From positions 2,914,001-2,978,000 of the forward strand of contig NZ_JAGKQQ010000001.1 of NCBI RefSeq assembly GCF_017939745.1: a stretch of DNA of 64,000 bases. Direction: 5' to 3'. A program made the position numbers and the translations under genes. This DNA comes from Gemmata palustris. GTDB taxonomy: Bacteria; Planctomycetota; Planctomycetia; Gemmatales; Gemmataceae. The notes beneath the pieces were generated by a model. The model did not search any database. It was not told where the DNA came from and saw nothing but the letters and a program-made list of their open reading frames with translations. This document shows positions 1 through 64,000 of the stretch, piece after piece (within the stretch, counting starts at the first letter, position 1; each line of letters begins with the position of its first letter).

Positions 1-1328
1 AGCTCCGCAATCTCCTCCGCGATCTCCCGCGTCGCGCCCACCACGTACCGGAGGTCCGCCTTATCCAGATCGCCGTCTTCGTGGTCCCGGCGCGCCAGGC
101 ACAGGGCCGGAACGAGAACCTTGTCGAACGCGGCCTCCGCGCCGCTCTCTTCGGCCGCGCTCAGCGCGACCTCGGCCGCTTCGTCCTGGTCGCGGGCCGT
201 AAGGCGCTGGTAGAACGCGACCTGTGGTTCCAGTGCCGGTTCGTCGCCGAGCAGCACGACGAAGAACTCGAACTGCCGGACGTGGCGCCCGAGCACCAGG
301 AGGCACACGGTGAGCGGACCGGACAGGATCAGGCCGATCGGCCCCCACAGGAACGCCCAGAATGCTGCGGCCACCAGTTGTGCAACTTCCGACAAGCCCA
401 TGCTCTTGCCGTACAGGGTGGGCTCGATGAAGTTGTTGCAGATCGTTTCCAAACCGATGAACAGCACGAACACCGCGGCCGGTTGTCCCCACCCGGCCCC
501 CCACTCGGGCGCGGTGGCGAACGAGAACAGCACCGGCGGGATCAGCCCCACCCACGTGCCGATGTACGGCACGTACCGCATCATCGTGGCGATGAAGCCC
601 CACAACAGACAGTATTTCACGTCGAGGGCGAACAGCCCAACTGTGATAACGGCCCCGAACGCGGTGTTCACCATCAGTTGGCTGAGCAGGTACCGGCTGA
701 TGCGCTGGGACGCATCGTCTACGGCTTTCGTGGTTGTAGTCACCTTCCCGGAACCCAGGAGTCGGATCATCCGGTTGCGCAGGTCCTCGCGCTTCAGGAG
801 CATGAACACGGTCAGGATGAACGTGAACGCCGCTTGGCCCAAAAACTCTGCCGCGGGGCTGAGGTACAGGTTCATTTGAGCGGCCAACGACGGGGCCGGC
901 GATTCGACCATCATCGCGGGGGTCGTCAGGGGCTTCGGGGAGATGATGTTCGTCACGTCATCAACCAGGGAACCGAACCGGCTGCTCCCGTCGCCGACGA
1001 GCGCGGTTTTGGCCGCGGTGATCTTCTGCTTGATGATTTCCTGGCGGTCGGGGAGTGTTCCCGCGAGTTGCGTGACCTGCTGCGCGATAACGGCCCCGAT
1101 CCCGGCACACACGAGGCCCAGAAAACCGACCGTAACAATTACGGCCGGGCTTCTCCCCAATCCGCGCCGCTGCAACCGGTTAACGACAGGAGCCAGCACG
1201 AACGCCAAGAAAATTGCGAGCGTCACCGGAATAAAAATCGAGCGCGCCCAGAAGAGCAGCGCCACGAGCACTGTACCAACGACCGTCGCAGACAGCGCGG
1301 TGAGCGCGCGTTGCCAGTCCGAAGACAT
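1..1328 (-). CDS. AI-2E family transporter, C-terminus cut by window edge
   Basis: Reading the complementary strand from an ATG at 1328 gives an uninterrupted protein beginning MSSDWQRALTALSATVVGT that runs off the left edge after about 442 residues. It has a hydrophobic pair at the N-terminus, an amphipathic middle and a cluster of membrane segments with a polar loop (KYCLLWGFIATMMRYVPYIG), the pattern of the AI-2E/UPF0118 (PerM-like) permeases. Members of this family export small molecules or ions; the substrate cannot be told from sequence. The soluble region after the last helix continues past the edge, as in the longer planctomycete homologues. It lies downstream of the sensor-kinase run on the same strand, separated by about 150 bp. 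The assignment to the family is firm, the function is not. Confidence 0.82.
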   Translation of the reverse strand, partial: MSSDWQRALTALSATVVGTVLVALLFWARSIFIPVTLAIFLAFVLAPVVNRLQRRGLGRSPAVIVTVGFLGLVCAGIGAVIAQQVTQLAGTLPDRQEIIKQKITAAKTALVGDGSSRFGSLVDDVTNIISPKPLTTPAMMVESPAPSLAAQMNLYLSPAAEFLGQAAFTFILTVFMLLKREDLRNRMIRLLGSGKVTTTTKAVDDASQRISRYLLSQLMVNTAFGAVITVGLFALDVKYCLLWGFIATMMRYVPYIGTWVGLIPPVLFSFATAPEWGAGWGQPAAVFVLFIGLETICNNFIEPTLYGKSMGLSEVAQLVAAAFWAFLWGPIGLILSGPLTVCLLVLGRHVRQFEFFVVLLGDEPALEPQVAFYQRLTARDQDEAAEVALSAAEESGAEAAFDKVLVPALCLARRDHEDGDLDKADLRYVVGATREIAEEIAE

Positions 1329-1475
1329 AATGAGTCCCCTTCCGTGTGTAGAAGCGCAGACGAACGTTGCTTCGGTACACGCAAGGGGAGTGCCGCGGTG
1401 CGCAGCAAAGTGTTGCCCGGTGAAGCGCATTGGGGTGCGCGTTGTAAAGAGCCGAAACCGCTCAAATAGCCGGGC

Positions 1476-2660
1476 TCAAGCCGAACGTGATGTGGGCAAG
1501 TGGACCGTGAACGTCGCTCCGGTTCCCACTCCTTCACTGTGTGCAGAGACCGTGCCGCCGTGCATCTCCACCAGTCGGCGCACCAGCGCCAACCCGATCC
1601 CCAGACCCGATTGCGACCGGTTCAGCGTGCGATCGACCTGCGTGAACAGCCCGAAGAGTTGCGGGATCACGGCCGCGGGAATGCCCACCCCGGTGTCGCG
1701 CACGCTCACCGTCACGCGCCCGCCGGTGGGCGCCACCGTGAGCCACACGCGGCCCCCCGGCTCGGTGAACTTGCTCGCGTTGTTCAAGATGTTGCCGAAC
1801 ACCTGCGTGAGCCGGACCCGGTCGCATTCGAGCCGCACGGGGGCCGCCGGCACGTCCACGATCAGCTCCAGCCCGGCTTTCTCGAACAGCGACCGGCTCA
1901 TATCGAGCACGGACTCCATAACGTCCTGAATGGTCAGCGGTTCGATGGTCAGGCGCAACTTACCGGTCGTGATCCGGGAGACGTCCAGCAGGTCTTCGAC
2001 GAGGCGCTTGAGCTGCGCGACCTGGCGCTCCATGCGCTCGCGCTGGCGCCGAACGGTGTCGCCCGTGTCGTTCGCGAGCCGGAGGATCTCCAGGGCGTTC
2101 ATGATGGGTGTGAGCGGGTTGCGCAGTTCGTGGGCCAGGAGCGCGAGGAACTCGTCCTTCCGCTTGTCGGCCTCGCGCAGCGCCGCGTTCGCCCGGGCCA
2201 GTTCGTCGGTCCGCTCTTGCACCTTGCGCTCCAGTTCGGCAGAGGCACGGGACTGCGCAACAGCGAAGCGGATCGCGCGATCCAGGAGGGACGAGGTGAG
2301 ACCGGCTTTTTCCAGGTAATCGTCCGCGCCCGCGTCGAGCGCCTCGAAGTCGGTGCGCGAGTGCGCCTGACCGGTGAACAAAATGACCGGCGCCGAGCGC
2401 CCGCGGGCGCGGGCCTCGCGGAGCAGCTCGATACCGGTCCGCGCCCCGAGGTGGAAGTCCAACAGGTACACGTCGTGTGTGCCCGTGCAAATCGCCTCGA
2501 GCCCCTCCGCGTATTGGGGCGTCCAGTCCAGCGAGTACGGGCGCCCGGGCACGTCCGCCAGGCGCTCCTCGGTCAGGAACCGGTCGTCCTCGTCGTCGTC
2601 GATTAACAGCACCCGGGTCACGGAACCGGGCGGGCGGCTAACTTTGGGGTCCGTTCCCAT
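1476..2660 (-). CDS. Hybrid receiver-histidine kinase
   Basis: A 394-residue soluble protein with an N-terminal receiver domain (acidic pocket DDDEDD near 21-26, phospho-acceptor D68 in YLLDFH), a coiled linker, a HisKA dimerisation domain with the phospho-accepting H177 in LLAHELRNPL, and a HATPase_c domain with the N box NILNNASKF and G box DTGVGI. There is no membrane segment, so it probably takes its signal through the receiver, i.e. from the upstream kinase or regulator. Its start overlaps the end of the response-regulator gene by 23 bp, and the three genes 7273-1476 read as one overlapping operon. The ATG at 2660 was kept; a GTG at 2621 just before VTRVLLIDDD is an alternative. Confidence 0.88.
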   Translation of the reverse strand: MGTDPKVSRPPGSVTRVLLIDDDEDDRFLTEERLADVPGRPYSLDWTPQYAEGLEAICTGTHDVYLLDFHLGARTGIELLREARARGRSAPVILFTGQAHSRTDFEALDAGADDYLEKAGLTSSLLDRAIRFAVAQSRASAELERKVQERTDELARANAALREADKRKDEFLALLAHELRNPLTPIMNALEILRLANDTGDTVRRQRERMERQVAQLKRLVEDLLDVSRITTGKLRLTIEPLTIQDVMESVLDMSRSLFEKAGLELIVDVPAAPVRLECDRVRLTQVFGNILNNASKFTEPGGRVWLTVAPTGGRVTVSVRDTGVGIPAAVIPQLFGLFTQVDRTLNRSQSGLGIGLALVRRLVEMHGGTVSAHSEGVGTGATFTVHLPTSRSA

Positions 2661-3105
2661 CGGGAGGAAGCTCCACTATTTCGAGCCAGTACTTTCCGAG
2701 CGCTCGCACCACGTCGACCAGGCGCTCGAAGGTAACGGGTTTCGTGATGTACGACGCGGCCGACAGGTCGTAGCTCCGGAGCACGTCCTCCTCGGCCTTG
2801 GAGGTCGTCATCACCACAATGCGGATGTTGCGCAAGCGCGGGTCCGATTTTATCTCCTGAAGGGCCTCGCGCCCGTCCTTCCGCGGCATGTTCAGATCGA
2901 GGAGGATCAGCCCGGGGAGCGGGGCCGCGCCCTCGGCGGCGTACTTCCCGCGCTGGTGCAGGTAGTCGAGCAGCTCCTCACCGTCCTCCACGAACCGCAA
3001 ATCGTTGGCCAAATGGTTCTCCTCGAACGCCTCGCGGGTGAGTTGGCGGTCGTCGGGGTCGTCATCGGCCATCAGGATCGTGATTGGCTTGCTCCTGTGG
3101 GGCAT
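2638..3105 (-). CDS. Single-domain response regulator (Rcp1-like)
   Basis: A 155-residue stand-alone receiver domain. The acidic pair DDDPDD is near residue 14, the phospho-acceptor is D70 in LILLDLNMPRKDG, and the conserved T/K pair is in VMTTSK and SYITKPV. The LDLNMPRKDG signature and short C-terminal tail match the Rcp1 type of regulator that partners phytochrome-like histidine kinases. The ATG at 3105 starts MPHRSKPITIL, inside the 3' end of the large kinase gene (44-bp overlap), so the pair is almost certainly translated together. It has no output domain, so it likely relays phosphate from the large kinase to the receiver-kinase hybrid that follows. Confidence 0.9.
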   Translation of the reverse strand: MPHRSKPITILMADDDPDDRQLTREAFEENHLANDLRFVEDGEELLDYLHQRGKYAAEGAAPLPGLILLDLNMPRKDGREALQEIKSDPRLRNIRIVVMTTSKAEEDVLRSYDLSAASYITKPVTFERLVDVVRALGKYWLEIVELPPDGNGPQS

Positions 3106-6100
3106 CGGCGTTGGTATCCTCGTGCGCTGGAGTTTGACGGACCGGGAGCGTGACCACGAACGTGGCCCCGTCCCCTTCCCGGCTGTGGGCCGTGATCGTC
3201 CCGCCGTGCCGTTCGGCGATCTTACGACAAATAGCGAGTCCGACCCCGGTCCCCTCGTACTCGTCCCGCCCGTGGAGCCGCTGGAACACTTCAAAAATCC
3301 GGTCCCGGTACTTCTCATCGAACCCGATCCCGTTGTCCCGCACGGACAACCGGTGCGCCGGCCCGCCCGCCCCCGGATCACCCGGGGGCGGGGTAACGAG
3401 TTCTCCCGCGATCTCCACGACGGGCGGTACGCCCGGTCGCTGAAATTTTACCGCGTTGGCGATGAGGTTCTGAAACAACTGCCGCATCTGCGTCGGGTCG
3501 GCACGGACCTCGGGCAGCGCCCCGATTACGACCCGCCCGTTCGCTTGCCCGATCCGAACGTCCAAATCCGACACGACCTCCCGGACCAGTTTACCCAAAT
3601 CGAGCGGCTTGAACGGGCGCTGTTGCGTGGTGACGCGCGAGAACGAGAGCAGGTCGTCGATGAGCCGGCGCATCCGGCCCGCGGCGACCAGCATCCGGTC
3701 CACGTACTCTTTTCCCTTGTCGGGCAGCGCGTCGCGACACTTGGTGACGAGCCGGTCGCCGAACGCCTGAATCTTCCGGAGCGGCTCCTGGAGGTCGTGC
3801 GAGGCGATGTACGCGAACTTCTCCAGTTCGCCGTTACTGCGCTCCAGCTCGACCGCGACCGCCCGGACTTTGGCCTCGGTCCCCTTTCGGACCTCGATCT
3901 CGCCGGTCAGGGCCGCGTTCGCCTGCTCCAGTGCGGCCGTCCGCTCGCGCACCACCTGTTCCAGGAAGTCCCGCTGGCGCTTTTGATCGTCGATATCGGT
4001 GAGTGTTCCCACCCACTCGCCGACCGCGCCCGTCGGGTCGCGCAGCGAAATCGCCGCGGAGAGGAACCAGCGGTACTCGCCGTCCGCCGCGCGCCGCAGC
4101 CGGAACTCCTGCGAGAACCCGTCGGCCCGGTTCGCGACCGCGAGTTGCCACCCGGCGCGGAGCCGGTCCGCGTCGTCGGGGTGGAGTAAATCGCCCCCCC
4201 AACCCGACTCCCGCCCGGATTCGAGTTCCGCCCCGGTGTACTCGGCCCAGCGGCGGTTGAAGAACGTCACCGTACCGCGCGGGTCGGCCGTCCAGACGAT
4301 TTGCGGAACGGTTTCGGTGAGCGTGCGGAACCGCAACTCGCTGGCCCGCATGTGCTCCTCGGCCCGGCGCTGCTCGGTCACGTCGCGCGAGACGCCGAGT
4401 AACCGGAACGGGCGCCCGTCCGCCCCGGGCAGCGGCGCGACCGACACGTCCCAGTACCTCGGGGTGCCCTTCGCGGTCGGGCAGAACCCCTGGAACCGCC
4501 CGACGGCGCCGGCGCGCGCGTCCGCGACCGCTTCCCGAATCGTCTCGCGGTTCGCGACCGGCCACTGTTCGGCCCACGCGCCGCCCCGGATCGCTTCAAA
4601 GTCGTCCACCTCCATCAGCCGGCACCCGGCCTGGTTCATTTCCAGCACGCGCCCGTCGAGGTCGAACACCTTCAGGCAGTCGGGGCTGTTCTCGAACACG
4701 CTCCGGCGAAACGCCTCGCTCTCGCCGATCAGTTCCACCGCGGTCTTCTGGTCGTGAATATCGGCCATCGACCCGATCCACTGGTCCACGCGCCCGTCGG
4801 CGTGCCGCAACGGGACCGCGACGCTCTGGAACCAGCGGTAGGTGCCGGTCCCGGTGTGCATCAGGCGGAACTCTTCGGAGAACCGGTCCGCTCCGCCGGA
4901 GGTGGCGTGATTCACGGTGCGCTGCCACGCCCCGTAAACACGGTCCCGGTCGTCCGGGTGAACCGCACGCATCCACCCGCCCCCGCGGGCTTCCTCCACT
5001 TGTAGTGCGGTCTGTTCGAGCCAGCGCCGGTTGAAGTACGTGATCTCGCCGTCCGCGCCCGCGTTCCACACGATGTGCGGGACCGCTTCGGTGAGCGTCC
5101 GGTACCGCTCTTCGTTGAGGCGCACCGCGATTTCGGCGGCGCGCTGATCGGTGACGTCCAGGCACAGGCCCGCGAACCCCACGAACGTGCCCCCGGACGT
5201 GTGCCGCGGCGTCCCTCGGGCCAGCACCCACCGGTACTCGCCGTCGTGCCGGCGCAGGCGGTACTCCAGCCCGAACGGCTCGCGCCGGTCGGCGGCGGCG
5301 TTGTAGATGTCCAGGTACCGGGCGCGGTCCTCGGGGTGGATGTCGTCGGCCCACCCGAAGCCGGCCAACTGGTCCGGTGTCCGCCCCGTGAACGCCAACC
5401 ACGTCTTGTTGAAGTACGTGCGCCGCCGGTCCGGTTCCGAGAGCCAGATGAGGGCCGGGGAACTGTCGGCCATCGTTCGGAACCGCTCCTCGCTCTCGTG
5501 CAGCGCGCCACCGGTCCGGCGCCGATCGATGTACTGTGCGACGCTCGCCGCGACCGGCCCGAGATCGGCCACCAGCGCTTCGGACAACTTGGCGCGGGAG
5601 AACAGGGCCAAAACCCCGAGGACGCGGCCCTCCACGACGAGCGGGTAGCCGACGAACGACCGCATCCCCTCACGGGCCGCCCACGCCGGGTCACTCACGT
5701 TCGGGTCGTTCAGGACATCGTTCGTCAAGTGCGACGCGCCCGTCTGGGCGATTCGGCCGATCTTAAAATCGCCGACCCGGACCCGGCTGTGGGCTCCGTC
5801 CAGGTGCGTGTACAGACCGGCGCTCGCCCTCAGTTCGAGCCACTCGCCCGTTGCGTCCGTGAGCCAAATGCGCGCAAGCGCCGCGTCGAGAGAGCGGACC
5901 AGGGTTTCCACACAAGTTTGAAGGGCCGCGTTCGTTTCGCGGACCGTGGCGAGGGCCGATGACACGTCCGCCCGGAGCGCGGTCGCGCGGGCGCGCTCGG
6001 CCAGTTCGTCCGCCGTGCGCCTCTGCTCCGTAATGTCGTGGAGCACGACGCCCGCGCCCAACGTGTACCCGTCCGCCCGGCGCACCGGGAACGCGGTCAC

Positions 6101-7273
6101 GTGCCACACCAGTGCCCCCCCGGTCGCGAGATTGGGGCGCTGGACGGTACCCGAGTACGCCCCGGACGCGCCGGTCGCGATCCGGCGGTACGTCTCCGCC
6201 AACTCGCGCGGGAAGTCGGGCAGCACGTCCGTGAGTTTGCGCCCCAAGTGCTCGCTCACCGGTTTGCCGTTCGCCGCGGCGAGGAACGTGTTGACCTTCT
6301 CGTACCGCAAGTCGTGGTCGAAAAAAACGATGCCCACCGGGGCGTTGTCGAGAAAGGCGTCCAGCCGGGCGAGCGCTTCGGCGGCCTGGTTCCGGGCCGT
6401 CATTAATTCCCCCTCGCGCTGCCGGAGGGCCGCCTCCACCACCCGGCGCCGGACGACCTCGGATTCCAGTTCTTCCTGCCGGGCCAGTGCGGAGGTGAGT
6501 GCGGCGCGCGCGCGCCGCTGGGCCACCCGCTGCGATTCCCCCAGGGCCGCACACGCGACCCCGCAAAAAAAGAACAGCGCGCTCGCCAACTGGTTCCCGA
6601 GCCCGGTAATGAAGAGCGTCCCGCGCGGCGGCAAGAAAAAATACATGTACCCGACCACGGTAATAATCAGGGTCACCAGTGCGGGCCGGAACCCGTGCTG
6701 CCAGCTCACGTACACGACCCCGAGGAGCGCGACGACGAAGATTTGGTCGTCGCGCAGGAGCGTGTCCACGACCCCGCGCACGAGTAGTGCGAGGACGCCG
6801 ACCAGAACGGCGATGATGTAGGCGCGCCAGGGCACCCCGCGCCCGGCACCGGAGAGCGGGCGGTGGTGCTTGGTTCCCGTATCGGTTGCCGTCACCGCCC
6901 CGGTTACGGTGGGCACGACGCGCGGGATCACTTGAATCAGTGCAACGACCGCCGTCCACGACAGGACCGCGGTGACGGCCTTCATCACCCCCTCGAACCG
7001 GTACACCGGGTACTCGAAGAGCAGCGCGTCGATCAGGTGCGTGGTGCCGCACGCGAGGAGGAACAGCGCGAAGAGGACGAAGAGGCGCGGGAACGGCAGG
7101 TCGCGGCGCCGCGTAAAATAGAACAACATTAATGGAATCGAAACGTAGGCCAACCAGATCAAAAAGTCGCTGGTGGCGTGCAGCCAGATGAGGGCGGGGG
7201 TCCAACCGGTTCCGCCCTCCCCGCGCCGGGCGAATCCCGCGGGATCGAATAGACCGGTTAGTACCTCGAGCAT
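3062..7273 (-). CDS. Membrane sensor histidine kinase with ethylene-receptor-like N-terminus, GAF and multiple PAS domains
   Basis: A 1403-residue sensor kinase. The first 125 residues hold three membrane helices closely matching the ethylene-binding domain of plant ETR1: SDFLIWLAYVSIP and CGTTHLID align with the ETR1 segments that carry Asp25, Tyr32, Ile35, Pro36 and the copper ligands Cys65/His69 (here D36, Y43, I46, P47, C75, H79). A DUF4118-like four-helix segment follows (about 150-250), then a PAS domain, a GAF domain (about 410-570), several PAS/PAC units, a HisKA domain with the H in IASHDLQEPLRKI and a HATPase_c domain (NLIANAVKFQ, DNGIGFDEKYRDRIFEVF). ATG 7273 was chosen because AGGGA lies about 7 nt upstream; the preceding in-frame 17 codons look non-coding. 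It shares a 222-bp divergent promoter region with the NtrC-type gene. Confidence 0.9.
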   Translation of the reverse strand: MLEVLTGLFDPAGFARRGEGGTGWTPALIWLHATSDFLIWLAYVSIPLMLFYFTRRRDLPFPRLFVLFALFLLACGTTHLIDALLFEYPVYRFEGVMKAVTAVLSWTAVVALIQVIPRVVPTVTGAVTATDTGTKHHRPLSGAGRGVPWRAYIIAVLVGVLALLVRGVVDTLLRDDQIFVVALLGVVYVSWQHGFRPALVTLIITVVGYMYFFLPPRGTLFITGLGNQLASALFFFCGVACAALGESQRVAQRRARAALTSALARQEELESEVVRRRVVEAALRQREGELMTARNQAAEALARLDAFLDNAPVGIVFFDHDLRYEKVNTFLAAANGKPVSEHLGRKLTDVLPDFPRELAETYRRIATGASGAYSGTVQRPNLATGGALVWHVTAFPVRRADGYTLGAGVVLHDITEQRRTADELAERARATALRADVSSALATVRETNAALQTCVETLVRSLDAALARIWLTDATGEWLELRASAGLYTHLDGAHSRVRVGDFKIGRIAQTGASHLTNDVLNDPNVSDPAWAAREGMRSFVGYPLVVEGRVLGVLALFSRAKLSEALVADLGPVAASVAQYIDRRRTGGALHESEERFRTMADSSPALIWLSEPDRRRTYFNKTWLAFTGRTPDQLAGFGWADDIHPEDRARYLDIYNAAADRREPFGLEYRLRRHDGEYRWVLARGTPRHTSGGTFVGFAGLCLDVTDQRAAEIAVRLNEERYRTLTEAVPHIVWNAGADGEITYFNRRWLEQTALQVEEARGGGWMRAVHPDDRDRVYGAWQRTVNHATSGGADRFSEEFRLMHTGTGTYRWFQSVAVPLRHADGRVDQWIGSMADIHDQKTAVELIGESEAFRRSVFENSPDCLKVFDLDGRVLEMNQAGCRLMEVDDFEAIRGGAWAEQWPVANRETIREAVADARAGAVGRFQGFCPTAKGTPRYWDVSVAPLPGADGRPFRLLGVSRDVTEQRRAEEHMRASELRFRTLTETVPQIVWTADPRGTVTFFNRRWAEYTGAELESGRESGWGGDLLHPDDADRLRAGWQLAVANRADGFSQEFRLRRAADGEYRWFLSAAISLRDPTGAVGEWVGTLTDIDDQKRQRDFLEQVVRERTAALEQANAALTGEIEVRKGTEAKVRAVAVELERSNGELEKFAYIASHDLQEPLRKIQAFGDRLVTKCRDALPDKGKEYVDRMLVAAGRMRRLIDDLLSFSRVTTQQRPFKPLDLGKLVREVVSDLDVRIGQANGRVVIGALPEVRADPTQMRQLFQNLIANAVKFQRPGVPPVVEIAGELVTPPPGDPGAGGPAHRLSVRDNGIGFDEKYRDRIFEVFQRLHGRDEYEGTGVGLAICRKIAERHGGTITAHSREGDGATFVVTLPVRQTPAHEDTNADAPQEQANHDPDGR

Positions 7274-7495
7274 GGCTTCCCTGAGATGGGCGAAGGGCCG
7301 AACGGGTCGGGGCGCCCGGCACACTCCGTGTACCGCGGCTCCGAACGGTGAGGGCGCTGGGTCGTTCTCGTCGCGTCGTGCCAGTATTCGGAGCTTGGCC
7401 GCCCCGAAAACGTCCGGGGCAAAGCGCGGGTGTGTTCCACGGAACCGGTTCGGGCTGTAGAATACAGGTTCGGGTAATCAACGTAGGAACAGCGC

Positions 7496-8944
7496 ATGGT
7501 TAATGACACGACTCCTGCACCTTCCGTGCCAGCCCCCTCACCGGCGCAACGGGTACTGGTCGTCGAGGACCTGGAAGACACCCGCGCTTCGCTCCAGGAA
7601 CTGCTCCAGATGAGCCTCGGGCTGGAGGTCGATACCGCCGAGGACGGCGCCGCGGGTTTGGCGCTGCTCCGCACGAAGCCGTACAGCCTGGTCATCACCG
7701 ACCTGCGGATGCCGAAGGTCGGCGGGATGAAGCTGATCGAGGCGATCCAGGGCGAGAAGATCCCCGTCACCATCATCGTTACCACCGGTCACGGGAACGT
7801 AAAAGACGCCGTCGAAGCGATGCGGATGGGCGTTTACGACTTCATGACCAAGCCGCCGGACCCGCAGCACCTCCAGCTCATCGTCCAACGGGCGCTGCGC
7901 GAGCGCACGCTCCGGGACGAGGTCGCCGCCCTGCGGCGCGAGCTCGGCGACCGCCACGCCTTCCAGAACGTGCTGAGCCGCAGCCCGAAGATGTACGACA
8001 TGTTCGAGCTGATCGGCAACATCGCCGAGACCAGTTCGACGGTGCTGATCCGCGGCGAAACCGGGAGCGGGAAGGAGCAGGTCGCGCGCGCGATCCACCA
8101 GGCGTCCACCGCGATCCGGCCCGGCGAGTTCGTCGCGGTCAACTGCGGCGCGCTCAACGAGAACCTGCTGGAGAGCGAACTGTTCGGCCACGAGAAGGGG
8201 TCGTACACCGGGGCCGACCGCAAGCGCATCGGGCGGTTCGAGCTGGCCCACAAGGGGACGCTGTTCCTCGACGAGATCGGCGACGTGCCGATGTCGATGC
8301 AGATCAAACTGCTCCGCGTGCTCCAGGAGCGCCGGTTCGAGCGCGTGGGCGGGACGGAGCCGATCGAGGTGGACGTGCGCGTGGTCGCCGCGACCCACCA
8401 GGACATGGAAAAGCTGGTGAAGGACGGGAAGTTCCGGGAAGACCTCTATTACCGGCTGAACGTGGTGCGGATCGACCTGCCGCCGCTGCGCGAGCGCGTC
8501 GAGGACATCCCCGTGCTCGTGTCGCACTTCTGCGAGAAGTTCGCGCGCATCAACCAGAAGGCGCCCACCGTCAGCCCGGAAGCGATGGCCATGCTGACGA
8601 AGTGCGCGTGGCCCGGGAACGTGCGCCAGCTCGAAAACGCCATCGAGCGCGCTTGCGTGACCGCGCGCGACGGCGTCATCCGCACGAAAGACTTACCCCC
8701 GGAAGTGGGGCGCAAAGCCGAGGGCGGCAAGAACCCGTTCCAGGTGGACCTGACCCGCAAGCTACCGGACCAATTGGCCGAACTGGTCGCGGCGTTCGAG
8801 GAGCGGTACATCCGTCGCGCTCTCAAGCGCTCGCGGGGGCACGTGGGCAAGTGTGCGAAGATTACGGGGCTCTCGCGCCGCAGCATCACGGACAAGATTG
8901 CGCAGTACAAGATCGACAAAGCGCAGTTCAAGGGCGGCGAGTGA
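7496..8944 (+). CDS. NtrC-family sigma-54-dependent response regulator
   Basis: A 482-residue activator with a receiver domain (phospho-acceptor D69 in LVITDLRMPK), an AAA+ sigma-54 activation domain (Walker A GETGSGKE at 187-194, Walker B FLDEIGD at 257-263, an arginine-rich REDLYYRLNV segment) and a C-terminal Fis-type helix-turn-helix (GLSRRSITDKIAQYKI). The family remodels sigma-54 RNA polymerase through the loop GAFTGA; here positions 235-240 read GSYTGA, so two loop residues differ. An AGGA box lies about 8 nt before the ATG. It is divergent from the ethylene-receptor-like kinase gene, which makes that kinase a plausible, unproven partner. A long hairpin follows the stop. Confidence 0.92.
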   Translation: MVNDTTPAPSVPAPSPAQRVLVVEDLEDTRASLQELLQMSLGLEVDTAEDGAAGLALLRTKPYSLVITDLRMPKVGGMKLIEAIQGEKIPVTIIVTTGHGNVKDAVEAMRMGVYDFMTKPPDPQHLQLIVQRALRERTLRDEVAALRRELGDRHAFQNVLSRSPKMYDMFELIGNIAETSSTVLIRGETGSGKEQVARAIHQASTAIRPGEFVAVNCGALNENLLESELFGHEKGSYTGADRKRIGRFELAHKGTLFLDEIGDVPMSMQIKLLRVLQERRFERVGGTEPIEVDVRVVAATHQDMEKLVKDGKFREDLYYRLNVVRIDLPPLRERVEDIPVLVSHFCEKFARINQKAPTVSPEAMAMLTKCAWPGNVRQLENAIERACVTARDGVIRTKDLPPEVGRKAEGGKNPFQVDLTRKLPDQLAELVAAFEERYIRRALKRSRGHVGKCAKITGLSRRSITDKIAQYKIDKAQFKGGE

Positions 8945-8988
8945 GCGGCGAAGTGCGCAACACCCGGCACCGCTCCCGCTAGTGCTGA

Positions 8989-9056
8989 TCCCGGGACCGC
9001 AGACGTCCCGCCTGCTCTTCGGAAGAGGAGCGGGCGGAACGTCCGTGGTCCCGGGA
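8989..9056. terminator. Long bidirectional terminator-like hairpin
   Basis: Arms 8989-9020 and 9025-9056 (32 nt each) are complementary except for six positions, most of them compatible with G-U pairing, and enclose a GGAA tetraloop. The ends TCCCGGGACC / GGTCCCGGGA are perfect. It lies in the 119-bp gap between two convergent genes (7496-8944 and 9064-10959), so it can end transcription from both sides. There is no strong T-run. Confidence 0.75.
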
Positions 9057-9063
9057 AAAGAGA

Positions 9064-10959
9064 TCACTTCGGCGCCTCTTTCACGGCCGGCGGAGGAACC
9101 GGGCGCGTCCCGAGCGGCGGGCGATTGGAGCCCGCTGCGTCCTCGGGATCGACGGTCACTTCGCCGCCGTCGATCGTGACATACGGCCAGAACACTTCCG
9201 GTTTGAGATTGGTCGGGAACATGCTCACGCTGCCGTCGAAGCGCAGCGCGGGAGTTCGGTCCCAGCCCTTGTCGCCGAGCGGAGGAACCGCCCCGCCAAA
9301 CGGCAGGTCGCCGGGCTTCGACCAGATGACGCCCTCCCCGGCCTCGATCACCGCGAGCGTGTTCGAGGTGCCGTCGTGGATCGACGTGATCGCAAGACCG
9401 GTCTTTTCCCCCTGCCGCAGCCACGGGCGCCCGAAGATCCCCTTCGGTTGGGGCTTTTGCAGATCGGAGCCGACGAAGCCCTGATAGAACGTCTTGCCCT
9501 TCGTGTGGTCGCGGTCGGGCGCCAGGTATACCTTCGGCATCTTCTCGATGAGCGCCTTGTTGTTCGGCCCGTCCCACGCCTCGTCCATCTTGAACTGCTT
9601 GTAGAGATTGTCTTCTTCGAGATACGGTAACAGGTGAACGCGCCAACTGAGGAGCACTTCCCCGTTCGGCCCGTAGACGTTCGTGGGGAACTTACCGTTC
9701 GCGTCGTGATAAGCGTGAAGTGCGAGGCCGATCTGCTTCAAGTTGTTCATCCGCTGCTCGGCCTTCTTGCGGCTTTGAACGGCCTGGAGCAGTTCGCCGA
9801 ACGCCTTCGACGCGGCGGGGCCGGCATCGACCTCCGCACTCGCGAGCACTGCCGTGCCCTCGGTCTTCACGGTGGCCTTCTTCAAGCTCGCGGCAAACGC
9901 GGTCACGATCGGCGCCGCGGACTTCTCGAACGGTCGGCGGCTCTCCTTCATCTCCGCGGCCCACTCGTTCAGCTTCTCGGCGACCGTCCCGATGCCCTCT
10001 TCGAGCACTGGAGCGGCCCGCTTTGCGGCGGTCGCGTCATCAAAGGTGAGCGCCAGCGTCAACTTCGCGGACTCGTTGAGATCGCCCGCGAGGACCGCGG
10101 TGCGCGACGCGAGCAGCGCGGTGTACGGCACCAGTTCGCGCGGCACGTGCCGGTCGAACTCGCGGAACACGGGCGGCAGGTGAATACCGGCCGCGAGCGT
10201 GTGGGTGCTTGCGGCCGCGAGCGCGTCGGCGAGCGGACCCGTCGCGTTCTTTTTCAGAGTCGCGCCGAGGAGCGCCATGCGCGCGCGTTCGCCGCTCGTC
10301 CCCCCGGGGAGAAACACGAGCGTGCGCTCATCGATCAGGAACAGCACGGAGAACGGGTTGCGTTCGAGCGCGTAGCACAGAGGTTCCGCGTCCCCGCCGT
10401 CCGCAGTTGCTGAGCACGAATCCGCGTCCTTCGGGTCGGGGGCCACCTCGATCGGGCGAGGGGCCGGGGACTTCACCTCTACTCTCGGCGGCGAACCACC
10501 GAAGCCGCCGCGTGGACCGCGCCCGGCATCGCCCTCGAACACGGGTTCGGCCTTCAGGCTCTTCAGCACGCGGACTTCGTTGAATGGCTCGCGCGTGGTC
10601 ACGACCAGGATCGGCTCCGCCCCGCCGCGCGGGTCGAGGCGCGGCCAGAACAGCGTCACGCGATCGATCTCCGTCGGCGCCACGCCGATCACTTCGGTGA
10701 GCCCCGCGAGCGCGTCCGGCTGCTTCGCGAGTTGCGCGAGTACCGTCTTCAGGTCCGGGTTCCGTGCGAGATCGGAAACTTTGAGCGTGATGAACGCGCC
10801 GGCCGATTTCGGCACGACCGGCAGCGCGGAAGCCGCTGGTGGCGCCTCACCGGGGGCACCCGGTTGAGGCAGTTGTTGTGCGGTGGAGGGCGCATACAAG
10901 GACAGCCCGGCCATCAGTGCCAGCGCGGGCAACAGTCGTGGCTGGATCACGGTGAACAC
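9064..10959 (-). CDS. Secreted DUF1559-domain protein, non-prepilin type
   Basis: A 631-residue protein with an N-terminal hydrophobic signal (LLPALALMAGLSLYAPSTAQ), a central alpha/beta region of about 350 residues without a recognised family, and a C-terminal DUF1559 (SBP_bac_10) region: NNLKQIGLALHAYHDANG, the SWRVHLLPYLE block, the DGTSNTLAVIEAG block and a final FDGSVSMF in place of the usual ADGSVRF. The prepilin leader found on most DUF1559 proteins is absent. It starts at a GTG; 10959 is given, but GTG 10950 has the better spaced GAGG box. It is a paralogue of the next gene on the same strand, 60 bp upstream. Function is unknown; secretion is inferred from the leader. Confidence 0.82.
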   Translation of the reverse strand: MFTVIQPRLLPALALMAGLSLYAPSTAQQLPQPGAPGEAPPAASALPVVPKSAGAFITLKVSDLARNPDLKTVLAQLAKQPDALAGLTEVIGVAPTEIDRVTLFWPRLDPRGGAEPILVVTTREPFNEVRVLKSLKAEPVFEGDAGRGPRGGFGGSPPRVEVKSPAPRPIEVAPDPKDADSCSATADGGDAEPLCYALERNPFSVLFLIDERTLVFLPGGTSGERARMALLGATLKKNATGPLADALAAASTHTLAAGIHLPPVFREFDRHVPRELVPYTALLASRTAVLAGDLNESAKLTLALTFDDATAAKRAAPVLEEGIGTVAEKLNEWAAEMKESRRPFEKSAAPIVTAFAASLKKATVKTEGTAVLASAEVDAGPAASKAFGELLQAVQSRKKAEQRMNNLKQIGLALHAYHDANGKFPTNVYGPNGEVLLSWRVHLLPYLEEDNLYKQFKMDEAWDGPNNKALIEKMPKVYLAPDRDHTKGKTFYQGFVGSDLQKPQPKGIFGRPWLRQGEKTGLAITSIHDGTSNTLAVIEAGEGVIWSKPGDLPFGGAVPPLGDKGWDRTPALRFDGSVSMFPTNLKPEVFWPYVTIDGGEVTVDPEDAAGSNRPPLGTRPVPPPAVKEAPK

Positions 10960-10989
10960 CTCGGGAAGAGGTAGGTGTTGAATGCGAAA

Positions 10990-11012
10990 CAGCGGTTCAC
11001 TTGGAACCGCTG
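10990..11012 (-). terminator. Hairpin terminator after the 11020-12633 gene
   Basis: Perfect 9-bp stem CAGCGGTTC / GAACCGCTG with a 5-nt loop, 8 nt past the stop codon on the complementary strand and followed there by a short T-run. Confidence 0.65.
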
Positions 11013-11019
11013 CGTCCGA

Positions 11020-12633
11020 TCACGGCAGGTTGATGATCTCGCCGCCCTGAATGGTGACGAGCGCACGGAGCGTCATCTCCCCGACCTTGCTCGGCCGGAG
11101 AACACGAACGCTGCCGTCGCCCATCGCAGCGATGAACTTGTCCGCGCCCTTGTCGCCGAGTTGCGGCAGCGGAAGTTTGCCGTCGAACGCGAGCACGTCC
11201 GGCTTGTACCACGGGACCGCTTCACCGGCTTCGACGATCATGAACGTGTTGCTCGTACCGTCGGTGATCTCAGTAACTCGCGGTCCCTTTTGTCCTTCCG
11301 TGAGCAACGGGCGATCGGTCCCCTTCGCGCCCTTTGGAAGAGTGAAGATGCGGAAGTACGTGTGCCCCTTCGGGGCCGGGCGCCCCGGGATCTCGAACAC
11401 CTTCGGCATCTCCATCGCTTCGAGCTTCTTCAGGTTAGCGGGATCGTCCCAGGATTTCGTGAGATCGAGCACCTTATACAAGTTGTCCTGCTCGAGGTAC
11501 GGGAGAATTTGGACGCGCCAGCTCCACGCGGACGGTTTGTCGCCGAACGGGTACACGTCACTCGGGAAGACCCCCATCGCGCTTTCGTAGTTGTACATCC
11601 CGAGCGCGAGTTGCTTGAGGTTGTTGAGCCCGCGCGCGCTGTTCGCGGCGGCCGCATAGGACTTGGGTAGTGCGGCGGCGAGCTTCGCGACCGCGTCCTG
11701 GTGAGGGAGGTCACCGGTCGCGAAGACATCGACCCCATTGGCCTCGACCTTCGTCGCTTTCAGGACCGCGATGAACGTCCCGAGCAGCGCGTATTCGGCC
11801 GAGTCCGCTTTCTCCTTGCGGACCACAAGGTCCTTCTCGGCCGCGTCCGTGACCTCACTCAGCCCTTCCTTCAGCACGGGTGCCGCGCGTTTCGCGCTCT
11901 CCGCGTCCGGGAACGTGATTTTCAGCGCGCCCTGGGCGGTCTTGTCGAAATCTGCTGCGAACGTCACCGTGCGCGCTTTGAAGAGGGCCGCGTAGGGGGC
12001 CAGTTCCTTGATCTGATCGACCCGTGCGAATTCGGCGAGCGGGCGGGCGTCCAGCGCGAACGCGATGTCGTGCTTTGTGGCGTCGGCCAGTGCGACCGCC
12101 AGCGGGCCGTCCGTCTTTTTCGCAACGAGCTGACCGACCAGCCCGGCGAGTGCGAGTTGATCGCGTTCGGGGACATACAGTACAGTCTGGTCATCCGCCA
12201 GCACGACGAGCGAAAACGCACCACCCTTGGTGCGAATAATGTTGCTACTCGCTCGCGGTTCGCGTTCGCCGTTCAAGAGCTTGATTAATTTCGCTTCGTT
12301 GTACGGCTTCTTCGTTGTGACGAGCAGCAGGGGCTCCGGATCGCGCGTCATGGCCGGCACGAACAGCGTCAGGCGCTCGATGTCGCCCATCGGCAAGCCG
12401 ATCGCATCTTCCGCCGGGCCGGACTTTTGCGCGACGAACCAGTCGCGGAGCGGTTTGAAATCGGGGTTGTCCCACAACTTGCCGACGTTCACCGTGAGGA
12501 ACCCGAACGAGTCGGTGGGTACGACCGCGAGTGCCGACGGTTTCGCGGGGGTTGCCGGCGGTTGTGAGGGCGCGGGGGGTGCCGTGGCCGAAACAAGAAG
12601 GAGCGGCACGAACAACGCGAGACGGGTGCGCAT
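11020..12633 (-). CDS. Secreted DUF1559-domain protein, paralogue of the downstream gene
   Basis: A 537-residue protein beginning MRTRLALFVPLLLVSATAP, a signal peptide rather than a prepilin leader. A GGAG box lies 7 nt before ATG 12633; the longer upstream reading frame is unlikely to be coding. The N-terminal 300 residues share a pattern with the neighbouring DUF1559 protein (for example IERLTLFVPAM here, IDRVTLFWPRL there; LLLVTTKKPYNE here, ILVVTTREPFNE there), showing a tandem duplication. The C-terminus has NNLKQLALGMYNYESAMG, the SWRVQILPYLE block, DGTSNTFMIVEAG and GDGSVRVLRP. It appears to belong to an undescribed DUF1559 subtype in which the pilin helix was replaced by a large soluble domain. 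Confidence 0.82.
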   Translation of the reverse strand: MRTRLALFVPLLLVSATAPPAPSQPPATPAKPSALAVVPTDSFGFLTVNVGKLWDNPDFKPLRDWFVAQKSGPAEDAIGLPMGDIERLTLFVPAMTRDPEPLLLVTTKKPYNEAKLIKLLNGEREPRASSNIIRTKGGAFSLVVLADDQTVLYVPERDQLALAGLVGQLVAKKTDGPLAVALADATKHDIAFALDARPLAEFARVDQIKELAPYAALFKARTVTFAADFDKTAQGALKITFPDAESAKRAAPVLKEGLSEVTDAAEKDLVVRKEKADSAEYALLGTFIAVLKATKVEANGVDVFATGDLPHQDAVAKLAAALPKSYAAAANSARGLNNLKQLALGMYNYESAMGVFPSDVYPFGDKPSAWSWRVQILPYLEQDNLYKVLDLTKSWDDPANLKKLEAMEMPKVFEIPGRPAPKGHTYFRIFTLPKGAKGTDRPLLTEGQKGPRVTEITDGTSNTFMIVEAGEAVPWYKPDVLAFDGKLPLPQLGDKGADKFIAAMGDGSVRVLRPSKVGEMTLRALVTIQGGEIINLP

Positions 12634-12753
12634 AGGAGAACTCCGGGAGCGAGACGTGCGGGCCGACGGTCCCAGAGATAATACCGCGAAGCGCGCGCCG
12701 GGGCCAACACCCGCCAACGGGCTTTATCACGTCTTCACACCGGAGTCATTTCA

Positions 12754-14154
12754 TCAATATGCGTGTTTCTGCTTTGAAAAGAGCATGCGCCAGACCGTGA
12801 GGAACACGATCCGCAGATCGAAAAGTGGGTTCCAGTGACTGATGTAGTAAAGATCGAACTGAACGCGCTTGCGGAGCGACGAGTTCCCGCGCCAGCCGTT
12901 CACCTGTGCCCACCCGGTGATCCCGGCTTTCACCGCGTGGCGGGCGTTGTAGTTGGGGATCGACTTCGCGAACTGCCGCACGAACACCGGGCGCTCCGGG
13001 CGCGGGCCGACGATGCTCATGTCGCCCCACAGCACGTTGAAGAATTGCGGCAGTTCGTCCATGTTCGTGGCGCGCAGGATGGCCCCCAACCGCGTGCGCC
13101 GCGGGTCGTTCTTCGCGGTCATCTGCGGGCCGTTTGCTTCCGCGTCCGCGCGCAGCGAACGGAACTTCATCATCATGAACGAGCTGCCGTTCAGCCCGCA
13201 CCGCTCTTGCCGATAGAGGACCGGGCCGGGACTGGTGAGCTTGACGAGCGCCGCGATCAGCGCCATGAGCGGCCCGGTCAACACGATCGCGACGAGCGCG
13301 AGGCAAATATCCATGACGCGCTTCACGACCACGTTCAGCCCGTGGTGCGGGTTCTCGCGCAACCCGACCACCGTCATGCCGTGGATCTGAGTCGTGGTGA
13401 ACGTCATGCCCGCGATTGCCGGGAGATCGGCGATGAGTTGCACGTCCACGACCGTCTGCGACAGGGCCGTGAACACCCGGCGCGCGTCCGCGTAGCGGTT
13501 GAGGGGGAGCGCAACGAATACGTGTTCGATGTGGTGCTTTTCAACGAGTTCTGGCAACTCCGCGAGGGAGCCGAGGAGCGGCAAATCTGCCCCGGACCCG
13601 CGGTGCGCATCGTCCTCGACGTAGCCCAGGGGTTGAATGCCGGACCAGTTCACAGTGCGAAGCGTGCGCACCGTGCGCCGCGCGAGCCGGCCCGTGCCGA
13701 CGACCAGCGCGTGACTCTGATTCACCCCGCGCGCACGGAGCCGGCGCATTCCGGTCCAACTGGCGCGCCGGGCCACGAGCAAGGAGCAAAGTGTCCCCAC
13801 GGCGAACATCACCATCGCGCCGCGGGACTCGTACTGTGCTTGGCGGGCGAAACTGGTCGCCATCACAAGAAGGGACATCAGCCCGACGCCGCGAGCCACC
13901 GCCGCGAGTTCTTCACGGAACCGCCGCAACCGGTGGACCTCGTACATCCCGGCGATTCGGTACGCGATGCCCCCGACGAGCAGAATGAGCGGTAGCGTGC
14001 GGAGGTACAGAACGAAGTCTGGAACACCGCGGTGCGCGGTGAAGAAACCCGAGTGGAACCGCACGAAGTACGCAGCGACCCACGCCCCTGCTGTAAGGGC
14101 CACGTCCCAAACGAGGAACCAAGCAACGAGTGACTGACTGACTCGGCGGACCAT
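12754..14154 (-). CDS. Undecaprenyl-phosphate sugar phosphotransferase (polyprenyl glycosylphosphotransferase)
   Basis: A 466-residue membrane enzyme of the WcaJ/PssY kind that transfers a sugar phosphate to undecaprenyl phosphate to begin exopolysaccharide or O-antigen synthesis. Four N-terminal helices (about 10-120) precede a nucleotide-binding-like CoA_binding_3 region (ALVVGTGRLARRTVRTL), then a fifth helix (VMDICLALVAIVLTGPLMAL) and the catalytic Bac_transf domain with LYRQERCGLNG, MMKFRSLRADAE, ATNMDELPQFFNVLWGDMS and VGPRPERP. Length and order match the family. No glycosyltransferase genes are next to it; its neighbours are DUF1559 genes. Confidence 0.92.
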   Translation of the reverse strand: MVRRVSQSLVAWFLVWDVALTAGAWVAAYFVRFHSGFFTAHRGVPDFVLYLRTLPLILLVGGIAYRIAGMYEVHRLRRFREELAAVARGVGLMSLLVMATSFARQAQYESRGAMVMFAVGTLCSLLVARRASWTGMRRLRARGVNQSHALVVGTGRLARRTVRTLRTVNWSGIQPLGYVEDDAHRGSGADLPLLGSLAELPELVEKHHIEHVFVALPLNRYADARRVFTALSQTVVDVQLIADLPAIAGMTFTTTQIHGMTVVGLRENPHHGLNVVVKRVMDICLALVAIVLTGPLMALIAALVKLTSPGPVLYRQERCGLNGSSFMMMKFRSLRADAEANGPQMTAKNDPRRTRLGAILRATNMDELPQFFNVLWGDMSIVGPRPERPVFVRQFAKSIPNYNARHAVKAGITGWAQVNGWRGNSSLRKRVQFDLYYISHWNPLFDLRIVFLTVWRMLFSKQKHAY

Positions 14155-14298
14155 CGGGCGCCCCTGCCCTTCGTTCTACGCGCCATCGTAGCGCGGCCCG
14201 AGACGGTAGCACCCGTGCCGCGCCGCGTCAAGATGGGTAGAATTCCCATCGACATTGCGCGCCCGCCGCGCTCAGTCCCAGTGACCGAGGACCGATCC

Positions 14299-14475
14299 GT
14301 GCCGAACTCCGACCAGTTGCTCGCGAAGCTTTATGCACTACGTAAGGATTATGCCGACGACCCCGAAGACGAGACGTATCAGGCGCTGCACCACGCCTTC
14401 CTGTTCATCAGCTACAACATGGCCGCCTTCAAGGACTATGTGAAGAACGAAGCCGAGAAGGAAGAGAAACAATAA
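14299..14475 (+). CDS. Small hypothetical protein
   Basis: A 58-residue acidic, helical protein (MPNSDQLLAKLYALRKDYAD...) ending in a charged tail NEAEKEEKQ. I do not recognise it. GTG 14299 was chosen because GAGGA stands about 8 nt upstream; an in-frame GTG at 14281 and an ATG further upstream would add residues with no protein-like composition. It is divergent from the sugar transferase. Codon use fits the neighbourhood, which supports a real gene. Confidence 0.6.
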   Translation: MPNSDQLLAKLYALRKDYADDPEDETYQALHHAFLFISYNMAAFKDYVKNEAEKEEKQ

Positions 14476-14834
14476 CGGGCGCGCGGGTGCGGGGCCTCGA
14501 TCGGACCGACCCGAACCACACCGGGTGGCTGGCTCAAATGCGTGCATTCCGGCAGGCACTGGGGTCCGAGCGCCGGGCGCGGCTCCAACTTGTACAAGAG
14601 CGACAGCCAGGCGCGTACCCCCGCGGCACGGCACCCGACCGACGAGCGGGTGCGGGTGGCACTCGATGATGTGATGCACCGGGGCTGAGGAGCAATCATC
14701 CGATTGAGCGCGCGAGTGCAGAAGGTGGAGAGGCCGAGCCCCGGTGCGACGCGCGCGCTCCGGCGCGCAGCCGAGCGACGCGGACCCGTGTCGGTGGCGC
14801 GGCGGGTTCGTAGTCGGGCGCCCTTCTGAACGCC
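14476..14834. other. Intergenic region without a recognisable gene
   Basis: About 360 bp between a plus-strand small gene and the end of a minus-strand gene. Short open frames exist on both strands but none has a ribosome-binding site or a protein-like composition. GC-rich local palindromes near 14745-14770 may end transcription. Confidence 0.5.
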
Positions 14835-16046
14835 TCAAATTGCGTGCCACGACATGCACGCGGGAGTGGACGTCTCGATTTGTCGGATCAGTTTGGCCGT
14901 TGGCCCCCCGAAGCGGGCGGGATCGAGTCGGGCGGCTTCGCGGAGGTGTTCGAGCGCCAAACCGGGGCGCCCGCCGTCGTGGTAGTGCTGCCCGAGCTGA
15001 AAGTGAAAGTGCGCGGCGCGATCCGGTAGCACTTCGAGACCGTATTTTAGGGCACGTTCCGCGTCCGCCGGGCGCCGATCGGAGCGGGCGTTAAATGCCC
15101 GCCCTTCAATCGCGGTGAAGCACGCCTCGCGCGCCGGCGGGCTCATTTCCGCGCGCGGGGAAAACTTTTCCAGCACGCGCGAGTACAACTCGTCACTTTC
15201 CGCCCACCGCTCCTGGTCGCGGTGGACGGTCGCGAGGAGCAGCGCCACGGTGTCGTTCGCAGCGAGGGGTTCGAGCAGCGTGGCGGCTTCGTCGAGCCGA
15301 TCGATTTGAATCATCAGGAGCGCGCGGTTGAGTCGGTCGCTCGGTTTCGCGTTCGCCGGGAGCGGTTGGTCCCCGGACCGTTTGAGTCGTGGAATCGTCG
15401 TGGCGAGATCCTTGCGAATCGCTGCGGGCAGTTTCTTACCAACGGGCCGATCGCTCCCGAGTTCGATCAAGCCCGTCAGCACGGCATCGGCCCGCACGAT
15501 CCGTTCGCGCTGGATCAAGTCGCCGGCCTGTTCGGTCCGCGCTGCAACAACAGCCTCGGCGAAAAGGCCGCACGGGAGAACCGCAACCCCCGTTGCCAAC
15601 CCAAACAGCACCCCGGGATTCATAAGCAGGCGGGCATTTGAATCAGATGTGCCCGTGGCCACAATACACCACGGCAACGCCATCACGAAAGCGATCGCGG
15701 CGCGAAGCACCAGGAGGGGGACCGCCCCGAACTCCCCCCCACTGATGGCATCGCCGAATGCCGGGCACACCTGCGTACCGAGCGCGGCGGCTCCGACACC
15801 GATTCCCGCCCACAGTGCTCCGGTCGAACCGTTCACCGCGGGGACCGAGCGCAGCCACCCGGCAACGAGTAACCCCAGCGGCAGTGCGGTCACGAGGTGC
15901 GCCACGAGCACGCGCGCCCACCCGAACGGCGCCGCGGTCAGCCCCGCGGCGAGGCGCTCGTCTGTGTCCCCGAAGTGTAGAATGCCGGCGGGAACTACCA
16001 CCGCGAGAACGCACCCGGCGGCGAAGCGCAAATCCGAGGGCATCAT
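14835..16046 (-). CDS. Membrane protein with C-terminal TPR-like repeats
   Basis: A 403-residue protein starting MMPSDLRFAAGCVLAVVVP, with about five hydrophobic helices in the first 200 residues and a cytoplasmic or periplasmic C-terminal half made of helix-turn-helix repeats of TPR type (NRALLMIQIDRLDEAATLLEPL, LGQHYHDGGRPGLALEHLRE). The ATG at 16046 overlaps the stop of the upstream gene (ATGA), so the two are translationally coupled. No enzymatic motif is visible. It probably works in a complex with the upstream membrane protein. Confidence 0.75.
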   Translation of the reverse strand: MMPSDLRFAAGCVLAVVVPAGILHFGDTDERLAAGLTAAPFGWARVLVAHLVTALPLGLLVAGWLRSVPAVNGSTGALWAGIGVGAAALGTQVCPAFGDAISGGEFGAVPLLVLRAAIAFVMALPWCIVATGTSDSNARLLMNPGVLFGLATGVAVLPCGLFAEAVVAARTEQAGDLIQRERIVRADAVLTGLIELGSDRPVGKKLPAAIRKDLATTIPRLKRSGDQPLPANAKPSDRLNRALLMIQIDRLDEAATLLEPLAANDTVALLLATVHRDQERWAESDELYSRVLEKFSPRAEMSPPAREACFTAIEGRAFNARSDRRPADAERALKYGLEVLPDRAAHFHFQLGQHYHDGGRPGLALEHLREAARLDPARFGGPTAKLIRQIETSTPACMSWHAI

Positions 16047-17053
16047 GGTTGCGTAACCCCCAGGGCCGCGGCCGTTTCCGGCCGGCGCAGTTTCCAGATC
16101 ATCCCGTCGAAGGCGTAGTGAACGAACGCGGCCCACAGGTTCAGTCCCTGCCAGAGCACGACCAGCCCACTATCCGGGCGCGACGCCAGCACCCCGACCG
16201 AACCGAGCGCGAGAACGTACCCGCCCAGAAACAGCGTCCAGTACCGGGCAAGTGTGCGGAACCGGCCCGGGCTCCCGACCGCCTCGCGCCGGCGCGCGTA
16301 GTGCGTAACGATCGCGAGATACTCCACCGCGTGGAACATGGAACCGGCGGCGGCGAAGATCACCACGAACCCGGACCAACCGAAGTGCAAGCTGAGTACG
16401 AACCCGGTGTAGAGCGCGCACACGCTCGCGAGGTACGCGAGCTTCCCGATCCGGTCGCGTGTGGCTCCGATGAAATTGGTGAGAATGAGCGCGACCGGAA
16501 CCACGAGCACGGCCCAGTCGGTTCCCTTTAACCACGGAAGGTACGAAGTGTCGGCCTCGATCCCGCCCGTGGCCCACCCCGCGGCGCGGAGCGCGCCGTA
16601 AGTCACGAAGGCGCGCAGCCCCCAGCGCTCGAGCCACGCGGACCCGCCACCGACCTTGCGCGCGTACATGCGGAGCACGCCCGCGTGCTGGCTCGCAAAG
16701 TGCCAGGAATTCCAGATGTAATCGACGAGTGCGAGGCAGAGGAACGCGCCGGTGCCGAAGAACGCCCCTGTTACGAGAACGGCCACGAGCGCTGCAACGG
16801 CTACGAGTTTGTGTGTTTGGGCGCTGCGCCGGTCCGTGTCGGTGAGGACGAGGACGAGCGTGATCCACCGGTGGGGGAGCGTGAGGAAATAGACCTGCCA
16901 GAAATCGATGGCCGTATCGGTCCGGGTCGCGAGCCCCGGGAGCAAAAGGAGCAGCCAGCCGAGGTTCGCGAGGAAGAGCAGATCGAAGACCGGGGAGACG
17001 ATCCACCCCCGGTTCGCCGCAGTTACGGGAGCGGGGCGGTCTTGATCTTCCAC
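16043..17053 (-). CDS. Polytopic membrane protein with conserved-looking histidines
   Basis: A 336-residue protein with roughly eight membrane helices. Histidines lie at helix ends (LPHRWITLV, WNSWHFASQHAGVLR, SMFHAVEYLAIVTHY, FVHYAFDGMIWKLR), the sort of spacing that can bind metal or haem, but I cannot place it in a family. GTG 17053 was preferred because AAGGAAGGGGA stands just before it; it overlaps the upstream lipoprotein gene by 31 bp. A longer start at GTG 17080 lacks a ribosome site. It forms a coupled run with the lipoprotein and the TPR membrane protein. Confidence 0.75.
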   Translation of the reverse strand: MEDQDRPAPVTAANRGWIVSPVFDLLFLANLGWLLLLLPGLATRTDTAIDFWQVYFLTLPHRWITLVLVLTDTDRRSAQTHKLVAVAALVAVLVTGAFFGTGAFLCLALVDYIWNSWHFASQHAGVLRMYARKVGGGSAWLERWGLRAFVTYGALRAAGWATGGIEADTSYLPWLKGTDWAVLVVPVALILTNFIGATRDRIGKLAYLASVCALYTGFVLSLHFGWSGFVVIFAAAGSMFHAVEYLAIVTHYARRREAVGSPGRFRTLARYWTLFLGGYVLALGSVGVLASRPDSGLVVLWQGLNLWAAFVHYAFDGMIWKLRRPETAAALGVTQP

Positions 17054-17403
17054 TTGTCCCCTTCCTTCTCGAAGGTCCACTCGACCTCACCCACCTTTTC
17101 TCCCGTTGGCTTGTCGATCCGAACTTTGCAGGTCGCGGTCTCGCCCGCGATGGCCGGTTTGCCCTGAACCGCGTAATCGTAGGGGGCGAGTTTCTTCGGG
17201 TCGGGCGGTTTCGTGCCCTTCACAAACATTTCGACCGTCCGTTTCTGGTTCCCCTTTGCGTCGTTCATGTCTTCGATGAGGAGCGCGACGCGCCGCCCCT
17301 CTTCACCGCCCATATCGGCCCCAGTGCCGACCCCCGAGGAACCGCAACCGACCGCGGAGAGCGCAAGAGCGATAGCACAACACGAGGCACGCGCGCCGAA
17401 CAT
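17023..17403 (-). CDS. Small predicted lipoprotein
   Basis: A 126-residue protein with a signal peptide ending at the lipobox-like AVGC (C20), followed by a Gly/Ser linker and a compact beta-rich domain (GETATCKVRIDKPTGEKVGEVEWTFEKE). The last part describes a small barrel or cystatin-like fold typical of planctomycete surface lipoproteins; no function can be given. Its stop lies inside the beginning of the next gene, so they share an mRNA. Confidence 0.72.
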   Translation of the reverse strand: MFGARASCCAIALALSAVGCGSSGVGTGADMGGEEGRRVALLIEDMNDAKGNQKRTVEMFVKGTKPPDPKKLAPYDYAVQGKPAIAGETATCKVRIDKPTGEKVGEVEWTFEKEGDKWKIKTAPLP

Positions 17404-17432
17404 CGGAACTCCCCGCCAGTGTGTCGAAAACC

Positions 17433-17457
17433 GCGTGCCGGCCCAACGCCGGCACGC
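17433..17457 (-). terminator. Rho-independent terminator
   Basis: Perfect 10-bp stem GCGTGCCGGC / GCCGGCACGC with a 5-nt loop; on the complementary strand it is followed by GGTTTTCG. It lies 13 nt after the stop of the DUF1559 gene at 17471. Confidence 0.75.
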
Positions 17458-17470
17458 ACAGGATCGGGTT

Positions 17471-18658
17471 TTAATCGATGTTCACGACCTCGCCGCCGTT
17501 CGCGGTACACAGTGCCGACCACTGCTGGGCGCTAATACCCTCGCGGATGAAACGAACGGACCCGTCGGCAAGTACCGCGTTGACTCCCCCCGTGTGCTTG
17601 CTGCGTGCGGCAACGGCCCATTGCCCCCCGGTGGTGGGATCGAGGTTGCGGTCTAAGGTGCAAAACATTGGGTCGCCGGCCGGTTTCGCAGCCAGATCAC
17701 CCGAGGGGGGACACCCCTGGGTGATGTCCGTACCGCGCGAGTTCGGCGGGAACGCACCACTGAAAGAGTTGCCGCCCATCATTGGGCAGAGCATCGCACC
17801 GCGCACGTCCCGGTTCATGGCACTCGAGGTCGACGACGTTCGACCGTCCGGGACGTGATTGGCCAGCAGTTCGCTCAGCATTACGGTGTTCGAGGTGCCG
17901 TCGCCGATACCAGTGATTCGGGTTCCCTTACCGGCCGCGAACCGATCTCCGTAAGGGAATTTTTTGACGTCCGTTACGGCTTTGAACACGCCCGCGAGTT
18001 GCGAATTGCCCCGCGGCGTTGCGTCGCGCATGAACCCGCCACCGAAGCACGCGACGTAATTGCCCTTATACAGATTCTCGAGGTTCAAATCGTTGTAATG
18101 TATTTCGGACTGTTCCGCGCTGGGGCACTGCATGAATTTGCGGATGTAGCTCTGCGTGTCAATATCCGGGCGGCGCTGCGGGAGACCGTCCAGGTTGTCC
18201 CACGGGCACGACTCGTTCAGGTCGTCGGAAGCCACGCCCTGTTGAACGCGCTGGTCGAGCGTCGTTTGCTCCATGTAAGAGTTGACGTGCATCACCCACG
18301 CGGGGCCGAACACTTCGGCCCTCGTCACGATCCCGCCCCCTTGAGAACCCGTGACTACGAAGGCGGGGAAGTTCGGGTACGACCCGCGCACCGAGCCATC
18401 GGAGTTTTGGTTATTCGGCGCTGAGGTATACGATTCCGAAAAAGTCACGTAACCCGGCGGGAAGCTGCCCGTCGTGCTTTCCAGGTTGTGCATCGCTAGA
18501 CCGAGCTGCTTCAGATTGTTCTGGCACTTCATGCGCGCGGCGGCCTCGCGCACCTTTTGCACGGCCGGGAGTAACAGTCCGATCAAAATGGCGATAATCG
18601 CGATAACAACAAGGAGTTCGATCAGTGTAAACCCACGCCAACGGTCCGGGCGGTTCAT
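17471..18658 (-). CDS. DUF1559 pseudopilin-like protein
   Basis: A 395-residue protein with a type IV prepilin/pseudopilin leader: short basic start MNRPDRWRG, then [20 protein letters not shown] with the conserved Glu at position 5 of the mature form. The DUF1559 body follows ([34 protein letters not shown]) and ends in [14 protein letters not shown]. Members are cleaved by a prepilin peptidase and are very abundant in planctomycetes, where they are thought to be surface or periplasmic. GGAG lies about 8 nt before ATG 18658. The protein stands alone, with its own terminator. Confidence 0.93.
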
Positions 18659-18794
18659 GAATGAGGCTCCGAGCAAGGGATGATGACCCAGCAGCGGGAA
18701 CAAGTAGCCGACGGTACGCTACCCGCAATTCGTGAAGCCCTGATGTCGAGCACGAGAAGAAAATTAACCATTCATTAGAATCTATTATGAAGGG

Positions 18795-20132
18795 TCACGG
18801 GTGCTTCGCGGTGCCTTTCGCCCCGATGCACCACAGGCTCGTCGCGGAGCGGATGAACAACTGCCCGTCCGACACGGCTGGCGTCGCGTGGCACTCCTCG
18901 CCCAGTGTGTTCTTCGTGACCAGTTCGTACTCCTCGTCGGGCTTCAAGATGTACGTAGCGCCGTCGTCCGCGAGGCAGTAGATCAGGCCGTTGATGAGGA
19001 GCGGGGAGGCGTGGTGCAGGCGCGAGCCGAGGCGCTCGGACCAGAGTTTCTTGCCCGTTTTCGCTTCGAGCAGCGTTGCGATCCCGGAGTCCGACAGCAC
19101 GAACAGGTGTTTCCCGAACGCGAGCGGTGAAGGGACGTAGGACGCAGTCTTCGTGTCGGACCACTTGGTGTGCGATTTGGTGACGTTACCGGTCCCGGTC
19201 GGGTCCAGCGCGACGAGCGTGCTGTTCGGGCTGGTGCCGGTCGCGAAGATCAGCCCTTCGGTGAACGCGACCGTCGCGACGAACTTGTCCGTGGTGCTGT
19301 CCGCGATCCAGAGCTGTTTACCGGTGGTGGGCTCGAACGCAGCAACCGACTTGCTCCCGGCCAGAACCACCTGCGCCTTCCCTCGCACCTCCACGAACAG
19401 CGGCACGCTGAACGACCGCACCCGGTTGGGGCGGTCGATCTTCCACTTCGTCTCGCCGGTCTTCTTGTCGAGCGCGGCGACGAACGCATCGCCGTCCGAA
19501 TCGCCGTTAACAATCAGGAGATCGCCGAACAGTACCGGCGTTCCGCAGAACCCGTGTGCGGAGGTGAACCCGCCGAATGACTTCAACCAGAGCTGTTTGC
19601 CCGCGAAGGAGTAGCACGCGACCGCGACCTTCTCGCCGTCCAAAAAAGTGACCCACACGTGGGTGCCATCACTCGCGGGCGTGGAACTGGCGGGCGTATT
19701 GTTCTTGTGCATCTTTTCGGCCGTAGCGCTCAGCACGCTCTGCTTCCAGAGCAGTTTGCCGTCCTTGCGGTCGAAGCAGAGCAACATCCGGTCGGTCGTC
19801 GATGAATCGAACGACGTGAGGAAGATGTGCCCGTTCGAGACGACGGGCGACGAGTGCCCGGCACCGGGCACTTCGACCTTCCAAACGACGTTCTCGGTCG
19901 CGCTCCACTTGGTGGGCACCGCGGCATCGGTCACGATGCCGTCACCCTTTGGGCCGCGCCACACCGGCCAATCTGCGGCGCGGAGTGAGAGTCCGGGTGC
20001 GAGGATCAAAGCGAGGACGAGCAGGAGTCGAAGGTCGCAAGGTCGCAAGTCATAAAGTCGAGAACGTTTGCGTCGTTGACCTTCGACTTTACGACCTTCG
20101 ACTTTATGACTTGAGACGGTTTGAACTGGCAT
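18795..20132 (-). CDS. Secreted PQQ-like beta-propeller (BamB/quinoprotein-like) protein
   Basis: A 445-residue export protein: a long basic N-region, a hydrophobic core LLLVLALILAPGLSLRA, then PQQ-type propeller blades (WPVWRGPKGDG, DRKDGKLLWKQSV, DKKTGETKWKID, EPTTGKQLWIAD, EAKTGKKLWSERLG). The ATG overlaps the stop of the WD40 gene (TGATG), so translation is coupled. The unusual N-region is encoded by a palindromic simple repeat (20046-20113) that adds about 25 residues before the hydrophobic core. No catalytic residues of quinoprotein dehydrogenases are evident, so a scaffold or sensor role is more likely. Confidence 0.85.
   Translation of the reverse strand: MPVQTVSSHKVEGRKVEGQRRKRSRLYDLRPCDLRLLLVLALILAPGLSLRAADWPVWRGPKGDGIVTDAAVPTKWSATENVVWKVEVPGAGHSSPVVSNGHIFLTSFDSSTTDRMLLCFDRKDGKLLWKQSVLSATAEKMHKNNTPASSTPASDGTHVWVTFLDGEKVAVACYSFAGKQLWLKSFGGFTSAHGFCGTPVLFGDLLIVNGDSDGDAFVAALDKKTGETKWKIDRPNRVRSFSVPLFVEVRGKAQVVLAGSKSVAAFEPTTGKQLWIADSTTDKFVATVAFTEGLIFATGTSPNSTLVALDPTGTGNVTKSHTKWSDTKTASYVPSPLAFGKHLFVLSDSGIATLLEAKTGKKLWSERLGSRLHHASPLLINGLIYCLADDGATYILKPDEEYELVTKNTLGEECHATPAVSDGQLFIRSATSLWCIGAKGTAKHP
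20046..20113. repeat. Palindromic simple repeat inside a signal-peptide coding region
   Basis: A 16-bp perfect inverted repeat (20046-20061 and 20098-20113, arms CAAGTCATAAAGTCGA) encloses a 15-bp-period tandem of GACCTTCGACTTTA. The element lies in frame in the 5' end of the PQQ-like gene. Confidence 0.8.
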
Positions 20133-21808
20133 CACTTTTTACCCTCCGCGCTTCCGGCCGCAGTAATTGCTGCTTCTGCTTCGACCACTTCGGCCTTCAT
20201 CGCGAGCGCGGCTTCGCACAGTTGCAGGTAGGCCTTTGCGAGCGCCGCGTTCTTCGGGCTGCGAGCGGCTTCGTCTTTGAGTTTTTCCGCTGCATCCTCC
20301 ACGGCCTTCAGTGCAATTCGCTTGCGGGCCAGTTCCGCCTGGAGAGCCGCGAGCGCGGTCGGTAGCGCGACCGGAGCAGCGGGTCGAACGGCCGCGACGG
20401 GCAGGTTCGGTGTCGGTACGGGGATCGCCGCCAGCGGTGCGAGCTTCGTTTCGAGTGGCAGAGCGAGTTTCACCCCGGTTCCGCCCGCGACCGGCCATGT
20501 CCGAACCGCGCCGGACCAGTCGCCGGAAAGGACCGTCTTCGCATCCGCAGTGAACGCGACTTTTAGCCCCGCGTCGTCCGCGGGGCCGAATTCGGCCGCG
20601 CGCTTCCCCTTCTCGTCCCACAGCTTCACGCGCCCGTCGCGCCCCGTGGTAGCAATCGCGCCAGAGAAATGGAACGCGATGTCCGTCGCCCCTCCGTCGT
20701 GCGCCTCCCACTTCGCAGCTTCGGTTCCCGCGTGCATGTTCCACACGCGCACCGTGTGATCTTCGCTGCTCGTTGCGAGCGCGTCCGAGTCCGCGCGCCA
20801 CGCGATGCCCGTCACACCCTTCGTGTGCCCGCGGAGCGTGTAAAACTCCTTGCCGGATTTCGTTTCCCACACGTAGAGTCCGCCGAACCGGTCACCGGCC
20901 GCGACGAGCAACCCCTCCGGGCTGAACCCGACCGACAGCACCCAGTCCGTCGGCTTGCGAAACGTGTGAACGATCTTGCCGTCGGGTACGGAAACCACCT
21001 TCACGATGCGGTTGGGGCCGCCGAACACGATGCGGGTCTTGTCTGCAGAAATGTCGGCCGCGAGGACCGCTTCGTTCTCGTCGGCAACCGCGAATTGCCG
21101 TTTCCACGAACCGACTTCGTACCCGACGACGGCCCCGGACTGTCCGCCGACGCCGCCCGCAGCGAGCAGCACTTTGCCGTCGCGTGAGAACCGGAGAACG
21201 TGAACCTCGCCTTCTGGGAACGCGAGCGCTCCGAGCGCTTTGCCGGTGGGGAGTTCGTAGAGGAGAACTTGCCTCTTCCCCGGGACCGCGACGAGTGACG
21301 CGCTGGGACTGACCGCGAGCGCGGTGACGGGCGTGAGCCGTGACAACACGGCCACTTTGCCGAGCCCATCGAGGTTCTTCGGTGCGGGGGTTGGCGTGAC
21401 CGTTGTTGAAGCCGCTCCGCCCGCCTTCTCGAGAAGTCCCCCCTCGATCCACTTGCGGAGGGTGTCGATTTCAGTTTGAGGGATCTTGGGGCTGTTCGGC
21501 GGCATCTTCGGGTCTTCGAGGTGCGCCGTCATCGTGTAGAGCGGGCTGACGTCCGGCTTCCCCTCAACAACCGCCCGGCCCGACACCCCGCCAAGCATCA
21601 CGGCCGCGAAGTTAGAAAGATCGAGTTCACCGCGGGGGCGCTCCGCGCTGTGGCACTTCCCGCACCGCTTCGCGAGGATCGGGCGCACCTGGCCATCAAA
21701 CGTGACCTTCGCATCGTCGGCCTTCTTCTCATCCGCACGCGCTGCTGGAGTCGCGAGTGACGAGTGATGAGTGATGAGTGCAAGTGCCAAGAACGTACAC
21801 AGGCGCAT
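20132..21808 (-). CDS. Cytochrome c-like (PSCyt1) plus WD40 repeat protein
   Basis: A 558-residue secreted protein. A signal peptide is followed by a planctomycete-type cytochrome C domain with one haem motif CGKCH (49-53) and the ERPRGELDLSN block of PSCyt1, then a seven-blade WD40-like propeller (LRGHTKGVTGIAWRADSDAL, SEDHTVRVWNM, TGRDGRVKLWDE) and a C-terminal coiled helix (ALQAELARKRIALKAVEDAAEKL). ATG 21808 starts MRLCTFLALA. The gene sits in a cluster with DUF1549/DUF1553 and DUF1501 genes, the usual planctomycete context; the combined role is not established. Confidence 0.88.
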   Translation of the reverse strand: MRLCTFLALALITHHSSLATPAARADEKKADDAKVTFDGQVRPILAKRCGKCHSAERPRGELDLSNFAAVMLGGVSGRAVVEGKPDVSPLYTMTAHLEDPKMPPNSPKIPQTEIDTLRKWIEGGLLEKAGGAASTTVTPTPAPKNLDGLGKVAVLSRLTPVTALAVSPSASLVAVPGKRQVLLYELPTGKALGALAFPEGEVHVLRFSRDGKVLLAAGGVGGQSGAVVGYEVGSWKRQFAVADENEAVLAADISADKTRIVFGGPNRIVKVVSVPDGKIVHTFRKPTDWVLSVGFSPEGLLVAAGDRFGGLYVWETKSGKEFYTLRGHTKGVTGIAWRADSDALATSSEDHTVRVWNMHAGTEAAKWEAHDGGATDIAFHFSGAIATTGRDGRVKLWDEKGKRAAEFGPADDAGLKVAFTADAKTVLSGDWSGAVRTWPVAGGTGVKLALPLETKLAPLAAIPVPTPNLPVAAVRPAAPVALPTALAALQAELARKRIALKAVEDAAEKLKDEAARSPKNAALAKAYLQLCEAALAMKAEVVEAEAAITAAGSAEGKK

Positions 21809-21869
21809 CGTCACAGCGGTGGTCCTCGAGGTTAGCGAAATTGATCGGCCGGACTCATCACTCGTCACT
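21756..21869. repeat. Inverted repeat pair around the WD40 gene start
   Basis: A 17-bp perfect inverted repeat (21756-21772 and 21853-21869; arm AGTGACGAGTGATGAGT) built on the simple unit AGTGATG. One arm encodes part of the signal peptide (THHSSLATP) of the WD40 protein, the other is in the intergenic gap. Confidence 0.75.
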
Positions 21870-21874
21870 TCGGA

Positions 21875-24286
21875 TTAACGGTTGAAGATGAACTCGTTCG
21901 TGTTCAACAGCGCCCAGAACAGGTCTTCGAGCGCCTCTTTCTTGTCGGTCGCTTGTTCGAGCCGACTAGCAACCTTCGCGGTTTCGTTCGCGGTGGGCTT
22001 GCGACCCAAACACCGCAGGTACAGTTCTTCGGCCACTGCGCCCGGTTCTTTCTTTGCAGCGAGCAGTGCTTCAACCACCTTGCCCTCTCCGATCTTGCCC
22101 GTGGTGGTTTCACCGTTGAGCAAGTGCAGCGCCTGCGAGAGCGTGGGCGTGGTCTTCACTTCACACGTACACGCGGTGGCGCGGTTGGACCGGCCGAAGG
22201 TGGTGAGGAAGTAGTTCGCAGTGCGCCCGTCCGGGAGGTGAACCGCCCGCCCACCGAGCGGCAAATTGGGGAACCGGTTCGTCGTTTCGGTCACCTGCGT
22301 GATGCAATCGAGGAGCACTTCCGCGCGCATCCGGCGCACCGTCTGGCGCGCGAAGTTCCGCTCGTCCCACTCGTTCGTCGGGTTCCGCTTTGTCGAGAGC
22401 TGGTACGTGCGACTGAGGCAGATGTCGCGTGCGAGCTTCTTCACATCAAACTTGTACTCGGAGGCTTTCTTGCCGAGCGCATCAAGTAGTTCCGGGTTGC
22501 TCGCGGGGTTCGACACACGGACGTCGTCCACCGCGTCCACGATGCCCTTCCCGAAGAAGTGCGCCCAGACGGTGTTGCTGATGTTCCGGGCGAACGCCGC
22601 GTTGTCGGTGCTGGTCAGCCAGTCCGCGAGGGCCGCGCGGTAGTCCTGGCCCGGCTTCAGTTCCGGGGCGTCACCGCCCAGGAATTTCGGCTTCACGAGC
22701 CGGTCCCCGAGCGGGTGTCGCATCTCGCCCGAGCCGGCGTTGAAGACGGTGAGTTCGCGCGGGTCTTGTGCGTTCTTGTATCCGACCTGGCTGAAGAACG
22801 CGGCGAACCCGTAGTAATCGTCCATCGTCCAGCGGTCGAACGGGTGATTGTGGCACTGGGCACACTGGATGCGCGTGCCGAGGAACACCTGCGACACGTT
22901 CTCGGCCAGGAGTTGCGGCGTGGTTTCCGTCTGGAAGTAGTTGACGGCCGGGTTCTCGAAGGTCCCGCCGACGGCCGGGAGCAATTCGCGCACGACCCGG
23001 TCGATGGTCGCGCCACCGCGGATCTTGTCGCGGAGCCATTTGTCGTAAAGTTGTAGCCCCTTCTGGCTGATGCCGTTGATCGTGCGGATCTGCAGCATCT
23101 CGGCCCACTTCATCACCCAGATGTCCTGGAACTCGCCGCGATTGAGGAGCGCATCGACGAGCTTCTCGCGCTTCTTGGTGTCGGTATCGGCGAGGAACTT
23201 CTCGCGCTCCGCGGGGGTGGGGAGGAGGCCCAGCAAGTCGATGTACACGCGGCGCAGGAACACTTCGTCGGTACACACCTCCGAGGGGACGACGTGCAAC
23301 TTGTTGAGCTTCGCGTAAACGTGCGTGTCGATGTAGTTGAAGACCGGCGTCTTCGGATCGGTGAACTCCGTGCCGGGCCGAACGATGACGGCGCTACCTT
23401 CCGTGAACTGATCGAACCGGGCGAGGATGAACGCTTCGCCCGGCCCGGTCCCCGTAATCACGCCGTCGTCGGAAACGGTCGCGGCCGCATCGTTGTTACC
23501 GACGAACACGGTGAACCGGGTCACGTCGCGGTCGGTACCGTCGTCGTACTTGGCGCGAACCACGAGGCGCTGGGCCTCGCCCTTCGTCGCGAACACCGCC
23601 CGCTTCGGGAACACCTCAATGCTCACCGGCTTGGCCGTGGCCTTCGGGTCTTTGGGCGCACCGGCTTCGAGCCAGCGCAGCATCAACAAGTAGTTCTCGC
23701 TCCCCGGCTCGATCCGCTTACCGCCGGTGTGCGGAACTTTGCCGGTGGACTTGTTGATGAGGAGGCAATCGTCCGGCGTCGCCAGATTCACCCGGCGCCC
23801 GCCCATTTCGCGAGTAATGCGGAAGTGATCGCCCTCGGGGTCGTACCCAAACAGCCCCAACCGGAACCCGTCCTTCCCGGACGCGGAGCCGTGGCACTTG
23901 CCCGTGTTGCAGCCCACTTTCGTGAGAACCGGCATCACGTCCGTGCGGAAGCGGAGCGCTTCCGCTTCTTGCGCCTTCGTCACCGTTACGGGCACCTGCG
24001 CTGAGAACGTGCCGAACGCGACGCTGAGAGTCGCGGTACCGTCGCCCGCCGGTGCGAGAAAAGCGTTCGTGATCGTGGCGACGGGCTTGTCGAGCGCGAA
24101 GGTGGCGCTGGCGGTCACGTCCTTCGTGCTGCCGTCGGCGAACTCCGCTTGCACGACGAGCCCTTGCCGGTCGCGCGCCGAGGTCAGCTCGACTTTGTCC
24201 GGCGCCACGGTGATTCGCACCGGCGCCGCCGCGCGGGCCGGCGCGGCGACAGCCACCAACACAGCAGCGATCAGCGCAAAACGCAT
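21875..24286 (-). CDS. PSCyt2/PSD1 (DUF1549-DUF1553) protein with Ig-like domains
   Basis: An 803-residue secreted protein. Signal peptide MRFALIAAVLVAVAAPARA, a bacterial Ig-like (Big_2) domain, a cytochrome-type motif CNTGKCHG (126-133), a second Ig-like domain (DDGVITGTGPGEAFILARF), DUF1549 with the second haem-like motif CAQCHNHPFDRW, and DUF1553 at the C-terminus (FGRSNRATACTCEVK, LHLLNGETT, ALLNTNEFIFNR). All parts are standard for this planctomycete family, whose biochemical activity is unknown. ATG 24286 was chosen for the signal peptide. It lies between the PPC-domain gene and the WD40-cytochrome gene in the same direction. Confidence 0.92.
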   Translation of the reverse strand: MRFALIAAVLVAVAAPARAAAPVRITVAPDKVELTSARDRQGLVVQAEFADGSTKDVTASATFALDKPVATITNAFLAPAGDGTATLSVAFGTFSAQVPVTVTKAQEAEALRFRTDVMPVLTKVGCNTGKCHGSASGKDGFRLGLFGYDPEGDHFRITREMGGRRVNLATPDDCLLINKSTGKVPHTGGKRIEPGSENYLLMLRWLEAGAPKDPKATAKPVSIEVFPKRAVFATKGEAQRLVVRAKYDDGTDRDVTRFTVFVGNNDAAATVSDDGVITGTGPGEAFILARFDQFTEGSAVIVRPGTEFTDPKTPVFNYIDTHVYAKLNKLHVVPSEVCTDEVFLRRVYIDLLGLLPTPAEREKFLADTDTKKREKLVDALLNRGEFQDIWVMKWAEMLQIRTINGISQKGLQLYDKWLRDKIRGGATIDRVVRELLPAVGGTFENPAVNYFQTETTPQLLAENVSQVFLGTRIQCAQCHNHPFDRWTMDDYYGFAAFFSQVGYKNAQDPRELTVFNAGSGEMRHPLGDRLVKPKFLGGDAPELKPGQDYRAALADWLTSTDNAAFARNISNTVWAHFFGKGIVDAVDDVRVSNPASNPELLDALGKKASEYKFDVKKLARDICLSRTYQLSTKRNPTNEWDERNFARQTVRRMRAEVLLDCITQVTETTNRFPNLPLGGRAVHLPDGRTANYFLTTFGRSNRATACTCEVKTTPTLSQALHLLNGETTTGKIGEGKVVEALLAAKKEPGAVAEELYLRCLGRKPTANETAKVASRLEQATDKKEALEDLFWALLNTNEFIFNR

Positions 24287-24360
24287 AGGAAAAATCCTCG
24301 TGGTGGCCGGTCTTCGGTTCTTGGGTTTGTGGCGCGCGAGTTCCAACTCGTGTTCGGCAG

Positions 24361-26826
24361 TTACTTCTTCTTTTGTTCCAACCGCAGAGCATCGAGCGGG
24401 CTGAGCGGCTTGCCGGTCGCATCGGTCTTCACTGCTCCCGGCACATCGACCTTCAGCGTCCCGTCGCGCCCGAGCCGGTAGACGGCCTTCTGCCCGCCGA
24501 CGGTGCCGATGAGTTCGCACACGAGCGAAGCGTGCGTTCCGGGAGGTGTGGTCGCGTCGATGGCGACGGTGAACTCGACCTGTTTCGCGTCCCCCTTCAC
24601 TTGAACATCTTTCGCAGTTGCACGGGGGGGGAGGCCATCGAGTTTCGCGGTGAATGTCCCACCAATCGGCACTCCTTCGAGCTTGCAGACCACTTTGACA
24701 GTCTTGCCCTGCTCCCCCGCTGCGAGGTCGAATTTGCCCTTCAGCGGGGCTTCGGCGAGCTTGACCGAGAGCATCTCGGACGCGACCGGGGGCATCCCTT
24801 CGGGCGACCGGCGCGACCGGCGACCGCCGCCCCCCGCACCCGCGCCTCCCATTCCCGTTGGAGCCGCGAGCGGATCACGTGCAGCGCGCCCCGGGCGGGC
24901 GACGTTCGCCTCGGCGATGAGCTTCCACTCGCCCCGCTCGGCGTCCTTGCTCGCGACCAGCGTGACGACGGCTTCTGTCTTGCCCGCGGGGATAAGAACC
25001 GCGGTCGGAACCTCGACGCCGGGCGGCAAGCAGGGGAAAGTCACTTCAACCGGATCAGCAAAGTCTTTTGCGCGCGTGATGCGCACGGTCACATCGAGCG
25101 TCCCATCGGCGGCGATCGGCGCGGCCGGCGGAACGATGCTGACCGACAACGGCGATTCCTCCACGACCACGATCGCGAGTTGTGTGAGTGTGACCGCGTG
25201 AAGGGCCGAATCCCCCGGGCCGCGCACGAGAGTGACTTGCTGCGTGAAGCCACCCGTAATTGGCACCTTCGAGTCACCGGCGCTCCCAGTCAGTTCAATC
25301 AAGCGCCCGCCAAGTGGCGCGTCCGCAGCGGCCTCGAACACGACGGGCAGGAGGTACTCTTCCGCGGGCAGCGCGTTCAGTCCGACCTTCACGCCCGCGG
25401 GCAGTTCGCTCGTGGCGAGGGTGACCGGCCCGGTAAATCCATCACGCCGAACCGCGAGGTAGGCGGTAACGCGGTTCCCGCGCGGCACGGTGATGACGTT
25501 CCGGTTCTGGGTCTTCCGGTTGCGCTCGGGCAGAAACACTGCGAGGCCCGTTTGGGGGCGATCGAGTTCGACGCGGTAGATGAACGCCGAACCGCCCTGC
25601 TTCCGCTTGTCGGTCACGCGGACGAAGTATTCACCGTTCGCGGGGATCGCGACCTGGAGCCGGCTGTCGTGCGTTTCGTCGTCGTCGTTGGCACCGATGA
25701 GTTCGCCGCCGGCGTCGAGCACCGCGACGACCGTATCGAGCGGCGACCCGACACGGAACGCGAACGCCTGCACATCAATCACGTCGCCCTTCTTGGCACG
25801 GAACCGGAAGTGGTCCGCGTCGCCGGGCTTCTCGATGATGCCGTTGAACGCGACCGGCCAGGCCGCCGCAGTATTTGCTTGCTTCAGATCGTCATTCGGT
25901 TCGATTTCGTTCACGTTCGGGAACGCGGACACGCGGAACGGATTGGGGGTCGGCGCGTTGCCGTTGAGATCGGAGGGGTAGAACTCGAACGGGGTGCCGA
26001 CCTTCGGAAGTTTGACCCGCTCGGATCGCTCGCCCGCCGCGTCACCGAATAGCTTCACCGCGACTTCGGTTCCAGCTTGCCCGCCGGCGGGGAAGACCGC
26101 GCCGGGCCGGGTGAAGGTGCCGATGTGGAGCACGTAACGGTTCGTGTCCCCGCCCCCGAAGTTGGTGTCGTGTACTTGAACCACGTAGGTACCATCACTC
26201 GGCGCGAGGACCGTAACGAACGGATCTTGGCGGAACAGCGGAGTATCATCGACCGCGACCAGTTGTTTCCCATCCGGCCCGAATACGGCAATGGCCGTGT
26301 CGTTGAGTTCGCCACCCATTCGGACGCCTTCGACTTCGGCCGCGAGCCGCTGCCCCTTCTTCAGAGTGACCGCGAAGAAATCCGAGCCGCCCGACTCGAC
26401 CACGCCCGCAACGCTCACATTCACCAGCACCGGTTGGGCCTGTTCGCGCGTGTCGTTGGGCTCCTTTTCGAGCACGACGGGGAACGGCGAGACGCGGAAC
26501 GTGCGGAGTTCGGACACGCCGCCCTTGGTGCGCAACCGAAATGGGTATTCCCCGAGCTTGCAGTCAGGCGCCGACTTCAGTGTCGCGGTCACTTCGTTCT
26601 CGCCCTTCGCGGTCAGCTTCGTGCAGACCACGCCGGGTCTGTACATCATCAATTCTTGCGGATCATTTAGTCGCGCGCCGGTAATGGTCAGCGTGAACTC
26701 GGTCCCGCGCTGACCGACACCGGGTGCGACCCCTTCGAGGGTCGGGGGAGCAGAAAAGGAGTGGCCACAAAAAGGCACAGCAAGCGCAAACACAGTCAAG
26801 AGGACGCGGACCGAGGTGCAATTCAT
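24361..26826 (-). CDS. Secreted protein with bacterial pre-peptidase C-terminal (PPC) domains
   Basis: An 821-residue protein starting MNCTSVRVLLTVFALAVP, followed by IPT/TIG-like and paired PPC domains (EKEPNDTREQAQPVLVNVSV, NEIEPNDDLKQANTAAAW, ADHFRFRAKKGDV) and Ig-like beta domains near the C-terminus, with a Gly/Arg-rich linker. Such proteins sit beside DUF1549/DUF1501 genes in planctomycetes and are thought to be exported. An in-frame ATG further upstream lies in a simple-repeat palindrome and is less likely. No catalytic site is seen. Confidence 0.85.
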   Translation of the reverse strand: MNCTSVRVLLTVFALAVPFCGHSFSAPPTLEGVAPGVGQRGTEFTLTITGARLNDPQELMMYRPGVVCTKLTAKGENEVTATLKSAPDCKLGEYPFRLRTKGGVSELRTFRVSPFPVVLEKEPNDTREQAQPVLVNVSVAGVVESGGSDFFAVTLKKGQRLAAEVEGVRMGGELNDTAIAVFGPDGKQLVAVDDTPLFRQDPFVTVLAPSDGTYVVQVHDTNFGGGDTNRYVLHIGTFTRPGAVFPAGGQAGTEVAVKLFGDAAGERSERVKLPKVGTPFEFYPSDLNGNAPTPNPFRVSAFPNVNEIEPNDDLKQANTAAAWPVAFNGIIEKPGDADHFRFRAKKGDVIDVQAFAFRVGSPLDTVVAVLDAGGELIGANDDDETHDSRLQVAIPANGEYFVRVTDKRKQGGSAFIYRVELDRPQTGLAVFLPERNRKTQNRNVITVPRGNRVTAYLAVRRDGFTGPVTLATSELPAGVKVGLNALPAEEYLLPVVFEAAADAPLGGRLIELTGSAGDSKVPITGGFTQQVTLVRGPGDSALHAVTLTQLAIVVVEESPLSVSIVPPAAPIAADGTLDVTVRITRAKDFADPVEVTFPCLPPGVEVPTAVLIPAGKTEAVVTLVASKDAERGEWKLIAEANVARPGRAARDPLAAPTGMGGAGAGGGGRRSRRSPEGMPPVASEMLSVKLAEAPLKGKFDLAAGEQGKTVKVVCKLEGVPIGGTFTAKLDGLPPRATAKDVQVKGDAKQVEFTVAIDATTPPGTHASLVCELIGTVGGQKAVYRLGRDGTLKVDVPGAVKTDATGKPLSPLDALRLEQKKK

Positions 26827-26866
26827 TTGTGATTCTCGTTTGTGCCCTTTGTGCTTTCTTGTGGCC
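26763..26866. repeat. Imperfect inverted simple repeat at the PPC gene start
   Basis: Two 29-nt arms (26763-26791 and 26838-26866) built on GGCCACAAAAAGGCACA are inverted copies with about 22 of 29 positions equal. One arm encodes the end of the signal peptide (ALAVPFCGH), the other is upstream of the ATG. Confidence 0.6.
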
Positions 26867-26882
26867 ATCACGTCTTCGGCTC

Positions 26883-28253
26883 TCAAGCCAACAGCCCCTT
26901 CACAATCTTGCCGTTCATGACGATCTGCTGCGGGCGGTTGCCCGGCGACATGAGATCCTTCTTCGCGTCGATACCGAGGAGGTGGTACAGCGTGTGGGCG
27001 TAGTCCTCGACGCCCAGCGCGTTCTTGGTCGGTTCGGCCGCGAGCGCGTCACTGGCCCCGTAGACCTGGCCGCGCTTGATCCCGCCGCCGGCCAGCACCA
27101 CGCTGAACACGCGCGGCCAGTGGTCACGCCCGCCGCCCGCGTTCACCTTCGGGGTGCGCCCGAACTCGCTGTTCACCACGATCAGCGTGCTGTCGAGCAG
27201 CCCGCGCTGGTCCAGGTCGGTGGCCAACCCTGCGAGCGCGACGTCGAGGACCGGCATCTGCGTTTGGATGCCGTTGTAGTGGAATGCGTGCGTGTCCCAC
27301 GACCCGAACGTGACTGTAACGAACCGAGCCCCCGCCTCGACCAACCGGCGCGCGATCAGGAACCGCGCCGCGCCGCCGTTGCGGAACGCGAGCGGCCCGG
27401 TCAGCCCCGCCATGCCGTAGAGCTTCTTGGTCTCCTCGGTCTCGTTCTTCAGGCTGAAGGCGTCGCGCACGGTGGGGGAGTTGAGCATCCCGTAGGCGCG
27501 CTGGTAGAAACTGTCCATCGCAGCGAGTTGGTCGTCCTTCTCGGTCTTCGCAAAGTGATCGTCGACGAGTTCCTTCCACTCCTTGCGCGTCGCGAACCGC
27601 GCGTCATCGACGCCGCGCGGCAGCGCCAGGTCGCGCACCGCGAACCCGGGCCGGCCGGGGTCGGTCCCCAGCGCGAACGGGCCGTACTGGTTGCTCAGGT
27701 ACCCGCTGTTGAGGTACTGGCTGCCGGCGGTGGGCACCACGATGTACGGCGGCATGTCGTTCCGCACGCCGAGCTGCTGCGCGGTCACGCTGCCCATGCT
27801 CGGGTACGTCAGCGCCGGGCTGGGCCGGTACCCGGTGAACATACTGTGCTCGCCGCGGCTGTGGTCCACTTCCGTGTGCGTCATGCTGCGCACGACCGTG
27901 AGCTTGTCCGCGACGGCCGCGGTCTTCGCCATGTGCTCGCTGAACCGCACCCCGGTGAGCTTCGTTTCGACCGTATCGAGGATGCCGCGGTACTCCGCCG
28001 GCGCATCTGGCTTCGGGTCGAAGCTGTCCATGTGGGCGAACCCGCCCTGGAGGTAGATGTGGATAACGGACTTCGCCTTCGCCTCGACCTTACTGGCCGG
28101 TTCCGCGGCCTTCACCGCCGCTTCCATTTTGAGAAACCCGCCGAGCGACAGTCCGAGCCCCCCGAGCCAGCCGACGCGAATCAGGTCGCGGCGCGTGGGT
28201 CGGGCGAAGTGGGTCGGGTCCGCGGTCCAGGTACCGGGTTGCGGGCTGCTCAT
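26883..28253 (-). CDS. DUF1501 (sulfatase-like) Tat-exported protein
   Basis: A 456-residue protein with a twin-arginine signal (TRRDLIRVGWLGGLGLSLGG) and the complete DUF1501 fold: IHIYLQGGFAHMDSFDPKPD, MTHTEVDHSRGEHSMFTGYR, VTVTFGSWDTHAFHYNG, VNSEFGRTPKVN, GGGRDHWPRVFSVVLAGGG. The family is distantly related to alkaline phosphatases/sulfatases. GAGGATC lies before ATG 28253. It is between the DNRLRE protein gene and the PPC gene in one orientation. Confidence 0.93.
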   Translation of the reverse strand: MSSPQPGTWTADPTHFARPTRRDLIRVGWLGGLGLSLGGFLKMEAAVKAAEPASKVEAKAKSVIHIYLQGGFAHMDSFDPKPDAPAEYRGILDTVETKLTGVRFSEHMAKTAAVADKLTVVRSMTHTEVDHSRGEHSMFTGYRPSPALTYPSMGSVTAQQLGVRNDMPPYIVVPTAGSQYLNSGYLSNQYGPFALGTDPGRPGFAVRDLALPRGVDDARFATRKEWKELVDDHFAKTEKDDQLAAMDSFYQRAYGMLNSPTVRDAFSLKNETEETKKLYGMAGLTGPLAFRNGGAARFLIARRLVEAGARFVTVTFGSWDTHAFHYNGIQTQMPVLDVALAGLATDLDQRGLLDSTLIVVNSEFGRTPKVNAGGGRDHWPRVFSVVLAGGGIKRGQVYGASDALAAEPTKNALGVEDYAHTLYHLLGIDAKKDLMSPGNRPQQIVMNGKIVKGLLA

Positions 28254-28302
28254 ACTGATCCTCGCGGTTTGATGTTTTTGGTGTCTGGTGTTTAGTGTGG
28301 TG

Positions 28303-28962
28303 TCACTTCTTGGGCGGGGTGAACTCGACCACCAATTTCGGGCGCTGCTTTACGTCCTCGAACTCGGACGTGTAGAAGTCCCACCCGTTGCCGCCGGTGT
28401 TGATGAACACCCAGCCGTGGTTGGGCGCGCCGTTGGCCCACGCCTGTACGGTGTCCGTCACTTCAAAGGGGATGTCCGACGAACTGGCCGAGATCTTCCC
28501 GAACGTGAAACTGTCTTTCTGCTTCGAGGCTTCGAGCCCGTCGGCGGTGACCCCCGCGACCACGCTCGCCCAGGTCGCGGTGCGCTTCCACGGCACGAGC
28601 ATCCGGTGCAGGTGAACCGTATCGCCCGGATCGAACGCGCTCACGACCATTTTGGCCGAATGGATGGCGGACTTCGGCGGGATCTGCCCGAGCTTGTCGC
28701 CGATGACGTTCTCGAACCGCATCAGAATTTGGCTCTCGCCGCCGTCGTTGTCGGCGTCGCTGCTCGCGTTCGGGTTCCCTTCGAGGCACGTGTTCGGCGA
28801 CACGGCCCAGATTTCGATGTCCACGGTGCCGGCGTAGCCGTTCGCGCCGTCCTGGAACGTCACGGTCCGCTTCGCGCCCGTGCCCACAGGCGCGGGCGCA
28901 TCGGCGGTGAACCCTGCCGCTACGATCGTCGCCCCCATGAGCGCTGCGAGAGCCACTTTCAT
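28303..28962 (-). CDS. Secreted DNRLRE-type beta-sandwich protein
   Basis: A 219-residue protein with signal peptide MKVALAALMGATIVAAGFTA and a single DNRLRE-like domain (TVTFQDGANGYAGTVDIEIW, SQILMRFENVIG, IHSAKMVVSAFDPGDTVHLHRM, KRPKLVVEF-like end). Such domains are structural, often on surface or biofilm proteins. Its ATG overlaps the stop of the ECF sigma gene (ATGA), so it is translated together with it and is the first candidate for what that sigma factor controls. Confidence 0.8.
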   Translation of the reverse strand: MKVALAALMGATIVAAGFTADAPAPVGTGAKRTVTFQDGANGYAGTVDIEIWAVSPNTCLEGNPNASSDADNDGGESQILMRFENVIGDKLGQIPPKSAIHSAKMVVSAFDPGDTVHLHRMLVPWKRTATWASVVAGVTADGLEASKQKDSFTFGKISASSSDIPFEVTDTVQAWANGAPNHGWVFINTGGNGWDFYTSEFEDVKQRPKLVVEFTPPKK

Positions 28963-31772
28963 CGCGTGCCTCCTTCAGAAGTGCCGGGCAGAACCACATC
29001 GGGAACCGTGATCGTCTTGCCTGAGCTGATTGTGAACTTGCCGAGAACGACCCGACCCGCGCCGGAACCGACCGCGATGGCGTACCGCGCACCGGGGATT
29101 AGCGCGGGCAGCTCGGCAATCCCTTCGGCGTTTGTCTTCGGGCGCGCCGGGTAGTTCGTCGCATCGAACCACTCGACCGGTTGCGGGTCCGCGAGTGGTT
29201 CGCCGATTTTCGAGCCGCTCACGCAGTCGCGTTCGACGAGCAGCGACAGCCCGATTTCTTGCCCCACCCTCGGCCTGCCATCAGCGCCGAGCACACGAAA
29301 TCGGATCGTGCCGCACGCGAGCAGTTGGGCGCTCGGTTCCGGCGCCCCAGAGGTCACGGCGGTCAGATCAATGACCGCACCGACCCGGGCGCCCGGATCG
29401 AGCAGGTACGCGCGCGTCGTATACCCCTCGCGGCACCCGGGAACAGTGAACGCCGCTCCGCGCACCGGCGCGGGTAGGGCCGCGTACCCGCGCACCGGCG
29501 ACACACGCCCCGACGCGAGCAGAAATATCGAGCCGCTGTCGGTGCCGGGGTGATGCACCGTGCCACTGATGGATCGCGCCGAGCGGAGCACGACCTTCAC
29601 GGCGGGCACGTCTCCGCGCTCCGCGACTTCGATTCGTGCAATGTGGTGCGCGAAGATCGTGGTGTGAGTCGTGCCGGGGAGTTTCGCGGAAGCCGTCTCG
29701 AAGTCAGGAGTCGGGCCGTAGACGCGAACCGAACACGCCCCGGGCAACACGGGAAGTGAAAAACGACCATCGGACCCGGTGCGCGTGATCGCGTCGCGCC
29801 CGACGAGGACGTCGTCCTTCCATTCCGGGCGCGTGGCCGATTCGCGGCCCCAGTGAACCGCGGCGCCCGCGAGCGGCATCCCGTTCTCGTCCGTGACCGT
29901 GCCGGTGAGCCGGCGCCCGCGCGGTACGCGCACGACGAGCCGCTGGTCCGTCGAATCACTCGTCACCTCGATCCGGGTGCGCACGCCGACGTATGGCCCA
30001 CTCTCGGCCAGTGGGTGAACGAGCACTTCCGCGCGGTCGTGCGGCGCGAGGCTTACGCGCACCCGCCCTCGATTATCTGTTACTGCGTCGATGTCGGCGG
30101 GGATGGACCGCGGGCCGAGGATGCCGTGATCGGTTGCGCAGAAGTGCGGGTGTGCCGCGACGCGGTCCGTGATGACCGTGACGCGCGCACCGACAAGGAC
30201 CGCGTCGGTGTCGCCGGCCCGTACTTCGACCGTCAGCGGGCGCGCCGAATCGAGTCGGAACTCGCCCACCGCCCCGACCTTCACTCCATCGACGCGGAAG
30301 CTATCGAGGGCGAACCGCCGATCGAGTATGCGAACCCACACGTTCACAGAACCACCGAGCGCCGGGAGCGTGAACGTGCCGTCCGCGCTACTCACTACCG
30401 CGCTCGGCCACGCCGGTGGGGAAGTGAGGTCCGCCCGCCCCACGACGGGTTCCGCGACCGCGTCGCCGATCCGGACCACTTCGACACGCACACCGGCCGC
30501 CGGGTGCCCGGTTTTGTCGAGCAGTTTGCCCTTTAGATCGGACGCGGCCGCCAACTTCAGTTCGATCTCGCCCGGTGAGGGGCGCAGTCGGACCGGGAGC
30601 GTCGCGGGAGCGAAGTTCGGTCCCGACGCCTGCACGGTAACCACACGCCCCGAAAACCACGTGTCGAAGTCATCGGGCACGGACAGCGCGAATCGCCCCT
30701 CTGCGTCGGTGCGAGTCGTTGCGATCGCTTCGTCGCGTAACCCGCGCTCGCCCGGTCCGAATGGCCGGCGCGCCAGAGCTACGATTGATGCGCCCGCAAC
30801 CGACTCACCTTTCGGTCCGCGAACCACACCCGTTACCGGCGTGTGCGGCCGGGCGGGGGCAACCCGCGGGTGTGCTTCGGCTTCGGGTGTTGGAGCCGGG
30901 GGCGATTCCGGCGAGATCATGAATGCGATCGCACCTCCGACGCAGACGACCGCAACCGCCAAGACCGCGAACACGGTACCAGTGCGGTTGGTCCCGTTCG
31001 CCACTGTCGAAGGTGCTGCGCTCGCAAACACACCCGCGCGAGTCGTGGGGAGCAGCCCCGTGCGCGCGACGACGAGTCCGGTTTCTACGGCTTGTGCGAG
31101 AAGAGCCGGCGGTGCGGCGGAAGCCGCGGGGAGTGCCGCCCCGGTGAGAACGGCTGCGAGGATCTTTGTCGCGGTTTTGCCGTGTTGAGCGAACCGGCGG
31201 CGCAGTCGTGTTTGGGCGCGGACGAAGCGCCGGTGAACCGCGGCCGTCGAGCACCCGAGTTCGAGGGCCGCGTCCGCGTAGGTGCGCCCTTCGAGACAAC
31301 AGAGGACGAGAACGGCGCGTTCCGATTGTGACAGTTGCGCGAGTTCGTCGTCGAGGAGCATCCGAAGGTCGCTCGCGGCCGATTCGTCGTTGTGAGGCGC
31401 GACTTCGGCAACCCGCTCCTCAATGCGCCGTTGACGGGCGATCGAGCGCTGGAGGTCGATCGAGCAATCGCGCGCGACCCGAAAGAGCCATCCGCCGAGT
31501 GCTTCTTTGTTGAGGATGCGCTTGGCGTCGCGCGAGAGTCGGAGAAATGTTGCCTGGAGCGCGTCTTCTGCATCGGCCTGGTTGCGGAGCACCCGGAGGC
31601 ACACGCCCCACACCAGTTCGCTGTGCCGCCCGACGAGGGCCGTGAACGCCTGCTCGTCGCGGGTCTGGATGAACCGGCGGAGCAGTTCGACGTCGGTCCG
31701 CGTGTCCTCTTTCCAGGAAGCCACGACGAACCGCAGTTGCCGAATCACGGTCGATCGGGGCTTTTCCGCCAT
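28959..31772 (-). CDS. ECF sigma factor fused to a membrane segment and carboxypeptidase-regulatory-like repeats
   Basis: A 937-residue protein. Residues about 20-190 are an ECF sigma factor: region 2 (RHSELVWGVCLRVLRNQADAEDALQ contains the core-binding helix) and region 4 (YADAALELGCSTAAVHRRF). A single hydrophobic segment follows (TVFAVLAVAVVCVGGAIAFM, about 300-320), then several carboxypeptidase-D regulatory-like beta-sandwich repeats (TGVVRGPKGESVAGASIVAL, LTGTVTDENGMPLAGAAVHW). The sigma part is cytoplasmic and the rest probably periplasmic. Large C-terminal extensions on ECF factors are known in planctomycetes. ATG 31772 starts MAEKPRSTVIRQLRF. It leads the seven-gene run to 18795. Confidence 0.9.
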   Translation of the reverse strand: MAEKPRSTVIRQLRFVVASWKEDTRTDVELLRRFIQTRDEQAFTALVGRHSELVWGVCLRVLRNQADAEDALQATFLRLSRDAKRILNKEALGGWLFRVARDCSIDLQRSIARQRRIEERVAEVAPHNDESAASDLRMLLDDELAQLSQSERAVLVLCCLEGRTYADAALELGCSTAAVHRRFVRAQTRLRRRFAQHGKTATKILAAVLTGAALPAASAAPPALLAQAVETGLVVARTGLLPTTRAGVFASAAPSTVANGTNRTGTVFAVLAVAVVCVGGAIAFMISPESPPAPTPEAEAHPRVAPARPHTPVTGVVRGPKGESVAGASIVALARRPFGPGERGLRDEAIATTRTDAEGRFALSVPDDFDTWFSGRVVTVQASGPNFAPATLPVRLRPSPGEIELKLAAASDLKGKLLDKTGHPAAGVRVEVVRIGDAVAEPVVGRADLTSPPAWPSAVVSSADGTFTLPALGGSVNVWVRILDRRFALDSFRVDGVKVGAVGEFRLDSARPLTVEVRAGDTDAVLVGARVTVITDRVAAHPHFCATDHGILGPRSIPADIDAVTDNRGRVRVSLAPHDRAEVLVHPLAESGPYVGVRTRIEVTSDSTDQRLVVRVPRGRRLTGTVTDENGMPLAGAAVHWGRESATRPEWKDDVLVGRDAITRTGSDGRFSLPVLPGACSVRVYGPTPDFETASAKLPGTTHTTIFAHHIARIEVAERGDVPAVKVVLRSARSISGTVHHPGTDSGSIFLLASGRVSPVRGYAALPAPVRGAAFTVPGCREGYTTRAYLLDPGARVGAVIDLTAVTSGAPEPSAQLLACGTIRFRVLGADGRPRVGQEIGLSLLVERDCVSGSKIGEPLADPQPVEWFDATNYPARPKTNAEGIAELPALIPGARYAIAVGSGAGRVVLGKFTISSGKTITVPDVVLPGTSEGGTR

Positions 31773-31893
31773 GAATCCGCCCGCGGGTGTGCGAGTCAAC
31801 ACAAACAATGCCGCTCCGAGTCGTCCGCATTTCTCGCGGCGTTTCGGCATTCATCAGAGCTTCGCGCGTCCCACACAACCACGGGCGGTCCCG

Positions 31894-33234
31894 TTACCCG
31901 CCTACTGCCACCGCGCCGGTCTTCCGCTGACCGGTGCGGCTCGCGTCCATGACGCGGCCGTTCTCGTCCATCGCGAGGTGGAACCGCTCCCTGCCCTGGA
32001 TGCGGTGGAGCGTGAGGTGGTAGTCGCCGCTGCTGGCCGCCAGGTACGTGAGCTTGTCCGGCGCTTGCGGGGCGCGGAGCCGGCCCCACGACCCGTCGCC
32101 GAGGAACAGCACGCCGTTGTCGTCCGCGAGCCCGCCGATCAGCGGCTTGGTGCGCTTGAACGTGTGGTCGTGGTGCTCCAGAACCACCGGCACGCGATAC
32201 TTCTCGAACAGCGGAACCCAGTGCTTGCGGTTCCCGGCACCCGTACCGGTGCCCTCCTTACCGTCCGCGGGGACTTCGGCCTTGCGGAACGACGGGTACG
32301 CGGGGACGTGGTTCACCACAATCGTGTTCGGGTGATCCTTTCGGGCCTTGAGGGTCTTTTCGAGCCAGTCGGCTTGATCGCCGCCGATGGCCGAGGTGTG
32401 GCCCGTATCGAGCATCACCAGGCTCAGGTAGTCGCCGAAGTCGAGTGTGCTGTAGCCCGTATCGGGGAACAGGCCGTCGAAGAGCGCATAGTAGAACGGC
32501 GCCTTTTCGCGCGTCTTCCCGAACCCGCCGTCCACTTCGTGATTCCCGATGCACGTAATCATCGGGATCATGCGCCCGTTCTTCCCGACCATGTGCTTCG
32601 AGTAGTTCCGCAGGAACGCGAGACTGACCTCGACCGAGCGGCCGTTGTCGTACCCCAGGTCCCCGCCCACCACCGCGAACATCGGGTTCTGGCGCGCGGC
32701 CTGGATGTTGTTCGCGACCGCGTGGGCGTTCACCCCGCAATCGCCGCCCGAAACGAAGTGGATCGCGTCGTTCGCCTTCGCCGGCATCGTCTGGAACCGG
32801 TACACCGGCGACGACTTTCCGATGCGGAACTCGTAATCGGTCCCCGGAACCAACCCGGTCAGCTCGGTGCGGAACACCTTGAAGTCAGTTTTCGGGTACG
32901 GCTTCGTGCTTGTTGTTTGCGCCTTCCACACCCCCACGCGGGCGGTACCCGCCGCGATCGCGAGGTGCGCGGATGCGCCCAGGTTCGCGGGGCGGTAGTA
33001 GACCGAGGTGTCGGCCGTTTCGCCCACGGTGCCGACCCACTGCACGGTCATGGTCGTTGTTGGGTCGCGGTGCCACGTCAGGAACAGCGTGGTCGGTTGG
33101 AACGTGAAATCGTCCGGCCCGCCGACGAGGGGCGCGTCGAGCGCCGACCGTTGTGGCTGGGCGGCACGAATTGACGGCGCTAATGCGCCGGCCAGCGACG
33201 CTCCGAGGAGCGCACGACGGGAAAGGCCTGACAT
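31894..33234 (-). CDS. Tat-exported purple-acid-phosphatase-like metallophosphoesterase
   Basis: A 446-residue protein with twin-arginine leader MSGLSRRALLGASLAGALA, an N-terminal fibronectin-like domain (TTMTVQWVGTVGE ... LTGLVPGTDYEFRIG) and a calcineurin-like metallophosphoesterase core: GGDCGVNAH, VVGGDLGYDN, ITCIGNHEVDG, IVVNHVPAYP, LEHHDHTFKR, which supply the two-metal site. The domain order is that of purple acid phosphatases. It would hydrolyse phosphomonoesters in the periplasm. It lies 121 bp upstream of the ECF sigma gene on the same strand. Confidence 0.9.
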   Translation of the reverse strand: MSGLSRRALLGASLAGALAPSIRAAQPQRSALDAPLVGGPDDFTFQPTTLFLTWHRDPTTTMTVQWVGTVGETADTSVYYRPANLGASAHLAIAAGTARVGVWKAQTTSTKPYPKTDFKVFRTELTGLVPGTDYEFRIGKSSPVYRFQTMPAKANDAIHFVSGGDCGVNAHAVANNIQAARQNPMFAVVGGDLGYDNGRSVEVSLAFLRNYSKHMVGKNGRMIPMITCIGNHEVDGGFGKTREKAPFYYALFDGLFPDTGYSTLDFGDYLSLVMLDTGHTSAIGGDQADWLEKTLKARKDHPNTIVVNHVPAYPSFRKAEVPADGKEGTGTGAGNRKHWVPLFEKYRVPVVLEHHDHTFKRTKPLIGGLADDNGVLFLGDGSWGRLRAPQAPDKLTYLAASSGDYHLTLHRIQGRERFHLAMDENGRVMDASRTGQRKTGAVAVGG

Positions 33235-33703
33235 GCTGATTGGCTCCGAAATCGCGATTTAAGGTGCCACGGCGATTTTCTCGACCGGAGACCGCGATGA
33301 CAGTGAATTGGCGGTGAAGACTGGGTGCAGATGAGAAATGCCTGCTGGCGCTGGAGATTTTACGCGCGACACGCGAAGAGATTCCGCGCGATCTTCACGC
33401 CGGCTTCGCCCGTTCGCCCGTCTTGTGCAAAAGCCGCGACCACCAAAGTGGGAGTTGCTGGAACGAACCCGAACCGCACAGGTTTAGTCGGCCTGAATGT
33501 GCTTATGAGTCGAATGCCGCCGGTGCTTCGTGCGGGAGATCTCCAACCGGGCTTGGCTCGTTCACAATATCGACTCTCGGGGGCGCTTGCGCCAGGCCGT
33601 CACGCTCCACGACCTCGAGGGCCGCGTACCCTCGCAGGCCGCCGAGGAACTCGGGTACTGGGTGGCCGAAGCCCACCGCCGGGTCGGGCGCGCGCCACAG
33701 TCC
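33235..33703. other. Non-coding or interrupted region left of the IS element
   Basis: About 470 bp without a clear gene. From 33530 both strands are open up to the insertion point of the IS1-family element and stay open on its far side once the element is removed, so an unidentified gene may have been interrupted here. No family is recognised on either strand. Confidence 0.4.
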
Positions 33704-33711
33704 GAGGAACG

Positions 33712-34501
33712 GGTAGTGGCCCTAATGTCGGGATTCGTTGTACAGGCGTATGAAATACCACAAGGCGCCGAGGTGGTTCCTGGGGCACTTGGAGAACGTG
33801 AGAGTCTTGCGCACGAGTCGGGCGCATCGTTGTCTCAGGGTAAGCCAGAACCGTTCGATGTGGGCGGTGAGGCCCGTGTCCTTGCCCACGGGTCGATGCC
33901 GGGCGCGTGGGATCACGCCACGGTACGAGGCGAGGAAGTCGGTGTACACGGTGACCCCGGTCCGGTACCCGCGCGGGAGCGCGTCCCAGAGCCGTTGGGC
34001 CGTGGCTGCGGACCGGTCCCCGAGAACCATTGCGAGCACCCGCCGGGTGCCCAAGTCCAGGGCTACCCAGACCCAATGGACATCACCCTTGGAACCCACG
34101 AAGCTCCACAATTCGTCGGCCTCGATCACGACCGGGCCGCACTTTTTGGGGGCGGTCCCGGCTCGTGTGGGGTCTCCTGTCGATACAGCTCGTTGACGAA
34201 CCCTTGGAGCCACGACCGGGACACCCCGACGGCCCGCGCGATGGCCCGGATTCCCATGCGCTCGGCCAACAGGCGCCGCACCAGATCCTTCGTGGCCTCC
34301 GGGACCGGTCCGGTCTTCGGGTCCGCAACGAACCGCCGGTCGCACCCCCGGCACCGGAACCCCGGAGTGCCCGAGTGGGTGAGACCGTTGCGCACCACAT
34401 GGGTCGCACCGCACCGGGGGCACGGCGGAATCGGGGGACGAGGGGGTGTTGCGTCCAGCATCCCAACACTTTAGAGCAATCCCAACCGGTGGGCCACTAC
34501 C
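33712..34501 (-). mobile_element. Complete IS1-family insertion sequence, 790 bp
   Basis: The ends are an 11-bp perfect terminal inverted repeat GGTAGTGGCCC (33712-33722 and 34491-34501). Immediately outside is the direct duplication GAGGAACG (33704-33711 and 34502-34509), an 8-bp target site as expected for IS1. Length (790 bp), the two-frame transposase and the zinc-finger InsA-like part all match the IS1 family. The intact duplication and perfect ends point to a recent insertion. Confidence 0.92.
33722..34461 (-). CDS. IS1-family transposase made by -1 frameshift (InsA-InsB' type)
   Basis: The first frame starts at 34461 (MLDATPPRPPIPPCPRCGAT) and encodes an InsA-like zinc finger (CPRC...CRGC) and helix-turn-helix (AIARAVGVSRSWLQGFVNEL), stopping at 34126. 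The DDE-type catalytic part (VIEADELWSFVG, WVALDLGTRRVLAMVLGDRS, VYTDFLASYRGVI, HIERFWLTLRQRCARLVRKT) is in the -1 frame and ends at 33722. The overlap contains the slippery C CCA AAA sequence near 34145, where a -1 slip would join the two into one protein of about 245 residues. This is the IS1 expression mode; the heptamer differs from the IS1 A-AAA-AAC. Confidence 0.87.
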
Positions 34502-34596
34502 GAGGAACGCCTCCAGTTCGAGGGGGCGAACCGGCGGGCGGCGACGGGCCGGGTCATTGGCACGCGGGTACTCGCCGGCAGCCGGAGGATTTATGG

Positions 34597-36030
34597 TCAG
34601 GAGGCCCCCTCCTCGGGCGCGGGAGGGACCAGCAGGCCGACGATCGGGCTGGTCATCGCCGTAGTGACGAGGGCCATGATTACCATCATGGCGAAAAGGG
34701 TCGGGCTGATTACCCCCAGGTCCAGCCCGATGTTCAGCGCGATCAGCTCCATCAGCCCGCGGGTGTTCATCAGCGCCCCCAGCGCGGCCGAGTCCCGCCA
34801 CGACTGGCCGGTGAGCCGGGCCGCGATCATGGCCCCGCCGAATTTGCCGACCGTTGCCACGAGCACGATCGCCCCGCACCAGAGCCAGTCCCCCGCACTG
34901 CTGACCAGTCCGATCTGCATCCGCATCCCGGTGTACGCGAAGAACGCGGGCAGCAGCAGGACCGTGACCGGGTCCTTCAGTTTGGTGGTGAACTCCTTCG
35001 CGATCCGCCCGTCGTGCGGGACGACGGCGCCGAGGAGAAACGCGCCGAACAGGGCGTGAATGCCGATCGCCTCCGTCGCCAGGGCCGACGCGAGTACCGC
35101 CAGGAACGTGCCCGAAACGACCAGCGGCGGGAGCGGGCCGGGGGTCGCGTCGAGCCGAGAATTCAGTCGAGCGGCGAGCGGCCGGGCGACCAGCACCATC
35201 ACCGCGACGAACAATGCGGCCTGCGCGGCGATCGCGACCACGCTCGAAACCTGCGACTGTGCGAGGCCGACGATCAGCGCCAGCAGGCACCACGCGGTCA
35301 CGTCGTCGGCCGCCGCGCAACCCAGCGCCACGGTCCCCAGTTCGGTCCGCTCCATCTTCCGGTCGGTGAGGATGCGGGCCAGCACGGGGAACGCCGTGAT
35401 GGACATCGCAACCCCCATGAACAGTGCGAAGTTCGTGAACGGCACTCCCGCCGGGGCGAGGGTCGGGTACAGCGCCAGGGCGAGCGCCGAGCCGAGGACG
35501 AAGGGCGCCACGATGCTGGCGTGGGAAACCGCGACAGCGGAGTGCATCTGTTTCCTGAGCCGGGCGGCGTTCAGTTCCAACCCGACCAGGAACATGTAGA
35601 GGACGACCCCGATCGTCGAGACGGCCTTGATCGCCGCGGGCACCTGTCCCTTGGGGTCCGCGGCGGCCGAGGGGATCAGGAAGTGCATCCCCTGCGGCCA
35701 GACGGCCCCGAGCAGTGACGGCCCGAGGACGATGCCGGCGATCACTTCGCCGATGACCGGGGGCTGGCCGACCCACCGGCAGAGGCGCCCGAGGACCGTC
35801 CCGAGGAAGATCACCGCGACCAGCGTCGCCATGACGTGCAGCACCACGTCCACAGGCGGGGCGGTGGACGTCGGCGCGGCGATGGCGGTCGTTGCGGGTG
35901 CGGTGAGATCGGCCCCCGTGCGGCACACGAGGGCGACCAGCCCGATTCCGGCGGCGAGCAGGGTGATGTAAGCGGCGGCACTGATCAGGGCGGAAGGCCG
36001 GGCAACGCGCAGCGTGTCTACTTGGGACAT
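34597..36030 (-). CDS. CPA2-family cation:proton antiporter
   Basis: A 477-residue membrane protein with about 12-13 helices of the Na+/H+ exchanger (CPA2, KefB/NhaS3-like) type. Typical stretches are GQPPVIGEVIAGIVLGPSLL, LYMFLVGLELNAARLRKQ, SITAFPVLARILTDRKMERT and the ion-site Asp pair in GCAAADDVTAWCLLAL. It exchanges Na+ or K+ for protons across the inner membrane. There is no TrkA-N domain at the C-terminus. ATG 36030 has GGAG about 10 nt upstream; the long upstream open frame is not coding. The IS1 element lies 96 bp after its stop. Confidence 0.92.
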   Translation of the reverse strand: MSQVDTLRVARPSALISAAAYITLLAAGIGLVALVCRTGADLTAPATTAIAAPTSTAPPVDVVLHVMATLVAVIFLGTVLGRLCRWVGQPPVIGEVIAGIVLGPSLLGAVWPQGMHFLIPSAAADPKGQVPAAIKAVSTIGVVLYMFLVGLELNAARLRKQMHSAVAVSHASIVAPFVLGSALALALYPTLAPAGVPFTNFALFMGVAMSITAFPVLARILTDRKMERTELGTVALGCAAADDVTAWCLLALIVGLAQSQVSSVVAIAAQAALFVAVMVLVARPLAARLNSRLDATPGPLPPLVVSGTFLAVLASALATEAIGIHALFGAFLLGAVVPHDGRIAKEFTTKLKDPVTVLLLPAFFAYTGMRMQIGLVSSAGDWLWCGAIVLVATVGKFGGAMIAARLTGQSWRDSAALGALMNTRGLMELIALNIGLDLGVISPTLFAMMVIMALVTTAMTSPIVGLLVPPAPEEGAS

Positions 36031-36153
36031 TGTGGTCTCCGAAGGAGCGTCCCGGAGATAATACTTGTTTGGACAAGTATCGTCCAGACGGGTATTTCCC
36101 GCCGCGCCGCTTCTGCTACGTTCCAATCCCGCCTCCCCTCCGGAATCGGCCAT

Positions 36154-36342
36154 GTGTCGAATCGGCACCTGCCTGCTGCGCGCACTCGGTCGCCGCCCGT
36201 TGCGGCGCGGGCCGGCGACCGAGTGCGCGAGCCGATCAAGTACAAGACCGCAACGGCCGACAACGTCGCCGCAGCGCTCCAGAAGCAGATCGACGCCGGT
36301 AAAGTGAAACTCAAGTTCGTGGACGACCACGGCTACCTGCCG
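36154..36342 (+). pseudogene. 5' remnant of a planctomycete-type secreted protein
   Basis: One frame reads VREPIKYKTATADNVAAA then LQKQIDAGKVKLKFVDDHGYLP, which resembles the N-terminal part of a recurrent planctomycete hypothetical family (from memory, not searched). The frame loses sense after HGYLP, where IS66-like coding begins in another frame. It looks like a gene cut off by the transposon remnant. Confidence 0.4.
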
Positions 36343-36790
36343 GCGACTGGCCCGACTTCGCCAAGCGGTTGCGGCGAGTCTTCGGCGGTGGTGCGGGCGG
36401 AATGAACGCGCGGGGTGAAGCCCTCGGAGGAGCACGACCTGAAGCGGTCGCGGCTCCACGCCCGGGGCGTCGATCTGAGCCCCGGCAACTGGTCGAATCC
36501 GCACGCCACGCGGCTGGCGAAGCGGTTGCACAAGTACGGAGCGGAGTTGCTGACGTTCGTGGAACTCGAGGGCGGGCCGTCGTCGAGCAACCATGCGGAA
36601 CGGGACGTGCGTCCGGCTACTGATGCGGAAGGCGAGTTACGGGAGCCAGAGTGAGCGAGGGCCGCGACCCCGGGGTATCCGGACGAGCGTGTGCCGAGCG
36701 CTGGAGAACAGGGGCCGGAACCCACTACAAGCGGTCCTCGACGCCCTGCGGACCTCCGCCACCATAGGGACAATGCCCCGATGTCGGAGA
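36343..36790 (+). pseudogene. IS66-family transposase C-terminal remnant with frameshifts
   Basis: Three frames in succession give the end of an IS66 (ORF3) transposase: DWPDFAKRLRRVFGG, then HDLKRSRLHARG ... RLAKRLHKYGAELLTFVE ... SSSNHAERDVRP, then LMRKASYGSQSERG ... NPLQAVLDALRTSATIGTMP. HAERDVRP and the SQSERG block are diagnostic. Frame changes near 36400 and 36615 make it inactive; most of the element is missing. Confidence 0.8.
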
Positions 36791-36848
36791 AGGACCGTTC
36801 AGGAGGCTGAAGGGTTACTCCACAAGATTGTCGGAGAACCAGTTTATC

Positions 36849-37775
36849 TCAATCACAGCGCAAGAGCCGGCGGTGTGGTACCCGCAACAGGCGCCAGCGG
36901 TCTACCAAGCACGCGGGCCGACACGAACTCGACTCAGGAGCACACGAATCCGCCTTACTCCCGGGCGCGGCGTCCGCTCGATCGACTCTGCGCGCGGCGG
37001 TCCAAAAGCTCTCGTTCGCATCCGGGCAGAACCGGGCCATCAGCGCGCGCATGCGCTCGACCTTCGACGCGAGCACGCGGTCCGTCTTGATCCGCTCCTC
37101 GACGTAAGCCGAATCGACGATCATGTTGGCGAACACTTCGGCCTTGTCTTCCTCCACTCCGGTCGTCGAGTAGTGATTCAGGAACCCGGGCACGGCGCTC
37201 GTGAGCACGGATGTTGTGCTCGTAGTCTGCGCGTTCGCGCCGCCGGTCCCGTACATGAAGTCCCGCGGGTTCAGTGCCGCCCACCCCGCGTCCGAATAGA
37301 GCTGGCCGTCGTCCCGGTAATCGATGATGTGAAAGAACTCGTGGTGGATCACCTTCCGCAAGTACGTGCGGTCGCCCGCGCCGCGCTCAGCATCAAGGTA
37401 CAGCGTGTCGTGCTCGAAATCGGGAACCGCGTTCCTGCGTTGACCGGCGAATGATAGCTCGGCACACAGAACGACGCGCTTGAGTTTCGACCGCGTTACC
37501 AGTTCGCGGGGGTAGAGGGTGAACTCGGAAATGAAAAGGGGAACGTAGCGCTCGCGGGCAGCGCGGTCCGGGCTCTTTCCGTCTATGGCGCCGTAGGTCG
37601 TCCGAACCGGAAACGCGGACTCGGTTGTGACCTCGATGCGGTAGGCTCGTGCGACCGCCTCCAGAGGGTCCGCTCCGGCGCCCGGTAGGGGATCGCGTGC
37701 GCGTGCGGCACTGGAAAGTAGCCCGAAGGCGAGGAGCGCCAGTGCGGGGCTCACACGGCGAGAGCGTTCGGTCAC
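36849..37775 (-). CDS. Secreted putative zinc metallopeptidase
   Basis: A 308-residue protein with signal peptide (SPALALLAFGLLSSAARA) and a zinc-binding HEFFH (145-149) inside VIHHEFFHIIDYRDDG, with a possible third ligand in GVEEDKAEVFANMI. This is the pattern of the putative zinc-binding metallopeptidases of Bacteroidetes/planctomycetes. It starts at a GTG with GGAAGAA upstream. The last 40 residues are rich in Arg/Cys/Ser and unlike the rest, and the gene ends beside the IS66 remnant, so the true C-terminus may have been replaced. Confidence 0.75.
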   Translation of the reverse strand: MTERSRRVSPALALLAFGLLSSAARARDPLPGAGADPLEAVARAYRIEVTTESAFPVRTTYGAIDGKSPDRAARERYVPLFISEFTLYPRELVTRSKLKRVVLCAELSFAGQRRNAVPDFEHDTLYLDAERGAGDRTYLRKVIHHEFFHIIDYRDDGQLYSDAGWAALNPRDFMYGTGGANAQTTSTTSVLTSAVPGFLNHYSTTGVEEDKAEVFANMIVDSAYVEERIKTDRVLASKVERMRALMARFCPDANESFWTAARRVDRADAAPGSKADSCAPESSSCRPACLVDRWRLLRVPHRRLLRCD

Positions 37776-37936
37776 GTATTTCTTCCGGGCATCGGGAACA
37801 GTCGGGCTGGTACTACCAGCGTATCACGTCCCACTCGGCCCGGCAGCCACCGATCAAACGAACTCCTTGAGGCCCTCCGCACGCGGTGAGCCGAACGCAC
37901 TTCACTGTCAGAAGCGAACGAGGCTCGGCTCGCGGA

Positions 37937-38323
37937 TCAGGGCTTCTCGGCAGCAATCTGCTTCGCGTCGTCGACCTCGATCCGCGGTACCCCGTCTACC
38001 TCTTTCACCGTACCCTTTGCTGTGATCGTCTTATCTTTGAAGTGGTCAGCGGGGTCGGTGGTGCCCGCTTCCTTCAGACTCACTGCGCCCTTCCGGGTGA
38101 TGACGACCGCGAAGTTCTTCTCGTCCTTGAAGTCCTCTTCGGCGTCGAGGTAGATCTCCCCGCGCTTTTCGAGCCGGTCCTTCGCCGTCTTCACCTTCAT
38201 CTTGACGGCGATCTCCTTCCCCACCTGTTTGCGCGCTTCGACCGGGCCGAGCGGCTTCGGCTCGTCCGCCGCACGCGCACCAAAAGAAAGCAGCCCGACG
38301 ACCAACAGACTTCGCACGATCAC
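37937..38323 (-). CDS. Small secreted OB-fold-like protein
   Basis: A 128-residue protein: signal peptide MIVRSLLVVGLLSFGARA, then a beta-barrel-like region (VGKEIAVKMKVKTAKDRL, KNFAVVITRKGAVSL, KTITAKGTVKEVDGVPRIEV) that resembles the periplasmic OB-fold proteins common in planctomycetes. GTG 38323 has a strong GGAGG 8 nt upstream. No catalytic residue; a binding role is guessed. Confidence 0.78.
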   Translation of the reverse strand: MIVRSLLVVGLLSFGARAADEPKPLGPVEARKQVGKEIAVKMKVKTAKDRLEKRGEIYLDAEEDFKDEKNFAVVITRKGAVSLKEAGTTDPADHFKDKTITAKGTVKEVDGVPRIEVDDAKQIAAEKP

Positions 38324-38434
38324 GTCACACCTCCACGCTTGATTCGCCGACACAACGACGTTGGCACTGCTAACCGTCGTGCCCCGCGTACCATGACGGG
38401 CAGTGCAACCGTCACGAATTTCCGAGGGTCGAGT

Positions 38435-38809
38435 ATGCCCACTGATAAATCCCGATGGGGATTGAAGACCCGGATTTGGGTCGAGCGCGACGGCCGGAAA
38501 GTTCTCGGACCGGGGCGCGTCGAGCTCCTCGAACACATCACGCGCGAACAGAGCATCTCGGCCGCCGCCAAGAAGATGCAGATGTCCTACCGCCGGGCGT
38601 GGACCCTCGTTCAAGACATGAACGAGGCCGCGGGCGTCGCGCTCGTTGAATCCAGTACCGGCGGGACGGGCGGCGGCGGCGCGATTGTGACCCCACACGG
38701 GCACGAGGCGATTCGGTTGTACCGCGCGCTCGCAGCCCAGATCGCTCAGACGGTCGCGGGCGCTCCGCTCTCTGTTGATCCCCTGGCCGCGCCCGCGGCT
38801 TCGGGGTAA
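38435..38809 (+). CDS. ModE-like winged-helix transcriptional regulator
   Basis: A 124-residue DNA-binding protein matching the N-terminal domain of ModE (LysR-type winged HTH): RIWVERDGRKVLGPGRVELL, REQSISAAAKKMQMSYRRAW, LVQDMNEAAG, TGGTGGGGAIVTPHGHEAI. The molybdate-binding Di-MOP domains of full ModE are absent, so the effector is unknown. GAGGG precedes ATG 38435. A DUF1559 pseudopilin gene follows after 44 bp on the same strand. Confidence 0.9.
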   Translation: MPTDKSRWGLKTRIWVERDGRKVLGPGRVELLEHITREQSISAAAKKMQMSYRRAWTLVQDMNEAAGVALVESSTGGTGGGGAIVTPHGHEAIRLYRALAAQIAQTVAGAPLSVDPLAAPAASG

Positions 38810-38853
38810 TGTAGGATCGTTATTCCCGTTCGGATATAGCGCCCGAGGGTTCA

Positions 38854-39834
38854 ATGCGCCGCGCGTTCACGCTGATCGAGCTCCTAGCGGTGATTGCGAT
38901 CATTGCGATCCTCATCGGGTTGCTCCTCCCCGCGGTCCAAAAAGTTCGTGAAGCGGCCGCGCGGATGAAGTGCTCGAACAACTTGAAGCAACTCGGACTC
39001 GCGGCCCACAGCTACCACGGGGCTTATGAAAAGTTCCCGCCCGGGGTGAACCAACTGTCCTTCGCCTCCGCCCCGAAGTTCCGGGGCGTGACGCTGTTCG
39101 TGTACCTCGCACCGTTCATGGAACAGGACAACTTGACGAGGGACTGGAACCTGACCGATCCGCTCGTGAACACGACCCTCCCGGCACCGGGACCGACGGC
39201 GAAGACCGCGACACTCGTCCCGATCTTGCTCTGCCCCTCGGACGCGATCAACGGACCGAACCCGGTCGATTCCGGGAGCAACCGCTGGTACGCGCTGGCG
39301 AGTTACGGTGGCAACGGCGGGGGGCGGAGTTACGACCCGGCCGCCGCCACAAACGACGGCATGTTCTCCGTGATCGGGCCGGGTTCACAGACCGCGCCGA
39401 CGGGTCAGCCGGTGCGGATCGGGGACGTGACGGACGGGCTGTCGAATACCGCACTGTTCGGCGAGCGGAGCCACACGGACACGAACAACGATAAGGCCGC
39501 GGCCGTGGTGGTTCCGCCGAGCGGTCAGTTCGTCAACCCGATGGGGAGCGTGGGGTGGTGGGCGAACTCGGGCGGGCGCCTCGCGGCCGGGGACGTGACG
39601 ATGAGCGCGTTCGCCCCACTCAACTACCGCGTACCCGCGAACCCGCCGACCGACTACGCCGGGTTCTTCCCGCTCTACGAACTCCGGGTCAACTCGTTCG
39701 GGAGCCAGCACACCGGCGGCGCGAACTTCGCGCTCGGGGACGGGTCCGTGCGATTCGTCCGAGATTCCCTGTCGCAACCGATGCTCAAATTGTTCTGCGT
39801 TCGGAACGACGGACAAGTCGTGAATCTCGATTAA
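38854..39834 (+). CDS. DUF1559 pseudopilin-like protein
   Basis: A 326-residue protein with prepilin leader [20 protein letters not shown], the helical continuation [20 protein letters not shown], the DUF1559 core ([13 protein letters not shown]) and the C-terminal [14 protein letters not shown]. Same family as the gene at 17471 but about 70 residues shorter. It follows the ModE-like regulator closely and may share its transcript. Confidence 0.93.
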
Positions 39835-40085
39835 CGGGGCCTCCGGCCGCCCGGCGCAGATGTGTCACGAGCGCGAATGAAGCTGGCGGCTCGCTTCGTC
39901 GAATCGCCTCTGTTGGCGGGTGATTCGAGTCCGCTCCTGAATTCGCGAGACCTCCGCCGCGCGTCTTCCAATCAATCCCACCGATTTTTTCACCCTTCTC
40001 GTAGTGCGGGCGCATCTGGGGTGTACCCGTTGGGCGGCGAACGCTAGGATCTTCCGCTTTCGCCGAGATCCGTTCGAGGTGCCGC

Positions 40086-40427
40086 GTGAGCAAGCACACG
40101 TACTTTTACACCGACCCGATTGCCGCACTGTGGATGGTCAAAACGTTCCGCATGAAGCTCGTCGCGGGCGCGTTCTGCCTCCAGCCGGAGAGCATTGATG
40201 CGTTCATCGAGCAATTCGGCCGGGGCGTTCGGCCCGAGCGCTTCGTGGTTCACCCCGACAGCCTGGCCGTACTGGACCCCAAAGCCGGGGACGTGGTCGA
40301 GGAAACGGGCGTGAAAACCAAAGTGAAGCGATTGGTCGCGAAGGACTTCCCGCTGACCGGGATAGGGTACCAGATCCTCCAGCGGGCCGGGCGCCCGTTC
40401 TTCGCCCCGGATCGAGCGGGAGCGTAA
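40086..40427 (+). CDS. Hypothetical protein
   Basis: A 113-residue soluble protein (MSKHTYFYTDPIAALWMVKTF ...) with no signal peptide and no family I recognise. It starts at GTG with GAGGTG just upstream. Codon use and composition fit a real gene. The C-terminus is basic. The upstream 250-bp gap after the DUF1559 gene shows nothing identifiable. Confidence 0.65.
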   Translation: MSKHTYFYTDPIAALWMVKTFRMKLVAGAFCLQPESIDAFIEQFGRGVRPERFVVHPDSLAVLDPKAGDVVEETGVKTKVKRLVAKDFPLTGIGYQILQRAGRPFFAPDRAGA

Positions 40428-40502
40428 TGCGTGGTCTGCGTTTTATGGTCCAGCGGAGCTGCTTTTCGGAAATGGGAGTGGCCCGACGCACCGCCTCCGC
40501 AA

Positions 40503-42341
40503 TTACTCACTCCAGCGCAGGCGCTTGAACACCGGCGGTTTGTTCGCCGGGTTGGTTCCGTTGAGCACGAAGAACTCGACGCGATCCCAGTTCGGCAGGG
40601 CTTTCTTGGTCGCGTCGTGGAAGTCGCCCGCTTCCATACGAATCGTCCGCCACGCCCCTTCTCCCCTTTGCGGGAGTGTGATCGCAGCAGTGAACTCGGT
40701 CTGGTTCTGACCCGGAACGCGGTTCGTTAGCCGCACAGTTAACTTCTCCGGTACGTTCTCCGCGGGATAATCCAGTAGCAGGGACTTTCGCCCGGTACCG
40801 CGGAACTGCGGGTCGCCGATCTTGCGCGTGCCGAAGTAGTAGGGCATCGCCCCGCCGTACCCGAACGTCTTCGGATCGAGCGTGAACCCCCGCGCGCCGG
40901 TCGGCCCCGTCCACTCGGAAAAGAACGAGACGTCGCGACACGGGTCCGTGTTCGCCGGTACCCAGTTCCAATCGGTGGGCGCGTCCATCGCGTCGATGAG
41001 CAACTGGCGCTCGAGGGTCGGCTTTGCTCCCGCGATGTCGGCCGCGGCACGCTTCACCAGGCGCGAACTGATACGCGCGCCGGACTCGTAACTCACGTTG
41101 GCGAACGCGAACAGCACGTCGGTCGGCGCGAGGATCGGCGCCGGGGCCGTGAAGGTGTCCTTCACGCGCCTGACGACCCCCGCAGTGCGCCAGAAGCGCG
41201 TCGTGGGCCTGTCGTTGTTGAGGCAGTAGTACACGTCCACGCGCTCGACCTGCTCCGGGTTCGCGGGCACGACGCGGACTTCGGGGGTGCCTCCTGCGCC
41301 GGCCGCGAAGCCGAGTTCCGGTGTCGCGGGCCACTTCGCGGGGGTGCCCTTGAGGTGACAGTCCATGAATAGCGGCAGCGACTTCGCCTCGGCCGGTTCG
41401 ATGTGGTGATCGTAGTTGGGCGAGAACACCTGACCGCGGTCCTTCGAGCCGAGCGTATCGAGCGTGCGAAACGCGAGGTCCATGCGCCCGTGCCCGTCGT
41501 TGGTCGCGCTCAGGTACAGGAGCGGGCACTTCACCCGCGGGGCGTGGGCCTCGGGCGCAATGAGCTTGCGCCACAATTTGAGATCGGCACCCGCGGGCGC
41601 GGCAGGGTCGGGCGGGTACTGGTAGAACTCCCACCCGCACCCGTAGATCGGCGCCGCGGCCTTCACCCGTGAATCGACCGACGCGACGCTCCATGTGAGC
41701 GTCCCGCCGACCGAGACCCCGAACACACCGAGCTTCTCCGCATCGACCTCGCAGTAGCGCTCGAGCAGCGTGAGCCCGCGACGCGCGGCGAGGGTCCAGT
41801 GGTACCACGGGTTGTGGCGCGGGGTCGGGGTCATCTGGGTGCCGGCGCCGATCTTCAGCATGTCGGCCGGCACCTTTCCCCAGTGCGTGTAGTGCTCGCG
41901 CTTGTACCCCGGTCCGAGTTCCGGGAGGTTGGTGTTGCCGCAAAAATCGAAGCTCAGGCACGCGTACCCTCGGGCGGCCCAGAAGCGGGGCCAGTCGCGC
42001 ACCGCCGTCTGCCCGCCGCCGTGGATGTGGAGCACACCGGGGATCTTCCCCTTCACCTTGTTCGGGCGCCCGAGGTAGCCGAAGATGCGCGTCGTCTGCC
42101 CGCCGAACTCCTCGCCATTGAAGTAGATCGCGTCGACGGTGAGATCGCCCTCGTCCCAGCTCTGGACGACTTCAATTTCGAGTGGCAGGGCGCGCGGATC
42201 GAACCCGGCCCACAGGTCGTCGATGGTTTCGACCTTCGGCTCCTTTGTCGACGGGGGCGCGGCCGGTTCACCGGAACCCGCGGTGGGAACCAGTGCCGCT
42301 ACAAGCGCCACGGAGCAGATCAGACGAAGCACGGTTCGCAT
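40503..42341 (-). CDS. Secreted alpha/beta hydrolase (acetyl-xylan-esterase / PhoPQ-activated-like)
   Basis: A 612-residue protein with signal peptide MRTVLRLICSVALVAALVP and an alpha/beta-hydrolase core: GVLHIHGGGQTAVRDWPRFW (oxyanion HGGG), nucleophile elbow GVFGVSVGGTLTW, acid and His candidates in YLSATNDGHGRMD and SPNYDHHIEP. The C-terminal 200 residues form a beta-rich domain (FTLDPKTFGYGGAMPYYF ... TIRMEAGDFHDATKKALPNW). It probably removes ester groups from polysaccharides, substrate unknown. It is the last housekeeping-like gene before the accessory zone. Confidence 0.82.
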   Translation of the reverse strand: MRTVLRLICSVALVAALVPTAGSGEPAAPPSTKEPKVETIDDLWAGFDPRALPLEIEVVQSWDEGDLTVDAIYFNGEEFGGQTTRIFGYLGRPNKVKGKIPGVLHIHGGGQTAVRDWPRFWAARGYACLSFDFCGNTNLPELGPGYKREHYTHWGKVPADMLKIGAGTQMTPTPRHNPWYHWTLAARRGLTLLERYCEVDAEKLGVFGVSVGGTLTWSVASVDSRVKAAAPIYGCGWEFYQYPPDPAAPAGADLKLWRKLIAPEAHAPRVKCPLLYLSATNDGHGRMDLAFRTLDTLGSKDRGQVFSPNYDHHIEPAEAKSLPLFMDCHLKGTPAKWPATPELGFAAGAGGTPEVRVVPANPEQVERVDVYYCLNNDRPTTRFWRTAGVVRRVKDTFTAPAPILAPTDVLFAFANVSYESGARISSRLVKRAAADIAGAKPTLERQLLIDAMDAPTDWNWVPANTDPCRDVSFFSEWTGPTGARGFTLDPKTFGYGGAMPYYFGTRKIGDPQFRGTGRKSLLLDYPAENVPEKLTVRLTNRVPGQNQTEFTAAITLPQRGEGAWRTIRMEAGDFHDATKKALPNWDRVEFFVLNGTNPANKPPVFKRLRWSE

Positions 42342-42365
42342 CTCCGACTCCTGATTACGCGCGGG

Positions 42366-42674
42366 TTAGCACCCACTTCTGCAGAGTAATTCTTTCTCGA
42401 TCATTGTGAGCACCTCGAATGATGCAGTTATCTGCCAATGTGAGTCAACAGCCCGTCCATACCCGAAGAGCGGAACGTGAGGTAGCCAGTGAGGTATCAC
42501 ATGAATATCTTTAGCGACATTATAAGCCTCGCCCATACGGTCCCAGATTATTTTCGTTTAGATACCAGTTTTTGCCTCACTAAATTCGAAGAGAGCGGTC
42601 ACAATTAAGACGAATTGACATCCCGCGCTCCATTCCCATAAAACGCCGAGTCCCAGGGCGCAGTTTTTGCCCAT
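42366..42674 (-). pseudogene. Decayed low-GC ORF with one internal stop
   Basis: From ATG 42674 (GGAGG 12 nt upstream) one frame reads MGKNCALGLGVLWEWSAG and on, stops once at a TAA (42558-42560), and then continues open for 63 more codons (MGEAYNVAKDIHVIPHWL, HWQITASFEVLTMIEKELL) to a TAA at 42366. The base composition is clearly more AT-rich than flanking genes. I do not recognise the protein. It may be one decayed foreign gene or two tiny genes. Confidence 0.4.
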
Positions 42675-43104
42675 TATCTGTGAATCCTCCCTGCGAAATG
42701 ACCGCTCCCAGAAGTGCGGGAACAGCCGACGCTCCGAGATGTTGCCCATTCCGAACTCATCCAGCGCGACAATGGTACCCGCTCCCACGGAGACGACCGT
42801 TCTCCTCACGCGATTGGGTTCCAGGTTGTGTGCGATCCCCTTGTAGACGTGGTGGGAAGCATGCGCCCGCTTCCCGCGGAACCCGTTCCGGGAACGCCGC
42901 CGGTCGTCCGCGGACTAGCCGTCATCCGAGGGGCGCCGGTCTCGGTGGTCGCTCGGTCTCTTGGTCGGCGCGACCGGGGCAGCGCCGACCGGGCGTTATG
43001 TTCTTTTGCACCTCGGCGAGCGGAGGGTTGCCATCGCAGTAGACGGGGTGCTGGGCGTGCGTCGGCTGGACGGCTCAGCCCTCCGCAAACTACCCCCCCG
43101 CTCC
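42675..43104. other. Accessory intergenic stretch without a recognisable gene
   Basis: About 430 bp between the low-GC ORF and the truncated chemotaxis-type fragment. Composition shifts from AT-rich to GC-rich around 42840. No open frame has both a start site and protein-like content. Confidence 0.4.
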
Positions 43105-43241
43105 TCCAAACTTCCGATCTGGAACTCATAACAGGGATCGGGGTGCGAGACGAGCAGTTGCTCTTCGTCCTCCAAACCGCGCGAGTTGTGCCGGACGAGG
43201 TTTGGCGGACCTTAGAGCTGAACGGGGCGGGCGAACGATGA
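43105..43241 (+). pseudogene. C-terminal fragment of an unidentified gene coupled to a CheR-like start
   Basis: A plus frame reads SDLELITGIGVRDEQLLFVL, QTARVVPDEVWRTLELNG and ends with TGA overlapping the ATG of the next fragment (ATGA). The protein-like part has no start of its own, so it is likely the tail of a deleted gene. Confidence 0.35.
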
Positions 43242-43378
43242 ACGCGCCGGATCGGGAACTCATCGACCGATTTCGGGACGCCGTGGCCCGGCGGTTCGGC
43301 CTCCAATTCGACGACAACAAACGAGATTTCCTCGCTCTGAACCTGTGTGTTACCTGGGCGAGACATCTCGTGAGTTGA
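43238..43378 (+). pseudogene. Truncated CheR-type methyltransferase start
   Basis: Codons from ATG 43238 give MNAPDRELIDRFRDAVARRF then GLQFDDNKRDFLA, the beginning of the N-terminal CheR domain (E/D-F...GL.F...KRDFLA.VL). After FLA the similarity stops and a stop codon follows within 13 codons. About 46 residues of a normally 270+ residue protein remain, so the gene is broken by a deletion. Confidence 0.5.
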
Positions 43379-43538
43379 TTGGCTCGCAAAGACACTTGAA
43401 ACTGGGAAGTTACGCTCGGCTGATGTCGGAAAAGACGGCACTTGGTGGAGATACCCTTCGTTAGAGCGTCCGTTACAAAGCGCCCGGCACCCGGATTGCG
43501 TGAAAAAAGCACGTAGGACCGTGCCGGGAGGAGATCAA

Positions 43539-43799
43539 ATGAATTGCCGCGTGTGCGGAACGGAAATGGAGCCCGCTGCCGTGGGACCAGACGAGCAGGC
43601 CATCTGGATGTGTACGAACGGCGCCTGCATCGCCCACCACCGGGGGCGAACGTGCCCCGTGTGCGGGAGCCTGGTGATGATCGTTGCGACGAGTAGCCGG
43701 GGGGAGCGGACGTTGACCTGTAAACACGACCACAGGTGGCGGGACGAGGCTCATCAGAAAAAGGGACTCGAGTTATCGGCCCGCGAGTCCGAGGAATAA
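43539..43799 (+). CDS. Small zinc-ribbon protein
   Basis: An 86-residue protein with cysteine pairs CRVCG (3-6) and CPVCG, plus WMCTNGAC and LTCKHDH, enough for two zinc sites. GGGAGGAGAT is a strong ribosome site just before ATG 43539. No family beyond zinc ribbon can be given. It lies in the accessory zone upstream of the retron. Confidence 0.7.
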   Translation: MNCRVCGTEMEPAAVGPDEQAIWMCTNGACIAHHRGRTCPVCGSLVMIVATSSRGERTLTCKHDHRWRDEAHQKKGLELSARESEE

Positions 43800-43845
43800 A
43801 TGTGAGCTACAGTTCGGGCAGCAATCCTCCCGAACGGCGCCCACC

Positions 43846-44064
43846 ATGTTTGAAACGCAGACAGAACCAACCCTTCCGTACTTCCGCACGGGTGATCGCG
43901 TCCGGCACCGGGGGACTGAACTCGAAGGTGTGATCGTCCGCGAGTGCGGGCCGCACCACGAGATCCCGATTCGCCAATATTGGGACGTCAAATGGGACCG
44001 TCCTCCGGCCGGGTTCGCGCGCCCAATTTCGGCGGAGGATCTGGAACTGATCGATGGCCCGTGA
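43846..44064 (+). CDS. Small hypothetical protein with a KOW/SH3-like pattern
   Basis: A 72-residue protein (PYFRTGDRVRHRGTELEGVI ... YWDVKWDRPPAGFARPI SAEDLELIDG). The GDRVRHRG...GVIV pattern is that of small SH3/KOW-like barrels that bind nucleic acid or other proteins. The ribosome site is weak. Function unknown. Confidence 0.6.
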   Translation: MFETQTEPTLPYFRTGDRVRHRGTELEGVIVRECGPHHEIPIRQYWDVKWDRPPAGFARPISAEDLELIDGP

Positions 44065-44285
44065 CCCGGTGCGGACGATGTCCATCGGCCACAACTGCGG
44101 GCATTCTCGCAGTTGGAACCACCACCGAGTAAGTGTTAGTTGAGGTGGGGTGTAGCACCGGGTTTGTAATCAGGCGCCGGTTCGGCGCTGGAACTGGGAA
44201 CCCACGGCGCCGATGGGTTCGGTCAACCGCCCGACGTGTCGACCGCGGATCGAAACGTCCGCCCGGAGCCGGAGCCCGACTCGAA

Positions 44286-44570
44286 CTAAGGGAGTGCGGC
44301 CCCGGCGCGAACGATACCGGGCAACTCGTCGGGACGTTGCTGAGCTTGGCGTTGGGTGCATTGTTCGAGCGCTCCCCGTGCCTGCTCCATCGGATCGAAG
44401 TCCACATAGGGGTCGGGGCCGCCTTCACCGTAAACACGGTGGGCGACGATTTGGCCCTACGGGTGGGCCTGTTCCTCCAACGCCGCGCGTTGCTCCGGTG
44501 ACGGCTTGCGCTTCGCCATCGGCCATCCGGCTTTGCGCTTGGGGCGAACGCCGGGAGTGAGTTGCACCAT
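44286..44570 (-). pseudogene. Small gene with an in-frame stop
   Basis: From ATG 44570 (or MAKRKPSPEQ at 44519) the frame reads PKRKAGWPMAKRKPSPEQRA, meets TAG at 44457-44459, then continues as GQIVAHRVYGEGGPDPYVDF, DPMEQARGALEQCTQ to a stop at 44286. The composition on both sides of the TAG is alike, suggesting a single small gene broken by one nonsense change. The rest of 44065-44640 holds nothing else I can name. Confidence 0.4.
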
Positions 44571-44644
44571 TACATTGTAGTTCAGCACAACACGCGCGCA
44601 AACCCGGTCCTACACCCCGGACGCGCTCCGTTCCGCTACCGACG

Positions 44645-44673
44645 TTGACACTTCGCGAGCCGTCGGCCACTAT
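44645..44673 (+). promoter_or_regulatory. Predicted promoter of the retron
   Basis: A perfect -35 TTGACA (44645-44650), a 17-bp spacer and a weak -10 CACTAT (44668-44673). Transcription would start near 44680, exactly where the first arm of the retron RNA begins. The match of start point and RNA border is what makes the prediction credible. Confidence 0.55.
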
Positions 44674-44680
44674 CCCTCCA

Positions 44681-44850
44681 CCGCGAGCGGGCCGAGCACG
44701 ATGGCAACATGGTTCGCGAGAACCGTGTCCGCCATCGCTCCGGGGTTACCCCGGAGACCTTTTATCACTTGGGACTGCAGGCGCGCGACAGCCCGGGCGC
44801 TTCCACGCCCCCGATGTCGCGCGGGACGGGACTCGTCGACCCGCTCGCGG
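44681..44850 (+). ncRNA. Predicted retron msr-msd RNA
   Basis: The 170-nt region is closed by perfectly complementary arms CCGCGAGCGGG (44681-44691) and CCCGCTCGCGG (44840-44850), the a1/a2 arrangement of retrons. AGC follows the first arm (44695-44697), so G44696 is the candidate branching guanosine. Next come two msr-type hairpins: 44700-44736 (GATGGC/GCCATC closing a GGTTC-GCGA-GAACC stem) and 44738-44756 (CTCCGGGG-TTA-CCCCGGAG). A third, GC-rich hairpin at 44782-44823 (CGCGCGACA / TGTCGCGCG plus an inner 5-bp stem) is the likely msd core. The RT gene begins 20 nt after the second arm. Structure was found by eye, no covariation was tested. Confidence 0.72.
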
Positions 44851-44870
44851 CTCTCACGTTCACGGACGAA

Positions 44871-46238
44871 ATGAGCACCCAGCAACGATTCGTGCGAAAC
44901 CTCGCGGCCGGGATGCTCGCGGGCGAATGGACCGCTGCCGGACTGCGCGAGTCCGCCTATCGTGCAACCGGCCACACCTTCGCGTGGGCACCGGCACTCG
45001 CGAAGCGCGTCCTCGAAACACATTCAACCGCGCCCCCCTTCCCCACACTCCTCGCGGTTCTCACGGCCGATGCCGGATTTCAGCGGGCATTCGCTGCGCT
45101 CGCGTCCGACCGAAACGCGGACGATCGCTTCCCCGTGTGGCACCTCTTTCCGGTTCCCACACCTCCCCCATTGCCGCGCCCAGAATGGGCAAAGGAGCTC
45201 CCCGATCTCCCGAACGAACCCGCGCTCGCGGAGTGGCTCGGCGTGCCGCTCGAGCGCCTGCTGTGGCTCGCGGACCCGAAGGGCCGCAATACGGGACACC
45301 GCCCCGGTTCCGTGCGCACGTACCGGGCGCGATGGGTGCCCAAAACTCACAGCCGGGCACGGTTGCTGGAGGTTCCAATACCTGCGCTCATGCGAGCACA
45401 GCGGAAGGTACTCGTCGGCTTGCTGAATTCCGTACCATCACACCCGGCCGTACACGGGTTCCGGGTTGGTCGATCCGCAATCACGAACGCAGCCCCACAT
45501 TGTGGGCGAGCAGTGGTGATCCGCTTCGACCTCGCGGATTTCTTCCCCTCGATCCCGGCCGGGCGCGTGTTCCGAATGTTCCTCACGCTGGGCTACCCCG
45601 AAACAGTCGCACGGCTCCTCGGGAGTCTGTGTACCACGCGCCTCCCGACCAAAGATTGGAACGCGCGCCCCAACCCGCGTACCGATAGCGCGGAATACCA
45701 AACGCGAATTCGGCTCGCAACCCGCCACCTACCACAAGGCGCGCCGACCTCGCCCGCACTCGCGAACTTGGCGGCCCACCGACTCGATCGCCGACTCGCG
45801 GGCCTCGCGTCCGCGTGCGGAGCCACTTATTCGCGATACGCGGACGATCTGACGTTCTCCGGTGGTGAAGACGTGAGGCGCTCCGCGTCGCGGCTCGCGC
45901 GCCGAGTGGCACTGATCGCGGCAGAAGAAGGCTTCACATTGAATCGCGGAAAAACGCGCATGCAAGGCCGCAGCGAACGGCAAACCGTGACCGGCGCGGT
46001 CGTGAACGTGCGGCCGAACATCCCGCGTGCGGACTTCGATCTGTTGAAAGCGATTCTCACGAACTGCGTGCGCCACGGACCCGCGACCCAAAACCGCGCG
46101 AGCCACCCCGACTTTCGTGCGCATCTGGCGGGACGAATCGCGCACCTCGCGTCAGTGAACCCGGTTCGCGGGCGAAAGCTGTGGGCTACCTTCGACCGCA
46201 TCGCGTGGGACGCTGATTCCACCCAGTCGGGCCAATAG
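44871..46238 (+). CDS. Retron-type reverse transcriptase
   Basis: A 455-residue RT from ATG 44871 (MSTQQRFVRNLAAG). About 120 residues precede the RT domain. Then come LAEWLGVPLERLLWLAD, the finger region RWVPKTHSRARLLEVP, HPAVHGFRVGRSAITNAAPH with the retron NAxxH motif (206-210), catalytic Asp in IRFDLADFFPSI (D220), HLPQGAPTSPALANL, the active-site YADD (323-326) in YSRYADDLTFSG, and VTGAVVN with the retron VTG motif (373-375). The long N-terminal extension and VHGFRVGRS block recall myxobacterial retron RTs (Mx162 group; from memory). An in-frame start at 44709 would read through the retron RNA and was rejected. It would synthesise msDNA primed from the 2'-OH of the branching G. Confidence 0.93.
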   Translation: MSTQQRFVRNLAAGMLAGEWTAAGLRESAYRATGHTFAWAPALAKRVLETHSTAPPFPTLLAVLTADAGFQRAFAALASDRNADDRFPVWHLFPVPTPPPLPRPEWAKELPDLPNEPALAEWLGVPLERLLWLADPKGRNTGHRPGSVRTYRARWVPKTHSRARLLEVPIPALMRAQRKVLVGLLNSVPSHPAVHGFRVGRSAITNAAPHCGRAVVIRFDLADFFPSIPAGRVFRMFLTLGYPETVARLLGSLCTTRLPTKDWNARPNPRTDSAEYQTRIRLATRHLPQGAPTSPALANLAAHRLDRRLAGLASACGATYSRYADDLTFSGGEDVRRSASRLARRVALIAAEEGFTLNRGKTRMQGRSERQTVTGAVVNVRPNIPRADFDLLKAILTNCVRHGPATQNRASHPDFRAHLAGRIAHLASVNPVRGRKLWATFDRIAWDADSTQSGQ

Positions 46239-46239
46239 G

Positions 46240-48018
46240 ATGGTTAAAAAAATCAGATCGTTCGCCAGGAACCGCCCAATGGCACGCAAACGCGCCGGGA
46301 AGAATGAGCGCACTCAACAGACCGGTCCCGAAATGACCGCTGAAGAGCGAGCGGAACTTGACGCTCGGCTCGCACACATGCTCCACGCACCACTCAAGAG
46401 CGATCTCGGCAACGGGCGATTCTTCTTGCTGTGGGCAGCGCGCGACGAGAACAACAGTGTTCGCACACGTATTTGGAACCCGGAGACGGAACAGGAATTA
46501 CGAGAGGCCAATTTCTTCTACGACGCGGCCCACGGTCTTGGGGCGTTCACCAAGCGGGTCGCACGGGGCCAGACGGTGCGCCGAAGTGCTACCGAAACGG
46601 CGCTCATCAACGCGATCCTCCGGAGCCGCGACGACGAAAACGGCTACCTAGTGTACGCGGACTACCTAACCGAGAACGGCGATACTCAGGGCGACTTCAT
46701 CCGTTTGTGTACCGAAATGCAGCGACTGAAGCCTGATGCCCCGGCGCACGAAGCGAAGAATGAACGAATTGCCGAATTGGTCGACGCACACGCCGAAGAG
46801 TGGTTCGACCCCCTCGAGGTGCTCGGCCTGCGGCCGCAATTGGTCGGCAAATTCGCGCCGTGGTTGTGGCTGTCCGACAAGTACGGCGTTATTGATGCGG
46901 TGGCAGTCGACCGACCGGGGCTGTTGCCGGGCAACGCGAATCGGCTCTTCGCCGCGGCGCCGTTTCTGCGAAAACTGACGTTCGAGAAGGGGCACGTCGC
47001 TCCGGATCTCGGGAAAGTCAAGCAACTGACACAGATCGAGGAACTGAACTTCACTCACGCGGACCTGACAGCAGAAGCCCTTGAGAAGATTGTTCGCTCG
47101 AAACACCTCACCGGTCTGAAGGCCCTGCACCTCTACGGTAATGAAATTGGTCACGCGGGTGTTCACGCACTCACCGAATGGCCGGGGCTGGGGCGCCTCG
47201 AAACACTCGATCTTACCAGATGCGACACCGGCCCCGAAGCCGTCGTGGAACTCGCGCGGTGCGAAAACACGTCACACATCACGCGCCTCCGACTCGGTCA
47301 CAATTCGATCGACGGCGACGCGGTTCGCGCGGTCCTCGGTTCCCCCCACCTCGGCCGCCTCATCGAACTCGACTTGGCGGGAGCGGACTTCGACCACGTT
47401 GCCGCGTTTCATTTCCACACGTCCGCTTCCTCCAAAACGCTGCAACAAATCGATCTGGACTCAGCAACGTTCACGGCACTCGCGTTCGGGCACTTTACGC
47501 GGTGCCACCTTCCCGCGCTCGAATTTCTCAAGTTGAATAACGTCCGACTCCGCGCGCAGGAGGCCGCGTACCTCTCAAGTGCGGCATTCGCCGGTACGCT
47601 TACGGCTCTCTTTTTCGATAACTGCGGATTGGGCGCAGCAGGTGCCCAAGCTCTCCTTGAAAGCACGTTCCCGACGCTCGCAACCCTCGACCTGTCGCGC
47701 AACCGACTTACGAACCGTGGCGGCCTTGCACTGGCGCACGCGGCACTAAGCCTCCCCGCACTCACCTCGCTGAAACTTTGGGACAACAAACTGGGTCCGT
47801 CCGCGATCACCGCCCTCGCCGAGAGCCCGCTCCTGGCGAACCTGACGGAGCTCGATATCAACGACAACAAAATCGGCCCCGCCGGTGCAACGGCGCTCGC
47901 AAAATCACAGTACCTGAAGCACCTCAAAACGCTCACCGTGGACGAAAAGACGGTGGGCATGAAGGGGAAATGGGCGCTCCTTGACCGATTCGGCGAGAGC
48001 GTAATCGGTTGGAGGTAG
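46240..48018 (+). CDS. TIGR02996 leucine-rich-repeat protein, candidate retron effector
   Basis: A 592-residue soluble protein whose ATG lies one nucleotide after the RT stop (TAGGATG), so it is in the same transcript. Order: basic start, a 60-residue region GRFFLLWAARDENNSVRTRI of unknown fold, a TIGR02996 segment (ETALINAILRSRDDENGYLV, YADYLTENGDTQGDFIRLC) and about a dozen ribonuclease-inhibitor-type LRRs (LTGLKALHLYGNEIGHAG, ATLDLSRNRLTNRGGLAL, LTELDINDNKIGPAGATAL). No nuclease, TM or ATPase motif is visible. TIGR02996 proteins are numerous in Gemmata, so the pairing could be accidental, but the spacing argues for a functional unit. ATG 46279 (MARKRAGKNERT) is an alternative start. Confidence 0.88.
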   Translation: MVKKIRSFARNRPMARKRAGKNERTQQTGPEMTAEERAELDARLAHMLHAPLKSDLGNGRFFLLWAARDENNSVRTRIWNPETEQELREANFFYDAAHGLGAFTKRVARGQTVRRSATETALINAILRSRDDENGYLVYADYLTENGDTQGDFIRLCTEMQRLKPDAPAHEAKNERIAELVDAHAEEWFDPLEVLGLRPQLVGKFAPWLWLSDKYGVIDAVAVDRPGLLPGNANRLFAAAPFLRKLTFEKGHVAPDLGKVKQLTQIEELNFTHADLTAEALEKIVRSKHLTGLKALHLYGNEIGHAGVHALTEWPGLGRLETLDLTRCDTGPEAVVELARCENTSHITRLRLGHNSIDGDAVRAVLGSPHLGRLIELDLAGADFDHVAAFHFHTSASSKTLQQIDLDSATFTALAFGHFTRCHLPALEFLKLNNVRLRAQEAAYLSSAAFAGTLTALFFDNCGLGAAGAQALLESTFPTLATLDLSRNRLTNRGGLALAHAALSLPALTSLKLWDNKLGPSAITALAESPLLANLTELDINDNKIGPAGATALAKSQYLKHLKTLTVDEKTVGMKGKWALLDRFGESVIGWR

Positions 48019-48085
48019 CCGCCCGTCGCTATAACACCTTCGGCCCGGTTCGCTCGTTCCAACTGTTTTCCCAGGGCGCGCTACT

Positions 48086-49435
48086 ATGGCGGTTCCGTCC
48101 GATTTGATCGTGTCCGTGTCCGGGATTCGCGGGATCGTTGGCGCCGGGCTGACGGCCGAAGCCACGGCGCGATTCGCCGCCGCGTATGGCTCTACCGCTG
48201 CGGGGAAGCGCGTGATTCTGTCGCGCGACGGTCGGCCCAGTGGCGAAATGCTGCGCCACGCGGTCGTCGCCGGGTTACTCGGTGCCGGCTGCACCGTGGA
48301 AGACATCGGCATCGCGCCCACCCCGACGTGCGGGTTCGCGGTGCGCCAGATGAACGCGGCCGGCGCGATCCAGATCACCGCGAGCCACAACCCGGCCCCC
48401 TGGAACGGGCTCAAGATGTTCGGCGCGGACGGAGCCGTACTCCCGGCCGAGACGGGCCAGGCCATTCGCGCCTTGTACGAAACCGGGGACTTCGCGCGGT
48501 CCGCGTGGGACGGTATCGGGAGCGTCAGCGTTCCGCCGGACGTGAGCGCCGATCACGCCCGCGCGGTGCTGGATACGATCAGCGTCGCGGCGGTCGCGGG
48601 CCAGCGGTTCCGCGTGTTCCTCGACGCGAACGCGGGCGCCGGCGGGCCACTCGGTACGCGGCTGCTTTCCGACCTCGGCTGCGACGTGATCCAGTACGGC
48701 TGCGACCCGACCGGCTTGTTCGCACACGAACCCGAGCCGACACCGGCCAACCTCGGCGACGTGGCCCCCTGGGTGCAGCAGCACGAATGCGCGGTGGGGT
48801 TCGTCCTCGACCCCGATTCCGACCGGCTCGCGCTCATCGACGAGACCGGGACGTGCGTGAGCGAAGAAGCCACGCTCGCGCTCGCGGTGAAGTACCGGTT
48901 GCGGCAGCAGCCCGGGGCGGTGGTCGTGAACATGTCCACTTCGCGCATGAATGAGGACATCGCGATCGCGGCCGGGTGCCCGTTCTACCGCTCCGCGGTG
49001 GGCGAAGCGAACGTGGTCGGCCTCATGCGCGACACGCACGCGGTCATCGGCGGCGAGGGGAACGGCGGCGTCATCGACCCGCGCATCGGCTGGGTGCGCG
49101 ACCCGTTCGTCGGGATGGCGTTCATTCTGAGCCTGATGGCCGAAGAGAAGAAGCCGTTCTCGCAGCTCGTGGCCGAGCTTCCGAAGTACGCGATGCTCAA
49201 GACGAAGTTCACCGTCTCGCGCGAGCGCCTGCCGGATGCGCTGACCGCACTCGAAGTGCGCTGGCCGGACGCGCGGGTCGACCGCATCGACGGGTTACGG
49301 CTCGACGGGCCGGACTGGTGGTTGCACGTGCGCGGGAGCAACACCGAGCCGGTGGTCCGTGTCATCGCCGAAGCGCCCACGGCCGAGCGCTCGGAACAGC
49401 TCTGCCGCGAAGCCGGCGCGGTCGTTACAGGTTAA
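48086..49435 (+). CDS. Phosphoglucosamine / phosphomanno-mutase
   Basis: A 449-residue alpha-D-phosphohexomutase. The phosphoserine loop is ITASHNPAPWNGLK (S100), the metal loop is LDPDSDRLALID, the sugar-binding loop is GGEGNGGVID and the phosphate-binding loop is VRGSNTEPVVRV. Length and SGIRGIVG start fit GlmM/ManB enzymes that convert glucosamine-6-P or mannose-6-P to the 1-phosphate for cell-envelope sugars. GlmM and phosphomannomutase cannot be separated by eye. It stands alone with two hairpins after the stop. Confidence 0.88.
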   Translation: MAVPSDLIVSVSGIRGIVGAGLTAEATARFAAAYGSTAAGKRVILSRDGRPSGEMLRHAVVAGLLGAGCTVEDIGIAPTPTCGFAVRQMNAAGAIQITASHNPAPWNGLKMFGADGAVLPAETGQAIRALYETGDFARSAWDGIGSVSVPPDVSADHARAVLDTISVAAVAGQRFRVFLDANAGAGGPLGTRLLSDLGCDVIQYGCDPTGLFAHEPEPTPANLGDVAPWVQQHECAVGFVLDPDSDRLALIDETGTCVSEEATLALAVKYRLRQQPGAVVVNMSTSRMNEDIAIAAGCPFYRSAVGEANVVGLMRDTHAVIGGEGNGGVIDPRIGWVRDPFVGMAFILSLMAEEKKPFSQLVAELPKYAMLKTKFTVSRERLPDALTALEVRWPDARVDRIDGLRLDGPDWWLHVRGSNTEPVVRVIAEAPTAERSEQLCREAGAVVTG

Positions 49436-49457
49436 TCTAGTTTCGAGTTCCTTGTAG

Positions 49458-49489
49458 CGAGCCGCCCGCGCCCTTGCGGTCGCGGCTCG
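49458..49489. terminator. Stem-loop after the mutase gene
   Basis: 8-bp stem CGAGCCGC / GCGGCTCG with a 16-nt loop, 23 nt past the stop. Part of it (CCCTTGCGGTCGCGGCTCG) recurs at 52439-52462. Confidence 0.55.
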
Positions 49490-49540
49490 TTCAATCCGTT
49501 ACGACGATCCGGAACAAGACTAAATGGATTGTCGAAACAC

Positions 49541-49565
49541 GTGCCGCTCGCGCTGCGAGCGGCAC
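49541..49565. terminator. Perfect hairpin between convergent genes
   Basis: 11-bp stem GTGCCGCTCGC / GCGAGCGGCAC with a GCT loop, ending 6 bp before the stop of the minus-strand propeller gene. It can serve both strands. Confidence 0.65.
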
Positions 49566-49570
49566 GCGGA

Positions 49571-50944
49571 CTACGGCCGCACGTCGAAGCACAGCACTTT
49601 CTCCTCGTCCCGAACGTACAGCAGACCGTTCACGAGGGTGGGCGTCGCCCAGTTGTTCTTCCCGCTCAGCACCTTCGGGATCTTCGCAACCAGGTTGAAC
49701 TCCTTCGGGTTCGCATCGACCAGGCACAGGTCGCCGCGCTCCGTTTGGAGAATGAGGTGGTCGCCCACGAGGATCACGCTCGCCTGACCGCTCTCGGCCC
49801 ACTCCCAATCCGGCACCCCTTTACCAGTCATGAACTCGATGCACTTCAGCCCACGGTCGCCGCGCGTGCCGTCGACGCCGAACAGGTGCTTGTCCTTGAA
49901 CACGCCCGTCGCGTGGTGGCTCTGGAACGCGCGCCCGCGGTTCTCATACACCTTCACCAGCTTCACTTCGTCGCCTTGTTTCTCGGCCCGCAACAGCCCG
50001 CAGCCCATCCCGTAAGCCGACGAGATGAAGACGTACTCGTCGTCCACGATGACGGGCGTGGCGATGTTCCCGCTGAACTGGGTGGCCCACTTGAAGCTGT
50101 CGGTCACCGCGCCGTCGGCGGCGCGCACGGCCAGGAGCGCGTCCCCCAGGAACGCGAACACTGTCGCTTGCCCACCAATGTTCGCGGCGATGGGCGAACT
50201 GTAGCCCGGTGGATTGGAACCCGCCCGCCACTTCACGGCGCCCGAGTTCTTGTCGAACGCGACTACCGCCGCGTCCTTGCCTCCGGGTTGCACAATGACC
50301 AGATCACCGAGGACGAGCGGCGAACACGCCACGCCCCACTGTGGCATTGGCGCTTGAAACTCGGGAATCAGGTCGTGTTCCCACTTCACTTTGACCGCTC
50401 TGCCTTCGACCTCGAGCACGAGCAGTTTGCCGGATCCGCCGACCGTGTACACCGTGTTCCCGATGACCGTGGGCGTGGCCCGCGGACCGATGGCGTAGGT
50501 GCTGTCGTTACCGGCTTGCCCGGCTTGGTAGGCGTAATCCCAGACCGGTTTACCAGTCTCTGCATCAATGCACACGACGCGCTCGGTCCCGCCCTGCCGG
50601 TCCTGAACGTAGAGCCTCCCGCCGACGACGGCACACGACCCGTACCCGCCGCCGATCGGTTGGCGCCACAACTCCTTCGGCTTCTTCTTGTCCCAATCGG
50701 TGCGGAACGACCCGACCGGTGCGACGCCCGCTCGCGCGGCCCCGCGCCACTGCGGGTACCCGGTCGCGGCATCCGCGGCCGCGGGGTTGCGCAGCGGGGC
50801 GCTCATCGCGCGTTCGAGTTCAGCGGGGTCGACCGAGCTGCGCGCGAACAGCGACCGCACCCACGGGCTTTGGTACGCGGCGAACCCACCGATCCCCAGA
50901 ATCGTGGTGATACCGATGATGAGAACAAGGGCGCGGGCCTTCAT
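49571..50944 (-). CDS. Membrane-anchored PQQ-like beta-propeller protein
   Basis: A 457-residue protein with an N-terminal anchor (ALVLIIGITTILGIGGFAAY) and a PQQ-type propeller (YPQWRGAARAGVAP, DAETGKPVWDYAYQAGQ, DKNSGAVKWRAGSNPPGYSS, VNGLLYVRDEEKVLCFDV). The anchor is followed by a 35-residue linker. It is a distant paralogue of the 18795 protein. No known catalytic site; BamB-like scaffolding or a planctomycete-specific role is possible. Confidence 0.82.
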   Translation of the reverse strand: MKARALVLIIGITTILGIGGFAAYQSPWVRSLFARSSVDPAELERAMSAPLRNPAAADAATGYPQWRGAARAGVAPVGSFRTDWDKKKPKELWRQPIGGGYGSCAVVGGRLYVQDRQGGTERVVCIDAETGKPVWDYAYQAGQAGNDSTYAIGPRATPTVIGNTVYTVGGSGKLLVLEVEGRAVKVKWEHDLIPEFQAPMPQWGVACSPLVLGDLVIVQPGGKDAAVVAFDKNSGAVKWRAGSNPPGYSSPIAANIGGQATVFAFLGDALLAVRAADGAVTDSFKWATQFSGNIATPVIVDDEYVFISSAYGMGCGLLRAEKQGDEVKLVKVYENRGRAFQSHHATGVFKDKHLFGVDGTRGDRGLKCIEFMTGKGVPDWEWAESGQASVILVGDHLILQTERGDLCLVDANPKEFNLVAKIPKVLSGKNNWATPTLVNGLLYVRDEEKVLCFDVRP

Positions 50945-51040
50945 GATGCTCCCCGATCCGGGCGAGACGAAGTGTGAACGCGGGCGAGTTCCGCGCGCCG
51001 AAAAGTAGTGCGCGAACGGTCCGCGTGCCCGCGGAAACTC

Positions 51041-52348
51041 TCACCCTTTGGCGACGGCTTGAAAGCTCTCCGCGCCGGCCTGAATCGTCGTCGCAATGTG
51101 CTCGTCGGTCATCGCGCCGCACGTGAACGCGGCCTCGAACTGGCTGCACGGCAAATACACGCCGCGGTCCATCATCTCCCAGAAGAACCGGCCGAACCGC
51201 TTCGTGTCGCTCGTCTTCGCGGTGTCGAGGTCGCTCACGGGCGTATCGGTGAAGAACAGTGTCCACATACTGCCGACGCGGTTGAACTGCACCGGCACGT
51301 TCGCGCTCGCGGCGGCCTTCAACAACCCCTCGCCGATTCGCTTGCTCTGTTCTTCGAGCCGCGGGTACGGCGGATTCACTTTCAACTCGTTCAGAGTGGC
51401 GATCCCGGCGGCCATCGCGACCGGGTTGCCCGAGAGCGTACCCGCCTGGAACACGGGACCGGCGGGCATGATCTTCTTCATGATGTCCGCGCGCCCGCCG
51501 TAAGCCCCGACGGGGTACCCGCCGCCGATGATCTTGCCGAAGCACGAGAGGTCCGGCTTGTCGCCGAGCAGTTCCTGCGCGCCGCCGTACCCGAGCCGGA
51601 ACCCGGTCATCACTTCGTCGTAAATGAGTAAGGTGCCGTGTTTCTGGGTGAGTTGTCGGAGTTCACGGTGGAACTCGGCGGTCGGCGGAACAAGCCCCAT
51701 GTTGCCGACGATCGGTTCGAGGATCACTCCCGCGATCTTGTCGCCCTTCGCGGCAAACACCTCGGCGAGCGCGGCGGTGTCGTTGAATTTCAGGACGATC
51801 GTGTCCTGCGTGCAGCCGACGGGAACGCCGGGGCTGTTCGGGACGCCGAGCGTGAGCGCGCTGGAACCGGCGGAAACGAGTAGCGAATCGACGTGCCCGT
51901 GATAGCACCCGGCGAACTTGATGACGAGGTCGCGCCCGGTGAACCCGCGCGCGAGCCGGATCGCGCTCATCGTCGCTTCGGTGCCGCTGGAAACGAACCG
52001 CACCATCTCCACCGACGACACCGCGTCGATCACCATTTCGGCGAGCCGCGTTTCGAGTTCGCACGGTGCGCCGTAACTGGAGCCGTTCTTGAGCGCGGCA
52101 ATGGTGGCCTCGACCACGGCCGGGTGGCAGTGACCCAGAATCATCGGCCCCCACGAACCGATGAAGTCGAGGTAGCGATTACCGTCGAGGTCGAAGAGGA
52201 ACGGACCGTCGGCGCGGGCGATGAACAACGGGCTGCCGCCGACCCCGCCGAACGCGCGGGCCGGGCTGTTCACGCCACCGGGGATCACCGCTTTGGCACG
52301 TTCAAAGGCCGCGGCGCTGGCGGGGCGGACGGTGGAGAGATCGAGCAT
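51041..52348 (-). CDS. hemL: Glutamate-1-semialdehyde 2,1-aminomutase
   Basis: A 435-residue PLP enzyme that turns glutamate-1-semialdehyde into 5-aminolevulinate in the C5 tetrapyrrole pathway. Key parts are GGVNSPARAFGGVGGSPLF, SWGPMILGHCHPAV, FVSSGTEATMSAIRLAR, FAGCYHGHVDSLLV, LIYDEVMTGFR and the PLP lysine K272 in LSCFGKIIGGGYPVGAYGG. Length is normal and every motif is present. No other haem gene is next to it. Confidence 0.96.
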   Translation of the reverse strand: MLDLSTVRPASAAAFERAKAVIPGGVNSPARAFGGVGGSPLFIARADGPFLFDLDGNRYLDFIGSWGPMILGHCHPAVVEATIAALKNGSSYGAPCELETRLAEMVIDAVSSVEMVRFVSSGTEATMSAIRLARGFTGRDLVIKFAGCYHGHVDSLLVSAGSSALTLGVPNSPGVPVGCTQDTIVLKFNDTAALAEVFAAKGDKIAGVILEPIVGNMGLVPPTAEFHRELRQLTQKHGTLLIYDEVMTGFRLGYGGAQELLGDKPDLSCFGKIIGGGYPVGAYGGRADIMKKIMPAGPVFQAGTLSGNPVAMAAGIATLNELKVNPPYPRLEEQSKRIGEGLLKAAASANVPVQFNRVGSMWTLFFTDTPVSDLDTAKTSDTKRFGRFFWEMMDRGVYLPCSQFEAAFTCGAMTDEHIATTIQAGAESFQAVAKG

Positions 52349-52782
52349 TCGGTTCGTTCTCGCTGTCGGTAATCAACGCACTCAGAAACCGGAGAAACGC
52401 GGACGGTTTCGACGTCCTGCAAAGAGTAGCCTCTCGCTCCCTTTGCGGTCGCGGCTCGTTCAGGCGCTACGCGGATCGAGACTAACATTTGCTAACATTT
52501 TGGCCCGAGCCGTCGGAGAAATCCCGTCTACCAGAGTGAAACCCTACGATTCCCAGCTTGTAGGCGGTAACGCCCCCCGTCGGCCCACGGCCACCGGCTA
52601 ACAAACGCTAACATTCCCGCCCCACCCGCCCTGTTCGTGGGTGACACTTCGACGCGCCCTCGCGAATGAAGCTATTTCACCGAAATATTATATCAACTAG
52701 ACACGTGTTCAAAAATACACAAGTCGCAATTCGTCCACATTGCATATTCTTGTGTGTTGGGTGCGGTCGGCAACTACTGGAA
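52349..52782. other. Intergenic region with direct repeats and an AT-rich end
   Basis: No gene. It holds the dispersed CCCTTTGCGGTCGCGGCTCG repeat (52439-52462), two copies of an 18-mer built of two CTAACA units (52482-52499 and 52598-52615, three mismatches), and from about 52670 an AT-rich stretch (TTATATCAACTAGACACG) that ends at the kinase stop codon. Confidence 0.6.
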
Positions 52783-54762
52783 CTAGGATTTTTTGGGGAC
52801 CGAGTCCGCGATCTTGGCGGCGCGGGTGACGGCCTCTTTCACCTTCTCGTCGGTCTCGTCGTCGTACAGTTCGGCGATCTCGCGGCACTCGGTCCGAACG
52901 GTGCGCTCCCAGACGAGGCGATCCGAGCTTTCTGGGTTCTTCTTCACGTCGTTCGCGGTGGCCTCGACGCGGTCCAGCAGCATCGTGAGGTTCTTGAGGC
53001 GCACCGCGACCGGGTCGCTCGCGCCCTTGTTCGTCTTGCTCTTCAGGTTACAGCCGAGCAGGAACCAGGCGTGCTTGTCGCTGTCCTTCTCGGTCAGCGC
53101 GATGAGCGTGTCGCACGTGCGCCAGGCCTTCTCCGGGTCGTTGTGTGTGGTGAGGCGCATCACCCGGAGCGCGATCGCTTCGGGGTTCCCCGTGTCGAAC
53201 TTCAGCGGTTGCTCGTAGAGCCGGCTGCTCTTGATTTTATCCTGCAACTTCACGAACTCGGCGCGCGCGGCCTTGATGTCCTGCGTGCGCTTGTCCGCGA
53301 CCCACCCCCAGAGCGCCTTCGGGAGCACCTCGTCGTTGACCGTAAACGGCAATTTCGCTTCTTCCGGGAACCGGCCCTTCACCTTCGCCCATAGCGCGTC
53401 GGCGAGGCCCATGTCACCGACCTTCTCCGCGTCGATGGCCTGCATCGCGTTATCGAAGGCGTCGGGGTCGTCGCCCTCGGTGGGCTTGCGCAGCGTGCGC
53501 GACTCGCTCCGGTTCGTCAGTTGCCGCTCGCGCTCGCTGACAATCGAGGCGCGGAAGGTCGTCGCGGCCCGGTCGACGAGTTCACCACCTTTGGAGCCGT
53601 GCGCTTCGAGGAACCGCTTCGCGGCGTCGACTTTCGCCGCGGGCGTGTCCGCCTTCTCGATGGCCGCGAACATCTTCTCCGGTCCCGCGGGCTTGAGCGC
53701 GAAGTACGCGCCGGCCGCGATCGCAAAAAGGATCGCGATGATCCCGACGGCGTGAACCCACGTTTGCTCGTGCAGCGGGACCGCGACCTTCTTCTTGACC
53801 TTTTTCTTCTTCCCGCGGAGCGCGCGGGCGGCCTCCTTGTCGGTCGCGTCCATCTTCTCGCCGGACTGATTTAGCGGCTTCGCCGTGCGCACCTGTGCCG
53901 CGGCGAGCCCGGCGCTCTTGCGCGCGAAGGCGTCGTCCTCGATCTCCCCGAGCATCCGCGCCACCCACGCCGCGTCCACCGGCCGCTCTTCCTTGTCTTT
54001 TTCGAGCAGTTGGAGGATGAGCGACTCGAACTTCGGCGGCAGTTCGTTCACCAGCTTACCGATGCGCGGGGCGCTCTCGTTCACGTGCTTGAGGAACATT
54101 TCGACGGTAGTTTCGGCGGCGAACGGCTTCCGCCCGGTGAGCAGCTCGAAGAACACGATCCCGAGCGAGTACAGGTCGGACTTGTTGCTCAGGTTGCGGT
54201 CGCCCTTGCACTGTTCGGGCGACATGTACGCGGCCGTGCCGATGGTGCTGTTCGCCCCGGTGAGGGCGGTCACGTCCGTGTCCTTCGCGATGCCGAAGTC
54301 GGTGAGTTTCAGCACGCCGTCGTGCGTAATCATCAGGTTGGACGGTTTCAGGTCGCGGTGGATGATGCCCTTGTTGTGGGCGTACTGGAGTGCCTCGGCC
54401 AACTGCTTGCCGTAGGAGACGACTTCCTCCCACCCGAGCTTTCCGCGGCGCGAGAGCACCCGGTCGAGGGCCTCGCCGTCGATGTACTCCATCGCGATGT
54501 ACGGGTTCGACTTGTTGATCTTGCCGTGCGCGATGAGCCGGACGATGTGGGGGTGCCGGAGCTGTTTGAGGATGTTCGCTTCCCGCTCGAAGCGGGCCAT
54601 CGCCCCTTCGTTGCCGAGCAGCCCGAGCGCCACAACCTTCAGCGCGACTGGAACGACCTTTTCCGCACTGCGGTGGAACTTCGCCCGGTACACGGTGCCC
54701 ATCGCGCCGCTGCCCAGTTCCTTCTCGATTTCAAACGGGCCGATCTGCTGGCCGATCAGCAT
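52783..54762 (-). CDS. Membrane-anchored Ser/Thr protein kinase
   Basis: A 659-residue Hanks-type kinase. Kinase domain about 8-270: GSGAMGTVYRAK glycine loop, ATP lysine K42 in VALKVV, catalytic HRDLKPSN (D137), DFG (155-157) and the activation segment TIGTAAYMSPEQCKG. A Lys-rich linker (KKKKVKKKVAV) precedes one membrane helix (HAVGIIAILFAIAAGAYFAL). The outside part, about 300 residues, is helical and unlike PASTA domains. It phosphorylates unknown targets; the extracellular part may sense. Confidence 0.95.
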   Translation of the reverse strand: MLIGQQIGPFEIEKELGSGAMGTVYRAKFHRSAEKVVPVALKVVALGLLGNEGAMARFEREANILKQLRHPHIVRLIAHGKINKSNPYIAMEYIDGEALDRVLSRRGKLGWEEVVSYGKQLAEALQYAHNKGIIHRDLKPSNLMITHDGVLKLTDFGIAKDTDVTALTGANSTIGTAAYMSPEQCKGDRNLSNKSDLYSLGIVFFELLTGRKPFAAETTVEMFLKHVNESAPRIGKLVNELPPKFESLILQLLEKDKEERPVDAAWVARMLGEIEDDAFARKSAGLAAAQVRTAKPLNQSGEKMDATDKEAARALRGKKKKVKKKVAVPLHEQTWVHAVGIIAILFAIAAGAYFALKPAGPEKMFAAIEKADTPAAKVDAAKRFLEAHGSKGGELVDRAATTFRASIVSERERQLTNRSESRTLRKPTEGDDPDAFDNAMQAIDAEKVGDMGLADALWAKVKGRFPEEAKLPFTVNDEVLPKALWGWVADKRTQDIKAARAEFVKLQDKIKSSRLYEQPLKFDTGNPEAIALRVMRLTTHNDPEKAWRTCDTLIALTEKDSDKHAWFLLGCNLKSKTNKGASDPVAVRLKNLTMLLDRVEATANDVKKNPESSDRLVWERTVRTECREIAELYDDETDEKVKEAVTRAAKIADSVPKKS

Positions 54763-54884
54763 GGCGCGACCTCTGAGCCTAACCTTTGGAACGACGATAT
54801 TCTACCGATTCAAACCGGCGGTTGCTCGCCGATTTATGGCCCCGAAGGTGGTTCCCCGACAAATGTTCCGGCCGAAAGTGTCGG

Positions 54885-55228
54885 TTAGTTCGGCGCGCCC
54901 GTGCGGATTCGATGAAGGACATCCCGGGCGGGATCGGTATCCGCGCGAAGTGTCGCGCCGAGCGTGCCCCACGGCAGGAGGAGCCGTGCGAACTCGGCCA
55001 GGCGCTCGGGCGTAGCCGCGTGAATCCACCACGCGGACAGCGGATCGAGGTACGCGGGGGCATCCGCGGTCACGCGAATCGTGCCGCCTTCGGGCCGGTA
55101 CGTGTGGGTGGTGACATCACCCGGCCGTGCAATGCGTTCCGGTTCGCCGAATTGTTCAGTGAGGAAGTCGATTATTGGTGCAGCGAACGGTTCGGCCAGC
55201 GATGGTGTAATGCTCAGCGAGTGCCCCC
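54885..55228 (-). pseudogene. C-terminal fragment of a gene cut off at the palindromic element
   Basis: A protein-like frame of about 114 codons (IIDFLTEQFGEPERIARP, GGTIRVTADAPAYLDPLSAW, LAEFARLLLPWGTLGATLRA) ends at a stop at 54885 and enters the 55229-55342 palindrome with no start codon in between, except an internal GTG at 55073. Only the C-terminus seems to survive. The family is not recognised. Confidence 0.5.
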
Positions 55229-55342
55229 GGCGAACGGCCGGTGTGAGCCGGCCGGTGAGACTACTGGGCTACGCCTCCGCACACCAGGCGCGGGTATTTA
55301 CTCGGATTGCTCTCACCGGCCGGCTCACACCGGCCGTTCGCC
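55229..55342. repeat. 114-bp palindromic element with perfect 32-bp arms
   Basis: Arms 55229-55260 and 55311-55342 are exact inverted copies (ends GGCGAACGGCCGG...), separated by 50 bp (55261-55310). No ORF lies inside. It looks like a MITE- or REP-type element; no target duplication was found. Confidence 0.88.
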
Positions 55343-55411
55343 AAATGCCACCGGCGGACTTACGCTGCGCCGTTCGCGATGGTGTGGGAGTTCAACACCG
55401 CGACCAACAAC

Positions 55412-55951
55412 TTACCGCCTTTCATCAATCGCGAACCGCGGAACGAGCTTGAGCGCCGCGGAGTTCAGGCAGAACCGCAGACCGTGCGGCGGGGGACCGT
55501 CCGGGAAGACGTGCCCCAGGTGCGCATCGCACCGGCTGCACAGCACTTCCGTCCGCGTCATGAAGTGACCGCGGTCGGTCTTCGTGCTCACGTTGTCCTC
55601 TGCGACCGGCTCCTTGAAGCTCGGCCAACCGGTCCCGCTATCGAACTTCGTGAGCGAATCGAACAGCGGTTGCCCGCAGCACACGCAGGCGTACACGCCG
55701 TCGTCTTTCGTGTTCCAGAACGCGCCCGTACACGCGCGCTCGGTGTCGCGTTCACGGGTGACGCGGTACTGTTCTGGCGAAAGCTGGGCGCGCCATTCCG
55801 CGTCCGTTTTCACGACCTTCGCACCGCCAACGGGTTTGCCCTCGCGCTCGGGCAGCGGGGCCGGGGCCATCACCCCGCGCGACACAAAGGCCCAGGCCAC
55901 GAGAACCGCAACGAAGCAGAGAAAGATGAGAACGAGCAGTTGAGTTTTCAT
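55412..55951 (-). CDS. msrB: Peptide-methionine (R)-S-oxide reductase with a membrane anchor
   Basis: A 179-residue protein: N-terminal anchor [19 protein letters not shown], then a complete MsrB domain: zinc cysteines in [11 protein letters not shown] (89/92) and [13 protein letters not shown] (138/141), [22 protein letters not shown] with the catalytic C161. It reduces methionine-R-sulfoxide in envelope proteins. ATG 55951 starts the anchor; the ribosome site is weak. Confidence 0.93.
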
Positions 55952-55986
55952 GCTGATTGGATGCGCGCCACCCGAACGAGTTTCGG

Positions 55987-56280
55987 TCACTTGCGCTGAA
56001 TCTTCTTCGGCCCGGCGCCGGCGGCCTTCTCGTAGGTGCCCTTGTCGGTCTTCACGTACTTGGTGAACCCCTTCGACGCGAGGTTCTTGTCGCTGACCGC
56101 GGCCTTGCCCTGCGTATCGGTCCAGGCCCGCGGCGCGTTGGCCTCGGTGAACACCCGGCGCACCGGCTCACCGGTCTCCGGGTGCGTCGTGAGTGTGCCG
56201 TCGGACATCTTCTGGAACACCTCGAACTGCTCGCCCCCGGCCCCGTCCGCGAGCACCACTTCGTACACGTACAACGGCAT
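55987..56280 (-). CDS. FmdB-like protein that lacks the zinc cysteines
   Basis: A 97-residue protein: [44 protein letters not shown]. This follows the FmdB/CxxC_CXXC_SSSS pattern (MPxYEYxCxxCGxxFExxQ...P..CPxCG..VRR) position for position, but both cysteine pairs are replaced. The C-terminal half is basic ([20 protein letters not shown]). It lies 35 bp upstream of msrB on the same strand. Its role is unknown. Confidence 0.72.
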
Positions 56281-56289
56281 GGAAATGCT

Positions 56290-56465
56290 CCGAGATCAAG
56301 AGCGCCACGGATGAACACAGAAAACGCGGATCGGAACAAAAGGCAGAAGAGTATTGGACAGGATTAACAGGATCGACAGGATTCAGAATTTTAATCTCGT
56401 GAATCTTGTTGATCCTGTCGAAAAGCTCTTCTGTCTTGATCCGTGTTTATCTGCGTTTATCCGCG
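56290..56465. repeat. Intergenic palindrome of ACAGGAT and CACGGAT-type units
   Basis: ACAGGAT occurs at 56358, 56367 and 56376; 56366-56384 pairs with 56401-56419 (16 of 19), and GGCAGAAGAG pairs with CTCTTCTGTC further out. The outermost parts (GCCACGGATGAACACAG on the left, a GATCCGTGTTTATCTGCG series on the right) pair as well. It fills the gap between two minus-strand genes. Confidence 0.78.
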
Positions 56466-56477
56466 GCTGTCTTCATC

Positions 56478-57416
56478 TTACTTCTTCGCGAGCTCGGCGC
56501 GAACGGTTTCTAGCAGCTTCTTCGTGGCTTTGATGCCCTCGGGCTCGCCGATCTTACCGCCCTCGTACTCGATCCCGACGAACCCCGAGTACTTGTGCTT
56601 CTTCACCACGATTTCCATCATCTTGCGGTAATCGGTGTGAGTTTCGTTCCCCTTGTCGTCGAAGTCGTGCGTCTTGGCCGACACGCCCTTCGCGTAGGGC
56701 ATCAGCTCGTCCACGCCCTTGTAGCGGTCGTAGGCGGTTTCCTTCACGCCTTCGATCTTGCCGATGTTGAAGTTGCCGAAGTCCGGCAGCGTTCCACAGC
56801 GCTTGTGATCCACGAGCTTCATCACGCCCGCGAGCCATTCGCCGTGGCTCGACAGCCCGCCGTGGTTCTCCACGATGGTGTTGATCCCGAGCGTGTCGGT
56901 GAGTTCCGCGAGCTTGCGCAGGCCATCGGCGGCGAGCTTCTGCGTTTCGGCGAAGCCCTTCTTCCAGTCACTCGCGGCGTTCACGCGGATGCTGTGGCAC
57001 CCGAGGAACTTCGCCCACTCCGCCCAGCGCTTGTGGTTATCGACCGCGGTGGCGCGCTTCTTTTCGTCCGGGTCGCCGAGGTTCCCCTCGCCGTCGCACA
57101 TGATGAGGACGCTCACCACTTTGTTGTCGTCCGCGACGTTCTTCAGGTCCTTGAGGTACGCGCCGTCGTTCTTCTTGTCCTTGTAGAACTGGTTGACGTA
57201 CTCGACGCCGTTGATGCCGTATTCCTTCGCGCTGATCTCCGCGAACTTGAGCGCGTCGATCTTCTTCGCGAAGAATGCTTTGTGCAGCGACCACTGCGCG
57301 AGCGAGATTTTGAACACTTCGGTCGGTTCGGCGGCGGGCACCAGGCGCGGGAGGAGCGCGACCCCACCGACCGCAGCGGAAGCAGCCAGGAAGTCGCGAC
57401 GCGAGAGGGAACGCAT
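56478..57416 (-). CDS. Tat-exported sugar phosphate isomerase/epimerase-like protein
   Basis: A 312-residue protein with twin-arginine leader [18 protein letters not shown] and a xylose-isomerase-like TIM barrel (AP_endonuc_2): [83 protein letters not shown]. The metal ligands E, D, H and E of the family are present. It probably acts on a sugar in the periplasm; substrate not known. Confidence 0.88.
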
Positions 57417-57515
57417 GTTAAAAGCTCCAGAAGGGAGGACCGGGAAGAGGCCGAGGATTGATTCTATGGCGATCCGCGTGGGACAGCGCCGGTCCCGCCG
57501 AATCGCGCGCGAAAC

Positions 57516-60170
57516 TCACTCGTAGCGCTTGCGGAGGGCTTCGATTTCTTTGTCTTTCTTCTGCGCGGCGAGCGCGGCAATGAGCAGCTCTTTCGCGTCG
57601 CCGTTCATCACATCAATGTGGAGCGCCCGGAGCGCGATGCGCTCGGCGAACAGCGGGCGGTTGGCATTCACGTGCAGCTTCGCGAGCCGAATGTGGAGCG
57701 CGATGTCGTCCGGGTTCGCGACGATGAGGTCTGAAAGCACGAGGGCGAGTTGGTCGGGTTTCTTCCCCACGTCGTAAACGCGCGCGAGTTGTTCGAGCCA
57801 TTCGGCTTCGCCCGGGGCGAACTTGAGCCCGTTCTCGAATGTTTTTGCAGCCTTGTCGAAATCCTTCAACTCGAACAAGAGCTTGCCGAGTTCGAGCAGC
57901 ACGCGCCCGTCCTCGGGGTTTTCGTCCGCGGCTTCTTCTAGCGCGGCCCGTGCGCCGGCATCGTCCTTCGCGCGCCGGAGCAACCGAGCGGCCACGATCG
58001 ACGCCCCTGGGTGCCCCTTCTCCTTCGCTCGCACAGCCTCCACCAGCTTCTTCGCGTCTGCGGATTTGTCGCGCCGGAGGTATTCTCCCGCGAGCCGCGC
58101 GGCCAGGTCTGGGTCATCCGGCTTCGCCTTGTGTGCGGCCTCGAGTTCGGCGAAGGTCATCGGCTTGTCGGGGCGCCGTGGGGTCGCGGACTTCACCACG
58201 TCCGCGAGGTACTTGCGATAGCCCGCTTCAAAATCCGTCTTCTCCGTCCCGAGTGCGGATTTCAGTGCCGCTGCGGTATCGCTCGTCGTCTTGTAAGCGT
58301 TCAGCACCTTCGCAACCCCTTCCTCACCGTGCGTTTTCACGATGTACTCGACGTACAGGAGCCCCTGGTAGTACGCGAGCATCACGTCGGCCGGCTGGTT
58401 GAACCGCTTGTACGCGCGTGAAATGGTATCGAGGTCGAACGCGGTCCCCGCGGCGAGCCGGTCGCGGAGCACGAGTGCGACCTGACCGAAGCGCTTGGTG
58501 TGTTCCGCGCGCACGGCCAAACCCTCCGTTAACCAAACGGGCGCGCGGTGCGCCGTCTGGAGCAGATTAAATGCGTGCGTGAGTTCGTGCCGAACGACGA
58601 TGGCCCAGTTGTACGCCCGCGCGCCGCCATCGGCCCGGGGCGAAGGCAGCGCGATGAGCGGCCCCGTACACGCCCCCTGAACGGCACCCGGAAGCCCCGG
58701 CAACATCGCGATGCGCCCGCTGAACATTTGCCGCCGGGCGAACACTTCCACGAGTATCTTTCCCGGGGGCGTGAAGCTGTACTGGTTCGCGAGTTCCGCG
58801 AACGTCTCTTCCAGCACGTCCGCCAGGAACGCGGCCATCACCTTATCGTTCTTCTTGTCGAAGCGGATCACGAAGTGCGGCGTTTCCGTCGTGGCATATT
58901 CGGCGAGTTCGTCGAGTACGGTGAGCGCGTTGTCGGCCTTCACGTTGAACGGATCGGCCTTCATCGCGGCCTTGAGTGCGGCCCGCGCTTCCGGCTCGCG
59001 CCCCTGCATGTAAAGGAGCAGCCCCAACCCGGCTTTCGGGCCGGGCAGTGCGGGGCGCAACTCACTCGCTTTCTCAAAACACTCCGCGGCGATCACGAAC
59101 TGGCGTGTTTCGGTGAAGATCGTGCCAAGTTCCAAGTAGAATTGCGCGGGCTTGGCATCAAACACTTCGACCTCTTTACCCGCCGTCGCGTACCCGACTT
59201 TATCGCCGGCCAAGTGGCGCAGTGCCGCGAGGCGCGCGAGCGTCGGTTCGTCCCGCGGGCCGATCGCCTTCGCCGCGAGAAGGAGTTTCTCCGCGCTCGT
59301 GGGGTCGGCTTCCGCGAAACGCACGTCGGCCTTCAACCGCAGCGCGCCGGGGTGCTTGGGGTTCACCTTCAGCGCGTTATCCGCCTGGCGCTCGGCGTCG
59401 GCGAAGTCCATCCGCTCCAGCGCGATGAGCCCCTTCCCGACCAGCGCTTCCGCGGCCTTCGGGTTGATCTTGAGTGCGGCATCGAACGCATTAGCCGCGT
59501 CCGCGCGGTTGTGCTTGTCCAAAAAGAGCCGACCGCTGAGGTACTCGGCCTGCCAACAATCCGCATCGCACTTGAGCGCGTCGCGCAGAACTTCCGTGAG
59601 GATGAACTTGAACTGATCCGGTTTGTTGTGCGTAGTCGCGTTCTCGATGCCCGCCTGCGCGACGATGAGCAACTTCTCCGGGTCGGTGATCTCTTTCTCG
59701 CTCGTCGCGGCATCGGTGTACGCCTTCACGAACCACCGCATTTCGGTGTCCGCAGCCGATAAATCGCCCTTATCACGCAACACCCGGGCGCGTACCCACC
59801 GCGCGAGAAAGTGCTTGGCGTCTTTCTTGATGGCGGCTTCGACGTCCTTCGTCGCGTCGTCCCATTTACCAAGCGCGAAGAGTAGATCCGCCCGATGGCC
59901 GAGCAGGTCGGGATTGTCGGGCGCGGCCTTCAGTCCGGCGTCGAGCGCATCGAGTGCCTTCACGTTCTCGCCCTGCGCGCGGTAGCACGCGGCCTGACCG
60001 ATGAACGCGACCGGCACCTTCTCGTTCTTCGCGAGTTCGTCGTACCCCGCGAGCGCCTCCGCGAAGTTGCCGCGCTGGAGCCGCTGCTTCAGCGCGGGAT
60101 ACTCGGCCTTTTGGCCCCAAACAGTTCCGGTGAGCAACAGCACGGAGAGCGTGACGAAAAATGTGCGCAT
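57516..60170 (-). CDS. Secreted TPR protein with peptidase MA-like domain
   Basis: An 884-residue protein: signal peptide MRTFFVTLSVLLLTGTVWGQ, about ten TPR-type repeats (30-420), a peptidase-MA-like domain with the zinc motif HELTH (528-532) and downstream Glu in WLTEGLAV (E549), and another TPR block to the C-terminus. Family name peptidase MA is based on the HExxH...E arrangement. ATG 60170 follows GGTGGG. The long upstream reading frame across the Rdx gene is not coding. Confidence 0.87.
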   Translation of the reverse strand: MRTFFVTLSVLLLTGTVWGQKAEYPALKQRLQRGNFAEALAGYDELAKNEKVPVAFIGQAACYRAQGENVKALDALDAGLKAAPDNPDLLGHRADLLFALGKWDDATKDVEAAIKKDAKHFLARWVRARVLRDKGDLSAADTEMRWFVKAYTDAATSEKEITDPEKLLIVAQAGIENATTHNKPDQFKFILTEVLRDALKCDADCWQAEYLSGRLFLDKHNRADAANAFDAALKINPKAAEALVGKGLIALERMDFADAERQADNALKVNPKHPGALRLKADVRFAEADPTSAEKLLLAAKAIGPRDEPTLARLAALRHLAGDKVGYATAGKEVEVFDAKPAQFYLELGTIFTETRQFVIAAECFEKASELRPALPGPKAGLGLLLYMQGREPEARAALKAAMKADPFNVKADNALTVLDELAEYATTETPHFVIRFDKKNDKVMAAFLADVLEETFAELANQYSFTPPGKILVEVFARRQMFSGRIAMLPGLPGAVQGACTGPLIALPSPRADGGARAYNWAIVVRHELTHAFNLLQTAHRAPVWLTEGLAVRAEHTKRFGQVALVLRDRLAAGTAFDLDTISRAYKRFNQPADVMLAYYQGLLYVEYIVKTHGEEGVAKVLNAYKTTSDTAAALKSALGTEKTDFEAGYRKYLADVVKSATPRRPDKPMTFAELEAAHKAKPDDPDLAARLAGEYLRRDKSADAKKLVEAVRAKEKGHPGASIVAARLLRRAKDDAGARAALEEAADENPEDGRVLLELGKLLFELKDFDKAAKTFENGLKFAPGEAEWLEQLARVYDVGKKPDQLALVLSDLIVANPDDIALHIRLAKLHVNANRPLFAERIALRALHIDVMNGDAKELLIAALAAQKKDKEIEALRKRYE

Positions 60171-60217
60171 AGTGAACCCACCGTACCGCCACGGTGCTGG
60201 AACCGCAAGCATCAGGT

Positions 60218-60273
60218 GCACAAGAAACAACGCCGGTTCCGAGCCACGTGCCCGAAACCGGCGTTCGTTGTGC
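60218..60273 (-). terminator. Hairpin between the Rdx-like and TPR genes
   Basis: 10-bp stem AACGCCGGTT / AACCGGCGTT (60229-60238 and 60256-60265) extended by GCACAA / TTGTGC outside. It lies 21 bp after the Rdx-like stop. Confidence 0.6.
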
Positions 60274-60294
60274 AGCACGAGAACTCGCCTTCGC

Positions 60295-60537
60295 TCAGCC
60301 CGCGGATGTGACCTCGGCTCCGCGAATCTCGGCAGCCAGTTCATCCGGGGTGCGCAGCGATCCGCCGCTCGATCCATTGATAGTTCTGCCGTCCACTTCG
60401 ACGTTGAACTCGCCCTTGTTGCCGTCCACGACCCGGACATTGAGGTTGGGATCGTTCCGAAGCGCGGCCGTAATTTGGTCGGTGTGGCTCCCGATGTTCG
60501 GACACGTCGGGCACCGGCGAATGGTAACGTCTCTCAC
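60295..60537 (-). CDS. Rdx/SelW-like small redox protein
   Basis: An 80-residue protein starting MRDVTIRRCPTCPNIGSHTD. CPTC gives the thioredoxin-like CxxC, and the following VVDGNKGEFNVEVDGRTING matches the Rdx-family strand pair (..G.FEV.VDG..). GTG 60537 has GGAGG 7-8 nt upstream. Longer reading frames upstream were rejected. Probable thiol oxidoreductase; partner unknown. Confidence 0.72.
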   Translation of the reverse strand: MRDVTIRRCPTCPNIGSHTDQITAALRNDPNLNVRVVDGNKGEFNVEVDGRTINGSSGGSLRTPDELAAEIRGAEVTSAG

Positions 60538-60625
60538 GATGAGCCTCCGCTGTTGGGAGAAGTGGGCGACTCTAACAACCGCCACACGTCCTCGCCGCAA
60601 GTGGTGTGCCGAACAACGCCCCCGT

Positions 60626-61873
60626 TTACGTGAGCCGGTCCGCTTTCCGCAATGTGGGGAACAACCACGTCCAGATGCCCGTGACGACCAGCGACCCGAC
60701 CCCGCCGAAAGCGACCGCGCCGACCGGACCGAGGAACCGGGCAACGACCCCGCTCTCGAACTCGCCTAGTTCGTTCGATGCCCCGATGAACAGCGTCGAG
60801 ACGGCCGAGACCCGGCCGCGCATCCGGTCCGGTGTCGCGATCTGCACGAGACTCTGCCGCGTGAACACCGACACCATGTCGGCCCCACCCAGCACCGCAA
60901 GGGCCAGAACGGAGAGCCAGAACGACCGCGAGTACGCGAACACCAGCGTCATCACCCCGAACAACGCGACCGCGAGGAGCATTTTCCACCCGGCGCCGCT
61001 ACGAATCGGGCGCAGAGCCAGGCACCCGGCCACGATCAGCGCGCCAATAGCCGGAGACGAACGCAGAATCCCGAACCCTTCCGGGCCAACGTGCAACACA
61101 TCGCGGGCGAACACGGGAAGCAATCCGGTGGCACCCCCGAGCAGCACGGCAAACAAGTCCAGAGAGATCGCGCCCAGAACCAGTTTGTTGTGCCACACGT
61201 ACCCGAGCCCTTCCCGAATCTGTGCCACTCGCGAGCGGCCGTGCTCGAACGGCGGCCGGGCGTCGGCACGGATCAGCAAGCAACAAAGGGTCGATCCCAC
61301 GTAGAGCCCGGCGCTCACGGAGTACCCGAGAACCGGAGAGATCGCGCACAACAGCCCGCCGAGGGCCGGGCCGAGAATACTCCCCAGTTGTGCCACCAGG
61401 GAGTTCGTCGCAATCGCACGGGGTAGTAGATGGATCGGCACCAGCATCGGCCCGAGTGCGCTGGCGGCCGGATGAAAGAAGGCCCGCGCGCTACCGAACA
61501 GGGCCGACAGAACGAAGATCGGCCACAACCCGGTTCCGAATTCCGATCGGAACGCGAGCCCCACGGACGTGAGCAACTGAGTCACGTAACACAGGACGAG
61601 AATGAGCCGGCGGTTGTGCCGGTCGGCCGCTTCCCCGGCCACGAGCGTCAAGCAGATGAGGGGAAGGAATTGAGCCAGCCCGATCATCCCCACCGCGAAC
61701 GCGGCCTCCTCGACGTCCATCGTCCGGCGGGCGATTTCGTACACTTCCCACGCGATCGTGACCGCCTGAGAGCCGGTCGCCAGGGTGCTGAAGAATCGAC
61801 CAGTCAGAAAGAGTACGTAGGGCCGGCGCCCGAACAGCGTACCGCCGGTCGGCAGTTGTGGATCAGTGGTCAT
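60626..61873 (-). CDS. Major facilitator superfamily exporter (EntS-like)
   Basis: A 415-residue protein with 10-12 helices of the MFS_3/EntS kind: [40 protein letters not shown] (motif A), [58 protein letters not shown]. Members export siderophores or drugs; no biosynthetic gene is near. ATG 61873 ([11 protein letters not shown]) has AAGAAAG upstream. It is divergent from the dehydrogenase gene with a 148-bp gap. Confidence 0.88.
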
Positions 61874-62021
61874 CTTTCTTTTCTTATGGGCGAAGACGGA
61901 GGCGGCGCGGGACGAACGAGATAGAACACACGATGGGTCGGGCGCCCGGCGCGAGTCCGTTCGTTCGCCCCCTCGTACCTCTCTCGGTCCGTTCCGGTTC
62001 TTCACCACTCGGGAGTTCCTC

Positions 62022-63041
62022 ATGCAACTCGGGATGATCGGTCTGGGTCGAATGGGGGCCAACATGGTTCGCCGGCTCATGCGCAACAAGCACGAGTGCG
62101 TCGTGTTCGACATGCACCCCGAAGCCGTGCAAGCGCTGGTCAAAGACGGCGCCGTCGGTGCCGCGTCGCTCGACGAATTGGTCAAGAAGCTCGCCAAACC
62201 GCGGGCGATCTGGCTCATGGTCCCCGCCGCCATCGTCGATCGCGCACTGGCCGACCTCACCTCGCGCCTCGATCCGGGCGACATCGTGATTGATGGCGGG
62301 AACTCCTACTACGTGGACGACATTCGCCGGGCCAAGGAACTGAGTGCGAAGGGGTTGCACTACGTCGATGTGGGGACGAGCGGCGGCGTGTTCGGGCTGG
62401 AGCGCGGGTACTGCCAGATGATCGGCGGCGAACCCGCGGTCGTAAAGCACCTGGACCCGATCTTCGCCACGCTCGCTCCGCCAATTGATTCGGCCCCGCG
62501 CACACCGGGGAAGGAGGGACCGACGCGCCCCGCCGAACACGGCTACTTGCACTGCGGACCGAACGGGGCCGGGCACTTCGTCAAAATGGTTCACAACGGC
62601 ATCGAGTACGGGATCATGGCCGCCTATGCGGAGGGGATGAACATCCTCCGGCACGCGAACGTGGGCCGGCGCGAGCACGCGGCCGACGCGGAAACGACCC
62701 CGCTCCGCGCTCCCGAACACTATCAGTACGATCTGAACGTGGCCGATATCGCGGAAGTGTGGCGCCGCGGGAGCGTCGTCTCGTCCTGGCTGCTCGATCT
62801 GACCGCCCAGGCGCTAGGATCGGACCCGGACCTCGCGAGTTTCGCCGGCCGGGTGTCGGACTCCGGCGAGGGGCGCTGGACCGTTGCCGCGGCAATCGAC
62901 GAGGGCGTTCCGGCCCCGGTGCTGACCGCAGCGCTGTTCGAGCGCTTCTCCTCGCGCGGCGAGGACGAGTACGCGAACCGGTTGCTGTCCGCGATGCGGC
63001 ACGCTTTTGGCGGGCACCACGAGAAGCCCGCGGCGCAGTAG
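62022..63041 (+). CDS. 6-phosphogluconate dehydrogenase, decarboxylating, short type
   Basis: A 339-residue enzyme of the oxidative pentose phosphate pathway: 6-P-gluconate + NAD(P)+ to ribulose-5-P + CO2. Rossmann motif [15 protein letters not shown], substrate region [31 protein letters not shown] and catalytic [15 protein letters not shown] (K and H/N/E). The short C-terminus is that of the NAD-preferring GndA/YqeC type rather than the 470-residue Gnd. GGGAG precedes ATG 62022. Confidence 0.93.
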
Positions 63042-63080
63042 TCGCGCGGCCCTCTGGAACCGGCGGTCCTGCGTGCCACA

Positions 63081-63127
63081 CGAATCCGTCGGCACGCGGG
63101 AATACGGTTCGCGTGCCGACGGATTCG
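63081..63127 (+). terminator. 18-bp perfect hairpin after the dehydrogenase gene
   Basis: Arms 63081-63098 and 63110-63127 (CGAATCCGTCGGCACGCG and its complement) with an 11-nt loop, 40 bp past the stop. No T-run follows. Confidence 0.7.
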
Positions 63128-63280
63128 GGCCAAAATGTGCTCCGAAATATTACCCACCCGGTTCGGTCTCCCCGTGACGGCGCGATTCGCCGACACGCGG
63201 CCGAAATCGGAAGTGCGGAACCGCGTGCCGTTGATTGAATGAATTGGAACTGTGTTCGCGACCACATTCGAGATGATCCG

Positions 63281-64000
63281 ATGCCGATCTCGCCGCTCGC
63301 CGGGAAGCCGGTCCCGAAAGAACTGCTCACCAACGTCGCCGCGCTGGAGCGAGAGTATTACGCCCACAAACCCGACCCGGGCGATCCCAACCAGCGGGTC
63401 GCGTTCGGCACGAGCGGGCACCGCGGCACGCCGGGCAACAACACGTTCACCGAAGCCCACATTCTCGCGATCTCGCAAGCCATCTGCGATTACCGCACGG
63501 CCCACGGGATCACCGGCCCACTGTTCATGGGCAAGGACACGCACGCGCTCTCCGCCGCGGCCCAGCGCACGGCCCTGGAGGTGCTCGCGGCCAACCGTGC
63601 CGAAACCGTCATTCAACAGCACGACGGCGTGACGCCGACGCCGGTGATCTCGCGGGCGATCCTCGTTCACAACCGCGGGCGCACAACGGGCCTCGCCGAC
63701 GGGATCGTGATTACGCCGTCGCACAACCCGCCCGAGGACGGCGGGTTCAAGTACAACCCGACCAACGGCGGACCGGCCGATACCGACGTCACGAAGTGGG
63801 TCCAGGACCGCGCGAACGAGCTCCTGCGCGGGAACAACGCGGGCGTGAAGCGCGTTCCGCCGCTGTCGGCCCTCACCGCAACGACCACGCGCCAGGACGA
63901 CTTCGTCCGCCCGTATGTGGACGACCTCCGAAACGTGATCGACATGGACGCGATTCGCGGGGCCAAGTTGAAGCTCGGCGTGGACCCACTCGGCGGAGCG
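63281..64000 (+). CDS. pgm: Phosphoglucomutase, C-terminus cut by window edge
   Basis: The first 240 residues of an alpha-D-phosphohexomutase of the E. coli Pgm type: [44 protein letters not shown] and the phosphoserine loop [18 protein letters not shown]. It interconverts glucose-1-P and glucose-6-P. GAGATG lies before ATG 63281. Placed after the 6-phosphogluconate dehydrogenase, it fits a sugar-phosphate neighbourhood. Confidence 0.92.

Follow-up and report, generated by a model that had tools for sequence, protein, structure and literature searches.

A very probable retron with a covarying msr-msd RNA in Gemmata palustris

Closest described systems

Passages of PMC6868368 describe the plan of a retron as an RNA with complementary ends that abut a priming G, one to three msr hairpins and a single msd hairpin. 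For the myxobacterial retron Mx65, they give GAGC as the priming context, and for Mx162 they report vertical inheritance. The locus that is analyzed here lies in a 64,000-nucleotide stretch of the Gemmata palustris genome (hereafter, the window; contig NZ_JAGKQQ010000001.1, positions 2,914,001 to 2,978,000 of the forward strand). Mx65 and Mx162 (Retron-Mxa2 and Retron-Mxa1, respectively) resemble it in an RT with an N-terminal extension and in a GAGC/CAGC priming context but differ in host phylum, and they are likened here by their published description (PMC6868368). Retron Ec86 (Eco1) offers the nearest solved structure to the window RT by both sequence and fold. Nonetheless, its RT chain counts about 320 residues compared to 455 here, and Ec86 works with an effector (title of PDB entry 7v9x). 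Two PADLOC models, RT_other (PDLC02949) and RT_outgroup (PDLC03740), match the window RT over nearly its full length (494 and 463 bits, respectively), and the same two are the best models for the four homologues that were scanned (L002, L004, L029 and L033). RT_outgroup is labelled ‘retron’ in PADLOC; the models provide a name only.

PADLOC already includes this RT clade, and retrons in general are known elements; the window locus would add another one. In the literature on retrons and msDNA in Gemmata, planctomycetes and Burkholderia, no description of the RNA was found, and an earlier prediction of it is possible. The clade is listed in PADLOC under model names, and for it the present analysis supplies a covariation-supported msr-msd with a promoter and a predicted priming site, and it extends a directly testable retron to Planctomycetota. 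We hold it very probable, judging from sequence, that the locus is a retron that combines a promoter with a structured msr-msd RNA (about 170 nt in length) and a cognate RT. This reading is based on covariation, the matches of a covariance model (R1), a stem located at the AG motif, the RT motifs, the PADLOC models and the folds of retron RTs. By analogy with known retrons, the RT would bind the msr, prime on the 2'-OH of G44696 and copy the msd from about position 44835 back to between about 44757 and 44780. The resulting RT-DNA would measure about 55–80 nt, and the branched RNA-DNA hybrid would stay bound by the RT. The ribonucleoprotein would most likely act alone or with a partner encoded elsewhere.

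Structure and conservation of the RNA

The elements of the locus follow each other on the + strand (window positions 44645–46238) in the order promoter, a1 arm, G44696, hairpins 1 and 2, a mostly unpaired stretch, msd hairpin, a2 arm and RT (Table 1). The initial annotation had read a full retron RNA plan in this region, with a TTGACA promoter placed to start transcription at the first arm. The plan is supported by the covariation, the stem flush with AG, the retron-like RT and the co-occurrence of RNA and RT. The promoter is present as well, and its predicted start lies at about 44680, some 7 nt past CACTAT and one base 5' of the a1 arm. A -35 element with at least five of the six letters occurs in 15 out of 16 Gemmataceae loci, of which 14 are convincing. 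L056 has no such element, the match in L070 is unconvincing and the -10 element of L069 is shifted by one. TTGACA is present in all 27 Burkholderiaceae loci examined, 27–28 nt 5' of the RNA stretch as cut there. The RT begins 20 nt past the second arm, as had been proposed, with an in-frame ATG at 44871 and the a2 arm ending at 44850. The RT frame extends upstream without a stop into the msr-msd (44709–44870), so that an automatic gene caller could place the RT start within the RNA and thereby mask the latter.

Table 1. Features of the retron locus in the window (positions counted from the first letter of the window)
Feature	Start	End	Strand	Description
Promoter	44645	44673	+	-35 TTGACA (44645–44650), 17-nt spacer, -10-like CACTAT (44668–44673)
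a1 arm	44681	44695	+	5' side of the long stem, made of 11 pairs, a mismatch and 3 further pairs
Putative priming (branching) G	44696	44696	+	GAGC context; stem ends directly before; branch inferred
msr hairpin 1	44699	44737	+	Sequence variable; minimum-energy fold only, absent from the RNAalifold consensus
msr hairpin 2	44738	44756	+	CTCCGGGG-TTA-CCCCGGAG; most conserved element
msd hairpin	44782	44823	+	Outer CGCGCGACA / TGTCGCGCG, inner GGGCG / CGCCC; minimum-energy fold and consensus
a2 arm	44836	44850	+	3' strand of the long stem; pairs with a1
RT gene	44871	46238	+	Retron-type, 455 aa; N-terminal helical extension; YADD / NAAPH / VTG motifs

Two arms of 11 nt had been described as exactly complementary, and CCGCGAGCGGG (44681–44691) is indeed the exact reverse complement of CCCGCTCGCGG (44840–44850). 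Beyond this 11-mer, a mismatch (C44692/A44839) is followed by the pairs C44693-G44838, G44694-C44837 and A44695-T44836, which corrects the 11-nt arm to a stem of 14 pairs over 15 positions. The AGC that was said to follow the first arm lies three bases past the 11-mer (44695–44697) and sits right at the true end of the stem. Complementary ends within the range of about 8–30 bases abut a conserved putative priming G in GAGC, and branching is predicted at G44696 by analogy. Among 43 homologues scored (16 Gemmataceae and 27 Burkholderiaceae), the stem, of 11–20 pairs, ends directly at the A of the AG motif in 38. Of the remaining five, three (L055, L005 and L006) were assigned a downstream AG by the script, even though their duplex as printed continues through the usual position; the stem of L064 and L065 stops 2 nt sooner. 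Arm ends were set by hand, as an automatic long-duplex search over-extended the duplexes. L020 (pattern not found), L026 (contig end), L034, L029, L031, L039, the Acidovorax loci and L046 fall outside this scoring. Perfect 11-bp arms with loops of 100–200 nt occur 12 times in the window, or nine times once copies shifted by one base are merged, while 20 dinucleotide shuffles contain 5.65 on average (range 1–10). The chance of such arms within 300 bp 5' of the RT is 0.0046 (5000 shuffles). As stand-alone proof the arms were rejected, their number being near chance for this window; it is because the feature is conserved across homologues that we consider it more than chance.

The minimum-energy fold of the RNA reaches -101.9 kcal/mol (z = -6.11; none of 200 dinucleotide shuffles is as low). 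It contains the two short hairpins and the longer one in the proposed order msr, msr, msd, which corresponds to the one to three msr hairpins and one msd hairpin 5' of the RT in the retron plan. The msd hairpin is compact and has a strong stem, and would be useful for DNA production in cells. In the RNA of L060 (G091:C1141:3796-3937), arms and msr hairpins are intact but most of the msd hairpin is absent, either because it was truly deleted or because the assembly failed at so strong a hairpin.

The initial annotation had named a lack of covariation in homologues as the outcome that would speak against the structure, and the opposite was clearly found. Sixteen Gemmataceae RNAs were aligned without structure (alignment A1; mean column identity of 64%), with the duplicate records L001/L057, L002/L059, L003/L063 and L014/L067 entered once. 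The consensus comprises 28 pairs, 16 of which show two-sided compensatory change. Of its 431 cells, 97.0% are paired, compared to 86.8% with shuffled partners (0 out of 500 as high). In a control with slid partners, 39.0–50.9% of the cells are paired, a comparison that favors the consensus as it was derived from the same 16 sequences. Helix 3, corresponding to msr hairpin 2, has 100% of its cells paired and two-sided change in five of eight pairs. For helices 4 and 5 of the msd hairpin, 98.3% and 95.0% of the cells are paired, with two-sided change in six of 12 pairs.

Covariance model R1 was built from A1, hence from Gemmataceae only, and tested on 45 other loci out of L001–L083; its E-values are rough. 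The RNA was retrieved 5' of the RT and on the same strand (E ≤ 0.001) in all 13 Burkholderiaceae loci given (L004–L009, L012, L017, L019, L023, L030, L032 and L034), and likewise in Roseateles (L039). Half of the ten Acidovorax loci reach E ≤ 0.01, and the other five have matches at about the corresponding place with E-values of 0.016–0.87. No R1 match was obtained in Tropicimonas (L029) and only a partial one in Thermohalobaculum (L031; E = 0.061); by eye, the layout of both loci is similar. None of the 16 RT-paralogue loci (L050–L053, L072–L083) reaches E ≤ 0.01. Of 95 Gemmataceae genomes searched with R1, 21 contain the RNA; strict filters left a single copy per genome, and a second copy is present in G008 (in L068). 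All 18 Gemmataceae genomes that were assigned an RT of this clade (matches with E ≤ 4.5e-90; next match 6.9e-69) carry the RNA; 16 of these genomes supplied the training set of R1, G006 and G008 being the two that did not. A search of 392 genomes of the phylum yielded eight RNAs besides that of the window's own genome, and a related RT is found in each of these eight planctomycete loci (partial in L143, at the locus end). Neither the window nor any of ten related loci contains an Rfam family at gathering score. The only matches of a permissive search of 44600–44900 were to Moco-II (15.7 bits) and Bcj11 (13.8 bits); neither is a retron family, both scores fall far short of gathering, and we take them as chance matches.

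Inheritance and gene neighborhood

In the window and in G010, a glmM-like gene (TIGR03990) is found 3' of the RT and is separated from it by an LRR gene or what is left of one; it is directly beside the RT in G011, G014, G022, G051, G054, G088, G090, G091 and G008. The two genes are thus neighbors in 11 genomes, out of 21 that carry the RNA and 68 in which the glmM-like gene was found. They lie on different contigs in G006, G016, G042, G044, G063, G089 and G092. As for the other genomes, an RT remnant is 1.2 Mb away from the glmM-like gene in G026, no RT is present in G093 and the glmM-like gene was not found in G041. The identities of RT and glmM-like protein in adjacent pairs run roughly parallel (83/93% for G010, 70/84% for G011, 61/78% for G014, 57/76% for G090, 57/77% for G091, 50/70% for G051 and 45/71% for G054), and less so in G088 (51/77%) and G008 (58/69%). 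The adjacency in 11 of 21 genomes suggests inheritance that was mostly vertical, with repeated decay.

Decay is visible in four genomes, three of which carry the RNA without an intact RT. In G022 (L119, G022:C2) the RT is spread over three frames, which could be a sequence error; in G026 (L124, G026:C1) the RT is reduced to a remnant of 36 residues; and in G093 (L120, G093:C80) the RNA is present with no RT in 15 kb. A different arrangement is seen in G006 (L118, G006:C17), where the RNA (6946–7120, + strand) and the RT (8001–9347, - strand) are separated by about 0.9 kb that includes a PIN-domain gene (7439–7903; weak Pfam match). The 3' part of this RNA seems repeated near 7950, as if by an inversion or a second insertion. 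Regarding a mobile origin, viral contigs contained no relative (single-sequence query, with low sensitivity). In the PLSDB plasmid collection 163 records match, none over more than 80% of the query, and the first three are Burkholderia replicons of 0.88–1.26 Mb.

In a midpoint-rooted tree of the RTs, 13 Gemmataceae rows are grouped (support 90/88) with G006 outside, and further groups consist of Burkholderiaceae (100/99), two Alphaproteobacteria (100/98) and a second planctomycete family (100/98). G014, a member of the genus that the window comes from, is placed together with two genomes of genus g37 (G089 and G092), and G090 and G091 lie elsewhere in the tree. The identities and the tree agree with inheritance that was mostly vertical, accompanied by losses and perhaps by some transfer.

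No effector was recognised adjoining the window RT. Twenty Gemmataceae regions share no ORF family (at least 90 aa) common to more than four of them, besides the RT, the glmM-like gene and antisense shadows. In B. pyrrocinia, the annotated neighbors are metabolic, transport, cell-wall or regulatory genes, along with one hypothetical protein. In Burkholderia, a gene with a PFIN domain (plasmid fertility inhibition factor, PF22162; 61.7 bits with Pfam) is located directly upstream in 13 of 27 loci, on the same strand and ending 230–310 bases before the equivalent of the RT start. In L007, for instance, it spans 3832–4446 and ends 24 bases before the retron promoter. PFIN fragments occur in two further Burkholderia loci (L016 and L041), and L026 has no upstream sequence. 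The PFIN search gave no match in the window, the Gemmataceae regions L105–L124 or the planctomycete loci L137–L144. It is possible that the PFIN gene serves as an accessory or effector, and does so solely in the Burkholderia members.

Copies that sit next to a housekeeping gene and show no recognisable effector offer an opportunity to ask what a retron does in the absence of such a partner. One possible answer is that Planctomycetota and relatives in Burkholderiales harbor effector-less, mostly vertically inherited chromosomal retrons, anchored in Gemmataceae beside the glmM-like gene, whose msDNA would have a host function of its own, regulatory or in genome maintenance rather than in abortive-infection defence. 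We regard this answer as doubtful, since its standing is lowered by the PFIN gene in about half of the Burkholderia loci and by an RT tree that departs from genus labels.

A tripartite retron would have its effector in the LRR/TIGR02996 gene at 46240–48018, which is encoded on the same strand with a single base separating its ATG from the RT stop codon. LRR-like matches are also located 3' of the RT in G010, 5' of the RNA in G016 and adjoining the RT remnant in G026. However, the match in G010, the nearest relative, is shortened and split over two frames, and it is the glmM-like gene that lies directly 3' of the RT in G011, G014, G022, G051, G054, G088, G090 and G091. Moreover, the own genome contains 66 TIGR02996 matches, and the lists of neighbor families at the Burkholderia loci show no LRR family. 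We consider it unlikely that the LRR gene is an effector and give little credence to the tripartite arrangement.

The reverse transcriptase

Within Pfam, RVT_1 is the only family found in the window RT, and every NCBIfam retron model stays below its cut-off (the best at 167 bits versus 600). The protein combines YADD with the retron motifs NAxxH (region X, NAAPH here) and VTG (region Y) as defined in passages of PMC6868368. The N of NAxxH and the VT of VTG are replaced in the Burkholderiaceae homologues, and the same source describes the N as replaced in Mx65 too. The AlphaFold model (mean pLDDT of 83.9) places the N-terminal helices within residues 3–79, and in a fold search the 18 best PDB chains are retron RTs, with Ec86 first (E = 7.5e-18). 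Compared with the closest homologue (L055; 450 codons), dN is 0.10 and dS is 0.79, so the RT is under purifying selection. The clade to which the window RT belongs comprises retron RTs with an N-terminal extension from Planctomycetota and Burkholderiales.

These features also weigh on what else the RNA could be. As it is strongly structured and sits in the 5' leader of the RT gene, ending 20 nt before the ATG, it could act as a cis-regulatory leader (an attenuator or a ribosome-access switch) that is never reverse transcribed. Yet a leader needs neither a stem flush with AG(C), nor the order msr-msr-msd, nor RT motifs X and Y, all of which a retron does need, and we deem a leader very improbable. 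A defence RT of the DRT/UG type, using the ncRNA through another priming mode, would agree with matches of the RT core to Drt2 and Drt3a, but these are weak (29.9 and 25.5 bits) and far below the cut-offs. Against it stand the PADLOC retron models at 463–494 bits, the presence of NAxxH and VTG, and the nearest folds being retron RTs with DRT2 only at rank 23, which leaves such a system extremely improbable. That the region instead codes for the N-terminus of a 509-aa RT starting at ATG 44709 accords with a frame that is open upstream beyond this codon, but this was rejected as scarcely credible given single-base gaps between the window and L055 at A1 columns 39 and 90 that break the frame, a PADLOC RT_outgroup profile starting at residue 57 of 509, just past ATG 44871, and base changes that track the RNA pairs.

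Retron type XIII was considered for the window RT and rejected, as it scores 311 bits with RT_XIII versus 494 with RT_other and the tree splits its clade from the RT_XIII-scoring paralogues with 100/99 support. We take RT_XIII to be the myxobacterial type. Three RT paralogues in the own genome show the opposite pattern, scoring higher with RT_XIII than with RT_other when these two models were searched. In total, up to four more retron-like RT loci are present in this genome, namely L050/L126 (G000:C1:4600640), L052/L125 (G000:C1:1124149), L051/L127 (G000:C1:660576) and L053 (G000:C1:7231808), three of which score 358–528 bits with PADLOC RT_XIII. Conserved blocks occur upstream in the L050 family, with inverted repeats in L050 itself, and this upstream region may hold an RNA of its own.
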